Shown: in pieces, positions 1 through 44,821 of the stretch
How positions within the stretch are numbered: position 1 is the stretch's first letter
How the letters are laid out: every line of letters starts with the position of its first letter
Assembly (NCBI GenBank): GCA_021775775.1
Contig: JAJFHF010000245.1
Coordinates: 1 to 44,821 of the forward strand
Length of the DNA: 44,821 nt
Reading direction: 5' to 3'
DNA from: Hyphomicrobiaceae bacterium
GTDB taxonomy: Bacteria > Pseudomonadota > Alphaproteobacteria > Rhizobiales > HXMU1428-3
Program-made: the position numbers and the translations under genes
Notes under the pieces: generated by a model
Database searches by the model: none
Told to the model about the DNA's origin: nothing
The model's input: only the letters and a program-made list of their open reading frames with translations

Positions 1-617
1 GCCACTTTTTCAATCTCAGCTTTCCCACCAATTTTGGCCAGGTCTTGTTGTTGGATCACATAACTAACGGCACTTGCTCGAATGGCTTGCCGAACAAGAA
101 AATAACGACTGCCAGATTTAAAGGAAACATTATCCTTCAACCAGGTTACAACCTGGTCCTCAACCGCGTCATCAATATCATCGCCGCGTATGTTTTTAAC
201 GGTCACATCAATTGCAAGGCTTGATTGTTTTTTACCATGAGCGGACGCAGAAAACCCCGGCACGACTTTCTTCAATAGAGCAACAGAGGCTTCAGCATTA
301 GATTTTTGAGTATCAGTGATTTCATAATCTGAGATTTGAACATCGCGGCGCATATTCTTTTTAATGATGCTCGAGCCGCTTAAATCTTTAACATTATAAT
401 ACACACCGTTCTGATCGCGCCGATAAACTGCACCAACCGGATATAAATTGCTGGCATTTACCGGACATTCAAAACCCTTAGGCAGTTGATTAATCGAGCC
501 GGTTACAATTTGTTCTTCAAGCAAATTACCATTGCTACTACAAGCCACAACACCAACCATCACCAGTGTAAGAACAAACATCCCACAAAGTCTTTTAAAT
601 ATCAGCCCAACCATCAT
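1..617 (-). CDS. Lipoprotein, partial (3' end outside window)
   Basis: This minus-strand gene starts at 617 and runs off the left edge, so only about 205 residues are visible. The start ATG has a GGGAG ribosome-binding site six bases upstream. The N-terminus is a lipoprotein signal: charged residues, a hydrophobic stretch, then the lipobox VVAC followed by SS, so the mature protein would begin at Cys and be lipid-anchored. The rest is soluble with no cysteine cluster or repeat. I do not recognise the family. It lies outside the prophage, downstream of the interrupted tRNA-Val in the tRNA's direction of transcription, so it is host sequence. Confidence 0.75.
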   Translation of the reverse strand, partial: MMVGLIFKRLCGMFVLTLVMVGVVACSSNGNLLEEQIVTGSINQLPKGFECPVNASNLYPVGAVYRRDQNGVYYNVKDLSGSSIIKKNMRRDVQISDYEITDTQKSNAEASVALLKKVVPGFSASAHGKKQSSLAIDVTVKNIRGDDIDDAVEDQVVTWLKDNVSFKSGSRYFLVRQAIRASAVSYVIQQQDLAKIGGKAEIEKV

Positions 618-865
618 CCATCACTCCCTCTATATACACAACAAAACAATAGAGACTTCTAAGATTCGTCAAGTTTTATGGGGAATTGCAGAAAATTATA
701 AGTGGAAAAAAACAATGAGACTGTAGCAAACAGAATATAAACTCTTTCAGTTTACCAAAAAAAAGAAGACCTAAAGCGCGCGCCAATGAACACATCTTAA
801 AATGTGCCATCAAAACATCAAACACGACTAAGAAATACAGTGGAAAAGGAATGTGAAAGAAAAGA

Positions 866-910
866 TGGTGGGACGTACTGGGATTGAACCAGTGACCCCT
901 GCAATGTCAA
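866..910 (-). pseudogene. 3' half of the split host tRNA-Val(GAC)
   Basis: On the minus strand this segment reads from the anticodon loop TTGACAT through TGCAG (3' anticodon strand), the variable loop, the T arm ACTGG-TTCAATC-CCAGT, the acceptor strand ACGTCCC and an encoded ACCA end. There is no 5' half next to it. Upstream the sequence changes to unrelated element DNA that cannot form the anticodon stem or D arm. The missing 5' half is at 42842-42878. It is separated from its promoter and should not give a functional tRNA. Confidence 0.93.
904..910. other. attL: attL core (7 bp, anticodon loop)
   Basis: ATGTCAA (TTGACAT on the tRNA strand) is identical to the copy at 42842-42848. To its left is host tRNA and to its right element DNA. 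Both junctions also share GACCCC starting ten bases left of the core, so the recombination region may extend beyond the 7 bp with mismatches. Confidence 0.9.
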
Positions 911-1007
911 CCGTACCATAAAACCTAAGTTTTTGGAATGTTGTGTTATTTTTTTTCAGTTACTTTGCATAGATTGCCCATTTGTGCAAGGTTTTCACTA
1001 AAATCGT

Positions 1008-1022
1008 ATCCCACGGGATCGC
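1008..1022 (-). repeat. Left copy of an inverted 15-bp repeat near the att site
   Basis: On the minus strand this reads GCGATCCCGTGGGAT, identical to 42736-42750 on the plus strand. The two copies lie 97 bp and 91 bp from the att cores, so in the excised circle they would flank attP almost symmetrically and in inverted orientation. They could be integrase arm-type or accessory sites. Each copy is also close to self-complementary and could form a short hairpin. Confidence 0.55.
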
Positions 1023-1050
1023 GTAATCGATTATTTTAATCACCAAACTC

Positions 1051-1078
1051 TTTACAAAATTGTGGATCAGTTTATGCT
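1051..1078 (+). promoter_or_regulatory. Predicted sigma70-type promoter of the element's tRNA-Val
   Basis: TTTACA (1051-1056) and TATGCT (1073-1078) are separated by 16 bp. The expected start of transcription lies about 10 bases before the mature tRNA 5' end at 1095. This suggests the tRNA is expressed from its own promoter and does not depend on the integration locus. Confidence 0.6.
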
Positions 1079-1094
1079 AACTGCCTTCGCCTGT

Positions 1095-1171
1095 GGGCGG
1101 TTAGCTCAGCTGGTTAGAGCGTTGCCTTGACATGGCAGAGGTCGGAGGTTCGAGTCCTCTACCGCCCACCA
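1095..1171 (+). tRNA. tRNA-Val(GAC), complete, carried by the prophage
   Basis: The 77-nt gene forms a full cloverleaf: acceptor GGGCGGT/ACCGCCC, D stem GCTC/GAGC, anticodon stem TTGCC/GGCAG with loop TTGACAT (anticodon GAC), T stem GGAGG/CCTCT with loop TTCGAGT, and an encoded ACCA end. It differs from the host tRNA-Val(GAC) in all stems except the D stem, so it is not a copy of the interrupted gene. It lies inside the element, about 185 bp from attL and 5 bp from the integrase stop codon on the opposite strand. The likely role is to replace the tRNA destroyed by integration. Confidence 0.96.
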
Positions 1172-1176
1172 TTATT

Positions 1177-2265
1177 TTATGCATAAATCCTGTCGAGAGC
1201 ACTGGTCGCATCCTTCAAATAATCTGGATGATGCTTCAGATAGTGCTTCTCTACGGTTTCCAGTTTGTCACCCATGATGCCAGCAATCTCCCACATGCTC
1301 ACTCCGTTTTGCACCATCAGCGTTGCACCGGTGTGGCGCAGCACATGCGGTGTGATCCAGCCCAGGTTCACTTCGCGTGCATAGTTGCGGAATGCTCGGC
1401 CAATTTCATAACAAGGGTTGCCTCGCCATTCGATGACATGGTTGGTGGTTGCCACCTCTCTTGCCTGGGTGAGTGCTTGCAGCAAACTGTCATTGATCGG
1501 CACAGGCACGCGGCGTTTTTTAGTGTGTTGGCGGTCAGGCGGATTGAAGTCGATTCGTCTTGATTCCAGATCAACCTGCGCCCATTGCAATTCAAGGATA
1601 GCGCGTTTTCGTGAGAGCGTGTGCAATGCCAGCATCGCAAATAACTTCAGATGCGGAAGCTCTTCCAGCTTTGCAAGCAATGCCTTGGCCTCATGAGGTC
1701 GCGCCCATTTATCACGCGGCGGATTCTCTTTCGGCTTTTCAACAAATGGCACCACGGTGAGCAAGCCCTCTTTGCGAGCATGATTCATCGCTGCCACTAA
1801 AATATCAAAACTCTTCTTCGCTGTTGTGTTGGAAACACCATCCTCTTCGGTTCGGATTCTCACGAACTCTCGGCATTGCGCTCGATTAATCTGCCGTGGA
1901 TACCAATCTCCCCATAATTTTTCTATCGGCCTCAATGCACAGAGCATGCTGTTATCCAGGCTGAAGATGTTCTTTTTTATGAACACGTCATCCAGCGTCT
2001 CATTGCGGCTGAATCGTTCTCGATGCTGCTTCTTTTTATACTCCGTGTAGATGCGGATAATTTCACGGATGGTGATATTGTCCTTTTCTTCCTCGCTTGG
2101 CGTTAACCAGCCGGCAATAAAATCGGCTAGGAATCGCTTTGCTGCTTCCGGATCATCTGTGCACGTTGAAACCCGTTTAAGGCAACCACTTTCTCGCCAT
2201 TGGACGTAGAACTTTTTTCGTTCTTCTCGCCAGGTAAGGTCAAATTTTGGGATTCCTGATTGCAT
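1177..2265 (-). CDS. int: Tyrosine recombinase / phage integrase
   Basis: This 362-residue protein would catalyse site-specific integration and excision. The C-terminal catalytic domain shows the family residues: Arg about 219 (TLSRKRAILEL), a Lys in the basic strand near 250, the HVLRHTGAT box at 307-315 with His307 and Arg310, and the nucleophile Tyr342 (EKHYLKHHP). The N-terminal part has the usual arm-binding and core-binding regions. The gene ends 5 bp from the tRNA-Val 3' end. The assigned start lies 139 nt inside the upstream excisionase-like gene, in another frame; a start further in cannot be excluded. It is the obvious candidate for cutting in the tRNA anticodon loop. Confidence 0.95.
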   Translation of the reverse strand: MQSGIPKFDLTWREERKKFYVQWRESGCLKRVSTCTDDPEAAKRFLADFIAGWLTPSEEEKDNITIREIIRIYTEYKKKQHRERFSRNETLDDVFIKKNIFSLDNSMLCALRPIEKLWGDWYPRQINRAQCREFVRIRTEEDGVSNTTAKKSFDILVAAMNHARKEGLLTVVPFVEKPKENPPRDKWARPHEAKALLAKLEELPHLKLFAMLALHTLSRKRAILELQWAQVDLESRRIDFNPPDRQHTKKRRVPVPINDSLLQALTQAREVATTNHVIEWRGNPCYEIGRAFRNYAREVNLGWITPHVLRHTGATLMVQNGVSMWEIAGIMGDKLETVEKHYLKHHPDYLKDATSALDRIYA

Positions 2266-2459
2266 GTTTCGCCCGTTACTTCGTTAGCATTTTCAAAGGC
2301 GATAACATGTTCTTTTTTAATGCGAATACCGCCTTTGCCTCTACCAACACGAAGGCATGCAAGTCGCTGGTTTTCAACAAGAAAATAAATGTTTCTGGCA
2401 CTGCATTGCCATAGTTCGGCCAATTGTTTAACAGTGTAACAACGTTGTAACTCATCCAT
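2127..2459 (-). CDS. xis: Excisionase-like helix-turn-helix protein
   Basis: The 110-residue protein begins with a MerR/excisionase-type helix-turn-helix (YTVKQLAELWQCSARNIYFL, residues 8-27) followed by a winged segment with basic residues (GRGKGGIRIKKEHV). The C-terminal half is polar and probably disordered. The start has a strong AAGGAG site. It precedes and overlaps int by 139 nt, the usual position for a recombination directionality factor, so I infer that it steers the integrase to excision. A plain transcriptional regulator is the alternative. Confidence 0.75.
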   Translation of the reverse strand: MDELQRCYTVKQLAELWQCSARNIYFLVENQRLACLRVGRGKGGIRIKKEHVIAFENANEVTGETCNQESQNLTLPGEKNEKSSTSNGEKVVALNGFQRAQMIRKQQSDS

Positions 2460-2654
2460 GGGCTTCTCCTTGGTTTTTTGGGGTTATGAAAACAGCACAA
2501 CAGGGCCGCAAACCTCTTAAGGGCGGCATGTAGCGTGCAAAAATTATGGGGTTCAATGATTAGGCGGGGTTGGTTTCCACCCACCTCTGGCGATTCTATG
2601 AACGAAGATACGATTTTTTGTTCATCCTGTTTAGTCTTTTTTTGTTCGAACACT

Positions 2655-3056
2655 TTAACGCCCTCCATGCTTGGCATTGAGGCGTGTGACAATTTTAAGC
2701 AGTGCATACGTCCACATCTGCCATGCCTTGGTACGGCCACAGCCGATGCGCCAGCAAATTTGCTTCCAATAGACGCGCTCGGCACGTAGCCATATCAGCC
2801 TGCGTTCGTCTTCGTCATCGAGGTAAAAAATCCACTCGATGGTTTCCTCCATCCGGCTGATGGCATCGGCGGATGGTGGCCCCATACGCATCGGCAGCCG
2901 GTCGGCCTGCAGCTGCTCCATCACGGTGCGAACCACTTCTGGCCAGGCATTGAAATATCCCTGCACCTTCACTGGCGGCAGACGCTTCAGTGTATAAGCC
3001 GCTTCCTCAAAGCGATCAGCCACATCAGTGACTGTCCATTTTTTAATTTCTTTCAT
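2655..3056 (-). CDS. DUF6362-like phage protein with helix-turn-helix
   Basis: This 133-residue protein resembles small prophage proteins annotated as DUF6362. Its C-terminal part (RRLIWLRAERVYWKQI...GCGRTKAWQMW) looks like a helix-turn-helix similar to those of sigma factors or terminase small subunits, and its N-terminal half is helical with a WPEVVRTVME motif. It overlaps the preceding DUF6378-like gene by 14 nt, so it is translationally coupled in the early minus-strand operon. Its function is unknown; a regulatory DNA-binding role is inferred only from the helix-turn-helix. About 195 nt downstream, up to the excisionase-like gene, hold no convincing gene. Confidence 0.75.
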   Translation of the reverse strand: MKEIKKWTVTDVADRFEEAAYTLKRLPPVKVQGYFNAWPEVVRTVMEQLQADRLPMRMGPPSADAISRMEETIEWIFYLDDEDERRLIWLRAERVYWKQICWRIGCGRTKAWQMWTYALLKIVTRLNAKHGGR

Positions 3057-3336
3057 TGCGGAGTCCTCCTTGGTTATCTTCCGGAAGCACCTCAGCCATC
3101 ACCGCCGCATAACCGGCGATATCGATGATACTATCAAGATGCGTGGGATTTTCTTTGAGTCGTGCCAGTTTCAGTTCAATCAGGCACATCACCACCTGTT
3201 GTGGGGTGATCTGGCAATTGAGGATCAATGACCACCGCCTGGCGACCTCGCGGAAGTGGTGTTTCGCCAGGCCATAATTGGCGCGGCGTGCTTCAAATAT
3301 TTGCAGTGATTGCTGCAGCAGCTGTTCTCCGTTCAT
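3043..3336 (-). CDS. DUF6378-like phage protein
   Basis: A 97-residue protein that matches the pattern of DUF6378: an N-terminal segment ending in NYG, a W-S-L-I-L motif, then LIELKLARLKENPTHLDSIIDIAGYAAVMAE. The conserved K-x-AR and D-S-x-x-D-x-x-G-Y-A residues are those typical of this phage family, which has an all-helical fold. The start overlaps the stop of the replication gene (ATGA) and is preceded by AAGGAGG. Its biochemical role is not known to me. Confidence 0.8.
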   Translation of the reverse strand: MNGEQLLQQSLQIFEARRANYGLAKHHFREVARRWSLILNCQITPQQVVMCLIELKLARLKENPTHLDSIIDIAGYAAVMAEVLPEDNQGGLRNERN

Positions 3337-4496
3337 GATGCGGCCTCCTTGGTTTTGAGTTGGATGCCGATCACAGGGCGCGAGCCGTAGTCGCAGTCCC
3401 GCCAGTAATGATTCAGATCAGCGAGGAAGTGTTTTTCGATCCAGCCGCGTATGAATTCGCGGGGGCATTCAAGCGTGAGCATCACCCCATCGGGCGTGTC
3501 CTCGGCAGCAGTAATGACGATGTTGGAAAACCAGCTGCGAATGGCAGCTTTGCCATGGTGATGTGCCAGTCGTTTAAGCACATCGTCCCATGCATCTTGA
3601 AATTCAGGCACGTCACATGATGGTGGTTTGGATGGGTGTTTACCTCCTGAGAAGCCACCCTCCAAAATTTTGGCTACCCGATCCGATGATTGAGTTGCCC
3701 ATGTCAGATCAATCGTCCAATCCTTGCCCTCCAGCTTGCCAAGACAAAAATCTGATTTGCCTATGATTTCGCAGAAATATCGCCACGCTCTGATATCCTC
3801 TGAAAATTCATCTATCCATCTGGCTGCCAGCAGCTCTTTACGCCTTTTTGTGAGTATGGCCTTCTGATTTGGTGTGATTTTACTCTGCACCTCTTCATTC
3901 CAGATATCTGCCATCTGCTGCAGCATCTGCGTTTTGTTTTTTTCTGCATCTTTTCCACAGCTTTGCTGTTTTTCCTTCTCAGACTCTTTCTTTTCTTCTC
4001 TCGTTCTGTTTTTTGAATTTGTTTTTGTTTTTGAATCTGTATCTGTATTCTCCTCTGCATCTGAGTCTGCTTCTGTATCTGTATCTGGGTCGTTTTTGCG
4101 TTTCTTCGCGTTACGCGCCGTTACATCGCGTTTCTTCGTGTTACCAGGTGTTACATCGTGTTTCTTGCTGTTACGGTGCTTCTGTACGCGCTCGGCAGAG
4201 GTGGTGTGTTGGCGTTTATGCCAATTCGTCAGGTGGTTATTTTCATCAATTAAGTTTTTTGATTTGAGCGCATCGAGAATGGCTTCCACCGCTTCCATCT
4301 CCATATCCTGGAACACGGCAATCTCTTCCGGATCGATATTGATAGTGCCTCGCGGATCATGCTGTGAGGCGGCATCGAGCACGCATGCCCACACCGCCAC
4401 CACAGATGACATCGGTTGCCCCGACCGTCTGGCAACTACCTTCAATTTAGGATCATATGGCATACCGTGATACGCCCTGTACCATTCCATCGACAT
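3333..4496 (-). CDS. Phage replication protein with replisome-organiser N-terminus and DnaA-domain-I-like C-terminus
   Basis: The 387-residue protein has three parts. Residues 1-100 resemble phage replisome organisers (WYRAYHGMPYDPKLKVVARR followed by a winged-helix region). Residues 105-190 are a polar, probably disordered linker with a tandem ten-residue repeat (NSKKHDVTPG, NTKKRDVTAR) and a run of D, T, E and S. Residues 300-375 resemble the DnaA N-terminal domain (AWDDVLKRLAHHHGKAAIRSWF), which in DnaA binds helicase and other partners. I infer a phage replication initiator acting at an origin that may lie in the gene itself, as in lambda O. GAGGGG lies upstream of the ATG. Confidence 0.85.
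   Translation of the reverse strand: MSMEWYRAYHGMPYDPKLKVVARRSGQPMSSVVAVWACVLDAASQHDPRGTINIDPEEIAVFQDMEMEAVEAILDALKSKNLIDENNHLTNWHKRQHTTSAERVQKHRNSKKHDVTPGNTKKRDVTARNAKKRKNDPDTDTEADSDAEENTDTDSKTKTNSKNRTREEKKESEKEKQQSCGKDAEKNKTQMLQQMADIWNEEVQSKITPNQKAILTKRRKELLAARWIDEFSEDIRAWRYFCEIIGKSDFCLGKLEGKDWTIDLTWATQSSDRVAKILEGGFSGGKHPSKPPSCDVPEFQDAWDDVLKRLAHHHGKAAIRSWFSNIVITAAEDTPDGVMLTLECPREFIRGWIEKHFLADLNHYWRDCDYGSRPVIGIQLKTKEAAS
4100..4174 (-). repeat. Eight GWAAC motifs at exact 10-bp spacing; candidate iterons
   Basis: On the minus strand, GTAAC or GAAAC recurs every 10 bp for eight units, grouped as 30-bp super-repeats. On the plus strand the units start at 4100, 4110, 4120, 4130, 4140, 4150, 4160 and 4170. 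They lie in the linker part of the replication gene and encode its ten-residue repeat. One-helical-turn spacing inside an initiator gene resembles the lambda O iteron arrangement. Six units with the same period recur at 38576-38630 in an unrelated gene. Confidence 0.75.
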
Positions 4497-4499
4497 CCG

Positions 4500-4748
4500 T
4501 TACCCCTCATGCTCCGCTGATTGCAGACCACGAATGCAACGTTCAAAATGAGTGATGAGCGCCTTGGTAAATTGCACTTTGAAAGCAATATGCTCCGCCT
4601 GTGCTTCCAATGTATTCAGCTGATATATCGCTACACTGAGATATTGACGAAAATCACTTGGATCTTCGATGTCCCGAATGTCTGGAGGTGTTAACCCTTC
4701 AAACATCTGCAGCATTTCAACATTTTGGTCTTTGATTAAGTCTTTCAT
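4500..4748 (-). CDS. Hypothetical early phage protein
   Basis: An 82-residue, acidic, mostly helical protein with the segment TPPDIRDIEDPSDFRQYLSVAIYQL. No family is recognised. The ATG at 4748 is preferred over an in-frame TTG two codons upstream. It ends 3 bp before the replication gene and starts 12 bp after the preceding gene, so it belongs to the early operon. Confidence 0.65.
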   Translation of the reverse strand: MKDLIKDQNVEMLQMFEGLTPPDIRDIEDPSDFRQYLSVAIYQLNTLEAQAEHIAFKVQFTKALITHFERCIRGLQSAEHEG

Positions 4749-4760
4749 TACCAAGCCTAC

Positions 4761-5006
4761 CTAATCATCAAGCAAACTTTTCTGGTTATCATCGGCTTCC
4801 TTAACGGCCCGATCCTGATCCTGTGTTTTGAGCGACAGGGCTAACTCGATGCAGCCCTTCGTCAGCTTGGCGCGATCAAATTCTCGCGTGGCTTGCTTCT
4901 TCAGCTGCAGCAGGTTCTCCATGTCCATCTTCCGCATGGTTTCGATGGTCAGATGACAGATTTCGTCAAAGGTAGAGATAGGTTTGTTTTCGTGTGAATC
5001 GTTCAT
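4761..5006 (-). CDS. Hypothetical early phage protein
   Basis: An 81-residue charged, helical protein (IETMRKMDMENLLQLKKQAT in the middle) with no recognised domain. The reading frame stays open upstream to 5129, but the ATG at 5006 is chosen because AGGAGG lies seven bases before it and the upstream extension is proline-rich low-complexity sequence overlapping the G-run repeats. It is the first gene of the early operon downstream of the repressor on the same strand. Confidence 0.65.
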   Translation of the reverse strand: MNDSHENKPISTFDEICHLTIETMRKMDMENLLQLKKQATREFDRAKLTKGCIELALSLKTQDQDRAVKEADDNQKSLLDD

Positions 5007-5058
5007 TTTAGCCTCCTGTGTTCGAACTGTTCGGACACAAGGCTGCTTGACGATGGGT

Positions 5059-5386
5059 GGGGATGTCGTGGGGCTTGGCGAGGGATTGTTGGGGGAGCAA
5101 TATCCCCCTCCATCACTCAAGAAATACAAGGCTTAGAGCATGTGGATGGGGAGGAAGTGGGGATGAAATGGGGAGCCACAATCCAAAACGCTGGAAATTA
5201 TGGTCTAGGTGGGGATGAAACGGGGATGAAACGGGGATTAAAAGGGGATGTGGTGGGGATAATTTCCCTCAAAATAACGCAAACGGTGCATGAAATTAGT
5301 GCGCCCAAAAAAGCAAATGCTCTGCCCATTAAGGCACACATTATGTCAACCATTTTGTGTGGGGCTTGGTGGTGGATAGAGTGGGG
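5059..5386. repeat. 11-bp-phased GGGG (CCCC) repeats in the gene-free region 5007-5421
   Basis: G-runs recur at exact 11-bp steps in blocks: 5059 and 5070; 5148, 5159 and 5170; 5211, 5222, 5233, 5244 and 5255; and 5361 and 5383, which are 22 bp apart. The best-conserved unit on the minus strand is GTTTCATCCCC. The phase shifts between blocks. The 415-nt region between the repressor stop and the first early gene contains no supported gene and should also hold the early promoter. Possible roles are operator or iteron binding sites, a DNA bend, or G-quadruplex formation. Confidence 0.7.
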
Positions 5387-5395
5387 ATTAAGGAG

Positions 5396-5413
5396 CCAAC
5401 TCCTAGGAGTTGG
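5396..5413. promoter_or_regulatory. Perfect 18-bp palindrome downstream of the repressor gene
   Basis: CCAACTCCTAGGAGTTGG is an exact palindrome without a spacer, 8 bp beyond the repressor stop codon. No T-run follows it on either strand, so it does not look like an intrinsic terminator. It is a candidate binding site for a dimeric regulator. Confidence 0.5.
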
Positions 5414-5421
5414 ATTCAAGG

Positions 5422-5919
5422 TTAGTATGAGAATTGATGCAGTGAACGCACCACCACACCGGCAACAGCAAATTGCATATTATCGGTCACATCAATTTCC
5501 GGATAGTTGGAATTGGCAGGCACCAGCTTAATGGCATTGTCTTTTTTGAAAAAGCGTTTGACCGTGTACTCTCCATCAATAGCGGCAATGACAATCATGC
5601 CATGTTGGGGTTGGATCGAGCCATCCACAATCAACAAATCACCTTCATAAATATGATCCTCTTCCATCGAATCACCCATCGCTTCAATTAGAAACATATT
5701 ATCAGGATCACTAATCATCATCTGATTCATGTCCACCCACTCAGAAATATGATCAGTAGCATTGAGCGGAAAACCTGCAGGCACTTTTCCGGTAAGCAGT
5801 GGCAAACGATAGCCACTTTTTTTACAATACGTTTCGATTTGATCCGTTAATTCCAAAGGGACTCTCATCACCTTGGTAGGCCTTGCTGGACGGCCTCTTT
5901 TTGCAGCTCTTGATGTCAA
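5422..5919 (-). CDS. UmuD/LexA-like S24 peptidase, probable prophage repressor
   Basis: This 165-residue protein has a complete self-cleavage domain of the UmuD/LexA type: cleavage site Ala48-Gly49 (KVPAGFP), catalytic Ser84 (MGDSM) and Lys121 (YTVKRF). The C-terminal 115 residues read like UmuD. The first 40 residues are basic (RAAKRGRPARPTKVMRVPLEL) and may form a ribbon-helix-helix-type DNA-binding segment; no classical helix-turn-helix is visible. No umuC partner is nearby. It lies between the early operon and a divergent gene with repeated operator-like motifs, which fits a repressor inactivated by RecA-stimulated cleavage. An orphan UmuD-like protein is the alternative. Confidence 0.85.
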   Translation of the reverse strand: MTSRAAKRGRPARPTKVMRVPLELTDQIETYCKKSGYRLPLLTGKVPAGFPLNATDHISEWVDMNQMMISDPDNMFLIEAMGDSMEEDHIYEGDLLIVDGSIQPQHGMIVIAAIDGEYTVKRFFKKDNAIKLVPANSNYPEIDVTDNMQFAVAGVVVRSLHQFSY

Positions 5920-5968
5920 GGTTTTTATCCTATAGGTTGTGTTTCTTGGTGAAGATATATAGTTTAGG

Positions 5969-6047
5969 TTGCATTATAGCCACGGATATTTTATATAAAA
6001 CTTTATTTGTAACAAATCAAGTAACAACTATTGTAACAGATAATAAC
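5969..6047 (+). promoter_or_regulatory. Promoter with three 12-bp-spaced GTAACA repeats
   Basis: TTGCAT (5969-5974) and TATATA (5992-5997), 17 bp apart, form a good promoter for the rightward gene at 6070. Just after the expected start come GTAACA at 6009, 6021 and 6033 (12-bp period) and ATAACA at 6043. A TATAAT on the minus strand (5973-5978) suggests an overlapping divergent promoter for the repressor gene. The repeats are placed where an operator would block both. Confidence 0.6.
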
Positions 6048-6069
6048 ATGTAAAAAAGCGAGGCAGGAT

Positions 6070-6807
6070 ATGGCACTTCCCAAGCAGGATTATTTTCGAT
6101 TGGAGATAATTGAAAAACAATGGAGTATCTCCCACGATGAGGTGATGTATGCGGTTGAAAATAATCTGCTCAAGGTCTGTGTCTGGCTGCCAATATGTTT
6201 TGTGGAATATGGTACGGAAGAAAAATATCAATTTCACACCGCCATTTGTGAGCATTATGAGGGGTTGGTGGGAGTGAGGCCCAAAGACTGCCACATGCTA
6301 TTTCAACGAGGAGAATCATCGCTCACCCATTTCCTCGCCGTGGGTCACAAACAGCATAGCGATATCCGTATTGCCGATGAACCACAGCAGCCACCACTCA
6401 TGGTGTTTGAGCGTGATTTATTGGTAATGAATGAGGACAAGAAAGCATTTGAGAAGGAATATCAAATCAGCACGGTAGATCAGCAACCCGCTTATAGTGA
6501 CCATTTGCAGCATGATCCTTACTATGGTCGCAAAAGAACCAATGGTCGCCGCTTTGTCTATAGCAATCATTATCGTCATGTGGTGTATGAGGATGAGAAT
6601 TTTCACCTAGGTACTATCCAAGCCAAAGTAATTGAACGCTTACATAATGCCAGCCAGGTCGGAGAGCCGTGGATTTATGGCAAAGTGCTGTTGCATGATG
6701 CTGGGTCGCAATGTAACCGCATGCGAGATGTATTTAAGAGCCAACCAGAATGGCGCAATCTGATTGAATCGGATGGCAAAGGCCATTACCGCCTTCGCGC
6801 CGCATGA
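6070..6807 (+). CDS. Unknown protein, divergent from the repressor
   Basis: The 245-residue protein is soluble and has no recognised family. The last 65 residues (GTIQAKVIERLHNASQVGEPWIYGKVLLHDAG and on) have the pattern of a winged helix-turn-helix with tryptophan and glycine at the turn, so DNA binding is possible. The N-terminus (EIIEKQWSISHDEVMYAVENNLL) resembles a small helix-turn-helix that chooses between DNA or protein partners. The position divergent from the repressor and behind GTAAC operator-like repeats suggests a lysogeny or early regulator. A GGCAGG site lies before the start. Confidence 0.65.
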   Translation: MALPKQDYFRLEIIEKQWSISHDEVMYAVENNLLKVCVWLPICFVEYGTEEKYQFHTAICEHYEGLVGVRPKDCHMLFQRGESSLTHFLAVGHKQHSDIRIADEPQQPPLMVFERDLLVMNEDKKAFEKEYQISTVDQQPAYSDHLQHDPYYGRKRTNGRRFVYSNHYRHVVYEDENFHLGTIQAKVIERLHNASQVGEPWIYGKVLLHDAGSQCNRMRDVFKSQPEWRNLIESDGKGHYRLRAA

Positions 6808-6835
6808 TCTAGCTGCTGAATATTTCAATATTTAT

Positions 6836-6852
6836 GTAACTTTTTGAGTTAC
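6836..6852. promoter_or_regulatory. GTAAC inverted repeat at the border of phage and cargo genes
   Basis: GTAACT-TTTTG-AGTTAC is a 6-bp inverted repeat with a 5-base spacer, between the phage regulator gene and the first cargo gene. It shares the GTAAC core with the operator-like repeats at 6009-6037. It lies just upstream of a predicted promoter (TTTACT 6865-6870, TAAAAT 6888-6893, 17-bp spacer) and could control the cargo. Confidence 0.4.
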
Positions 6853-6894
6853 CTACACGAATTCTTTACTAATAGGGTGTTATAGTGTAAAATT

Positions 6895-7257
6895 ATGAGC
6901 ATGTTCAGGAAATTTGGCACATTGTTAGTCGTTATCGCGCTGGTGTTCTCTTCTATGGGAATCGCCGCGAATGCCTCTGCCTGCCCCATGAAGCAGGGCG
7001 GTGATATGCAGATGATGGATTGTGCTGATGATTGTCCTAATTGCGTATCGCAGAATGATGATAGCGATAGCAAAAACAATTGCTGCGATGATGGATTTGC
7101 CCGATGTGGCATGTCATCTGTTTCCGCTTTCTTTGTCCCCACCACAGCACAAGCTGTTGCGTTTGATGCTGCAAAATTGGCTTTTGTGGCCACCGATGAG
7201 AACAGCGAATCCGCTGCACTCACCCCCGATAAACAGCCTCCCCGAATTCTGTCTTAG
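6895..7257 (+). CDS. Secreted Cys-rich, probably metal-binding protein
   Basis: A 120-residue protein with a signal peptide (LLVVIALVFSSMGIAANASA, cleaved near residue 28) followed by a segment rich in Cys, Met and Asp: CPMK, MQMMDCADDCPNC, NNCCDD, ARCGM. Eight cysteines occur within about 45 residues, a pattern suited to periplasmic copper or silver binding. It is the first gene of the efflux cluster. The predicted -10 at 6888-6893 places the transcription start near 6900, so translation may begin at the second ATG, 6901, as a leaderless message. Family uncertain. Confidence 0.65.
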   Translation: MSMFRKFGTLLVVIALVFSSMGIAANASACPMKQGGDMQMMDCADDCPNCVSQNDDSDSKNNCCDDGFARCGMSSVSAFFVPTTAQAVAFDAAKLAFVATDENSESAALTPDKQPPRILS

Positions 7258-7262
7258 AATCA

Positions 7263-7342
7263 CCTGACGAGCTTCGTCAGGCTGGTTAGTTACGCCCGAA
7301 GTGCATCTTGCATTTGGCGGCGCATCACCGGATTTTCCGGTG
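7263..7342 (+). other. Two hairpins in the leader between the Cys-rich gene and cusC
   Basis: CCTGACGA-GCT-TCGTCAGG (7263-7281) and CACCGG-ATTTT-CCGGTG (7326-7342) are perfect stems in the 108-nt gap. Neither is followed by a long T-run, so they look more like mRNA-processing or stabilising hairpins than strong terminators. Confidence 0.4.
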
Positions 7343-7365
7343 CCTTAACCTACAAGGACAGAATT

Positions 7366-8589
7366 ATGAGACACATTATATTATCATTAATCAGCCTCGC
7401 TGCATTTGTTGCTTCGAGTCCAGCCCACGCAGAGACATTTGATGCTTTGCTGGAAAAGCTAAAAAACCATCCGCAGGTGGATGCAATCTTGGCAGAAAGC
7501 GAACGCCAGAATGAATTGGCAGACGGTGAGCTTGGCTTGCCTGATCCCACCGTATCCATTGGCGTGAATAATCTGCCGACCGATAGTTTTTCGTTTGGTA
7601 CGGAGCGCATGACCTCCAAGGGCATTGAGTTTAAGCAGGAGATTCCCAGCTACTCTTTGCGTAAAGCCAGATCAGGAATGCGTCAGGCAGAATCAACCAA
7701 GCAAAAGCTGATGGCGGATTATGCCGAGGCGCAGCTGAAAGCACTGCTGATCAAGCGGCTGGTGCAACTCCATATGCTGGATGAATTGGAAGATGCAGCG
7801 AAGAAGCAGGTTGCCCTTTACGGCACGATTGATAAGCATCTGCAAGGCCGCGCCGAAGCTGGTAGTTCGGTGTACGGCCAGTTCTTTGCCTTTGATGCAG
7901 AAAAGCTGGAAGTGCAACATAGCTTGAATGAAATAAGTCAGGAACGCACCGAGGCTGAGGAAGAGTTGCGCTGGCTGGTAGGTGAAGTGCCGGATAGTGC
8001 GACAGTTGAGAACATGGCATCCGAGTGGCCGGGGGATGCAGAGAATCTTTATCCAGTACGCATTGCCAAAGAAGATGTGTCAGTAAAACGGAAGAGTGTC
8101 GATGAAGCTGATGCTGCCTTTGGCCCTAATTACGGCATTCAAACCGCTTACATGCAGCGTGATTCAGTGGGTGGCAATAGTTTGAGTGATACGTTCAGCG
8201 TAAAGGCCAGCATTTCAATCCCACTCTGGGCATCAAGCAATCAGAAGCCAAAACTTCGGGCGGCGGAGGCCGCCGAGCGTAGTGCCAAATCTAATTATGA
8301 AGATACCAAACGCCAGTGGTTAAGCCGCATGAATGTGCTGCAAAACGAGTTAGAGATTTTACTCAAAAATGTGGCTGTGCTGAAAAAGAAGAAGGCTGCT
8401 TTGAATGAACTCATTGCTTCCAACGAGCGTCATTTTTAATCTGGCGAATTGGATTATGATATTTATTTGAAAGCAAAGGTGGATCGGCTGGATGTTGACC
8501 AGCGGCTTATCCGCCATCACGCCCATCACAAAATAATCATCGCTCAAATTAACAGCCACATCGCGGGAGGCTCTCATGAAAAGAATTAG
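7366..8589 (+). pseudogene. cusC: TolC-family outer-membrane channel (CusC-like), cut by one in-frame stop
   Basis: The first 357 codons encode a signal peptide (ending SSPAHA) and a TolC-type outer-membrane factor for an RND metal pump. An in-frame TAA at 8437-8439 interrupts it after ERHF. The same frame then continues for 49 codons with family-typical sequence (SGELDYDIYLKAKVDRLDVD) to TAG at 8587, overlapping the cusB start. The likely original codon is AAA (Lys), so one base change explains it. The lost C-terminal helix belongs to the periplasmic barrel, so function is doubtful. A sequencing error is possible. It precedes cusB and cusA in one operon. Confidence 0.85.
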
Positions 8590-9922
8590 TTTAATCCTCA
8601 CATTGCTTATCATGGTCTTTGCTCTGCCAGCATTGGCCGCCGAGCAATATACCTGCCCGATGCACCCGCACTACATTTCCGACCATGAAGGCACATGCCC
8701 GATATGCGGCATGGATTTGGTTCCAGTTGCAGGTGCGGAAGAAAATGCAACGGATGCACCCATGCAATCGGGTGAGAAGAAAATTCTCTATTGGGTTGCG
8801 CCAATGGATTCTAGCTACCGCATGGATAAACCCGGAAAATCACCAATGGGAATGGATTTAGTGCCGGTCTATGAAGAGTCAAATAATGGGGGTGATGCCC
8901 CCGGAATAGTGAAAATATCCCCGGAAACCATTCAAACCATGGGCGTTCGCACCGCCAAAGCAGAGAAAGCACCCTTTGGCACAGAGGTTCGTGCTGTTGG
9001 CATCGTGGAGGCAGACAAACGGACGCAGCAGGAACTCACCAGCCGCACCGAGGGGTGGATTGAGGGGCTAAAGATTGAGGCCATGGGCGATACGGTAGCA
9101 AAAAGTGATGTGCTATACCGCCTTTATAGCCCGGAGCTTATCAGCGCCCAGAAAGATTATATCAGCGCCCTTACCACTGGCATTAAAGGCCGCATCAACG
9201 CCACACGCAAACGGCTGGAATTTATGGGTGTGCAACCCGGCACCATAGCGGCAATCACCAGTGGGCGAAAAGCCACGGAGAAGCTACCGTTTTATGCGGA
9301 GGCTGCGGGAACGGTCAGCAAGATTATGGTGCGTGAAGGCAGCTATATCAAACCCGGTGAAATGATTGCCCAGATTGAAGATTATTCCAATGTCTGGGTG
9401 GAAGCGAGCGTAGCGGAAAAAGACATGGCGTTTATTTCTGCCGAGGCAGAAGCTAAGGTGCGCTTTCCGAACCTTAATAATAAAATGATACAGGCGAAGG
9501 TTGATTATATTTATCCGACCATTGATGTAGCCACCCGCATCGGCAAAATACGGCTGCTGGTTGCTAATGAGGGTGATATTCGCCCCGGTCTTTATGCCGA
9601 TGTGATGTTTGAAACCAAATCCGAACAACGGCTTTCCATCCCCACCGAAGCAATCTTGCACGATGCTGATGGTGAGCATGTGATCGTGGCGTTAGGTGAT
9701 GGCAGGTTTGCACCGCGTGATATTGAAACTGGCATTGCAGGTGGCGGTAGAACCGAAGTGCTTTCCGGCTTGGAAGAAGGCGCAAATATCGTGGTGAGCA
9801 GCCAGTTCCTGATCGATTCGGAGTCTTCGCTTCGGGAATCACTGAACAAAATGCAGCCACCGAAAGATGATGGCATGGCATCTGAACCAATGAAGATGGA
9901 GGGTGGTCATGCAGGACACTAA
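8576..9922 (+). CDS. cusB: RND efflux periplasmic adaptor, CusB type
   Basis: The 448-residue protein is the membrane-fusion subunit linking the inner-membrane pump to the outer-membrane channel. After a signal peptide (LPALAA) comes a heavy-metal-binding domain (YTCPMHPHY, then GTCPICGMDLVPV, residues 24-50) and a second partial copy (PMGMDLVPVYEE). The lipoyl and barrel domains follow (VRAVGIVEADKR; YAEAAGTVSKIMVREGSYI), with a helical hairpin around residues 190-220. The C-terminus is Met- and His-rich. A GGGAGG site precedes the start. It overlaps the broken end of cusC and the start of cusA, so translation is coupled. Confidence 0.92.
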   Translation: MKRISLILTLLIMVFALPALAAEQYTCPMHPHYISDHEGTCPICGMDLVPVAGAEENATDAPMQSGEKKILYWVAPMDSSYRMDKPGKSPMGMDLVPVYEESNNGGDAPGIVKISPETIQTMGVRTAKAEKAPFGTEVRAVGIVEADKRTQQELTSRTEGWIEGLKIEAMGDTVAKSDVLYRLYSPELISAQKDYISALTTGIKGRINATRKRLEFMGVQPGTIAAITSGRKATEKLPFYAEAAGTVSKIMVREGSYIKPGEMIAQIEDYSNVWVEASVAEKDMAFISAEAEAKVRFPNLNNKMIQAKVDYIYPTIDVATRIGKIRLLVANEGDIRPGLYADVMFETKSEQRLSIPTEAILHDADGEHVIVALGDGRFAPRDIETGIAGGGRTEVLSGLEEGANIVVSSQFLIDSESSLRESLNKMQPPKDDGMASEPMKMEGGHAGH

Positions 9923-12900
9923 TCACAATAGCCAGCTAGGACATGATCCCACCAAGTCATGGGTTGCCGGGGTTATAGAATGGTCGGTAAAAAACACTTT
10001 TTTAGTGTTGGTGCTGGTCGTAGCACTCACCGTTTCTGGTGTATTAGCGGTTAAGCAAACCCCGCTGGATGCCATTCCTGACTTGTCGGACACACAGGTG
10101 ATTATCCGCACCGAGTTTCCCGGCCAGTCACCACAGATTGTGGAGGATTTAGTCACATACCCGCTTTCCACAACCATGCTGGGGCTGCCTAAAACCAAAG
10201 CGGTGCGTGGCTTTTCAATGTTTGGCACCTCGTTTGTTTATATTATTTTCAAAGACCATGTGGATCAATACTGGGCGCGTAGTCGGGTGATCGAGGCACT
10301 GTCTAAAATTCAGGGGGATTTACCGCAGGCAGCAAAACCGCAGATTGGCCCGGATGCCACCGGCGTAGGCTGGGTCTATCAATATGCGATTGTCGATAAG
10401 TCCGGCAAGCATGATCTGGCGCAACTTCGATCCTTACAAGACTGGTTCTTGAAGTTTGAGCTGGCCACCGTGCCGGGAGTGTCAGAAGTCGCCTCGGTCG
10501 GCGGATTCGTCAAAGAATATCAGGTGCTGATTGACCCTAACCGCCTGAGAGCATTTGACGTGAATCTATCACGCATCAAGGAAGTGGTCGCTGCTGCCAG
10601 TGCCGAAGTGGGTGGCCGCGTGATCGAGCAGGCTGAAACCGAATATATGATTCGCTCCAAGGGCTATATCACCAATCTGGAAGACCTTAAAAAGACCGTT
10701 ATCAAAGCAAAAGACGGAACACCTGTATTACTATCAGATGTTGCACGGGTTATCGAAGGACCAGAGCTACGCCGTGGCGTGACGGAACTCAACGGCGAAG
10801 GTGAAGTGGTTGGCGGTTTCGTAGTGATGCGCTCCGGTGAGAATGCGCTGAATGTCATTGAGGGTGTGAAGAAGAAAATTGAAAGCCTGAAACCCGGTTT
10901 GCCGGAAGGCGTGGAGATTGTATCCGTTTATGATCGTGCGCCGCTGATTAAGGGCGCAGTGGAATATCTATCCCACAAGCTGATTGAAGAAGGCATTGTG
11001 GTGGCGTTGGTGACGCTGCTGTTTCTGTTACATGCTCGCTCTGCACTGGTGGCCATCATTACCTTGCCGCTTGGCGTATTGGCCGCGTTTATCGTCATGT
11101 CAGCACAAGGATTAACCGCTAACATCATGTCGCTCGGCGGTATCGCTATTGCGGTGGGTGCGATGGTGGATGCCTCCATTGTGATGGTGGAAAATGCCCA
11201 CCGCAAATTATCGGAGTTGGATGCAAATGCCAGCCGCGCAGAGAAGAATGCAGCTATTTTGCTTTCGGCAAAAGAAGTTGGGCCGGGATTATTTTTCTCC
11301 CTGTTGATTATCACCGTTTCATTTTTACCGGTGTTTGCGCTCACCGGGCAATCGTTCCGCTTATTTTCACCGCTGGCATTCACGAAAACCTATGCGATGG
11401 CTTTTGCCTCCATTCTGTCCATCACCGTGGTGCCGGTACTGATGCTGTGGCTGATTCGCGGCAAGATTAGGCGCGAGGATGAAAACCCAGTGAATCGCTG
11501 GTTCATAAAGCTCTACCAGCCATTACTGGCTAAGGCATTAAACTATCGCATCCTCACCGTGATTATCGCTGTCATGCTTATACTGTCTGCGGCTTTACCC
11601 TTATGGCGCACCGGCTCGGAGTTTATGCCGCCGCTTTATGAAGGCAATTTGCTGTATATGCCGATTACGCTGCCGGGTGTATCGATCACCAAAGCCAAGG
11701 ACATTCTGGCTCAAACCAACAGGCTGCTAAAAACAGCACCGGAAGTGGAGTTGGCATTTGGTAAAGTCGGGCGCACTGATTCTGCGACCGATCCTGCACC
11801 CATTTCCATGATTGAAACATGGATAAGGCTAAAACCAAAAGACCAGTGGCGCGAAGGCATGACACCGCAGTTGCTTATCAAGGAGTTGGATAAGCGCGTG
11901 AAGCTACCGGGGCTAACCAATAGCTGGGGTTATCCCATCAAAATCCGCATTGATATGGTATCCACTGGCATTCGCACTCCCGTGGGTATCAAGATTTCCG
12001 GCACGAATCTAAAGGAAATCGAACGCGTGGCGCGTGATGTGGAAATGGCGGTGAAAGATATTCCCGGCACCCGTTCCGCCTTTGCTGACCGCGTAGTGGG
12101 CGGAAAATATCTGGACATTACTCCGAACCGCGAAAATTTGGCGCGTTACAACATCGACATGATGATGTTTCAAAAGGTCATCCAAACAGCTCTAGGTGGG
12201 ATGCAAATTGCCGAATCCGTACAAGGTCGTGAACGTTATGCGATCATGATGCGTTATGACAGGCCATTCCGTGAGAACCCCAAAGACCTGAAAGATATTC
12301 TGGTGCCAACACCGGATGGGGCGCATATCCCGCTGGGTGAATTGGCAGGCATTGAATTTGCCGAAGGCCCACCGATGATTAAGTCGGAGAATGCACGGCT
12401 AAATGGCTGGGTGTACGTGGATATTGCAGATCGTGACATAGGAAGCTATGTCGCTGAAGCACAGAAAATTGTGGCTGATAAAGTCAAACTACCCGCCGGT
12501 TATGCCGTGGGCTGGTCTGGCCAGTTCGAGCAAATGCTTGAAGCCGAAGCACGACTAAAGATTGCTATCCCCGCCACTATCCTGATTATATTTGTGCTGC
12601 TGATAATGCATTTCGGGCGAGTGGATCGCACGTTGATGGTAATGCTATCGCTTCCATTCGGGTTAATTGGCGGCATGTGGGCGGTGTATCTGGCAGGCTA
12701 TAATATGTCGGTCGCTACTTCGGTCGGCTTTATCGCTCTGGCTGGCATTGCTGTGGAAACCGCCGTAGTCATGCTGCTCTATCTTGATCATCAGGTACGC
12801 AACCACCCGCCTTCTAACCTTAAAGAATTAGCAGAAGCCGTGATGCACGGTGCGGTGCTGCGGGTGCGCCCGAAGCTGATGACCGTATCCGTCATCATTG

Positions 12901-13088
12901 CCGGACTGCTGCCAATATTCCTGACCGATGGCCTTGGCTCGGATGTGATGCGCCGCATCGCGCTACCCATGGTAGGCGGGATGGTCACCACCACGATACT
13001 GACTCTCATCGTCATTCCGGTTGTCTATTTCCTCTGGGAGAGTCGCCATTTTAAACAAACCACACGAATAAAAAGGAGAACGATATGA
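9909..13088 (+). CDS. cusA: Heavy-metal RND efflux pump, CusA type
   Basis: This roughly 1059-residue inner-membrane protein is a proton-driven trimeric pump of the HME-RND family. It has the N-terminal transmembrane helix, the motif QTPLDAIPDLSDTQVII, the large periplasmic loops and two blocks of transmembrane helices. The helix-4 motif GAMVDASIVMVEN (near residue 417) resembles the Cu(I)/Ag(I) subgroup rather than divalent-cation pumps. The start is placed at ATG 9909, with GGAGG six bases upstream; a GTG two codons earlier is less likely. It overlaps cusB by 14 nt. With CusB it should export Cu(I) or Ag(I), provided a working outer-membrane partner is available. Confidence 0.95.
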   Translation: MQDTNHNSQLGHDPTKSWVAGVIEWSVKNTFLVLVLVVALTVSGVLAVKQTPLDAIPDLSDTQVIIRTEFPGQSPQIVEDLVTYPLSTTMLGLPKTKAVRGFSMFGTSFVYIIFKDHVDQYWARSRVIEALSKIQGDLPQAAKPQIGPDATGVGWVYQYAIVDKSGKHDLAQLRSLQDWFLKFELATVPGVSEVASVGGFVKEYQVLIDPNRLRAFDVNLSRIKEVVAAASAEVGGRVIEQAETEYMIRSKGYITNLEDLKKTVIKAKDGTPVLLSDVARVIEGPELRRGVTELNGEGEVVGGFVVMRSGENALNVIEGVKKKIESLKPGLPEGVEIVSVYDRAPLIKGAVEYLSHKLIEEGIVVALVTLLFLLHARSALVAIITLPLGVLAAFIVMSAQGLTANIMSLGGIAIAVGAMVDASIVMVENAHRKLSELDANASRAEKNAAILLSAKEVGPGLFFSLLIITVSFLPVFALTGQSFRLFSPLAFTKTYAMAFASILSITVVPVLMLWLIRGKIRREDENPVNRWFIKLYQPLLAKALNYRILTVIIAVMLILSAALPLWRTGSEFMPPLYEGNLLYMPITLPGVSITKAKDILAQTNRLLKTAPEVELAFGKVGRTDSATDPAPISMIETWIRLKPKDQWREGMTPQLLIKELDKRVKLPGLTNSWGYPIKIRIDMVSTGIRTPVGIKISGTNLKEIERVARDVEMAVKDIPGTRSAFADRVVGGKYLDITPNRENLARYNIDMMMFQKVIQTALGGMQIAESVQGRERYAIMMRYDRPFRENPKDLKDILVPTPDGAHIPLGELAGIEFAEGPPMIKSENARLNGWVYVDIADRDIGSYVAEAQKIVADKVKLPAGYAVGWSGQFEQMLEAEARLKIAIPATILIIFVLLIMHFGRVDRTLMVMLSLPFGLIGGMWAVYLAGYNMSVATSVGFIALAGIAVETAVVMLLYLDHQVRNHPPSNLKELAEAVMHGAVLRVRPKLMTVSVIIAGLLPIFLTDGLGSDVMRRIALPMVGGMVTTTILTLIVIPVVYFLWESRHFKQTTRIKRRTI

Positions 13089-13216
13089 TGAATATGGATG
13101 GAATGAATATGGGAGCCATGATGGGCGGCATGGGATTAATGGGGCTACTGCTGATTATTGTTTTAGTGCTGGCTGCGCTGGCACTTGGAAAATACCTATT
13201 TTCCAAAAAGAAATAA
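13085..13216 (+). CDS. Small Met-rich membrane protein (43 aa)
   Basis: This short gene overlaps the cusA stop and has AAGGAG seven bases before the ATG. The product has eleven methionines in 43 residues, nearly all in an N-terminal Met/Gly segment (MMNMDGMNMGAMMGGMGLMG), followed by one transmembrane helix (LLLIIVLVLAALALG) and a basic tail ending KKK. Met-rich stretches bind Cu(I) and Ag(I), so it may pass metal to the efflux pump or regulate it. No family is recognised. Confidence 0.75.
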   Translation: MMNMDGMNMGAMMGGMGLMGLLLIIVLVLAALALGKYLFSKKK

Positions 13217-13234
13217 TGAATTGCAGAATAAGGC

Positions 13235-13266
13235 TTGACCCTTGAGTTACCTCCAAGGTGTAGAAT
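13235..13266 (+). promoter_or_regulatory. MerR-type promoter of the first regulator gene
   Basis: TTGACC (13235-13240) and TAGAAT (13261-13266) are 20 bp apart, the lengthened spacer that MerR-family activators correct by DNA distortion. Between them is the dyad ACCCTTGAG-TTAC-CTCCAAGGT (13238-13259). The regulator gene follows directly, so it is probably autoregulated. Confidence 0.8.
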
Positions 13267-13273
13267 GTGCAAT

Positions 13274-13708
13274 ATGGATAAAAAACAATACATCACTATT
13301 GGTAAATTATCGAAGATTAGTGGAACACCAACAGATACCATCCGCTATTACGAGAAATTAGGTGTGCTCGGTAAGCCGGAGCGTGCTTCCAATGGTTACC
13401 GCGTGTATGGGCAGGATACGCTTAATATTTTGCTCTTTATTCGCCGCGCTAAAATCATGGACTTTAGCTTAGAAGAAATCAAACAACTTCTAATTATGGC
13501 GGATGATAGCAATGCCGTGTGTGGAGATATTTTAATAATGGTAGAAAACAAAATCAGCGCATTCAAAGAGAGGGTCGAAGACACACAAATTGCGATGCAT
13601 TCGCTGGAGAATTTTGCAAATGATTGCCCCGGTGGGAAAGTTCCAGCAAGACATTGTCCTTTCATTCACTATTTAGAAACAAAAAAACCATCATCAAGCC
13701 CATTCTAA
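13274..13708 (+). CDS. MerR-family metal sensor
   Basis: A 144-residue MerR-family activator. The helix-turn-helix (YITIGKLSKISGTPTDTIRYYEKLGVL) is N-terminal, followed by the dimerisation helix and a C-terminal metal loop. Cysteines occur at AVCGD (the position of Cys79 in ZntR/PbrR-type sensors) and in CPGGKVPARHC. The first Cys and the 20-bp promoter spacer favour a divalent-metal sensor over CueR, although the neighbouring pump looks Cu/Ag-specific. Start 13274 is chosen because earlier ATGs lie in or before the -10; it coincides with the expected transcription start, suggesting leaderless translation. Confidence 0.85.
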   Translation: MDKKQYITIGKLSKISGTPTDTIRYYEKLGVLGKPERASNGYRVYGQDTLNILLFIRRAKIMDFSLEEIKQLLIMADDSNAVCGDILIMVENKISAFKERVEDTQIAMHSLENFANDCPGGKVPARHCPFIHYLETKKPSSSPF

Positions 13709-13803
13709 AGCCAGCTTAGTAAGTATAATTGCCATGGATTACATGATCATTATGGCTGCTGCGGCGGAGTTGGGCACCTTCTAATTTTTCCCTACAAAAT
13801 GTC

Positions 13804-13835
13804 TTGACTCTGGAGTATACTCAAGGGTTTATAAT
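13804..13835 (+). promoter_or_regulatory. mer promoter/operator
   Basis: TTGACT (13804-13809) and TATAAT (13830-13835) are 20 bp apart with the dyad ACTCTGGAG-TATA-CTCAAGGGT between them, the classic MerR operator. The genes merR, merT, merP and merA all lie downstream in one direction, so this single promoter probably drives the whole operon, including its own regulator. Confidence 0.85.
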
Positions 13836-13856
13836 GGTATTTAATAGAGGTGAATT

Positions 13857-14285
13857 ATGACGAATTTAACCATAGGAAAGCTGGCAAAAGCCTGTGACGT
13901 AAACATAGATACAATCAGATATTACGAAGGTCTGGGATTGTTGCCACCAGAGGGTCGGACAGAAGCTGGGTATCGTGTTTACAATGGAGAGAGCCTTAAC
14001 CGTTTAAAATTCATTCGGCAGGCACAGCGTCTTGATTTTACGTTAGAAGAAATAAAAGAGCTGCTTAATCTTCGCGTATCTGACAATGCCAAATGTGCGG
14101 ATGTGAGGCAGCAGGCCGAGGCAAAAATAACCCTTGTGGAAGCAAAGGAAAAAGAACTTAAGAAAATCAAAAAGGCGCTGAAGGAACTGGCTTCTGCATG
14201 CAGCAAAGGTGATGCTCCGGCGAGTGAATGCCCGATTTTAGAAAAACTCTATCCGAGCCACAAAAATACATCTGAAACCGAATAA
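13857..14285 (+). CDS. merR: Mercury-responsive regulator MerR
   Basis: A 142-residue MerR-family regulator at the head of the mer genes. The helix-turn-helix is LTIGKLAKACDVNIDTIRYY; the metal-site cysteines are in AKCADV (Cys82 of classical MerR), ACSKG and SECPI. The last two are ten residues apart, against nine in Tn501 MerR as I recall it, so geometry is slightly different. AGAGGTG precedes the ATG. It should repress the operon without Hg(II) and activate it with Hg(II), acting at the dyad upstream of its own gene. Confidence 0.88.
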   Translation: MTNLTIGKLAKACDVNIDTIRYYEGLGLLPPEGRTEAGYRVYNGESLNRLKFIRQAQRLDFTLEEIKELLNLRVSDNAKCADVRQQAEAKITLVEAKEKELKKIKKALKELASACSKGDAPASECPILEKLYPSHKNTSETE

Positions 14286-14309
14286 CTAAACATGACTCAA
14301 GGAAAATAT

Positions 14310-14693
14310 ATGGAAGAAGAATCAGAAAATACAAATAATGGCAAAACGCGCTGGTTATTGGGTGCTGGAATCGCGGCTGCATTTACTGCAACACTGTGCT
14401 GCATTGCACCTCTGGTACTATTCTTACTTGGCATCAGTGGGGCGTGGGTTGCCAACCTTACGGCATTGGAACCTTACCGGCCTTATTTTCTGACCGCAGC
14501 CATTATTTTTGTCGCAGTTGGATATTGGAAAGTGTATCGCAAGCCGAAAGCAGCCGACTGCAAACCCGGCACCTTTTGTGCCATGCCGGAATCTGATCGT
14601 ATTAATAAAATCATGCTGTGGATTGCCACGGCCATCATAGCGCTGGTGTTGGTATATCCATATATCGCACCTGCCATTTTAGAACAGTTATAA
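14310..14693 (+). CDS. merT: Mercuric ion transporter MerT
   Basis: The 127-residue inner-membrane protein has three hydrophobic helices. Helix 1 carries the vicinal pair ATLCCIAPLVL (Cys30-Cys31) that receives Hg(II) from MerP, and the cytoplasmic loop has the second pair (DCKPGTFCAMP, Cys84 and Cys90) that passes it to MerA. GAWVANLTALEPYRP is the typical MerT signature. ATG 14310 is preferred because AAGGAAAA lies before it; an ATG at 14292 lacks a binding site. It ends 16 bp before merP. Confidence 0.93.
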   Translation: MEEESENTNNGKTRWLLGAGIAAAFTATLCCIAPLVLFLLGISGAWVANLTALEPYRPYFLTAAIIFVAVGYWKVYRKPKAADCKPGTFCAMPESDRINKIMLWIATAIIALVLVYPYIAPAILEQL

Positions 14694-14709
14694 CCCAAAG
14701 GAGAATCCC

Positions 14710-15063
14710 ATGAAAAAATCATTACTTATCATCGCGCTGGTCGCCGTTCTTGGCGGCGGTGCCATACTTACCTCAGTCAGTGCTGAGGATAATGCCAAAC
14801 CTGCTGCAACTGCCAGCACTGAGCAGAAAATGGTGACGTTAGATGTTCCGGGAATGTTCTGCCCAACATGCCCCTATACCGTGCGTAAAAGTCTTGAAAA
14901 AGTGTCTGGTGTGACGGAGGTGGAAACATCGAGCGAAACTAAAACAGCAGTCGTTAAATATGATCCTTCTAAAGTGGATATTGATGCGCTGATTGCCGCT
15001 ACCACAAATGTTGGCTACCCATCCACGGTACATAAATGTGAAGCTGATACAGAAGTTTGCTAA
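14710..15063 (+). CDS. merP: Periplasmic mercury-binding protein MerP
   Basis: A 117-residue secreted protein with a signal peptide (cleavage near SVSA-ED) and an HMA domain containing GMFCPTCPYTV (Cys51, Cys54), the mercury-binding loop. A spacer of about 14 residues rich in Ala and Thr separates signal and domain, longer than in classical MerP. A final CEADTEVC adds two cysteines at the C-terminus, which is unusual and may give extra metal binding. AAAGGAG precedes the start. Confidence 0.93.
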   Translation: MKKSLLIIALVAVLGGGAILTSVSAEDNAKPAATASTEQKMVTLDVPGMFCPTCPYTVRKSLEKVSGVTEVETSSETKTAVVKYDPSKVDIDALIAATTNVGYPSTVHKCEADTEVC

Positions 15064-15084
15064 CAGTTCATATAGGAGAAGACC

Positions 15085-16521
15085 ATGTCTGATTGCTGCG
15101 ATTCTAATAACACTCAAGAAAAAACAATCTCACCTGATTTGCTGGTAATCGGCGCGGGTTCCGGCGGGTTTTCTGCTGCCATTACCGCTGCTGAAAAAGG
15201 TGCAAACGTGGTTATCGCAGGTGTGGGTACGATTGGCGGTACATGCGTTAATTTTGGCTGTGTTCCTTCAAAAACCATGATTAGAGCAACCGAAACACTG
15301 CATCAGGCAAGCAAGGCTTCCCGTTTCGATGGGATTGAAGCCAGTGCCAAAATCACTGACTGGAAAGCGTTAGTAGCACAGAAACAAGCCTTGGTAGATG
15401 AATTGAGAGTGACAAAATATATTGATGTGCTGCCAGCCTACGAAAACGTGTCTTATGTAGAAGGACGGTCTGTTTTTACCGATGATGGGGTTATGGTAGG
15501 CGATACGCTCTACACTCCGCAAAAAACCATCATTGCGACCGGCTCAACAGCTTCACTGCCACCGATTGACGGTATGCTTAGTGTGCCTCACCTCACCAGC
15601 ACCACTGCATTAGAATTACAAAAACAACCAAAATCGCTGCTTATTATCGGTGGTGGGGTTATCGGCGTGGAATTAGGCCAGATGTTTGCCAGAGCCGGAA
15701 CAAAAGTAACAATTTGTTGCCGCAGTCGATTAGTGCCGGAAACCGAGCCGGAAATCAGTGAAGCATTAACTAAATATTTGCAAGAGGAAGGCGTTGATGT
15801 ATGTGCTGGAATTGGCTACCAGAAAATCGAAGAAATAGATGGCGGCATTCGCCTAACCCATGACAAAGATGGAGAAACCCGCACCATTGATGCCGAGCAG
15901 GTTTTAGTGACCACTGGACGCAAGCCCAATACAGCCAGTATGGGACTGGAAGAAAACGGCATAAAGCTGATTAAAAACGGTGGCATACAGGTGGGTGAAT
16001 ATATGCAAACCACCCGCGAAGATGTGTATGCAGTGGGTGATGTAACGGGTGCAGATATGTTTGTCTATATGGCTGCGTATGGTGGAAAACTGGCCGCGCT
16101 AAACGCCATAGATGGCAATAAAAATGCCTATGATAATGCCACTATGCCTTCGGTCATATTTACCGATCCACAAGTTGCCGGTGTTGGGCTAACCGAGGCG
16201 CAGGCAAAAGAGCAAGGCATGGATGTAAAGACCAGCACAATCACTCTTGATCATGTGCCGCGCTTTATCGCTGCTCGCGATACCAGAGGCTTAATTAAAT
16301 TGGTGGCTGACAGAAAAACCGACAAGTTACTCGGCGCACATATTTTAGCACCCGAAGCTGGAGATATAATACAAACAGTTGTTATTGCCTTAAAATCCCA
16401 AATGACGACCGAAGCACTGGCAAATACCATATTTCCATACCTAACAGGGGTTGAGGGGCTTAAACTCGCCGCCCAAACCTTCGATAAGGATGTCAGCAAA
16501 CTCTCCTGCTGCGCGGGGTAG
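15085..16521 (+). CDS. merA: Mercuric reductase MerA
   Basis: The 478-residue flavoprotein reduces Hg(II) to volatile Hg(0) with NADPH in the cytoplasm. It shows the FAD-binding VIGAGSGGFSAA, the redox-active GTCVNFGCVPSK (Cys54, Cys59), the NAD(P)H-binding IIGGGVIGVELG, the second FAD motif DVYAVGDVTG and the C-terminal vicinal Cys475-Cys476 (KLSCCAG) that delivers mercury. There is no N-terminal HMA domain; in its place is a short Cys-containing leader (SDCCDS). It follows merP by 21 bp and precedes the DUF3330 gene by 3 bp. Confidence 0.96.
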   Translation: MSDCCDSNNTQEKTISPDLLVIGAGSGGFSAAITAAEKGANVVIAGVGTIGGTCVNFGCVPSKTMIRATETLHQASKASRFDGIEASAKITDWKALVAQKQALVDELRVTKYIDVLPAYENVSYVEGRSVFTDDGVMVGDTLYTPQKTIIATGSTASLPPIDGMLSVPHLTSTTALELQKQPKSLLIIGGGVIGVELGQMFARAGTKVTICCRSRLVPETEPEISEALTKYLQEEGVDVCAGIGYQKIEEIDGGIRLTHDKDGETRTIDAEQVLVTTGRKPNTASMGLEENGIKLIKNGGIQVGEYMQTTREDVYAVGDVTGADMFVYMAAYGGKLAALNAIDGNKNAYDNATMPSVIFTDPQVAGVGLTEAQAKEQGMDVKTSTITLDHVPRFIAARDTRGLIKLVADRKTDKLLGAHILAPEAGDIIQTVVIALKSQMTTEALANTIFPYLTGVEGLKLAAQTFDKDVSKLSCCAG

Positions 16522-16524
16522 ATT

Positions 16525-16713
16525 ATGGAGAAGAAAGAAACATCAACCCTATCTTGCGAACAATGCTGTGCTCTCATTGCCCCTTCCAGCAGCCCCGGCA
16601 TTACATCGGAAGTTGATGACTACGTACACCATTTCTGCGCACCAGAATGTTATGCAAAATGGAAAGAACGTAAAGATTGCTGCGCAGACGACTCAAAATC
16701 TCAGGGCACATAA
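16525..16713 (+). CDS. DUF3330-like mer-operon protein
   Basis: A 62-residue cytoplasmic protein with the pattern of the small DUF3330 proteins found in mer operons: SCEQCCALI near the N-terminus and DYVHHFCAPECYAKWK in the middle, with CC near the C-terminus. Paired cysteines suggest a small treble-clef or TRASH-like metal-binding fold. It starts 3 bp after merA, so it is cotranscribed. A metal-handling role is inferred from context. Confidence 0.8.
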   Translation: MEKKETSTLSCEQCCALIAPSSSPGITSEVDDYVHHFCAPECYAKWKERKDCCADDSKSQGT

Positions 16714-16837
16714 AAATATTGAGGTTGTTAAAACCTTGAGCGTCACTACCTGCAACATCACTCACAAATGAATATCTGTTTATTGGGTGTAAGATTGTGC
16801 TCAATGCCTTATAAAGAATATTTGAAGTTTTAGCATC

Positions 16838-16869
16838 ATCGTCTATCTTAGATGGGGCGATTTTATATT
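16838..16869 (+). terminator. Probable terminator of the mer operon
   Basis: ATCGTCTATC (16838-16847) pairs with GATGGGGCGAT (16851-16861) around a TTA loop, with G-T pairs and one bulge, followed by a T-rich TTTATATTT. It lies between the mer genes and the next cargo unit. Confidence 0.5.
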
Positions 16870-16889
16870 TGAAAATAAAGGTTTAGTTT

Positions 16890-17084
16890 ATGAGTGAGGA
16901 AGAAGAAAGCACCACATCAAGCGAAATAGGCAACGTATCCGACAGGGTGTTGGATGTCTTTGTAAACAAGTTGGAATCTGAGGAAGAATATGCCGAGGTT
17001 GCAGGGCGCTTAAAAGATGTTGTATTTAACGATAAAGTTTCAGAAAAAGCGCTCCGCACAGCCCTGTTTGGTGAGGAAGAATAA
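16890..17084 (+). CDS. Small acidic protein paired with the SMC-like ATPase
   Basis: A 64-residue, strongly acidic protein starting with SEEEESTTSSE and ending FGEEE, with a helical middle (VSDRVLDVFVNKLESEEEYA and a following AGRLKDVVF). No family is recognised. Its last base is the first base of the ATPase gene, so the two are translationally coupled and probably act as a pair. It could be a regulator, inhibitor or adaptor of the ATPase. Confidence 0.7.
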   Translation: MSEEEESTTSSEIGNVSDRVLDVFVNKLESEEEYAEVAGRLKDVVFNDKVSEKALRTALFGEEE

Positions 17085-19537
17085 TGATCCGAATCAAGCA
17101 ACTCATCATTCAAGAATTCCGAGGTATTCGTAACCTCACCTTTGATATGAACGGTGATAACTTTGCCGTGTGTGGGCCGAATGGAACAGGCAAAAGCGGA
17201 ATTGTAGATTCCATCGAATTTGCACTTACTGGTAATGTTTCCCGGTTAGCCGGTGAAGGAACAGGCAATCTATCCGTCAAAGACCATGGCCCTCACGTTG
17301 ATTGTACAGACCCTGAAAATGCCAGTGTTACCTTGACATTTGAAATAGTTGCCAGTGGGAAAGAAGCCACCGTTCATAGAACAGTAAAAAATGTTAGAAA
17401 GCCAAAAATCACCCCGGCAGATGCAGATGTGGTGGAAGCCCTAGCTCATATTGAAGCCCATCCGGAATTCGTTCTCTCGCGCCGTGAGTTGATCAAATAT
17501 GTGCTGTCAAATCCGGGTGATCGAGCAAAAGAAGTGCAGGCATTATTGCGGTTAGATAAACTGGAATCCCTGCGCACCAATTTTCAGAAAATTGCCAATG
17601 CTGAAAAGCGAGGTGAAAAACCTCTGGAGAACCAAAAACAAATAGCCAGAAATTCACTCGTTGAAGCACTTGGAATAGCCCAGCTTAATGAGAGCGAGAT
17701 ATTGCAGCAGATCAATGTCCGAAGAGAAATACTTGGTTTGCCTAAAATTGAGAAACTGGAGGCGAGTACATCTTTTAAAGATGGGTTGGCCACGATGGGG
17801 GATGGCATTGCTAAATCACGCATTGCAAAAGCTCAGGCGCTGACTGACATAACAGGTTTAGAGGAAAAGCTGGAAGAATTACTGGCGGATGATTTTGGCA
17901 CAAAACACGCCACTGCTTTAAAAGAAGTATCGGATTTGGCAGCTGATCCGATGGTGGATAAAGCGGCATCACATAAGCAAATGTTGGATGTGGCTTTAGC
18001 CATTTTTGACGATCAGGAATGTCCTGTCTGTGAAACGGAGTGGGAGCCGGAAGAATTCAAAAACATTGTTCAGGCCAAGTTGAGTCATTTAGAAACAATC
18101 AAACAACAGCAGGCTGAATTAGAAAAAACCATCGCTCCGGTTGCTACTACCATTGAAGAGCTAGTTGCTCATATTACGACCGTGGCAAAATATGGGCCAT
18201 TACTTCCCGCCGCCATAGAGGTCACAGCGCTTACCAATTATCAAAACACATTAAGTCTGATCAGCACCAAGCTACGCAAATTGTTTCCTCTGTCTGATAG
18301 CCAATCCGCATTGGAAGAAGTATTTGCACCCGCCGAAGATATCACCGCTCTGATTGAAAGCATAAAGGTGGCCATTACAGCACTTCCAGAACCTTCCACT
18401 CAAGATGCGGCGCGGGAATACCTGATTGTTGCTCAGGAGCGCATGGAAGCCTATCGTGCTGCCTCAGCGCTGCTTAAAGCATGCCAGTCCCGCATCAAAA
18501 TCGCTGACAAAGTACATGAAACCTATGGTGATGTGATGACGATAGAGCTGGAGAATGTGTATGCCAGCGTAGAAAAAACCTTCCGCAATCTCTATCGCAT
18601 CATCAATGCCGAAGATGAAAGCGCCTTTGAAGCTAAATTAACGCCATCAATGGGTCGCCTTGGCTTTGATGTTGATTTTTATGGGCGTGGCTATTTTCCG
18701 CCCGGTGCTTTTCATAGTGAAGGGCACCAAGACAGCATGGGCTTATGCCTTTACCTCGCGCTAATGCAGCATTTGCTATCAGGAAAATTCACTTTTGCCG
18801 TGTTAGATGATGTGCTGATGTCGGTGGATGCGGGGCATAGGAGAGAAGTTTGCACGCTGTTAAAACAAAAATTCCCGGACACACAATTCATGCTCACCAC
18901 CCATGATGATATTTGGCTGCGACACATGAAAACCGCTGGTTTAATTAAGCGCAACGGTTTTGTGCATTTTAGAACATGGAGTGTGGATGTTGGCCCAACC
19001 GAGTGGGATGATAGGGATGTTTGGCGGGAAATAGATGACCATTTATCCAAGAATAATGTAAGGGACGCAGCAAGCCTTCTGCGGCATTATCTGGAATATC
19101 TCTCTAAAGAGATTTGCCACCGATTAAGAGCTCAAGTGGTGTTTCGGGGGGATGCTCAATATTCGCTCGGTGATTTGCTTCCACCGGGAGTAAAAAGATT
19201 GAGAGATTTTCTAAAAGAGGGAATTAAAGCTGCTGAATCGTGGGAGCAAAACGACAAAAAAGAGTCGATAGAAAAGCTGCTGAAATCACTTAATGATGCT
19301 GCTCAAGCATCCGAAGTCGAGCAATGGCAAATCAACACGGCCATTCATTACAATGAGTGGGAGAATCTGAATAAAAGGGATTTTGAGCCGGTCGTGGAAG
19401 CATTCAAGGCGCTTAACAGCATCTTTGAATGTGACACCTGTGAAGAGCTGCTTTATGTATCACCGGAGCGAGGCAAAAAAGAAGCAGTGCGCTGTGGGTG
19501 TGGCTCTATCAATGTAAATCTTATTAAGAAGAGCTAA
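17084..19537 (+). CDS. SMC/Rad50/RecF-like ATPase, candidate defence protein
   Basis: The 817-residue protein has a split ABC-type ATPase: Walker A GPNGTGKS (31-38), signature-like SEGHQDSMGL (545-554), Walker B FAVLDDVLMSVD (571-582) and H-loop TTHDD (605-609). The middle is coiled coil with CPVC (313-316), which resembles a Rad50 zinc hook although only about 275 residues of coil lie on its N-terminal side. Beyond the ATPase a domain of about 170 residues ends in a zinc ribbon (CDTC 783-786, CGC 804-806). No nuclease motif is evident. The gene sits in prophage cargo with a coupled small acidic gene and converges on the lysis genes. DNA sensing in anti-phage defence is inferred. Confidence 0.8.
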   Translation: MIRIKQLIIQEFRGIRNLTFDMNGDNFAVCGPNGTGKSGIVDSIEFALTGNVSRLAGEGTGNLSVKDHGPHVDCTDPENASVTLTFEIVASGKEATVHRTVKNVRKPKITPADADVVEALAHIEAHPEFVLSRRELIKYVLSNPGDRAKEVQALLRLDKLESLRTNFQKIANAEKRGEKPLENQKQIARNSLVEALGIAQLNESEILQQINVRREILGLPKIEKLEASTSFKDGLATMGDGIAKSRIAKAQALTDITGLEEKLEELLADDFGTKHATALKEVSDLAADPMVDKAASHKQMLDVALAIFDDQECPVCETEWEPEEFKNIVQAKLSHLETIKQQQAELEKTIAPVATTIEELVAHITTVAKYGPLLPAAIEVTALTNYQNTLSLISTKLRKLFPLSDSQSALEEVFAPAEDITALIESIKVAITALPEPSTQDAAREYLIVAQERMEAYRAASALLKACQSRIKIADKVHETYGDVMTIELENVYASVEKTFRNLYRIINAEDESAFEAKLTPSMGRLGFDVDFYGRGYFPPGAFHSEGHQDSMGLCLYLALMQHLLSGKFTFAVLDDVLMSVDAGHRREVCTLLKQKFPDTQFMLTTHDDIWLRHMKTAGLIKRNGFVHFRTWSVDVGPTEWDDRDVWREIDDHLSKNNVRDAASLLRHYLEYLSKEICHRLRAQVVFRGDAQYSLGDLLPPGVKRLRDFLKEGIKAAESWEQNDKKESIEKLLKSLNDAAQASEVEQWQINTAIHYNEWENLNKRDFEPVVEAFKALNSIFECDTCEELLYVSPERGKKEAVRCGCGSINVNLIKKS

Positions 19538-19974
19538 GTTTGATACAATTCTGCCTCTGCAGATCGGCGGCGTACTAACCCTTTCAGCTTACGGCCACCA
19601 GCCCATATCCAGCGCATGAATTCTTGTGGCACTTCGTCATGCTCCTCACGGTTGATTTTTCGGCGAAGAGTAGAACGCTGTAATGCACCAGAACCAAGAT
19701 TGAAGGTAAAGGATACCAGGGCATCAAACTGTCCATCGGTGAGAGGAACACGAATTAATCGTAACACCCCATTTTCTGCAGCCCACACATCTTTTGCTAA
19801 TAACGCTTCTGCCGCAGATTCACTAATCCCATTTTCGAACATTTTATGCTCACCTTTACGGATTAGGTGACCATACCCAATAGTAGGTAATCCGGCGGCA
19901 TCTAGGTATATTTCTGGTTCAAACCCTTCAAACTGCTTTATCAGGCGCAGTCCATCCTGTGTGATGTGTCTCAT
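19534..19974 (-). CDS. Phage endolysin, T4-type lysozyme (GH24)
   Basis: The 146-residue enzyme would cleave peptidoglycan at the end of the lytic cycle. It has the GH24 catalytic triad: Glu16 (QFEGF), Asp25 (YLDAAG) and Thr31 (PTIGYGH). Start 19974 overlaps the upstream membrane-protein stop (ATGA); a longer open frame to 20079 is not used because it lacks a binding site and only overlaps that gene. There is no signal peptide or membrane anchor, so release needs a holin. Its stop overlaps the convergent ATPase gene by 4 bp. Confidence 0.92.
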   Translation of the reverse strand: MRHITQDGLRLIKQFEGFEPEIYLDAAGLPTIGYGHLIRKGEHKMFENGISESAAEALLAKDVWAAENGVLRLIRVPLTDGQFDALVSFTFNLGSGALQRSTLRRKINREEHDEVPQEFMRWIWAGGRKLKGLVRRRSAEAELYQT

Positions 19975-20420
19975 TTTCCACTCCGCACCTTGCTCATGGC
20001 ACGTTGGCCGAAGTAGAAGCTGATAATGCCAGCAAAGATTGCCTGGTCTTCCACCGACCATAAGGCAGTAATTTGCCATGGCAGTGGGTCAACCAAATCA
20101 ACCATAGCAAACTGCATGCATTTGATGACGAAATACAAAAGGAAAAAAGAGTAAGCCAGCACTGGTCGTACCGTGCCATTTAGAGCATCCACCCATTTGA
20201 TGCCGGAATAGTAGGTTTTGTATAATGCCCTAGACTCAGAGATATCTGCCTGAGCATTGATTTCTTCCAGCCGCTGTTGATGACCTTGTGCTGCCTGCGC
20301 CATCTGCATTTCCAGAATGGTCAGCTCGTGCTTGCGGTCTGCAGCATCGCGCCAGATTTTCAACAGGTCGGGAAATGCCGCACTGATGAAGCCTATAAGT
20401 GATCCAAGTAATGTAACCAT
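19971..20420 (-). CDS. Phage membrane protein, probable holin
   Basis: A 149-residue protein with a hydrophobic N-terminal segment (LLGSLIGFISAAFPDLL), a charged central helix (KHELTILEMQMAQAAQ) and two C-terminal transmembrane helices (PVLAYSFFLLYFVIKCMQF and IFAGIISFYFGQRA). Its position directly before the endolysin and overlapping it supports a role in lysis. The family resembles membrane proteins of alphaproteobacterial phages. Holin activity is inferred from location and topology. Confidence 0.7.
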   Translation of the reverse strand: MVTLLGSLIGFISAAFPDLLKIWRDAADRKHELTILEMQMAQAAQGHQQRLEEINAQADISESRALYKTYYSGIKWVDALNGTVRPVLAYSFFLLYFVIKCMQFAMVDLVDPLPWQITALWSVEDQAIFAGIISFYFGQRAMSKVRSGK

Positions 20421-20422
20421 GA

Positions 20423-20602
20423 TTAACCTCCACTAATAAATGTTAGTTTGATGATGATTCCCACCAGACCGGTGATGATCATCGTTCCCCACCACCAGAG
20501 AATTTTCTCAATGCGTGCCAACCTGCTTTCCAGCGACTTGTATCGCTCCTGGCAGACAGCAACGTGTGTGGGCAGGCTGTTAGTTTCGTTTTCTGTATTC
20601 AT
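20423..20602 (-). CDS. Small coiled-coil/transmembrane protein, XhlA-like
   Basis: A 59-residue protein: a short polar N-terminus, a coiled-coil-like helix (ERYKSLESRLARIEKIL) and one C-terminal transmembrane helix (WGTMIITGLVGIIIKLTFI). This layout matches haemolysin XhlA-type phage proteins that help lysis. The ATG at 20602 has GGAGG next to it; five extra upstream codons are excluded. It ends 2 bp before the holin-like gene. Confidence 0.7.
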   Translation of the reverse strand: MNTENETNSLPTHVAVCQERYKSLESRLARIEKILWWWGTMIITGLVGIIIKLTFISGG

Positions 20603-20616
20603 CTTTCCTCCAGGCA

Positions 20617-20640
20617 TAAAAAACCCGCTCAGTGGCGGGT
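20617..20640 (-). terminator. Intrinsic terminator before the lysis genes
   Basis: On the minus strand ACCCGC-CACTGA-GCGGGT is followed by TTTTT. It lies 15 bp upstream of the XhlA-like start, so it would end or attenuate transcription from the tail genes before the lysis cassette. Confidence 0.75.
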
Positions 20641-20663
20641 CATATTGGCTATTGTTGTTTTGT

Positions 20664-20807
20664 TTATTTTGGGTTGGTGCTCTTAAATAACGTCAGCATG
20701 AACAGCGTGGCGAACCCACTGGCCAGCAAATAATACCAGCCCAGCCCCCAGATCAGCAGGCCGGTCATGATAGTGCATGCACAAATAAAAACGGTTTCCA
20801 TTGTCAT
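20664..20807 (-). CDS. Small membrane protein (47 aa)
   Basis: The start ATG overlaps the stop of the DUF2793 gene (TAATG) and GGGAG precedes it. The product has two hydrophobic stretches (VFICACTIMTGLLIWGLGW and YYLLASGFATLFMLTLF) and a short tail (KSTNPK). Its place beside the lysis genes suggests a holin or antiholin-like role, but no family is recognised. Confidence 0.6.
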   Translation of the reverse strand: MTMETVFICACTIMTGLLIWGLGWYYLLASGFATLFMLTLFKSTNPK

Positions 20808-21514
20808 TACTCCCAAGGCCACGGCCCTTTTGGTTTAAAATACTGCATAGTCGTGCGGATCACGCCTCCGGTGAAATCGCTGCCATTGGCGGTCAGGCGC
20901 ACTGCCGTATCTGAATAAAAAGCGGTTGGGCCAATGATGCCAATGTTAGTGGAATCCAACCCAACACCGATAGAGCCACCGAATTTGCTGGTTTCACCGC
21001 TGATTCCCACATCAAAGGAACTCGCGCCGGTCACAGCAGTTAGCACGCGCACATTCACGGTCAGAAGGATAGATCGGTTAGGAATGGTGATGGTGGTATC
21101 CTTAAAGGCACCAGAATCCACCGTCACATCTTCCTGCTGATGACCGACACGCAGATATTCGCCGGTGTCTTTCATGATCAGGCCGAATGCCACCCAGCCG
21201 GAGCCGTCATAGGCCATGCGGGTATCCAGCGATTCCACCACTGCATCCATCCATTTGAACGGGGTATAGAATACCCACCCACTGGTGAGATATTGCGCCA
21301 GCTTGTTATCCTCACCGGAAAAATCACCGCTGCCGCTAGTGCCTACAATATACAGATCACCCACGGCAGGGCTACCTGGCGGTGCGTTGGCAATATCAGC
21401 TACCACTGGTGTTACAAATGCATCAAGACGGTTCAGCCCATCATTATGCGTCACTTCTTTTTGGGCCTGCGCCGTGACAATATACGGCAGGCCCAGCCTT
21501 CCGGTTGAGGACAT
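20807..21514 (-). CDS. DUF2793 tail-fibre-like protein
   Basis: This 235-residue protein opens with the DUF2793 signature (STGRLGLPYIVTAQAQKEVT then HNDGLNRLDAFV), found in alphaproteobacterial phage and gene-transfer-agent-associated proteins at the tail end. The C-terminal part is beta-rich. Start 21514 has GGAGA seven bases upstream; an in-frame TTG four codons earlier is rejected. It follows the baseplate protein gene and may be a fibre or host-contact component. Confidence 0.8.
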   Translation of the reverse strand: MSSTGRLGLPYIVTAQAQKEVTHNDGLNRLDAFVTPVVADIANAPPGSPAVGDLYIVGTSGSGDFSGEDNKLAQYLTSGWVFYTPFKWMDAVVESLDTRMAYDGSGWVAFGLIMKDTGEYLRVGHQQEDVTVDSGAFKDTTITIPNRSILLTVNVRVLTAVTGASSFDVGISGETSKFGGSIGVGLDSTNIGIIGPTAFYSDTAVRLTANGSDFTGGVIRTTMQYFKPKGPWPWE

Positions 21515-21536
21515 AACTTTCTCCAATTAGATTTGA

Positions 21537-24500
21537 TTAAACGGTAGCTTCTACCGCGTATCCACGACCAATAATCGCTGACATTTGGTAAATCTTCATA
21601 TCCACGCTGCTTTGTGGTGAGCCAAAATCGGTGGTTTGATCAGCGGCACTGTAGCTGGCAGTCACACTGGTCACTTCAATGGTACGCACCACATTACCAC
21701 CATCGAGGATATCCACTTCGTAAAGCTCGGATTCTTCACCCAGCGGAATGCCAACACCATCGCGCCACTCGCTATCCACGCGGGAACGGCGTATCCAGTT
21801 GATGGTAAGGTTGCTGCTACCATCGCGGCTGCCTTTCACATGCACCGGTGCAAATGGTTTGAGATTGCGTCCGGTGTAAGTAAAGGCTTCTTCATCGGTG
21901 GTGGTCAACGTGTTGCCTACACTCACGGCTTTATAATATAGCTCACGGCCAATCAGATTATTAGCAATCGCCGTGGTATAGAGTGCCGGAGTGATTAGCA
22001 CGAAGCGATCACCCACCGCATGGCCAGCAATTGCCCATTCCGTACCTTGGCGGCCACGCAGCAGCTTGGTGAGCTTATAGGTGCTTTCACCAATCAACTC
22101 GGCATTTTGAAATTGCACCAGCTCGTCACCAATTAATGCAGCATTCGCACCGTTAAGCACACCCAACTCACTGATAGAAGCCAAACTGCCGGAGGTCAGG
22201 ATAACTTCCACTTCGTTAATATTATCCCATGTTTCAAAAGGGCCAGCTGGCAAATTAGTGATGATCGCACCAAAGGTGGCTGCACCATCCAAGCCAGCAA
22301 GCAAGTTGAACGTATTACCACCGGCATCTCCACCATCATCGGAACGATAGACCGCCGAGCCGTTCCAGTTCGGCCCATCGGCTGCCACGCCAATGCGGAG
22401 CAAGCCTTGATTCGGTACGGTATCGGTCGGCAATGGCGGTGCATCCACAAATTTCACCAGCGTACCTGGTACCAGCACCGGTGGCTCAACATTGCTGCTG
22501 GTTTCGCCAGGCGGCGTGTAAAAATCGTAGCTGCTGATATCTTCCGCCACGGCATTTATCTTCATTACGCCATTGGCTTCCATATCGGTTTTCACCACCC
22601 GCATTTCGTGCGCCACGTTGTTGACGGTCACCGTAATCACATCGGTCGGCTCGATGCGGACATATTTTGGAGGAAGCCTCAGCTGAAAGCTGGTGCGTTC
22701 CTTCCATGTGCCATAAAGCGTAATATCGGATATTTGCTTGGCCAGCGTTGCTCCCATCACAATCGGTAGGCTCATGGTTACCTGATCCACCGCACGCACC
22801 ACCTGACGCTGTGAGGTTTGGGTTACCGGATCATAATTAAATGGCCGATCCAGATAGGTAACATTCACCCGCTGCGGCAGCTCCAACTCCTGTGCGTAGG
22901 CAATTTCCAATACATCCTGCACACCTTTTTTCTTGGATGGAATGAGATCATCTTCCGGCACAGCCTTTACTGATTCATTCCCACGCGGTACGCATTTGAG
23001 GATGCCATCGCTTTCCACGATATCGAAGAAATACGAAGTGGTGAGATATTCTATCGCATTTCGTACCGTTATGGGACGGTCGAGAATAAAACCCTCCACC
23101 GTATCTGTCAGGCGAGTGACATCGTAATCACTGGCGGTCAACCCCGCTGCCTGCAGCAATTCAGCTACAATAGCACCCAGCGTGGAATTACCCAGCTTGC
23201 CCTGTACCCAATGACCGGTAGCCCAGAGAATAGAATCCTGCCACACGCCTTCCAGATCTGGCCAAAACGAAAACGGCCTGGCATCCCACGTCCAGATGAA
23301 TCGGCGTGGTACCAGATCTGAATTGCCAGCCTCTAAATTGCGCTCTTCCAGATAATCCAGCGTGGCATTGAGTGCTTCACGCTGTGCCTGAAAATCAATG
23401 CGACCCTTACTGCCACGCGGATAAAAACTCTCGCTCGATGTAGGATCAAAAAACACATTCGGCTGATTGGCTGCACCATCCACGCTGGGGAAACCAAACT
23501 CAGTAAACCACACCGGCTTCATTTTGGCAGTCCAGCTGGTGGTACTCATATCCGGATTGGTATGCGTGTTAGCCCACCAATATTCCAGATTCTTCCATGC
23601 ATAGGTAGGATCACCACCGTAACTGGTCAGGCCGGTGCGGTTGACTGAATCAGCATAGAAATAATCCCAGCCTTCGCCTTCTTCCCAATATTGCTTGATG
23701 GTATCTTCATCAATTTGGATCTGTGGCAGATCTGGCGTGATAGGAAAGTAGCTATCAATTCCCACAAAATCGATGTTGCTGGAAGCCCATAGCGGATCAA
23801 GGTTAAACCAGCCATCGGTGCTATGATATTCACTCCAATCCGCAGCGTAGGTAACATCAACACCACTGCCCACCGCCGTTTTCACCGTAGCCGCCAACGA
23901 TACCAGTTGATTGACCGCAGGGTAATTGCCTGGCGTATCGGTAAAGCTGGTCATGCCCACCAGCTCAGAGCCGATAACAATGGCATTAATATCGTTTTTC
24001 AGCAGATTGGCATAATGAGTGATAAACGCATTATAGCCATCGGTTTTAGTAAACCAGTTATTTGCATCAGTAGCATTGGCGGGAACAATGCGTCCACGCC
24101 ATGGCTTGGGATCGGGAGTAATCTGATCCACAAACGGCATAGGATAGAGCATTACGTTTAAGCCACGGCTCTGCAATTCCTGACAGATCTGCAGCACCGT
24201 TGCATCGGAAGGCGTACCGCCATAAGTTGGTGTTTCCGGATCGAAAAATAATACTTTCTGCGCTGTGGAGCGTGTTAAGCCTGCCACCGCCCAATCAGAA
24301 GGTAGCACCTGTGTCGTTCCTTGAAATTCTACCTTGGGAATAATAGTGCAATTTCCAGCATCCACATCGGTAGCAAACCATGTCACTACCACCGCGACCC
24401 ATTCAATATTTGGCAACACATTCAATAGTTGATCAATGGCTACCTGTACATCAGCCTTGCCATCGTAGTTATGCATATTGATGTAGCTCTTGTCGCCGGA

Positions 24501-25286
24501 GGGGACGAAGCCACCACCAGGAAAGCTACCATCCTGCTTACTGGTCACCGCAGTGCTGTAAACAAACTCACCAGCACCAGGAATGATGACGATATCTTTA
24601 ACTTTATCTTCCACGCTTGGCGTGAATTTAACCGACCGGCGCACCTCGAAGGTGAAGTTAGGAATGCGGTTGCCATACTCGGCCAGCGGAAAATCCTCAA
24701 TCACCACATAGGCCATACCGCGATAGGCAGGGATAGTGCCAGCCGCCAGATACTTTGCCATAATGTCATCGACAATTTGCTCTTCATCACCCAGATGCAC
24801 ATTGTATTTACCCTGGCTGGCAGACAATACATCTTCGGTAAGCACCTTGCTATCCGCCCACACACGGATCACTTCATCCAGCGGCCCTTCGCAAATAGCA
24901 ATCGCCAGCGTGACAAAATACTCATAGGTCACCGTGGTCTGGCTGGTGGTGGTTTTGCCGCCACCGCCACCTTTACCACCACCGGAGGATGTTTGCGTGC
25001 TGGTTTTCTCGGTTTTTACCTCCTTGATGTCGGTTGACCAGATGACATTGCCAGCCAGCCGCATCGTGCCATACACTTTGGAAATCATATTTCCGTAAGT
25101 GGATGTTTGCGCTCTTAAATCAGCAAGGCGTGGGCCTTCTTGTGTTGGCAGCTGCACCCGCTGCGTGGTCGGAAAAAACGCACCTGCAGCCATGCTTCCC
25201 AAATTAGCACCTAAAATGGCACCGGAAGGGCCGCCCAGCACGAATCCAACCGTGCCGCCGACTACGGGTAAAACTATATCAGCCAT
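21537..25286 (-). CDS. Baseplate hub 'megatron' protein, GTA gp15-like, with TIM-barrel-like domain
   Basis: The 1249-residue protein matches the large tail-tip protein of alphaproteobacterial gene transfer agents. It starts with a hydrophobic Gly-rich segment (VVGGTVGFVLGGPSGAILGA), then a Gly-rich linker, then a glycoside-hydrolase-like TIM-barrel region (around IDSYFPITPDLPQIQ, GWDYFYADSVNRTG, WFTEFGFPSVDGAANQP), followed by a phage-tail hub domain and C-terminal beta domains. It probably forms the tail tip that contacts the cell. The gene follows the NlpC/P60 gene by 6 bp. Confidence 0.9.
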   Translation of the reverse strand: MADIVLPVVGGTVGFVLGGPSGAILGANLGSMAAGAFFPTTQRVQLPTQEGPRLADLRAQTSTYGNMISKVYGTMRLAGNVIWSTDIKEVKTEKTSTQTSSGGGKGGGGGKTTTSQTTVTYEYFVTLAIAICEGPLDEVIRVWADSKVLTEDVLSASQGKYNVHLGDEEQIVDDIMAKYLAAGTIPAYRGMAYVVIEDFPLAEYGNRIPNFTFEVRRSVKFTPSVEDKVKDIVIIPGAGEFVYSTAVTSKQDGSFPGGGFVPSGDKSYINMHNYDGKADVQVAIDQLLNVLPNIEWVAVVVTWFATDVDAGNCTIIPKVEFQGTTQVLPSDWAVAGLTRSTAQKVLFFDPETPTYGGTPSDATVLQICQELQSRGLNVMLYPMPFVDQITPDPKPWRGRIVPANATDANNWFTKTDGYNAFITHYANLLKNDINAIVIGSELVGMTSFTDTPGNYPAVNQLVSLAATVKTAVGSGVDVTYAADWSEYHSTDGWFNLDPLWASSNIDFVGIDSYFPITPDLPQIQIDEDTIKQYWEEGEGWDYFYADSVNRTGLTSYGGDPTYAWKNLEYWWANTHTNPDMSTTSWTAKMKPVWFTEFGFPSVDGAANQPNVFFDPTSSESFYPRGSKGRIDFQAQREALNATLDYLEERNLEAGNSDLVPRRFIWTWDARPFSFWPDLEGVWQDSILWATGHWVQGKLGNSTLGAIVAELLQAAGLTASDYDVTRLTDTVEGFILDRPITVRNAIEYLTTSYFFDIVESDGILKCVPRGNESVKAVPEDDLIPSKKKGVQDVLEIAYAQELELPQRVNVTYLDRPFNYDPVTQTSQRQVVRAVDQVTMSLPIVMGATLAKQISDITLYGTWKERTSFQLRLPPKYVRIEPTDVITVTVNNVAHEMRVVKTDMEANGVMKINAVAEDISSYDFYTPPGETSSNVEPPVLVPGTLVKFVDAPPLPTDTVPNQGLLRIGVAADGPNWNGSAVYRSDDGGDAGGNTFNLLAGLDGAATFGAIITNLPAGPFETWDNINEVEVILTSGSLASISELGVLNGANAALIGDELVQFQNAELIGESTYKLTKLLRGRQGTEWAIAGHAVGDRFVLITPALYTTAIANNLIGRELYYKAVSVGNTLTTTDEEAFTYTGRNLKPFAPVHVKGSRDGSSNLTINWIRRSRVDSEWRDGVGIPLGEESELYEVDILDGGNVVRTIEVTSVTASYSAADQTTDFGSPQSSVDMKIYQMSAIIGRGYAVEATV

Positions 25287-25292
25287 ATTTTT

Positions 25293-25778
25293 CTACTTAA
25301 TCGATTTGAGTTGTTTCTTTTTGAAACGATAAACGTGCGTCAGCATCTTCACCCATGTCATGGAGAAAGGCTGCTCAACCACCTGACCAGCACTGGAATT
25401 GCAGTGAATAATGCCAGGGCCATTGCCTGGATATTGCGTGAGCAATCCCACATGCTGCGGGTCTTTGAATGTTTTGAACAGCAGGACATCACCCACCGCC
25501 ATTTTCTCAATTGGCACTGCCTTGAGATGCTTACTGATACTTCGTACAAGCCTGCCGCGCTCTGGATACATGGAGTAATTGAATTCATCGGCATTGGTTA
25601 GCGGGTTGCCATCACCATCCTGCAAGCCCAGCTCATCGATGATGCCAATAATTAATCCAAGGCAATCACATCCACCTGGGCCAGCAGATGATTTCTTCAG
25701 CCGCCCTTGATGGTGATATTTTGTACCCAGCCAGGTACGCGCCTGCGCTACAATCTCTTCAGGTTTGATATACGTCAT
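25293..25778 (-). CDS. NlpC/P60 peptidase, GTA gp14-like tail-tip protein
   Basis: The 161-residue protein has the NlpC/P60 cysteine-peptidase pattern: Cys39 in GGCDCLGLIIG, His109 in DPQHVGLLT, and a further His in IIHCN. This family member in gene transfer agents sits in the tail tip and opens peptidoglycan for DNA entry. Its neighbours (DUF2163 before, megatron after) reproduce the GTA gp13-gp14-gp15 order. Confidence 0.9.
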   Translation of the reverse strand: MTYIKPEEIVAQARTWLGTKYHHQGRLKKSSAGPGGCDCLGLIIGIIDELGLQDGDGNPLTNADEFNYSMYPERGRLVRSISKHLKAVPIEKMAVGDVLLFKTFKDPQHVGLLTQYPGNGPGIIHCNSSAGQVVEQPFSMTWVKMLTHVYRFKKKQLKSIK

Positions 25779-25784
25779 TGCTCA

Positions 25785-26648
25785 TTACTCGTTACGGTTG
25801 GTTTTGTCTAAAGTGCCAGCCGTGGTGAGCAGTTTGTCAGTGCCAGGCACATCTGGCTCTCCACGAAAGTTGATGATGTTGGAAAATTTGCTCTGGCAGG
25901 TTTCGCGGGTCTTATCGCAACCGGCGATGATATCGAATCCATCACCCACCTGAATGCTTTTACCCATCGGCAATGCCAACACCGCTTGCGTGGAAGCGAA
26001 TTCCTTCACCTCTATTTTGCGACCATCATTATTGCCGGATGTCCATTCCACCTCGCCACCGGTGTACCATCCTGCAGCCTCTGTGAGCACGGTTGCTTTG
26101 AAGGTTTGGTTATTAACCACCTCGGATACAGTGCCGGAAACGGTAAAACCAGCCAGTGCCACTTTGCATTTGGAATCACCAAGAATCGCACGGCAGGAGG
26201 GAGAAAACACATCACCGATGGTCTGTGACAGGTGCTGCGTTAATCCGCGTACCTCCGCCTGAAACATCTGGCTGTTGAGTGTCACTTCGCCCAGCCGCCC
26301 ACGCTTCACCACCAGCTTGCCTTGTGTCAGGTCTTCATAATTGACGATGAAGATCTCAATCTCGGCATAATCGTAGAGTCCAGCCAGCAAATCCTCTTCG
26401 GTGATTTTGGAAGGAAACACCTGACCTTCAATATCCAGATTATCCACCGACATATTGGATTTATTCTCCACCGTAGTGGGTGTGAAACCGGCAAGAGAAT
26501 CATAATCCACGCTGTCAATGGTGAGTGACTGATCATGATCGGTAAAGCCCAGCTCGGTGGTATCCTCGCGGGTGATTTTCCAGCAGGTTGCCAGTGTAGT
26601 GAGGCCACCTTCAAAATGCGCTTCTAATTGTGGGGATATTATTCTCAT
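25785..26648 (-). CDS. DUF2163 baseplate hub protein, GTA gp13-like
   Basis: A 287-residue tail protein with the DUF2163 pattern (LATCWKITREDTTELGFTDHD near the start). Cysteines in FSPSCRAILGDSKC and in GCDKTRETCQSKF match the conserved cysteines that bind an iron-sulfur cluster in the related gene-transfer-agent hub protein. It overlaps the DUF2460 gene by 4 bp (ATGA). Confidence 0.9.
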   Translation of the reverse strand: MRIISPQLEAHFEGGLTTLATCWKITREDTTELGFTDHDQSLTIDSVDYDSLAGFTPTTVENKSNMSVDNLDIEGQVFPSKITEEDLLAGLYDYAEIEIFIVNYEDLTQGKLVVKRGRLGEVTLNSQMFQAEVRGLTQHLSQTIGDVFSPSCRAILGDSKCKVALAGFTVSGTVSEVVNNQTFKATVLTEAAGWYTGGEVEWTSGNNDGRKIEVKEFASTQAVLALPMGKSIQVGDGFDIIAGCDKTRETCQSKFSNIINFRGEPDVPGTDKLLTTAGTLDKTNRNE

Positions 26649-27244
26649 ATCCGCACCTCAATCAGAGGAATGCTGCTCCAGCTACCAGCATCAAAGCTAT
26701 CCATGGAAAGCCCCAGCTCGTCCGTATCAAAGCGCACCGGCACGTCAAATTCAAAATCAGCGGTGATCACTTCACTACTGGCTGGCGCAGTATCAAACGT
26801 CACAACTCCTGTGGTAGTATCAACGCTTACGCCAGACGATTGCAGCACCGCATCCACGTAAATATCAACCGTACCCGCCACCGGCTTGGTAATATCGCGG
26901 GAGACTGCCACACTGCCACTGGAGTAAATCTTTATCAGCTGAAAATCGACTTCGCTGTCATCGCCAACGCCGATTTGTACATTTTCACCTTTATAATCGC
27001 TCCAATCTTTGAAACGGAATCCCACCGCCTTGCCACGCCGCGCACGGAAGAAGGATATCAATGCCTGCCACTGTGTTTCGGTTTTAATGCCGGATGCCGC
27101 ATTGTATTTGGCACGGGATTGACTCCATTTGCTGTTGCGCTGCTCATGGCCGGAGACAGTTGCTACCACATCGGTTAAAAACATTGGCCCGCCGGTCGCG
27201 CCATACGAAATATCGCTGGGAAATTGTACTTCTTCAAAACTCAT
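26645..27244 (-). CDS. DUF2460 distal tail protein, GTA gp12-like
   Basis: The 199-residue protein matches DUF2460: FEEVQFPSDISYGATGGP at the start and FFRARRGKAVGFRFKDWSDY in the middle. In gene transfer agents this is the distal tail ring. It overlaps the tape-measure gene at its start and the DUF2163 gene at its end. Confidence 0.9.
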   Translation of the reverse strand: MSFEEVQFPSDISYGATGGPMFLTDVVATVSGHEQRNSKWSQSRAKYNAASGIKTETQWQALISFFRARRGKAVGFRFKDWSDYKGENVQIGVGDDSEVDFQLIKIYSSGSVAVSRDITKPVAGTVDIYVDAVLQSSGVSVDTTTGVVTFDTAPASSEVITADFEFDVPVRFDTDELGLSMDSFDAGSWSSIPLIEVRI

Positions 27245-29142
27245 AGATTCCTCCTTGCCCGATCAATCGACCGCGCCATATCTGCAGCAAGCTGCCCCTG
27301 GCTCTGCCGGAAGCTCTGCGCGTCCGGTGTTTGCACGTTCATATTGACGGTAATTGGTGCTGCGCCTGTGCCGTTTGGCATGATGTTGAGTGGGGAACTG
27401 CCAGCAAATGCCAGCTCTGGCCCACGCTCACCAACAACACCGAATTGACCTGGCTTTAACTTGCCGCCATCGGCAAAGAAACCACCGAACAGGCTTGCCG
27501 CACCAGAAAGCAGGCTGCCAAACCCACCACCACCGCCTGAGCCACCACCAAACAGGCCACCAATGCCACCAAATATCTGCCCAATGATGCCGCCTTCACC
27601 TGTGATGCCTAAATCCTTCAGCGCAAATTGCAGCAATGAACGATTGAGATCGGACAGGAATCCTTTGGCAAAATCTCCAAAGCTATCAAAACGGCCATTA
27701 ATGCCATCGAGCGCATCGGCAATACTGCCCTCCATGGTTTTTCCTAAACCATCAAATTCATCCTCAATTACATCGCCGACTTTCTCGCTGGATTTTTTGA
27801 GCTTTTCCTGTGCCTGCTCGGTGGCGCGTCCGAAGGTTTCCTGATTGATGTGACCTTCCTTGAGCAGTTTATTGAGCTTCTCCATCTCCTTGTTGTAATT
27901 TTCAAGCGGTGTGCGCGTGGCATCGATCACCCGCTGCGCTTCCTGTTGCAGCTTGGTGAATTTCTCAGTTTGCTTGTTGGTTTCTTCGGTGTTTTCTGGT
28001 GTAGCCGTTTCTTCAAACAAGCTATCCAGCGATGCATTTTTAGCTTCCCGCGCCTCAATAATTTTCAGTGCAGCATCCTGAATTTCAGCATCAATGGCGG
28101 CATTGAAGTCTTTTGCCTCAGTCAGTGCTTTATCAAAGGCATTGCCCATCGCATCGAGCAAACCAGTTTCCAACGCAGCGCGGGTGTTCTCAAATGATAC
28201 ACCGCCCAGCGGGTCTTCCACAAAAGCTGCCAGGTCTTTTCCCAGAGCCTCGAATCGGGCAGAAATTGCATCACCAAAGGCGTTAAATGCATCACCCACG
28301 CCCTCAAATACTGCAATGAACAGCCTGCCGAATTTCACCACCTCACCAATAATGGCTTTAAAGCCCAGCTTGAATGGCTCAATGGAATTGGTAATCTGCT
28401 CTGCCAGCCATTTGATGCCGTTAGCAATGCCCGTCAGTATTGCGGTTAAGCCAGCGTCACCAATGGCTTTCACCAACTTGGAAAATCCATCCCCCATGTT
28501 GGATAAAGCCACATTCAGCGTATCGGCTTGCTCTTCCATCGCTCCGGCAAACTGTACGTCACCGATGGATTTAAGGTAGGCTTCAATCTCTTTAGAGTTT
28601 TTACCAATGGTCGTGCTGACACCCTGGAAGGTGAACGTAACCTGATCGCCCTGGCTTTTGGCTTTGATGCCAAACTCCTTCAGGCGTTCAAATTCACCCG
28701 TTGCAGCATCCGCAACGGCCTCGATCATCTGATTGAGGCTTTTACCCATCGCCGTGGCAGTATTGCCGTAGGAGGTGAGTGCCTCTGCAGAGGGCGTTAA
28801 CCCCAACGCCTTCAGCTTGATAAATGCGTCCGTTACTTCCTCTAATTGGAACGGAGTTGTGGCGGCAAAATCCTGAATAAAACCAAATGCCACCGCTGCT
28901 TTATCTGCAGAGCCGGTGATGGTACGAAGTGATGCTTCCAGTTTCTCAAACTTAGTTATGGTATCGGTGATCTGCTTTCCAACAAAAGCCGTGGCCATCA
29001 GCCCACCGATTTTACTCAGCCCACTACCAAGTTTGCTAAAACGCCGATCCATATTGCCAACGCCCTGATTGATCTGGGCGAAGGCTTTCTGCGTTTTATT
29101 AACTGCGCGTATGGTAAATTCTGCACTAGCGAATCTTGCCAT
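27241..29142 (-). CDS. Tail tape measure protein
   Basis: The 633-residue protein resembles lambda-type tape measures: FEKLEASLRTITGSADKAA and LKALGLTPSAEALTSYGNTA near the N-terminus, hydrophobic helices (GLTAILTGIANGIKWLAEQI), coiled coil (ETNKQTEKFTKLQQEAQRVI) and a Gly-rich C-terminus. Its length should set tail length, which at this size is short for a siphovirus. The start lies 17 nt inside the frameshifted chaperone frame, as in lambda. Confidence 0.92.
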   Translation of the reverse strand: MARFASAEFTIRAVNKTQKAFAQINQGVGNMDRRFSKLGSGLSKIGGLMATAFVGKQITDTITKFEKLEASLRTITGSADKAAVAFGFIQDFAATTPFQLEEVTDAFIKLKALGLTPSAEALTSYGNTATAMGKSLNQMIEAVADAATGEFERLKEFGIKAKSQGDQVTFTFQGVSTTIGKNSKEIEAYLKSIGDVQFAGAMEEQADTLNVALSNMGDGFSKLVKAIGDAGLTAILTGIANGIKWLAEQITNSIEPFKLGFKAIIGEVVKFGRLFIAVFEGVGDAFNAFGDAISARFEALGKDLAAFVEDPLGGVSFENTRAALETGLLDAMGNAFDKALTEAKDFNAAIDAEIQDAALKIIEAREAKNASLDSLFEETATPENTEETNKQTEKFTKLQQEAQRVIDATRTPLENYNKEMEKLNKLLKEGHINQETFGRATEQAQEKLKKSSEKVGDVIEDEFDGLGKTMEGSIADALDGINGRFDSFGDFAKGFLSDLNRSLLQFALKDLGITGEGGIIGQIFGGIGGLFGGGSGGGGGFGSLLSGAASLFGGFFADGGKLKPGQFGVVGERGPELAFAGSSPLNIMPNGTGAAPITVNMNVQTPDAQSFRQSQGQLAADMARSIDRARRNL

Positions 29143-29296
29143 GGTTTTTACTCAGGTTTTCTGTTTGAAGTTCGAAGAATGCGATCCATTCCATGTATTG
29201 CTGCGTGGACATGGCCTCAATTTCGGCCAGTGGTCTGCCGAGCTGCCATGCCAGTGCTAACTGGTTTCGCCGGAAGAGATCGCTGCGGAGTTTCCC
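29126..29296 (-). CDS. gpT-like extension reached by -1 frameshift (gpGT fusion)
   Basis: The minus strand has GGGAAAC (plus 29290-29296) aligned to the zero frame as G-GGA-AAC, the X-XXY-YYZ form for simultaneous -1 slippage; lambda uses GGGAAAG at the same place. The -1 frame continues with KLRSDLFRRNQLALAWQLGR, then PLAEIEAMSTQQYMEWIAFF, ending at TAG 29126-29128 inside the tape-measure start. This reads like the DUF4035/gpT family. No start codon is needed; the product would be a fusion to the 125-aa chaperone. Confidence 0.85.
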   Translation of the reverse strand, partial: GKLRSDLFRRNQLALAWQLGRPLAEIEAMSTQQYMEWIAFFELQTENLSKNHGKIR

Positions 29297-29634
29297 TTGT
29301 GTTTCTCCATGTCGCCGAAGAAATGTTCCTCGATGCGCTCGGCAATGCGGGAAACCACGCGGTAATCCGCTTCCTGCATCAGCTTGTCACGGTCGGAAAC
29401 GCTAAACATGCGCTTGCCATCTTTATCTTTGGCTTTGACCACGATGACATTGGCAGCTTGCTCAATGTTGGTTGCCTTTTTACTGGCAATTTTCCCCATC
29501 ATATTGACCTCCGCCATGGTCATCGGGAATACATGGATTTCCAGCGGGTTTTTGTCATCACCCCATTCAGGGACTGAAATTATCAGCCTTTCCTGCGATG
29601 CGTAATGAGCAGTAGCACGATTAATAACACTCAT
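29257..29634 (-). CDS. Tail assembly chaperone, lambda gpG-like (zero-frame product)
   Basis: A 125-residue protein encoded between the tail tube and tape-measure genes, where lambda has G. It starts with GGAGG before the ATG. The middle (MTMAEVNMMGKIASKKATNI) is helical. The zero frame ends at TAG 29257-29259, 31 nt after the slippery heptamer GGGAAAC. It should bind the tape measure during tail assembly. Confidence 0.85.
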   Translation of the reverse strand: MSVINRATAHYASQERLIISVPEWGDDKNPLEIHVFPMTMAEVNMMGKIASKKATNIEQAANVIVVKAKDKDGKRMFSVSDRDKLMQEADYRVVSRIAERIEEHFFGDMEKHKGNSAAISSGETS

Positions 29635-29644
29635 GATGCCTCCT

Positions 29645-30037
29645 TTAAGATACGGTTGATTCGGTTAACGCGCCGGTGCCAGTGAAGCTGAAGGATGCTT
29701 CGACAATCCCGTCAAACGATGCGTTATAAGAAATGGAGGTGATGATCGCATCGCCGCTCCAATAGGTGGCTCCCGTATCATCTCCTTCGGGATAGAGATT
29801 AAGCGTTACCGTACCACCAGCGGATAATGCGCCCTGACCATCGACATCGGTTTCATCCCAGAAACCGTCAAAACTGCCAGACCAACCTTTGATGGTGGCC
29901 TGATTTTTGCGCCATGATGTTCCAATGATAGATGCGTCCACGGTGTCGGAGGTAATCTCCATCGACCATGATTTAATTTCAGCGACCTGGTCTGATCCAA
30001 TAAAGACCTTTCCCTCGCTTCCAGCGTGTGTAGCCAT
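29645..30037 (-). CDS. Major tail (tube) protein
   Basis: A 130-residue beta-rich protein (EGKVFIGSDQVAEIKSWSME and further on WSGSFDGFWDETD) typical of siphovirus tail-tube subunits. ATG 30037 has AAGGAG before it; an upstream in-frame extension overlaps the terminator and is rejected. It lies between the tail terminator gene and the assembly chaperone, the standard location. Confidence 0.85.
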   Translation of the reverse strand: MATHAGSEGKVFIGSDQVAEIKSWSMEITSDTVDASIIGTSWRKNQATIKGWSGSFDGFWDETDVDGQGALSAGGTVTLNLYPEGDDTGATYWSGDAIITSISYNASFDGIVEASFSFTGTGALTESTVS

Positions 30038-30069
30038 AGTTTTTCTCCTTGAGTTGGGTTGGGTTACAT

Positions 30070-30100
30070 AAAAAAAGGGCAGCCCCGAAGGACTGCCCTT
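30070..30100 (-). terminator. Intrinsic terminator with TTCG loop between head-tail and tail-tube genes
   Basis: On the minus strand AAGGGCAGTCC-TTCG-GGGCTGCCC is followed by seven T residues. It would end or attenuate transcription just before the highly expressed tail-tube gene. Confidence 0.85.
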
Positions 30101-30125
30101 AAGCATGAGCGGCTGACGGGGAGGC

Positions 30126-30569
30126 TTACGTCAGCGTTTGCGGCTCATGTTCCTTGACGGTGTACAGCACCGAGAAAGTTAAAATTGCCACTGCGATTGG
30201 CTTTTCTCCATCATCAGAGAATTGCGTTTCCGTGGTGTCCAATGCAGTATCTTTCACCAGGCCACCCAGCGTTGGATCGGCAGCAACCAGCTGCTCAATT
30301 TCCATGGCCAGCGTGTCGGTAGCTTCATCCACATTGCCGCGCTCTTTGACATAGGCTTCCACTGTAACCATTAATTCCCGTTGCTGGGTGCGAGGGCGGG
30401 ACATGGATTGTTCGCCCACCGTTTCCTGTTTGGTGTAAACCAACAAGGCAGGAAGTTTTGGGTCGTTAATCGGATAGACCCGCGCTTCATATACATTATC
30501 GCCTGCGGTCGTATTGCCTTTCAGCAGGGCCGTTACCGCATTGCGGATTTGTGTGCGTGCATGTTTCAT
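30126..30569 (-). CDS. Probable tail terminator / head-tail joining protein
   Basis: A 147-residue protein starting KHARTQIRNAVTALLKGN and then TTAGDNVYEARVYPINDPKLP, a pattern shared by siphovirus tail terminator (lambda gpU-like) and minor tail proteins. It overlaps the preceding connector gene by 4 bp and precedes the tail tube gene. Confidence 0.7.
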   Translation of the reverse strand: MKHARTQIRNAVTALLKGNTTAGDNVYEARVYPINDPKLPALLVYTKQETVGEQSMSRPRTQQRELMVTVEAYVKERGNVDEATDTLAMEIEQLVAADPTLGGLVKDTALDTTETQFSDDGEKPIAVAILTFSVLYTVKEHEPQTLT

Positions 30570-30877
30570 AGTTTTTCCATCATTAGTTCGGTGATGCTTT
30601 CATTGTCTGGGCTGACAACTGCCACCTCGTAATCTTGACTATCGATAGTAAAAACATCTCCGGCTTGTATCTCTGGGATATCGATAGTACGAACTGACAA
30701 AACTGGCTTGGCGACCACCACATCCACCGTTTCGCCACCTGTTAGCTCCGTAAATTCCTGCAGCATGCCAGAAACGATGCGAGGTGACCCACCATCTGGA
30801 GTGTAGGTAACCTCGCGCCCGTCCAACGCTTGCAGGAGCGCAAGATCACGCTCCTGCATGTCCTCAATAAACGGCAT
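30566..30877 (-). CDS. Head-tail connector, gpFII-like
   Basis: The 103-residue beta-rich protein contains LLQALDGREVTYTPDGGSPR and QAGDVFTIDSQDYEVA, resembling head-tail joining proteins placed between capsid and tail terminator genes. It is overlapped by the tail terminator gene and starts 2 bp after the DUF2190 gene ends. Confidence 0.7.
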   Translation of the reverse strand: MPFIEDMQERDLALLQALDGREVTYTPDGGSPRIVSGMLQEFTELTGGETVDVVVAKPVLSVRTIDIPEIQAGDVFTIDSQDYEVAVVSPDNESITELMMEKL

Positions 30878-30879
30878 AT

Positions 30880-31212
30880 TTACAGACCTACATTTAAGAG
30901 GATTTTCACATTGGCATCGCCGGATGCAGCGGCTTCTGCCGCCACCCCAGCAATGGTGTTGCCCGATGCAGTGGTAGTCAGGTTGCTGTTGGTGCTGTTC
31001 CAGTACAGCTTTGCACCCTGCGTTACCGCGCCGCTGGCTTTTGGGACGCTGAACACACCGGAGATGTGTACTGCACCGGTTTTGCCATCGGCAATGGCGG
31101 TTTTGGCAACACCGCCAATAACGCCAATCAGCACAAAATCACCGGATGCCAGATCAGCACCGGATGGGGTATAGTTGAGGGCTTTGCCCTCTTGAACATA
31201 ATTAGTAGCCAT
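30880..31212 (-). CDS. DUF2190 capsid-associated protein
   Basis: A 110-residue protein with the DUF2190 pattern (NYVQEGKALNYTPSGADLAS, then GDFVLIGVIGGVAKTAI). Such proteins are encoded next to major capsid genes and probably decorate or stabilise the head. AAGGAG precedes its start. Confidence 0.85.
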   Translation of the reverse strand: MATNYVQEGKALNYTPSGADLASGDFVLIGVIGGVAKTAIADGKTGAVHISGVFSVPKASGAVTQGAKLYWNSTNSNLTTTASGNTIAGVAAEAAASGDANVKILLNVGL

Positions 31213-31288
31213 AAGATTTCTCCTTTAGTTGATGATTAAAAACCTCTGCTTTTAGCCGAGGTCTTGGGCTAGGGTTGGGGGGTGGATT

Positions 31289-32644
31289 TCAGGAACCTGC
31301 ATTTTTCCAGAAAGTGCGGAATTCCAGTGGAGCAGCTGCAGCATCAATGCGTACCTTGTATTCGACACCATCAATCGTCCAGCCTTCCTGCTGATCAAGG
31401 AATGGTGCTGCAACACCATCAAGGTAACCCACCTCAATCGTGTCAAAGCGGCTCGGATCAGCCAGCAAATACCAGGCAGTGAGCGAAGCCACATCCAAAC
31501 GAGCATCCACCACCACTTCCGCAGCATTGCGTACAGCGTTTGGTTTCTTACTGTTCGTTTGCGCCGGATCAGTTTCCGATGCCATCAGCACTTTGGCGGT
31601 ATCTTCCAACGCTGCCGGTACCAGGAAGAAGGATGGGCTGATATTCAGTGTTGCCTTACCATCTTTCTGTGTCCGCATGCCGGTACGACCAGCACCCACC
31701 GTAGTTACCGTTGGTGCAGCACCAGAACCAGCCAGGTTGTTATGATCAGCATGGAATAAAGCCGTGCCATCACTCATGGTTGGATTGCTGTTGATGATAG
31801 AGAATACCAGATCACCAACAGTACGCGCTGCCGCACGCCCCATCTTGCGAGGGATGTCGGTAAAGGCACTTAAGTCATCATTGATGATAGCCTGGCGGGA
31901 AATGCTGAACAGCTTACCATATGTGGCCAACTGAATCGGCTCTGCACGCTCACCAAAAGTGCCGTGCTTATATTCACCGCTTTCAGGAATCTCATCCAGT
32001 GAATCAAACGTACCTAAACCAACACGGCTGTGCTGTTTGAAGTCCGATAGATTACCGGCGCGGGTAAAGCGCGGGAATACTTCCTCTGCTTCATCGTATC
32101 CGCGCAGCATGGCCTTGCGAGAGTTGTTTTCCAGAATCTTTGGGAAATCGCTGGTGGAGTGCGTAAAGGCACGTCCCACCAACTCGCGCTTATCCATACG
32201 CTCAGTACGGACACCGCGTAATTCTAATGATTTACGCGCCATCTCCAGCAGAGTGTAACCCACCAGTTCTGTAGGTTTCTCATCTTTACCGGCAATACCG
32301 GCACGGAAGGCAATGGCATCTTCAGCAGCGCGACTGAATTTCTCAAGATCGGAATCACCCATCTCAATATGCTGGCCATTGGCTGCAGGCTGTTCCTGCT
32401 TGCCGATAGCATCTAGCAGCAGTTTGCGTGCTTCATTGACATCAACTTCTGGATCATCCAGGCATTGATCGCGCACTTGCGCGTGATCATCATGACCTTC
32501 AAATAAGCCACGAATTTCCGTGCGGCGTGCTTTCTCGGTTTCCAGCGCACGTTTTGCACCTTCATCCATAAATTCACCTTTGCGTTTTTCATCGACTTGA
32601 TCCGATTCTTTACGCTCCGGTTTTTCTACGACTTTATCAGGCAT
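31289..32644 (-). CDS. Scaffold-capsid product from an internal start in the fusion gene
   Basis: Within the fusion frame, ATG at 32644 is preceded by AAAAGGAGAAGACT, a strong binding site at ideal distance. Translation from here gives a 451-residue product, beginning MPDKVVEKPERKES, that lacks the protease and contains the charged helical region and the capsid domain. This would provide capsid subunits in excess over protease, as lambda does by another arrangement with C and Nu3. Confidence 0.7.
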   Translation of the reverse strand: MPDKVVEKPERKESDQVDEKRKGEFMDEGAKRALETEKARRTEIRGLFEGHDDHAQVRDQCLDDPEVDVNEARKLLLDAIGKQEQPAANGQHIEMGDSDLEKFSRAAEDAIAFRAGIAGKDEKPTELVGYTLLEMARKSLELRGVRTERMDKRELVGRAFTHSTSDFPKILENNSRKAMLRGYDEAEEVFPRFTRAGNLSDFKQHSRVGLGTFDSLDEIPESGEYKHGTFGERAEPIQLATYGKLFSISRQAIINDDLSAFTDIPRKMGRAAARTVGDLVFSIINSNPTMSDGTALFHADHNNLAGSGAAPTVTTVGAGRTGMRTQKDGKATLNISPSFFLVPAALEDTAKVLMASETDPAQTNSKKPNAVRNAAEVVVDARLDVASLTAWYLLADPSRFDTIEVGYLDGVAAPFLDQQEGWTIDGVEYKVRIDAAAAPLEFRTFWKNAGS

Positions 32645-33274
32645 AGTCTTCTCCTTTTGGTTAGGTTGGGGTTGGGTATTGAGGGTGCGCTCTTCCGGAG
32701 CGTCCTCTTGCGAGGGGTCATCCTCAGCACTCCGACCGATGCCAACACTGGCATCAGCAGGAATATCGACCAGCGATATCTCCATCGGTGTCCAACTGGT
32801 CACCCGATACAGATCTGGTTTATCTTTGTGTTCTTCTTCCAGCTTGCGCTCATTGATGCGGTAGGCCACGGAAACATTCCGCAGGATTCCGTCTCGCACG
32901 TCCTGCCAGAAACCTTCCACTTCATCACGCTTGCTTAAGCGAATCTCAGCATGGCCACGGCTACCTTCAAGCCAGGCACGCTCCACTACACCGATGCGGT
33001 TGCCACGCTCAGAGCGATCATGGTTGTAAAGCACCGGCGCACTGTTATTGAGGCGTTCCAGATCAACTTCACTACGCTCATGGCCCAGCACTTCAATCCA
33101 TGGGTCACTGAAAAAACTCTGGCGCGTGACGGGTTCTTCAGAAGAAAAAGAAAGCCGCACAAGGCGGCTGTTTTCATCAACAATTGATTCTCGTGTGAGA
33201 TCAATCGTCCGTGTCAGTATTTCCTGTTTGTTTTCCGGCTTCGTCTTTGTTTTCTTCGGCACTAGTGTCTTTGT
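31289..33274 (-). CDS. Prohead protease / major capsid protein fusion
   Basis: About 661 residues in one frame. The N-terminal 210 residues are an HK97-type prohead protease: LGHERSEVDLERLNNSAPVL, then YNHDRSERGNRIGV with the conserved His, and SWTPMEISLVDIPADASVGI with the Ser-Leu-V-D-I-P-A-D motif. A charged helical scaffold-like region follows, then the capsid part (RVGLGTFDSLDEIPESGEYK to the C-terminus). Start 33274 has AAGGAG upstream and overlaps the portal gene by 74 nt; the open frame extends to 33367. Such fusions are known in phages; here an internal start also allows separate capsid synthesis. Confidence 0.88.
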   Translation of the reverse strand, partial: TKTLVPKKTKTKPENKQEILTRTIDLTRESIVDENSRLVRLSFSSEEPVTRQSFFSDPWIEVLGHERSEVDLERLNNSAPVLYNHDRSERGNRIGVVERAWLEGSRGHAEIRLSKRDEVEGFWQDVRDGILRNVSVAYRINERKLEEEHKDKPDLYRVTSWTPMEISLVDIPADASVGIGRSAEDDPSQEDAPEERTLNTQPQPNQKEKTMPDKVVEKPERKESDQVDEKRKGEFMDEGAKRALETEKARRTEIRGLFEGHDDHAQVRDQCLDDPEVDVNEARKLLLDAIGKQEQPAANGQHIEMGDSDLEKFSRAAEDAIAFRAGIAGKDEKPTELVGYTLLEMARKSLELRGVRTERMDKRELVGRAFTHSTSDFPKILENNSRKAMLRGYDEAEEVFPRFTRAGNLSDFKQHSRVGLGTFDSLDEIPESGEYKHGTFGERAEPIQLATYGKLFSISRQAIINDDLSAFTDIPRKMGRAAARTVGDLVFSIINSNPTMSDGTALFHADHNNLAGSGAAPTVTTVGAGRTGMRTQKDGKATLNISPSFFLVPAALEDTAKVLMASETDPAQTNSKKPNAVRNAAEVVVDARLDVASLTAWYLLADPSRFDTIEVGYLDGVAAPFLDQQEGWTIDGVEYKVRIDAAAAPLEFRTFWKNAGS

Positions 33275-34778
33275 CATCGGATTCTCCTTGGGTTTCGTTA
33301 AAGAGTGAAAGTTGTTTCCCACCATTGCTGGTGCTGAAGCTGATACCGGCTTCTTTTTCCTGCTCACGTTCCTGCTTTATCTGCTCGAACGTATCCTGCG
33401 GGTTGCCACCGCGAGCGCGGATAACTTCGGCTCTCGATTTGAAGCCAGCAGCTACGGCTTTTTCTTCGGCAGTCACTTCTTTCTGTGGGTCAATCCACGG
33501 CATGACTGGCCCTTGGAATCCTGCCTTTTTCAGAGAGCGCGGGTTAATCTCATTTTGTGGCACTTTCAACTGACCGGAGAGCACGGCCATATCCACAAAC
33601 CGTTCCCAAATGGGGCGCACGCAACGCTCAATGAAATATTCTCGAAGCACAGCATAATGCACCGACTGCTCCACCAGCTCCTGCCGCTGGGCGGAATATG
33701 TGCCGTTGTAATCTTTTGCAATGGAGGAATAGCCAGTGCTTGTGCCAGCCGCCACCGCCCGAAGCTGCGAATTGCGGAATTGCTCCAGCATGGTATTGGG
33801 TCGGTTGCTGTCAATCATGCCCACTTCTTCACCAGGGAGCAGATTGTCAAAAATCATACCTGGCTGCATCTTCATCAGCCGGTTGCCAGCTTCATCCACC
33901 TGCAGACCGGAGGCTGGGCCATCAAGCGATTTGCGAATAAACGCACAGATGCTGGCTGCCACTTTCGCCGCTAGCCGTTCTGAAAGTTCATAATCCTTAA
34001 TATCTTCCATGCGCGTCATCACGCTGGCAAAGACGGATACACCGCGTGTCTGGCTGATGCGCTTGGCAATTTTCAGGTGCAGAATTTTCTCTGCAGCGAA
34101 GCGTTTGGTATCCTGTCGCGTTACCAACACATGGGAATCGCCTGGATGTTCCTTATACAGGTAATAGGCACGTGGTCTGCGCCAGGCGTTTTTCTCCACA
34201 CCGTGGATGATGCGTTTTTTCTGATCATTCAGGGCAAACGGTAGAAAATCCGCTTCGATCATTTCCAGCGAATATGGCACCAGCGTGCCGTGATCGATTG
34301 AATTGCTCGTACCTTCAATATGCTTAATCAGCACTTCACCGTCACGAAACCAATGCCGCGCAAGCAAGCGCAGCATGTGGTTCCAGTGGCATTCCCATGT
34401 GACTTCGGGAAAGCGAATCCACTCTTCCCACAGTTCTATCAGCTGATCATTGACCGGTTTGGCCAGATCTCCGCTTTTAAGTTTCACCTGTGGTTCAATA
34501 TTGATACCGCGTCCCACCACATTATTGACCAGGCAATCAAGCACACCACTGGCTAGATCGTGGTTTTCATCCAGATGACGTGCCTGCAGGCGAAGTGATT
34601 CTCCGGCACGTTCAACAATTGCATCGCCACTACCTGGATCGGTTTTGACCTTACGCAGGCGGGAGGGTTGCGCTGCTTCATAGGCACGTTGGGCTTTAAG
34701 CACTTTGCGTGCGGTATCACGGCGCAAAGCTGCTTCCGGTGATATCACCTCAATTGTTTTATCAATGATATTAGACAT
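33201..34778 (-). CDS. Portal protein, lambda gpB family
   Basis: The 525-residue protein matches lambda-family portals: SRLRKVKTDPGSGDAIVE, ARHLDENHDLASGVLDCLVN, NVVGRGINIEPQ and GTSTGYSSIAKDYNGTYSAQ are typical. It forms the dodecameric DNA entry ring at one head vertex. It overlaps the small head-tail gene upstream by 8 nt and the protease-capsid gene downstream. Confidence 0.95.
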   Translation of the reverse strand: MSNIIDKTIEVISPEAALRRDTARKVLKAQRAYEAAQPSRLRKVKTDPGSGDAIVERAGESLRLQARHLDENHDLASGVLDCLVNNVVGRGINIEPQVKLKSGDLAKPVNDQLIELWEEWIRFPEVTWECHWNHMLRLLARHWFRDGEVLIKHIEGTSNSIDHGTLVPYSLEMIEADFLPFALNDQKKRIIHGVEKNAWRRPRAYYLYKEHPGDSHVLVTRQDTKRFAAEKILHLKIAKRISQTRGVSVFASVMTRMEDIKDYELSERLAAKVAASICAFIRKSLDGPASGLQVDEAGNRLMKMQPGMIFDNLLPGEEVGMIDSNRPNTMLEQFRNSQLRAVAAGTSTGYSSIAKDYNGTYSAQRQELVEQSVHYAVLREYFIERCVRPIWERFVDMAVLSGQLKVPQNEINPRSLKKAGFQGPVMPWIDPQKEVTAEEKAVAAGFKSRAEVIRARGGNPQDTFEQIKQEREQEKEAGISFSTSNGGKQLSLFNETQGESDDKDTSAEENKDEAGKQTGNTDTDD

Positions 34779-34998
34779 CTGAAAAATCCGCTAATGCCGC
34801 TTGTTGATTTTGCTGGACTACCTGCTCGAAAGCCGAGACACGGCGTTCCCAATATTGAATTTGTTCCCTTATTTCCTTGGCATTTGCCAAAGTCAGGGAG
34901 CGACCGTTCATCGTGTAGCTCTGGCCTTTGGCTACAGCGAGATCAGCCGCAATCCACGCATCCAAAGCGGTCTGCGCTTGTGTTAATGTTAGTGCCAT
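34771..34998 (-). CDS. Small head-tail protein (gpW/DUF6148-like)
   Basis: A 75-residue helical protein: LTQAQTALDAWIAADLAVAK, QSYTMNGRSLTLANAKEI, then QIQYWERRVSAFEQ. It sits between terminase and portal genes as gpW does in lambda, and resembles DUF6148/gpW-like joining proteins needed for head completion. Confidence 0.8.
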   Translation of the reverse strand: MALTLTQAQTALDAWIAADLAVAKGQSYTMNGRSLTLANAKEIREQIQYWERRVSAFEQVVQQNQQAALADFSDV

Positions 34999-35000
34999 AT

Positions 35001-35912
35001 TCAGTCCTTGATTAAGTTGATAATTGCTTGCCCGATAGCTTCGGGAATCTGTGGCACTACGGCGTTTCCGAGTGCCTTAAGTCTGTCCACCCTGGTGGAA
35101 AACCCATCACTATCTCGGCAAATGAGGGGTTGAGGTATATTGGGTCGGTTGAAGTAGTCCTCAGTCCTTCGGACATCTTCGCACCACGAAAATGCTTGCT
35201 GCCCACATAGCGATTGCGGTTCGCGCCTTTGAATTCGTTCGCTCCCATGGTGGGTAGTAATCGCGCCAGCCGAGCTAATCCCACACTTCCTGCCGTTCCC
35301 TGACCATTGATCTTTCTCGGCATGCCCGTTTTGGTGATGTAATACTGATCGTTCTTGCCGATGATCGCTCCCTGAGTCGCATCGCTTGCCATCGGTGTGG
35401 GCAACAATCCACACTCGGTCTCGCCGGTGGGGTGCGCCGATGGCACAAGCTGGAATAACAAATGGCTGCACGGTGTAGCCTTCATGCTCCAGGTCAATCT
35501 TCGTGCGGGTGAATGCCAGATTGACGAAGTTAGCAACGTTTTCACCAACAACCCAAGAGGGCTGCGCTTGCTGAATGATTCGAAACATTTCCGGCCAGAG
35601 GTCGCGGTCATCTTCCGTTCCTTTTTTGCGTCCGGCGACACTGAACGGCTGACAGGGGAATCCACCGCAGATAAGGTCGATTCGTCCTTCGTAAATAACT
35701 CGCTCTGCATCGTATAATCTTCCGTTTTCATAGCGTAACTGCCGAATATCCTGAGCAATCGGCACATGCGGCCAGTGCTTGCTTAAGATATTTCGGCAAA
35801 ATGGTTCAATTTCACAAAAAGCAATGGTATCGAAGCCAGCACGCTCCAAACCAAGGGAGAAACCGCCGATGCCGGAGAATAAATCCAGCACAGTCAGTTT
35901 CGTTTTCATCAT
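35001..35912 (-). CDS. dcm: DNA (cytosine-5) methyltransferase
   Basis: The roughly 303-residue enzyme shows the C5-methyltransferase motifs in order: I DLFSGIGGFSLGLERAGF, IV GGFPCQPFSVAG (catalytic Cys about 87), VI GENVAN, VIII GAPHRRDRVWIV and X LKALGNAVVPQIPEAI. Between VIII and X, where the target-recognition domain should be, the sequence is short, polar and of low hydrophobicity (DGKRCDSGSDHRQERSVLHH). That part is also read in another frame by a second conserved protein. GAGG lies before ATG 35912. No restriction partner is nearby, so it may protect phage DNA or regulate. Confidence 0.92.
   Translation of the reverse strand: MMKTKLTVLDLFSGIGGFSLGLERAGFDTIAFCEIEPFCRNILSKHWPHVPIAQDIRQLRYENGRLYDAERVIYEGRIDLICGGFPCQPFSVAGRKKGTEDDRDLWPEMFRIIQQAQPSWVVGENVANFVNLAFTRTKIDLEHEGYTVQPFVIPACAIGAPHRRDRVWIVAHTDGKRCDSGSDHRQERSVLHHQNGHAEKDQWSGNGRKCGISSAGAITTHHGSERIQRREPQSLCGQQAFSWCEDVRRTEDYFNRPNIPQPLICRDSDGFSTRVDRLKALGNAVVPQIPEAIGQAIINLIKD
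35057..35731 (-). CDS. Conserved phage protein overprinted on the methyltransferase gene
   Basis: A second open frame of about 224 residues lies wholly inside the methyltransferase gene on the same strand. It is not random: KERKMTATSGRKC, LLVKTLLTSSIWHSPARRLT, TPCSHLLFQLVPS, TGETECGLLPTPMASDATQG and YLNPSFAEIVMGFPPGWTDL match, by my recollection, a protein family often found with phage cytosine methyltransferases. The start is uncertain: 35731 is chosen from the match, 35767 or 35710 are possible. Its function is unknown to me. Confidence 0.7.
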   Translation of the reverse strand: MKTEDYTMQSELFTKDESTLSAVDSPVSRSVSPDAKKERKMTATSGRKCFESFSKRSPLGLLVKTLLTSSIWHSPARRLTWSMKATPCSHLLFQLVPSAHPTGETECGLLPTPMASDATQGAIIGKNDQYYITKTGMPRKINGQGTAGSVGLARLARLLPTMGANEFKGANRNRYVGSKHFRGAKMSEGLRTTSTDPIYLNPSFAEIVMGFPPGWTDLRHSETP

Positions 35913-35919
35913 CTTTGCC

Positions 35920-37749
35920 TCAGTTAAAGTTCCAGTCTTCGTAGCCCATCCATTCATTGGCAGGCTGTGCTTCCGGCGTGTCTTGGCTTTCCGGCTTCCG
36001 TAAACGCTCACGCTCTTGCTCTTTAGCGAGGCGATCCAGATTCGGATTCAGAATATGCAGCGCAGCCAGCCCGTACACGCGGCAGTCCAATGCCTCATTG
36101 CGGCGACCTTTGGTCAGCACCCAGATACGAGTGGGGTGGCCGTTCACAAATTTGGTCTGTATGCGCTCGGAAGTGAGCTGCTTGAAATACTCTTCCGGAT
36201 AATCTGCAGGGAAATGGCAATAACCGGCTCCTGGCTGATGAATTTTCAGCCGCGAGTAGATCATTTGTTTTGCCGTGTCCGTTCCGATGGTGAAGAGTTT
36301 GACTCTGAGCTTGTTGTTTTTGCTGAATTTACTAACCAGCGGCTTGCCGATTTGATTCGCACCTTTAATCGCGTAAATACGTTGATACTCACGGCCTTTA
36401 CAGTATTCATAAACCCGCTGAGTCTGGTGACCACCGCTATCCACACAGCTTGCTGCCACCGATAAAGTACGGCCATCCGTTGTTTTAATCGTTTGCGTAA
36501 GCACATTGGTTAAATCCTCCCATACTTTGCTTTGCGCGGGGTCGCCATGCAGCACATGGTATTGCAGCGACCAGCTTTCCTGAGAAACGCCCCAGCCGAT
36601 TACTTCTGCTTCCAGCCGATCATCCTGCACATCAACGCCGGCAGTGATGACAATCACGCCTTCAGGAGCTACGCGGCCCCAATTTTCCTTACGTCCCAGC
36701 AATCCTGAAGGGTCTATCCCTTCCGTTGCTTCCTTCCATGTCTCGCCCAGCGAGGTATTAACCCAAACCTTGAGCGTTTCCGGCAGACGTTTGGCTTTGA
36801 GGAAACTTGCCACCATCTCCGACCATTTAACCCATGGGCTATACAGCTCGTTTATATGGAATCCGGCAATCCCGTTAAATGCTGCTTCAGCACGCCATTC
36901 TCCGTGAGAAAGCATCCACATTTTGTCGCTTTCCTTCAGGCATGAGCCGCAATGTTCGCAGGCATACACCGCGTCCTCTGTTTTTTCTTTTTCAAACTTA
37001 ACCTGCTGCCAGCAGAGCACCTGAAAGGTGTCGCACTCAGGGCAAGGCACGTAGTATTTGCGCTGATCGCTTTGCTGGTAGCGGGACTCAATCTTGCTTT
37101 CGTCTTCAATCGTTGGCGTGCTGGCGGTTACCAACAGCCGATTCCAGAAGGTCGTAGTACGTTTCTGCGCCAGGCTGCCAGGGTCACCTTCCGTTCCAGC
37201 GGAGTGTGGGTAGCGGTCTTCTTCATCCAGCAGCACAATCCGAATCGGGCGGCTTGCCAGCGAGGATGGACTGTTCGCACCTGCCATGGTGATATGCCCA
37301 CCAGGGAATTTCTTATGCAGCAGCGTGTTGTTGCTATCGCGGCTGCGTGGATCACCAAACAGATCTGTCAGCGCATCCGTATCGCGGATCATCGGTGCAA
37401 GGCGATCTTTGCTCCACGTCTCTGCCATATCCAGTGTGGGCTGGATTAGCAGTAGCGGCGATGGGTCTTGATGTGCAAAATAGCCGATGATGTTATTGAT
37501 AATCTCGGTTTTGCCAATTTGCGAAGAGGTCATATAGACCACCTCGGAAACACCAGGCTCATTCACCGCATCCATCATCCCGCGCTGATAAGGCGCACGG
37601 TCGGTTACCCATGATCCAGGCTCGCTACTCGCTTCCGGACTCAGCCTCCGGTTCTGATCCGCCCACTGGCTCACTGTCAGTTGCGGCGGCGGCATCCAGG
37701 CCTTCATCACCGTCTTCAATACTGTCTGATAAGTCTTCGTCTGATTCAT
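35920..37749 (-). CDS. terL: Terminase large subunit, lambda gpA family
   Basis: The 609-residue packaging motor has the gpA-type N-terminal ATPase (VYMTSSQIGKTEIINNIIGY as the Walker A region, IRIVLLDEEDRYP as Walker B), a zinc-finger-like C-x2-C pair of motifs (CPECDTF, CEHCGSC) and the C-terminal nuclease region (CVDSGGHQTQRVYEYCK). It overlaps the small subunit gene by up to 125 nt; a start nearer 37707 is possible. Confidence 0.95.
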   Translation of the reverse strand: MNQTKTYQTVLKTVMKAWMPPPQLTVSQWADQNRRLSPEASSEPGSWVTDRAPYQRGMMDAVNEPGVSEVVYMTSSQIGKTEIINNIIGYFAHQDPSPLLLIQPTLDMAETWSKDRLAPMIRDTDALTDLFGDPRSRDSNNTLLHKKFPGGHITMAGANSPSSLASRPIRIVLLDEEDRYPHSAGTEGDPGSLAQKRTTTFWNRLLVTASTPTIEDESKIESRYQQSDQRKYYVPCPECDTFQVLCWQQVKFEKEKTEDAVYACEHCGSCLKESDKMWMLSHGEWRAEAAFNGIAGFHINELYSPWVKWSEMVASFLKAKRLPETLKVWVNTSLGETWKEATEGIDPSGLLGRKENWGRVAPEGVIVITAGVDVQDDRLEAEVIGWGVSQESWSLQYHVLHGDPAQSKVWEDLTNVLTQTIKTTDGRTLSVAASCVDSGGHQTQRVYEYCKGREYQRIYAIKGANQIGKPLVSKFSKNNKLRVKLFTIGTDTAKQMIYSRLKIHQPGAGYCHFPADYPEEYFKQLTSERIQTKFVNGHPTRIWVLTKGRRNEALDCRVYGLAALHILNPNLDRLAKEQERERLRKPESQDTPEAQPANEWMGYEDWNFN

Positions 37750-38206
37750 AAGCAGCCATTTCCGCCAACGCCTCGTAAATGGTGCGCTTCAGGAATTTCT
37801 CAATTTCTTGTGGGTTTTCTAAATGGGCGATCTGGTATGCCGTTTTTGTTGGGATACCGAGCATCTTGGCGCGGCATGCCGTCACCATTTCCAACCAATC
37901 GGTTTCCACTCGTTCTACCGTCACCAGCGCACCGGTGCGCTCGGCCAGTTCAATCTCTGCCATATCTGCCTGCGCTTTTAATAATCGCGCACGCTCCAGA
38001 TGTGTGTCCTGCGGTGCAACGCCTTTGCCGAAGGCACGCTGCTGAAGATAATTGATAATCCCACGAACGCATCCAACCAGCTCATACTGACCGTTAACCG
38101 GCTTGGGAATGATGCCATCCTGGGCGTATTGCTGTACTCGCCGGTCGCTTACGCCGAACAATTTGGCGATGGTGGTTACTGGATACATCGTTGGCATATA
38201 AGACAC
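37625..38206 (-). CDS. terS: Terminase small subunit, Nu1-like
   Basis: The 193-residue protein has a Nu1-type winged helix-turn-helix (VTTIAKLFGVSDRRVQQYAQ then DGIIPKPVNGQYEL), a helical oligomerisation part (ERARLLKAQADMAEIELAER) and an acidic tail (SDEDLSDSIEDGDEG). It should recognise the packaging site and recruit TerL. The first visible methionines (38206, 38197, 38188) all lack a strong binding site, so the exact start is uncertain. Confidence 0.88.
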   Translation of the reverse strand: MSYMPTMYPVTTIAKLFGVSDRRVQQYAQDGIIPKPVNGQYELVGCVRGIINYLQQRAFGKGVAPQDTHLERARLLKAQADMAEIELAERTGALVTVERVETDWLEMVTACRAKMLGIPTKTAYQIAHLENPQEIEKFLKRTIYEALAEMAAYESDEDLSDSIEDGDEGLDAAAATDSEPVGGSEPEAESGSE

Positions 38207-38314
38207 TCATTTCATTCAACTTTTTCCATCGAATTGACTTGATTAAGCTCGTGATTGAAGCATTCATGGGTGTGTCCTTAAGGGCAAATTGTTAATCAAA
38301 CCAAGGAGTTAATC

Positions 38315-38842
38315 ATGACTGAACTTTCTACAGCACAACGCACCATTTTAACCTCTGCAGCTAAATCGCCAAATACTGAAATTCGACAATTTATGCAGCA
38401 CATCAAAAGCCCTGTCATACAGGATAAGATGATCACCGCCTTGCTACGCAAAAAGATGATTACGGTGCAAGGTGCCGAAGCAGTCGGCAACCATTACAAA
38501 TTCGATAAAAACACCAAGTTTGTAATCAGCCAGGAAGGGCTGAATGTCATCAACGGCTCGGCAGAGGCCGCACCTGTAACATCATGTAACACGGAGAAAC
38601 ACGATGTAACGCCGAGTAACGAACCGAAACGCGAGACCAAGCAATCGATTATCATTAATCTTTTATCCCGCGAAGAAGGAGCAACCCTGGTAGAGTTAAT
38701 CGATGCCACCGGATGGAAACCACACTCGGTACGCGGTCATCTCTCCAACCTGCGTAAAAAGCGTGGATTGCCCATTGAAACCTTCACCACCGGCGAAGGC
38801 AAACATGGCTACCGACTTTTACCTGATCAGGAAGCGGCCTGA
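38315..38842 (+). CDS. DUF3489-like regulatory protein
   Basis: A 175-residue protein and the only plus-strand gene in the structural region. The C-terminal 65 residues (QSIIINLLSREEGATLVELI, then TGWKPHSVRGHLSNLRKKRG) match DUF3489, a winged helix-turn-helix-like domain. The N-terminal half has a similar helical domain. The linker encodes NTEKHDVTPSNEPKR, close to the replication protein's linker repeat, because the gene contains the same phased DNA repeats. AAGGAG precedes the start. DNA binding is likely; its target is unknown. Confidence 0.8.
   Translation: MTELSTAQRTILTSAAKSPNTEIRQFMQHIKSPVIQDKMITALLRKKMITVQGAEAVGNHYKFDKNTKFVISQEGLNVINGSAEAAPVTSCNTEKHDVTPSNEPKRETKQSIIINLLSREEGATLVELIDATGWKPHSVRGHLSNLRKKRGLPIETFTTGEGKHGYRLLPDQEAA
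38576..38630 (+). repeat. Six GWAAC motifs at exact 10-bp spacing
   Basis: GTAAC at 38576, 38586, 38606 and 38616 and GAAAC at 38596 and 38626 keep a perfect 10-bp period. The unit and its order (including GAAACACGATGTAAC) match the array at 4100-4174 in the replication gene. In the circular phage genome the two arrays are about 7.5 kb apart. Confidence 0.75.
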
Positions 38843-40062
38843 CGCTTTTTCGCAATCTCCGCAAAGGACTTCTTTTCACCGGCATGCTTCGCAGTTTTGC
38901 CGGTGAACTCTTCCCACCGCTTCACAATCACATCCACATAGCACGGATCAAGTTCAATCAACCGCGCCTTACGTTGCAATTTCTCACACGCGATCAGCGT
39001 AGTGCCGGAGCCACCGAAGCTGTCCAACACGATATCCTTTGTTTTGCTGCTGTTTTCAATGCCACGGCACACCAACTCCACCGGCTTCATGGTCGGATGT
39101 AAGTCATTGGTTTTAGGTTTATCGTAATGCCATAGATCGCTCTGGCTACGATCTCCACACCAGAAATGCTTGTTGCCATCAGGCCAGCCATAGAGGATCG
39201 GCTCATATTGTCGTTGATAATCTGAGCGACCCATCGTGAAGTGATTCTTTCCCCAGATAATAAACGTTGACCATTTGCCGCCAGCGTCTGCAAAGGCACG
39301 ATGGAGGGTATGGAGTTCTGAGGAGGACATGCAGATATACAACGCACCCTTGCAGACTTTCACCATCTCGGTACAGGCATCTGTCAGAAACTTCTGAAAA
39401 TCAGCACCGAGATTATCATTCTTAATCTTCCGTTTGTTACCGCGCACATTGTCTTTCATGGTTTGACCATAATCGACATTGTAGGGCGGGTCGGTAAATA
39501 CCATGTCGGCCAGCTCGTCACCCATCAATGCCTTCATGGTTTTGGCCTTGGTGCTATCGCCGCAGATTACACGGTGGTCGCCCATCAGCCAGATATCACC
39601 TTCTTTGGAAACCGGTATCTCCGGTGCTTCCGGTACTTCATCATCATCGGTTAATCCATCCATCGCAGCACCATCGAGCAGCTGTTCCAGTTCAATTGCT
39701 TCAAACCCTGTTAGATCTAAATCAAAATCCATATCGCTCAGTTCACCAAGCTCAATCGCCAACAGATCTTCGTCCCACTCCGCATCTTCATGGGTGCGGT
39801 TGTCAGCCAGCCTGTAAGCCTTTATCTGCGCCTGTGTGAGGCCAGTGGCTACATGCACCGGTACTTTTTTTAACCCCAGCGTCTGCGCCGCCTGCAGGCG
39901 CGTGTGGCCTGCAATGATAACCATTTCCTCATCCACCACGATAGGCTGGCGGAATCCGTATTCCTTAATCGAGGCAGCAACTTTGGCTATGGCAGCATCA
40001 TTTTTGCGGGGATTACGCGCATACGGAATCACCCGACCAATTTCGATCAGTTCTACTTTCAT
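38827..40062 (-). CDS. ParB-domain / DNA methyltransferase fusion
   Basis: The 411-residue protein joins a ParB/sulfiredoxin-like N-terminal domain (IPYARNPRKND, IIAGHTRLQAA, residues 12-58) to an N6-adenine or N4-cytosine methyltransferase. TDPPYNVDYG (191-198) precedes FGGSGTT (349-355), the beta-class order. HPTMKPVELV is also typical. Such orphan methyltransferases are common in phages and may protect against host restriction. It converges on the DUF3489 gene, overlapping it by 16 bp. Confidence 0.93.
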   Translation of the reverse strand: MKVELIEIGRVIPYARNPRKNDAAIAKVAASIKEYGFRQPIVVDEEMVIIAGHTRLQAAQTLGLKKVPVHVATGLTQAQIKAYRLADNRTHEDAEWDEDLLAIELGELSDMDFDLDLTGFEAIELEQLLDGAAMDGLTDDDEVPEAPEIPVSKEGDIWLMGDHRVICGDSTKAKTMKALMGDELADMVFTDPPYNVDYGQTMKDNVRGNKRKIKNDNLGADFQKFLTDACTEMVKVCKGALYICMSSSELHTLHRAFADAGGKWSTFIIWGKNHFTMGRSDYQRQYEPILYGWPDGNKHFWCGDRSQSDLWHYDKPKTNDLHPTMKPVELVCRGIENSSKTKDIVLDSFGGSGTTLIACEKLQRKARLIELDPCYVDVIVKRWEEFTGKTAKHAGEKKSFAEIAKKRQAAS

Positions 40063-40301
40063 AATCTTTCCTGTTTTGCAGTTAAGTTTTGTGCATACAG
40101 CACGTTAGCGAAATGGCTCCAGCAGACCCGATTTCGCAGTCAGCCACTTTAAGCATTTGTTATATAAAGGTTTTGTATTCGGAATTGCGAAACGAAATGG
40201 CTTTTCTGAATTTGTGGCTAGTAAAACGCCGCGCCCTCGGCGTACCCGCAGGGGGGACGGGTCGGGAGTACCTTTTTGAATCCAGGGGATTCGGTGCGGT
40301 G
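40063..40301. other. Gene-free region with GC-rich block; possible packaging site
   Basis: This 239-nt region lies between the fusion methyltransferase and a tail-like gene. It holds an AT-rich half, then a GC-rich block (about 40228-40300) with CCCGCAGGGGGG and a further ACGGGTCGGGAG. No ribosome-binding site or convincing frame is seen. A cos or terminase-recognition site is conceivable, since the block is upstream of the terminase genes, but no sequence proof is available. Confidence 0.35.
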
Positions 40302-40886
40302 TTAGCGGCGTTTAAAGCGGTTGATGTAGAATTTCAGGTTGCGTGCAAACTCAATGGGGAAGCGTTCCTTCACCTTCGCTTGCATGATCGCATCGTTCTC
40401 ACGCTGCTTGAACAGCTGCATGATGCCAGGGCCGTACAACAGTTTGAGTGGGTGACGCTTGCCGGTCTTCCGCATGTAAACAGTGGTCTTACTGGAGCCG
40501 CTTTTGCGCGGGGCAATAAAAGCATTCGATAACGTTGATACCTTGCCGTACTTCTTCACCTTGACCAGCCCACGCTTACCACCTGGTTGTTGCGTTGGCT
40601 TCTTGCTGCCGACCACAAACTCAATCAACTGCAGCGCACGGTCGCGTGCCACCAACGTTGCCCACAACCGTTTGAAGGTTGCCTTTTGCGTGACGATGCG
40701 CCGTTTGACCGCAGCTTGCCTGCTGTTCATTTGTGGTGCGATGTGCTTGGCACTCGCCACCTTTGCGCTCTCGGCCACGCGGTTGAGGGTACGCACCGTG
40801 GCCTGTGGTGCCACCTTGGTTTCAAGCGTGTTGAGCTGCCGCCTCAATTTCTTGAGGTCGTGTTGTATGGTGATATCGAAGGTCAT
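40302..40886 (-). CDS. Minor tail protein, phage tail Z-like
   Basis: A 194-residue basic protein (KKLRRQLNTLETKVAPQATV, TLNRVAESAKVASAKHIAPQ, KRRIVTQKATFKRLWATL) resembling minor tail protein Z-type proteins of lambda-like phages. It is separated from the other tail genes, lying upstream of the methyltransferase and terminase. The start follows the preceding operon's stop by 2 bp. Function in tail assembly is inferred from family resemblance. Confidence 0.65.
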   Translation of the reverse strand: MTFDITIQHDLKKLRRQLNTLETKVAPQATVRTLNRVAESAKVASAKHIAPQMNSRQAAVKRRIVTQKATFKRLWATLVARDRALQLIEFVVGSKKPTQQPGGKRGLVKVKKYGKVSTLSNAFIAPRKSGSSKTTVYMRKTGKRHPLKLLYGPGIMQLFKQRENDAIMQAKVKERFPIEFARNLKFYINRFKRR

Positions 40887-40888
40887 GG

Positions 40889-41710
40889 CTAAAATAGAGA
40901 TGCTTGTTTTTCAAAAGGCGGATGAAATGTGCCTATGATCACATAAGGGTTTGTTGCGCGGCGTATGTGCCACTCACGCGTTGTTCCCAAGAACAGATAC
41001 AAATCCTTTTTCTTTGCAAAATCATCCAGATATTTTTCTTTTACTTTCTGAGGAGCTTCCTTTTCTCCGTAATGCTTTACACAATTCCAGTAGAGTTGGC
41101 CGATTTCCCAATCCTCAATCATTAATGTGCTGGTTTTTCCTTTTTCATCCTTAAATGTGTAGGAAAACTTATAAGGTAGCTTAGGCATGATTTTGAATTC
41201 GGCAGTATCCTGTTCTTCCTCAAACAAGTGCGCTTGCTTCATGCCATCCAGCACTTTCTTCAATTTGTCTTCTGGCCAGTCTTTGGGGGCTTCTTCAATC
41301 TTAAACCCTTCAATTGACGCTGTCTTGAAAATAGCCAGGGAAAGCTCATCTTTGTGTGCTCCACTGATCAATGCAGCCAGATCTGTGTGAATCGTATTCT
41401 TTTCCAAAATCAGGCGTTTGCGTTCTGCCCAGTTTTTTTCCGAAGGAACTGCGTTCAGCAATTCAATCGTATCACGGTTGGTAATCTTGTAGCTTTCAGG
41501 ACGAGGGTCGCCCTGGTTCTTGGCAATATCAGCTTCTATCCACTGGTATTTCTTGTAGCGTTTGTCTTCTTCCAACAAGCGGAAAGGAATGGGGTAAAGA
41601 CGTATCCACGATCCATCTTCACGAAACCCTGCAGTACAAGCCAGTTCCCGATATTTTTCCGAGAGCGTAGGGTATGTTTTTACAGCTATGAGAACGCGCT
41701 CTCTTGGCAT
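40889..41710 (-). CDS. Unknown protein, partner of the DUF488 gene
   Basis: The 273-residue protein (start 41710, AAGGAAGG just upstream; the open frame continues to 41746) begins MPRERVLIAVKTYPTLSEKY. It has a repeated beta pattern with WIRLYPIPFRLLEEDKRYKK near the start and WEIGQLYWNCVKHY and YLFLGTTREWHIRRATNPY towards the end. I do not recognise a catalytic motif. It starts 8 bp after the DUF488 gene, so the two form an operon at the right end of the prophage. Confidence 0.75.
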   Translation of the reverse strand: MPRERVLIAVKTYPTLSEKYRELACTAGFREDGSWIRLYPIPFRLLEEDKRYKKYQWIEADIAKNQGDPRPESYKITNRDTIELLNAVPSEKNWAERKRLILEKNTIHTDLAALISGAHKDELSLAIFKTASIEGFKIEEAPKDWPEDKLKKVLDGMKQAHLFEEEQDTAEFKIMPKLPYKFSYTFKDEKGKTSTLMIEDWEIGQLYWNCVKHYGEKEAPQKVKEKYLDDFAKKKDLYLFLGTTREWHIRRATNPYVIIGTFHPPFEKQASLF

Positions 41711-41718
41711 GGCCTTCC

Positions 41719-42600
41719 TTAAATATGCTCGACCGGATAATCCCAACCTTGAAGTTTAACTAACTCTTTTGCCACGCGTCCACGGTGACATTGGCATGGC
41801 TCCGCTTCAAAGCAGGTAATAGCCACACGCTTATATTTATCAACGAGTGAGCGCAAATTATCTAACGCAGCTTTATTATCTTTCAGCGTTGTTTTTTCAT
41901 ACTCATCAAACAGCCGATCATAATCTGATTGCGTATTAAGCTGTTGGCGTTTTTCCGAAACGATTCCCAATTCAGGCATATGCACATACTCAATGCCCAG
42001 CTTCTTCAGACTGTCACTCAATGTCGATTTGGAAAAGCCGTATTTGCGGCTCAATGGGTTGCGGCGCACATCACAAAGTAATTTTACGTTATTGCGTATC
42101 AACCGGTTAAGGTAATTCTCAAAACTCTGGCCTTCGTAACCAATAGTAAAAAAGGATGACTCTGTTTGGGAAGGGCGTTGTGTTTCAATATTATCTAATT
42201 CTTCGCTACTCATTAAGCGATTAGCAATCTCGCTGTTAATCGCATAATAGGGGAAATTTCGATATACTTCCTTGATTAAATCATTGCCGGATAAGTGCCC
42301 ATAATGCTTTTTGAAAGCCAGGACTTTTTGGGCATCACCCTTTTTGAGCTGACTCATATGTCCGTTATCATTTAACGCCCAATCATCACCACTCATAAGG
42401 TGACCAGCTTCGGTTAAGTTCCTGCGATCTGCATATGACTGGAAAGAAAAACAGCCGTATTTGTACGGAACAAACTCGTAGCTTTTGTCTTGCTGGCATT
42501 TTTGGGTAAACAGAAAAAGATACTTCTGCAGGTCACGGCTTTTTAGCCGCCCTCCAAATGCCTCAATCAGTGCCAGTAATATTTTCTGTCTGTAAAACAT
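41719..42600 (-). CDS. DUF488 protein with N-terminal winged-helix-like domain
   Basis: The 293-residue protein has two parts. Residues 1-130 look helical (LIEAFGGRLKSRDLQKYLFL), similar in pattern to Panacea/DUF4065-type domains. The C-terminal half is DUF488: FFTIGYEGQSFENYL, LLCDVRRNPLSRKYGFSKST, YVHMPELGI and CFEAEPCQCHRGRVA. DUF488 proteins are of uncertain function and occur in prophages and defence islands. Start 42600 has GAGG upstream; an ATG at 42624 lacks a site. Confidence 0.8.
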   Translation of the reverse strand: MFYRQKILLALIEAFGGRLKSRDLQKYLFLFTQKCQQDKSYEFVPYKYGCFSFQSYADRRNLTEAGHLMSGDDWALNDNGHMSQLKKGDAQKVLAFKKHYGHLSGNDLIKEVYRNFPYYAINSEIANRLMSSEELDNIETQRPSQTESSFFTIGYEGQSFENYLNRLIRNNVKLLCDVRRNPLSRKYGFSKSTLSDSLKKLGIEYVHMPELGIVSEKRQQLNTQSDYDRLFDEYEKTTLKDNKAALDNLRSLVDKYKRVAITCFEAEPCQCHRGRVAKELVKLQGWDYPVEHI

Positions 42601-42735
42601 ACATTTTTCCTCTAAATTAATCATAACTGGATAAGATGTTTTTGTAAAAGACTATCCAGAAAAACTTCATTTCCCGCGTAAAATTACTCGGCAGCTATGT
42701 ATAAATAGTTACCATCTGCACAGTAAACTTCTTCG

Positions 42736-42750
42736 GCGATCCCGTGGGAT
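42736..42750 (+). repeat. Right copy of the inverted 15-bp repeat near the att site
   Basis: GCGATCCCGTGGGAT is the inverted counterpart of 1008-1022. Here it is followed by CG and TTTTT, so it can also form a hairpin with a T-run on the plus strand and act as a terminator for rightward transcripts. It lies 91 bp before the attR core. Confidence 0.55.
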
Positions 42751-42841
42751 CGTTTTTGAGCCGTTTTTGTTAAGAGGTGTTTTGGCTAAGTCTTTGATAG
42801 AAGGGGAATTCGTTACAAACTATTCGTTTGCGACCCCAGTT

Positions 42842-42848
42842 ATGTCAA
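42842..42848. other. attR: attR core (7 bp, anticodon loop)
   Basis: ATGTCAA, identical to 904-910. To its right the host tRNA 5' half begins; to its left is element DNA (GACCCCAGTT) that neither pairs with the anticodon stem nor rebuilds the 3' half. Confidence 0.9.
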
Positions 42849-42878
42849 TGCAGTGCTCTCCCGCTGAGCTAACGTCCC
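42842..42878 (-). pseudogene. 5' half of the split host tRNA-Val(GAC)
   Basis: On the minus strand: GGGACGT acceptor strand, TA, D arm GCTC-AGCGGGA-GAGC, A, CTGCA and loop TTGACAT. Joined to 903-866 it gives a 75-nt tRNA with every stem fully paired. Here it is followed by unrelated element sequence, so no functional tRNA can form. Confidence 0.93.
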
Positions 42879-42898
42879 AAAGATAATTCGTTTGAAGT

Positions 42899-42927
42899 CT
42901 ATAGCTGATAGCACCAGGGTTTGACAA
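42899..42927 (-). promoter_or_regulatory. Predicted promoter of the interrupted host tRNA gene, now facing the prophage
   Basis: On the minus strand TTGTCA and CTATAG are 17 bp apart, upstream of the tRNA 5' half. Transcripts from it would now pass the half tRNA and enter the prophage toward the DUF488 operon, whose start is about 240 bp downstream on the same strand. Confidence 0.5.
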
Positions 42928-43020
42928 GTGACCATTTTAACAAAAGCAAAACATCACACCTATAAAGACACAATCCTCTTTAATAAGAGAATATCTCCCC
43001 TAATCGCAAATCCACGCCAG

Positions 43021-43407
43021 TTAAGCTGCGAGCATACGGTCCACTTCATCAACCAAGTCACGCAAATGAAAAGGTTTAGAAAGCACTTTAGCGTCAGGTG
43101 TAGAATTTTCAGCGTTCAATGCAACAGCTGCAAACCCAGTGATAAACATGATCTTCAGATCAGGATCAAATTCAGCCGCACGCCGAGCCAACTCAATGCC
43201 ATCCATTTCAGGCATTACAATATCAGTTAGTAAGAGCGTAAAAGGCTCTTCTTTGAGCCGTTCAAAAGCTTCAACACCTGTTCCAAATGAAGTCACTTCA
43301 TAGCCAGCACGGCTCAAAGCTTTTTCAAGAAACAGACGCATGGACTCATCATCCTCTGCGAGTAATATTCTTTGTAATTTCTTATTTGACTGTTCTTTGT
43401 GTGACAT
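43021..43407 (-). CDS. cpdR: CpdR-type response regulator
   Basis: The 128-residue single-domain receiver has the phosphoacceptor in LLLTDIVMPEMDGIELARRA, the acidic pair ILLAEDDESMRLFL, and the switch region IMFITGFAAVALN and VLSKPFHLRDLVDEVDRML. These last stretches are characteristic of alphaproteobacterial CpdR, which controls ClpXP proteolysis of cell-cycle proteins when unphosphorylated. It lies outside the prophage. Confidence 0.93.
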   Translation of the reverse strand: MSHKEQSNKKLQRILLAEDDESMRLFLEKALSRAGYEVTSFGTGVEAFERLKEEPFTLLLTDIVMPEMDGIELARRAAEFDPDLKIMFITGFAAVALNAENSTPDAKVLSKPFHLRDLVDEVDRMLAA

Positions 43408-43774
43408 TGAACGCTCTCTTTTGTCTCTACCTGTTCAAGACCCAAAATAATATAATAATGGGTACCCCCTTATAAAAGAAGACAGGTCAATATTATACCA
43501 TCTCAGCTACATTATATCTTAATGGCCCTTCTTTGACTAATATTTGATGAAGAGCCTAACTATTTTTTACCAGTTTCCCACACTAGCACTCTCGATTGTT
43601 ACTCGATCAACGATCAAAAGCACCATCCTTCAAAATTTAACCCTCACTGCATAAAACCAGCTTTTTCGTATTAGTTGTGGGCAAGCTACGCATAAGACAT
43701 GCCAACCCTAAAAATTTTGGTTAATTTAAAAGGCTGAGGCAAACTATAAAAAGATCACAAAGGCAGTCAACAGC
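43408..43774. other. Gene-free region between cpdR and the divergent hydrolase gene
   Basis: This 367-nt AT-rich stretch separates two divergent genes and should hold both promoters. A TATAAT-like and TTGACC-like pair is visible on the minus strand near 43480-43497 but with poor spacing. I see no tRNA, repeat or small gene. Confidence 0.5.
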
Positions 43775-44797
43775 GTGGGACAAAATGGTCAACCCTTCAA
43801 ATGGTCAAATCAGGCAAACCCAAGCCATTGGGGGCCTAATAATGCCTGTCTTGATAGCCCCGCTGAAGATAGCACAGCTGCTTCTTTCAATCAGAAAGCA
43901 CATTCTTTAAAGGAAAAAACTGAGCCTTCAAGGCAAGAACATAGCTTTAGTCTTACCTGCCCTCCCCAAACAACTGTGCCATTTGTGTTCAATTCGCCTC
44001 ATAGTGGGCGCCATTATACACCCCATTTTTTAAAACAAACTCAATTAAGCCCTTTAACTTTGCGCATGTCAGAAGATGTTTTGGTTGATCAACTTTTCCA
44101 ATTCGCTCCTGACCTTGGGGCGCCCCTCTTGGCGGCAAACTTCCCACGCGCTTTTGTGGATTTAAACCGCGAGCCCTTTGAGCTCGATCCAAAGCTATTC
44201 AAAGGCCCCGTGCCAAGTAATGCCAATCAAAAATCAGCCCGCGTGGCCGCCGGTCTTGGGACCATCGCCCGTGTTGTTGGTCAAGGCTTTGAAATTTATA
44301 GATCCCCGTTATCACTTGAAGAAGCTTTATGGCGCATTGGTCATTATTATCTGCCCTACCACGCTCAACTGCGAGATTTGCTCGACAATCAAGTCGCCCG
44401 TTTTAAAATGGCGGTTTTAATAGATTGTCATTCAATGCCGTCACGTCAAAACCACCTTGATCACACCCCTATACCCGATATCATCATCGGTGATCGGTTC
44501 GGCACATCCGCGAGCCAAGACCTAGTCAGCCATTTAATACAATTATTAAAAAGCCAAGGGGTCAGCGTAAAACGCAATGAACCTTATGCTGGCGGCTATA
44601 TAACAGAACATTATGGCCAGCCCTCAACAGGCATTCATGCCATACAAGTAGAGATAAACCGTGCCCTCTACATTGATGAACCCACCCTAGAACCTCATAC
44701 CGGCTTTCTATCACTTGGGGACACTCTCCATGAAGTTTTCAGCACCTATGTCCAAGATGTCTCAAACTCACTTCAAGTTCCCGTTGCCGCAGAATAA
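43775..44797 (+). CDS. N-formylglutamate amidohydrolase
   Basis: The 340-residue protein matches the N-formylglutamate amidohydrolase (HutG-type) family: VFNSPHSGRHYTPHFL, MSEDVLVDQLF, ANFPRAFVDLNREPFELD, VLIDCHSMPS and IQVEINRALY with the metal-binding His and Glu. It would hydrolyse N-formyl-L-glutamate to formate and glutamate. The first 65 residues are not family-like and start with GTG; no better start codon is seen before residue 98, so the N-terminus is uncertain. Its neighbour cpdR is, as I recall, a conserved partner in alphaproteobacteria. Confidence 0.85.
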   Translation: MGQNGQPFKWSNQANPSHWGPNNACLDSPAEDSTAASFNQKAHSLKEKTEPSRQEHSFSLTCPPQTTVPFVFNSPHSGRHYTPHFLKQTQLSPLTLRMSEDVLVDQLFQFAPDLGAPLLAANFPRAFVDLNREPFELDPKLFKGPVPSNANQKSARVAAGLGTIARVVGQGFEIYRSPLSLEEALWRIGHYYLPYHAQLRDLLDNQVARFKMAVLIDCHSMPSRQNHLDHTPIPDIIIGDRFGTSASQDLVSHLIQLLKSQGVSVKRNEPYAGGYITEHYGQPSTGIHAIQVEINRALYIDEPTLEPHTGFLSLGDTLHEVFSTYVQDVSNSLQVPVAAE

Positions 44798-44821
44798 GCC
44801 CCCCATTGGCTCAAAAAACAT

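Follow-up and report, generated by a model that had tools for sequence, protein, structure and literature searches.

Organization of the prophage

The stretch of DNA analysed here (the window, 44,821 nt) is contig C163 of an alphaproteobacterial metagenome-assembled genome, a draft with 266 contigs, a total of 2.7 Mb and a completeness of 95.5%; all the hosts compared below, including this one, are draft metagenome assemblies. A prophage of about 42 kb spans positions 904 to 42848. Its left part encodes an integrase, a DUF6362 protein and replication proteins, and its right part carries the endolysin, tail, tape measure, head protease, portal and terminase genes. Between the replication and structural parts lies a heavy-metal/mercury cargo (7366-16521) specifying an outer-membrane efflux protein, a CusB-like adaptor, a CusA/CzcA RND pump, two MerR-family regulators, MerT, MerP and MerA. 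An SMC/SbcC-like ATPase of 817 aa (17084-19537) adjoins the lysis gene, and a ParB-N domain fused to an N6/N4 DNA methylase (38827-40062) is kept in related prophages. Features of the prophage ends are listed in Table 1.

Table 1. Features of the prophage ends in the window and candidate arrangements in viral contigs
Feature	Position	Strand	Evidence or remark
Host tRNA-Val(GAC), 3' part including 7-bp core (904-910), left junction	866-910	-	100% match to rebuilt gene; rebuilt attB folds as tRNA-Val(GAC)
att core ATGTCAA, int-side junction	904-910		Shared with 42842-42848
attP arm repeat, int side, ATCCCACGGGATCGC	1008-1022	-	15-bp inverted match to 42736-42750
Predicted sigma-70-like promoter of surrogate tRNA (TTTACA, 16 nt, TATGCT)	1051-1078	+	Consensus scan, 9/12 matches
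Intact element-borne tRNA-Val(GAC), surrogate	1095-1171	+	ARAGORN; Rfam RF00005, 68 bits; all stems paired; homologues at same place in L214, L215, L216
Tyrosine integrase, 362 aa	1177-2265	-	PF00589, 1.5e-14; PHROG 1 integrase, 4.3e-47
attP arm repeat, distal side, GCGATCCCGTGGGAT	42736-42750	+	Inverted match to 1008-1022
att core ATGTCAA, distal junction	42842-42848		Shared with 904-910
Host tRNA-Val(GAC), 5' part including core, right junction	42842-42878	-	Match to rebuilt gene; flank joining
Candidate in L204 (same phage in L212), intact tRNA Val-CAC	6955-7115		Loop match TTCACACG
Candidate in L156, intact tRNA Val-CAC	4765-4905		Loop match TTCACACG
Candidate in L183, intact tRNA Thr-GGT	6935-7101		Loop match CTTGGTAAGGG

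A host tRNA-Val(GAC) gene is split in its anticodon loop

The 7-bp core shared by the two prophage ends is the anticodon loop (TTGACAT) of a host tRNA-Val(GAC) gene. Joining the host flanks gives a perfect 75-nt tRNA-Val(GAC) with every stem paired, and the intact gene, 89-97% identical, occupies the syntenic place in seven congeners. The first-pass annotation, which had the gene cut in the anticodon loop and proposed a look at the empty site in relatives, was thus right on this point; the two halves lie where it placed them, with the correction that each includes the core. It had also held that element DNA rebuilds neither half. Accordingly, ARAGORN called no tRNA on attP, on the junction product or at the window junctions, and the host 5' half combined with the adjoining element DNA forms two of the five anticodon-stem pairs and is not called as a tRNA. 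The element DNA on the distal side is nevertheless not wholly devoid of tRNA character, since a GGTC lies at tRNA variable-loop distance from the core.

A second intact host copy, named in the annotation as a finding that would speak against its reading, was sought in the draft genome and not found: just the two halves of the broken gene are present. ARAGORN identifies 25 tRNAs in the draft; those for valine are the prophage copy, which is the sole intact tRNA-Val(GAC), and one with anticodon TAC. Many tRNAs are missing from the draft, so that the lack of a second copy is weak by itself, and the argument leans on the congeners, in each of which the host tRNA-Val(GAC) gene has just one match. 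From these comparisons, the broken gene seems to be the only tRNA-Val(GAC) of the host.

In a draft of so many contigs, an assembly artefact or a mixture of strains could have joined unrelated pieces. Such an origin is scarcely credible here, however, given that the window flanks are syntenic with the congeners and that an element with ends 94-96% identical (L214, see below) shows both types of junction in another genome, with another host tRNA.

An intact tRNA-Val(GAC) lies next to the integrase gene

ARAGORN and Rfam (RF00005) agree on one intact tRNA in the whole window, which, as first proposed, has the anticodon of the split gene and adjoins the integrase gene (int). The 3' end of this tRNA (the surrogate) is 5 bp from the int stop codon, the two genes being convergent, and its start is 191 bases from the start of the core, outside the attP arm repeats. 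It matches the host tRNA-Val(GAC) at 57 of 77 aligned positions. The claim that it has its own promoter holds to the extent that a promoter-like sequence precedes it; TTTACA and a downstream TAT hexamer are found at the same place in two of the related elements described below (L215 and L216). The annotation would have given up replacement if the same tRNA stood in related strains devoid of the prophage; none was found in congeners without it, nor was an exact copy found in viral contigs.

Three further elements combine a split and an intact tRNA-Val(GAC)

Scanning about 85,000 species genomes for the integrase yielded five loci. Identity to the window integrase is 99% in L214, 74% in L215, 69% in L216 and 68% in L217. 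The first three answer the call of the first-pass annotation for other int genes paired with a tRNA of the same anticodon: all show the order int, convergent intact tRNA-Val(GAC), arm repeat, core and host tRNA-Val(GAC) 3' half, with an extra stretch of about 1.1 kb separating int and tRNA in L215. The matching host 5' halves are located on the same contig in L214 (2541-2579), 26 kb away in L215 and on another contig of the same genome in L216. Each element splits a different host tRNA-Val(GAC), the sequences of which differ mutually and from that of the window. Since the pattern AGAGY-N6-YTGACAY misses some congener genes and is not exhaustive, a similarity search was added for tRNA copies; no other intact tRNA-Val(GAC) was found in the three genomes, and the anticodon was a different one in every other similar tRNA that was checked.

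L214 (2541-7129) is a 4.5-kb deletion derivative of the window prophage. About 37 kb are missing inside, while int, the surrogate and both att sides are kept, and what remains shares 93-96% identity with the window. L214 resides in a distant host: a protein encoded on the same contig by that host shows 59% identity to the one of the window genome, and the tRNAs that the two elements split agree at 53 of 78 positions. If the halves of these tRNAs are swapped, the acceptor stem forms 5 of its 7 pairs and the anticodon stem 2-3 of its 5; one 3' half could therefore hardly serve both hosts, whereas a whole tRNA can. We assembled six chimeric tRNAs from halves of different hosts, and those involving the window host give 5/7 acceptor and 2-4/5 anticodon-stem pairs. 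ARAGORN still calls a tRNA in four of the six combinations, indicating that the incompatibility between host tRNAs is graded rather than absolute. In L216, the replication genes are 88-91% identical to those of the window, compared with 69% for the integrase, which suggests that int, tRNA and att sites are exchanged as one cassette.

Across the elements the surrogates vary in sequence and keep their stem pairs (7/7, 5/5 and 5/5). With related canonical integrases (G061, G097 and others of the same order), the position of the surrogate is taken by a rebuilt tRNA-Val(GAC), likewise convergent with int; elements of the G061/G097 type sit at the same host locus, beside a receiver-domain gene, and leave the displaced 3' half at the far end. 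The surrogate may thus descend from the rebuilt tRNA of a canonical element that became part of the element itself. The same likeness would fit a functionless relic, captured from a former host during an earlier canonical integration. A relic should decay, yet the surrogates of three diverged elements retain all stems in spite of sequence change, and the L214 deletion derivative still holds its tRNA, so that we consider a relic very improbable.

A search of viral contigs with a single protein returned no close relative of the integrase, and among described phages the int-tRNA-attP stretch was not found, the hits being tRNA matches and weak integrase matches. Related integrases in three groups of viral contigs (L204/L212, L156 and L183; Table 1) have a separate anticodon-loop match 3' of int and an intact tRNA 65-90 bp further on. 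As short matches occur elsewhere in tRNAs too, these are only candidates for tRNA replacement; with their order int-core-tRNA, a host tRNA promoter could drive the phage tRNA.

Structure of attP

In the joined attP, GCGATCCCGTGGGAT and its reverse complement flank the core, the former at -106 and the latter at +104. The 15-bp repeat has only these two copies in the window and is conserved in L214, L215, L216 and L217. With symmetric inverted arms around it, the core looks native and not like a secondary site. A shared core of just 7 bp could otherwise be taken as a sign that the usual target of the integrase lies elsewhere; the arms, and the use of the same tRNA isotype and anticodon loop by four elements, make this exceedingly improbable.

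On the side of attP opposite int, a GGTC occurs five bases after the core in the window, L214, L215 and L216, as it does in the tRNAs themselves (post-core sequences: TTGACATAACTGGGGTCG in the window and L214, TTGACATCACTGCGGTCG in L215 and TTGACATACATACGGTCG in L216). Because GGTC is kept in all, the integrase seems to need the anticodon loop and GGTC and not the anticodon stem. The distal attP also contains CAAAC-GAATA-GTTTG after the GGTC (window 42834-42860), a possible small hairpin that was not seen in every relative.

An element that rebuilds its target has no surrogate

The fifth locus, L217 (11230-11380, and G780:C6 near 243546-243619), has the same arm repeats and no tRNA beside int. 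Its target is a tRNA-Ile(GAT). The int-side junction contains a displaced tRNA-Ile 3' part, and the far end, about 38 kb away, contains an intact tRNA-Ile followed by the distal arm repeat. An identity block of about 49 bp spans the entire 3' part of the tRNA, and the target is thereby rebuilt. Hence L217 has the attP of a canonical tRNA-restoring element, one that carries the tRNA 3' part, which the window prophage does not, and the surrogate is absent where the tRNA is restored. No relic of a surrogate was detected in L217, 315 of 500 shuffles scoring as high.

The integrase tree groups L217 and L216 as sisters (100/98), and a single clade of the four replacing elements is rejected (AU p = 0.008). 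With surrogates at one place and in one orientation in the other lineages, the simplest reading is that the rebuilding state derived from the replacing state within this clade; a surrogate gained twice could still account for the tree.

These comparisons bear on a further role for the tRNA. Many phages carry tRNAs for lytic growth, where they supply codons or allow escape from host anticodon nucleases (background in PMC10865867), and such a role is compatible with replacement. That it is the whole explanation, with the match in isotype being a coincidence, is very unlikely: the phage has no other tRNA, the surrogate of each of the four replacing elements occupies one and the same position beside int and corresponds to the gene that is broken, and the one element that restores its target, L217, is the one without a surrogate.

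Probable replacement of the host tRNA

Altogether, four elements with related integrases each break a divergent tRNA-Val(GAC) and carry an intact one by int, and L217, which has none, rebuilds its target. These data support the surrogate replacement put forward by the first-pass annotation, which very probably works here as tRNA-dependent lysogeny. The tyrosine integrase of the temperate phage would recombine the 7-bp attP core with the anticodon loop of the host tRNA-Val(GAC). As attP is without the tRNA 3' half, integration breaks the host gene, and the complete tRNA-Val(GAC) with its promoter-like sequence, located between int and attP, most likely stands in for that gene in the lysogen. 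Judging from the sequence, the host gene would be recovered without change if the element excised at the core.

The need of the host for tRNA-Val(GAC) may be less than strict, as its genome has a tRNA-Val(TAC). The range of codons read by tRNA-Val(UAC) is widened by a modification of U34 for which CmoB is the enzyme. Searches of the hosts gave short partial CmoB matches and no full-length one, so that they may lack the extended wobble usual for this tRNA. Unmodified U34 can read four codons in some organisms. No tRNA-Val(GAC) was found in the possibly incomplete genome that harbours L217 (G780), and this too counts against a strict need.

Comparison with known systems

Lysogeny dependent on a phage tRNA was described in 2024 in mycobacterial phages by Guerrero-Bustamante and Hatfull (PMC10865867): the core is short, no tRNA is rebuilt and a phage tRNA of the same isotype is needed for lysogeny, while sister phages with the same type of integrase rebuild the tRNA and lack a phage tRNA. 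That study did not settle the relationship between replacing and rebuilding systems or how common replacement is. On its sequence features (a tyrosine integrase, attB in a tRNA gene, a short core, no tRNA at the junctions and a phage tRNA-Val(GAC)), the window prophage is filed as a member of this known kind. It shares with the actinobacteriophages (Fionnbharth, cluster L, Gaia and others; PMC10865867) the arm-type sites flanking the core and the close integrase relatives that rebuild without a phage tRNA, and with Gaia (PMC10865867) a tRNA downstream of int and an inverted attP. It differs from them in its alphaproteobacterial host, its use of tRNA-Val(GAC) and its core of 7 bp, as against 8-17 bp (PMC10865867). 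Furthermore, the tRNA of Fionnbharth is away from attP and overlaps gene 37, whereas all four replacing elements here retain it between int and attP. The requirement for lysogeny was established with mutants in the actinobacteriophages (PMC10865867); the present case is known from sequence.

Closer in host, two Sinorhizobium meliloti prophages like Mesorhizobium phage vB_MloP_Lo5R7ANS also insert in the middle of a tRNA gene in Alphaproteobacteria and carry a foreign copy with the same anticodon, the broken gene being tRNA-Leu(UAG) instead of tRNA-Val(GAC) (PMC11476347). Prophage Lj965 of Lactobacillus johnsonii, from a Firmicutes host, reportedly does not rebuild its tRNA and encodes the cognate one, as far as its citation in PMC10865867 goes. 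Canonical Islander-type elements at the same host locus (G061 and G097) have an integrase of the same superfamily, a crossover in the tRNA-Val(GAC) anticodon loop and a convergent tRNA by int. In those elements, however, the tRNA is rebuilt from the host 5' half and an element 3' half, and a displaced 3' half is left; compared with them, the window prophage has int at the other end with respect to the host 5' half.

New in this alphaproteobacterial lineage are the linked int-tRNA-attP cassette, the near-identical prophage (94-96%) in hosts with poorly interchangeable tRNAs, and the restoring element nested among replacing ones in the integrase tree. If the integrase needs only the anticodon loop and GGTC, one phage could lysogenise hosts with tRNAs too different to be restored by one 3' half, and a rebuilding element arising within a replacing clade would make the replacement state reversible. 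It is thus possible, and perhaps somewhat short of probable, that carriage of a whole tRNA frees the integrase from the host tRNA sequence, so that distant hosts are lysogenised, in a state that can be reversed. Lysogeny of this kind, so far mainly known in phages of Actinobacteria, very probably extends to an alphaproteobacterial phage group as a conserved cassette, and one small integrase clade holds both replacing and rebuilding members. Together with near-identical prophages in unlike hosts, this makes a host-range advantage of replacement testable.

Follow-up and report, generated by a model that had tools for sequence, protein, structure and literature searches.

A predicted split C5-cytosine DNA methyltransferase of phage type with its proposed recognition subunit nested in the +1 frame of the catalytic gene

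Two overlapping reading frames in a phage structural cluster

The window is the whole stretch of DNA that was analysed, 44,821 nucleotides, and corresponds to contig C163 of a 2.7 Mb draft genome. On its minus strand lies a cluster of phage structural genes, consisting of terminase small, terminase large, the overlapping genes alpha and beta (Table 1), head-tail adaptor, portal, major head/protease and tail genes. Alpha starts 7 or 10 bases past the terminase stop codon. Shortly upstream of the terminase genes is a second phage DNA methyltransferase gene (window 38827-40062, minus strand), in which a ParB-like N-terminal domain is fused to a methyltransferase domain (phrog_498, E 1e-160). When a genome collection was searched with the single protein, the only close relatives returned were two MAGs, one of Rickettsiales and one alphaproteobacterial.

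Table 1. Features of the alpha/beta locus, in window positions
Feature	Position	Strand	Basis and remarks
Alpha, C5-cytosine DNA methyltransferase catalytic subunit, 302 aa	35001..35909	-	PF00145, phrog_363 and AF2 model matches; alternative start ATG 35912
Alpha motif I, LDLFSGIGG	35862..35888	-	Sequence motif
Alpha motif IV with catalytic cysteine, FPCQPFS	35640..35660	-	Sequence motif
Alpha motif VI, VVGENVANF	35526..35552	-	Sequence motif
Alpha motif VIII, PHRRDRVWIVA	35400..35432	-	Sequence motif
Alpha spacer VIII-X, 106 aa, polar, predicted disordered	35082..35399	-	AF2 pLDDT < 50; 29:3 non-synonymous:synonymous changed codons vs L002
Alpha motif X, LKALGNAVVP	35052..35081	-	Sequence motif
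Beta, nested +1-frame gene, 217 aa, proposed recognition subunit	35057..35710	-	phrog_1008 match; homologues in same relative frame; alternative in-frame starts 35731, 35767
Beta N-terminal part over alpha motifs IV-VIII, KERKMTATSGRKC ... LLFQLVPS	35408..35710	-	Reduced alpha synonymous divergence vs flanks (moderate)
Beta recognition segment, two PTP-type modules	35135..35407	-	Same modules between VIII and IX in single-chain actinophage enzymes; cassette swap
Beta PTP module 1, LLPTPMASD	35381-35407	-	Sequence
Beta PTP module 2, LLPTMGANEFKGA	35222-35260	-	Sequence
Beta motif IX, LNPSFAEIVMGFPPGWTDL	35078..35134	-	Beta-frame codon-position entropy
Beta stop codon	35057-35059	-
Shine-Dalgarno-like GGAAG (weak), eight bases before beta ATG 35710	35719..35723	-	Sequence

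Alpha matches PF00145 with an E value of 2.8e-46, but over profile positions 2-227 of 324 only, and phrog_363 with an E value of 1.5e-82 in the PHROGs profile search. The AF2 model of alpha matches M.HaeIII (1dct, E 7.8e-13) and M.HhaI (both E about 1e-12). All of the PF00145 catalytic motifs I, IV (PCQ), VI (ENV), VIII and X are present in alpha, and an earlier reading of the letters by themselves (the sequence-only reading) had correctly placed VI, VIII and X in this frame. Neither motif IX nor a folded recognition domain was found in the alpha chain by motif search or in the AF2 model. The catalytic core and the motif X helix were modelled confidently, and the spacer between VIII and X is almost without regular structure, with pLDDT < 50 across nearly all of residues 177-280; the earlier description of this region as polar and lacking a normal recognition domain is thereby borne out. 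The locus is a member of the PF00145 C5-methyltransferases only as a two-chain pair.

Among the PHROGs families, beta resembles phrog_1008, labelled 'DNA methyltransferase' (E 3.9e-25), with residues 29-230 of 236 aligned to positions 37-281 of the 329 in the profile; profile searches gave no match to Pfam and NCBIfam models. PTPMASD and further sequences had been picked out in this frame by the sequence-only reading; PTPMASD belongs to the first of the 'PTP-A-D' modules, and LNPSFAEIVMGFPPGWTDL, which was also among those sequences, is the motif IX that is missing from alpha. Helices are predicted in the N-terminal part of beta with moderate confidence. The AF2 model of beta, made with 66 sequences, was poor (mean pLDDT 60.9, pTM 0.31), Foldseek found no PDB match for it, and a profile search of PDB sequences with beta gave no match. 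The identity of the recognition domain therefore rests on sequence and context.

Spread of the pair and translation of beta

Homologues of beta are found in phages of Lacticaseibacillus, Paenibacillus, Stenotrophomonas, Bacteroides, Escherichia, Edwardsiella, Salmonella, Klebsiella and others, on plasmids of Acinetobacter, Bacteroides, Paenibacillus and a Rickettsiales symbiont, and in viral contigs, where at least 587 were confirmed. The sequence-only reading had named a lack of homologues, or stops in close relatives, as grounds for giving up the second protein; homologues are abundant and the frame is open in close relatives.

Two scans were made with alpha only (the coliphage K1H alpha and an alignment of the window-family alpha), so that loci were not picked by beta. 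All 160 viral loci from these scans, a set in which a few contigs repeat earlier loci, gave a beta profile match in the +1 frame, with one locus (L249) broken by a frameshift. The motif IX pattern was present in the +1 frame at 124 of the 160, and the other 36 had the profile match, mostly with a variant motif IX. Among 108 alpha/beta pairs searched with the strict motif IX pattern, 80 have it solely in the +1 frame, 26 in neither frame (variant motifs) and one solely in alpha (L027), and one more pair is frameshifted. Motif X, where detected among the 108 pairs, was in alpha. The relative frame is +1 in all alpha/beta pairs except L069/L249 (IMGVR_UViG_3300030107_006646). There, both frames are displaced together by one frameshift within the recognition segment, which joins beta to alpha motif X and leaves motif IX in the third frame; a broken locus, a sequencing error or phase variation may account for this. 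L027 (CP113869.1, 1469-2491) is on a Candidatus Megaera (Rickettsiales) plasmid and represents an intermediate division of the enzyme, with the PTP modules in the +1 frame and motifs IX and X in the alpha frame. In L151 and L152, the beta-frame ORF continues into HNH/endonuclease VII-like sequence (RCAICGDEP...HVDHCH...CRGCNHMLG), possibly a fusion with, or readthrough into, a neighbouring nuclease gene.

Two protein-like frames on the same strand had been proposed at 35057-35731. Both frames are open there and 35731 is an in-frame ATG, but the ATG at 35710 (MQSELF) is the best supported start. It is preceded by GGAAG and conserved in L001, L002, L035 and L037, and the beta frame of L035 is closed just eight codons upstream of the matching ATG. 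Shine-Dalgarno-like matches of at least 4 nt precede beta starts at 34 of 79 loci, compared with 66 of 455 control windows (p 4e-8). From this enrichment and the GGAAG before ATG 35710, separate initiation is predicted to be the likeliest route of beta translation. Programmed frameshifting from alpha to beta and back to alpha, giving a single full-length enzyme instead of two subunits, would rebuild the single-chain order VIII, recognition modules, IX, X. It is nevertheless improbable, because two opposite shifts would be required, beta already runs for some 100 codons before motif VIII ends and has its own, Shine-Dalgarno-enriched starts, and both frames are open far past any junction. Two separately initiated subunits are thus preferred.

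Codon-position constraint and undivided relatives

None of 5000 synonymous-codon permutations of the window alpha left the 217 codons of the beta frame open, the mean being 5.8 stops. Among 87 relatives, the same permutation gave a mean of 6.2 expected stops, and the summed log10 open probability was below -200, with each locus floored at 1/300 and relatedness ignored.

In the shared codon register, beta positions 1, 2 and 3 are alpha positions 2, 3 and 1. Outside the overlap, the window and L002 differ by 9/7/31 changes at alpha positions 1/2/3, a normal coding pattern. Over the VIII-X spacer the changes are 26/4/5 at alpha positions 1/2/3 (beta 3/1/2), a contrast with the flanks at p 2e-7, and the changed alpha codons comprise 29 non-synonymous and 3 synonymous. 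The same contrast was found between the window and L035 (p 5e-7), which is not independent since it shares the window with the L002 comparison, and in the unrelated pair L042-L046 (p 6e-4). Because the spacer changes are nearly all silent in beta, beta is the constrained protein over the spacer, and the earlier suspicion that the other frame had shaped this region holds. Over motif IX, entropy at beta codon positions 1/2/3 is 0.54/0.62/1.19 (62 sequences), and the residues N, P, M, G, P and W are nearly invariant in the same set. The synonymous-constraint check that the sequence-only reading had proposed thus locates constraint in the beta frame over both the spacer and motif IX.

The amino acids of the alpha spacer look like a by-product of beta coding. 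Spacer length varies from 62 to 331 aa across the family, as expected if it just tracks beta. A conserved C-terminal stretch of alpha, EPxVGRVADGVPxRVDRLK, was considered as a functional alpha motif and rejected for most of its length, where its variation tracks beta codon positions.

Over motifs IV-VIII, several pairs show only about half as much divergence at alpha third positions as in the flanks, and both frames appear constrained. This is a weaker point for beta, since a smaller drop in synonymous divergence over IV-VIII (0.31 vs 0.43) is seen as well in a control pair of single-chain enzymes that has no beta. For the N-terminal part of beta the support is only moderate.

It is very unlikely that beta is a non-coding shadow, with a +1 frame that seems conserved only through the conserved alpha motifs. 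Parts of beta do mirror alpha motifs, and a published overlap looks like such a case: totally overlapping C5 methyltransferase frames in S. thermophilus 5093-group phages and Tn5252 were called striking (PMC5601072). In Streptococcus phage P0092 (L141), the outer frame (1450-2313) encodes a complete single-chain enzyme with motifs IX and X. The internal +1 ORF (1601-2020) gives a weak N-terminal beta-like match only, contains no modules and no motif IX, and is a probable shadow ORF; the S. thermophilus overlap was set aside as a precedent. In the alpha/beta pairs, however, the frame that resembles a shadow across the spacer and motif IX is alpha, given the concentration of substitutions at beta third positions, and beta is open in intact loci though about six stops are expected. 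Beta is accordingly best read as a coding sequence.

In actinophage Phinally gp5 and Geralt gp64, one chain in one frame carries motifs I-VIII, several PTP-type modules, motif IX (RLNAAFAEWMMMLPAG, RLAAAFPEWMMGWPAGW) and motif X (GNGVCP). Baby16 gp79/gp78, Catdawg gp6/gp5 and Mordred gp80/gp81 have the order VIII, modules, IX, X split over two tandem genes. In the actinophage enzymes it is the part with the modules and IX that the beta profile matches (E 5e-13 to 1e-18), and beta is thus the counterpart of the stretch between VIII and X in a C5 enzyme. That beta is a separate protein unconnected with methylation, such as an anti-restriction or regulatory protein, would fit its lack of a Pfam or NCBIfam match but is very unlikely, because beta holds the motif IX missing from alpha, actinophages have the beta segment in one chain with I-VIII and X, and PHROGs and some phage records name beta a DNA methyltransferase.

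Close relatives have exchanged the recognition segment as a cassette between flanks that are 77-96% identical. Nucleotide identities over I-VIII, the recognition segment and IX-X are 0.84, 0.38 and 0.84 for the window and L037, 0.96, 0.51 and 0.77 for L009 and L078, and 0.82, 0.41 and 0.77 for L042 and L057. Conversely, the window and L007 share 74% identity over the last module and motif IX of beta, against no more than about 32-37% for alpha. The otherwise distant betas of L023 (an A. baumannii plasmid), L007 and L010 have this last recognition module (GANEFKGA..RYRGSK.FRGAKMSEGLRT..DPIYLNP; window 35060-35260) in common with the window, which suggests a common target half-site or exchange.

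Proposed enzyme and known systems

The presence of motif IX and the modules in beta, the beta-frame constraint, the unsplit relatives and the cassette swap make beta most likely the recognition half of a split methyltransferase. The sequence-only reading, which had guessed at a recognition or partner subunit, is supported at the level of prediction. On this evidence, the product of the locus is very probably a phage or prophage C5-cytosine DNA methyltransferase, naturally split, with alpha predicted to carry out catalysis and beta to hold the recognition modules and motif IX. Alpha would provide the AdoMet-binding and catalytic large domain, made of motifs I-VIII and the C-terminal motif X helix. 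Beta, initiated separately at an internal +1 site, would provide the target-recognition modules and motif IX as the small domain. The two chains would then assemble into one enzyme, the methylated sequence being set by the beta modules, and methylation would most likely shield phage DNA from host restriction. The alpha frame may stay open through the spacer only so that translation gets to motif X.

A more tentative and rather doubtful extension is that beta is a modular specificity subunit. In this view the PTP-type modules, of which a protein has between one and four or more, would each recognise a separate target or half-target. Phages might then re-target or stack specificities via cassette exchange in the double-coding region, with alpha tolerating a newly written spacer on each occasion as a disordered tether. 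If true, split methyltransferases with multiple specificities would make up a large family, most of it unannotated.

The predicted split would account for a common type of phage methyltransferase in which the annotated chain seems to be without a recognition domain, by identifying the half that carries it, and gene calling and target prediction would be affected for many phage genomes. It also offers a repeatedly sampled natural case of protein halves in overlapping frames, in Pseudomonadota, Bacillota, Bacteroidota and actinophage relatives. Where the frames coincide, one is functional and the other seems to be carried along passively, and this opens the evolution of overprinted genes to direct test.

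The phrog_363/phrog_1008 families, the P. larvae phages and coliphage K1H share both families, alpha and beta, and their nested arrangement, and in some cases both frames were annotated. Beta is annotated 'internal gene' in P. larvae phages and 'Mte8-like protein' in coliphage K1H, and what the pair does is not explained in these records. Many database records list one of the two frames only; with these records and no Pfam or NCBIfam beta model, the generality of the nested layout seems under-recognised. The two-polypeptide split itself is of a known kind (M.EcoHK31I), and 'internal genes' were already noted in a few phages; family breadth, recognition modules in the nested frame and cassette exchange might be new to a specialist.

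In M.EcoHK31I, the gene of the small subunit is said to overlap the large one in another frame, and both subunits were reportedly required in vitro (as attributed to Lee et al. in 1995); at the window locus the small-subunit gene is nested in the +1 frame. No relative turned up when E. coli genomes were searched for distant similarity to the window DNA, and a plasmid search for an EcoHK31I-like locus gave only further records annotated as a single DNA cytosine methyltransferase. One account describes M.EcoHK31I (YGGCCR) as a two-polypeptide C5 methyltransferase with I-VIII and X in the large chain and IX in the small chain, its recognition domain being predicted in the large subunit (PMC3404938). 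By this published description, the division of motifs is the same as between alpha and beta. Unlike M.EcoHK31I as published, the window alpha has an unconstrained, disordered spacer and the recognition modules are in beta; this difference may be real or may reflect an old mis-assignment. By analogy, the window locus may work like M.EcoHK31I, for which the published placement of the recognition domain is itself a prediction.

The actinophage proteins Phinally gp5, Geralt gp64 and Baby16 gp79/gp78 have the same PTP modules and motif IX as beta, but no nesting. M.AquI alpha/beta, as outlined in the same account, is a C5 methyltransferase with a natural split within the variable region and both IX and X in the small chain (PMC3404938). 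In contrast, motif X of the window locus is in alpha and the genes are nested. When M.SssI was split artificially, the best complementation was obtained with a C-terminal piece starting between VIII and the recognition domain (PMC3404938), a split point close to the natural division in the window locus.
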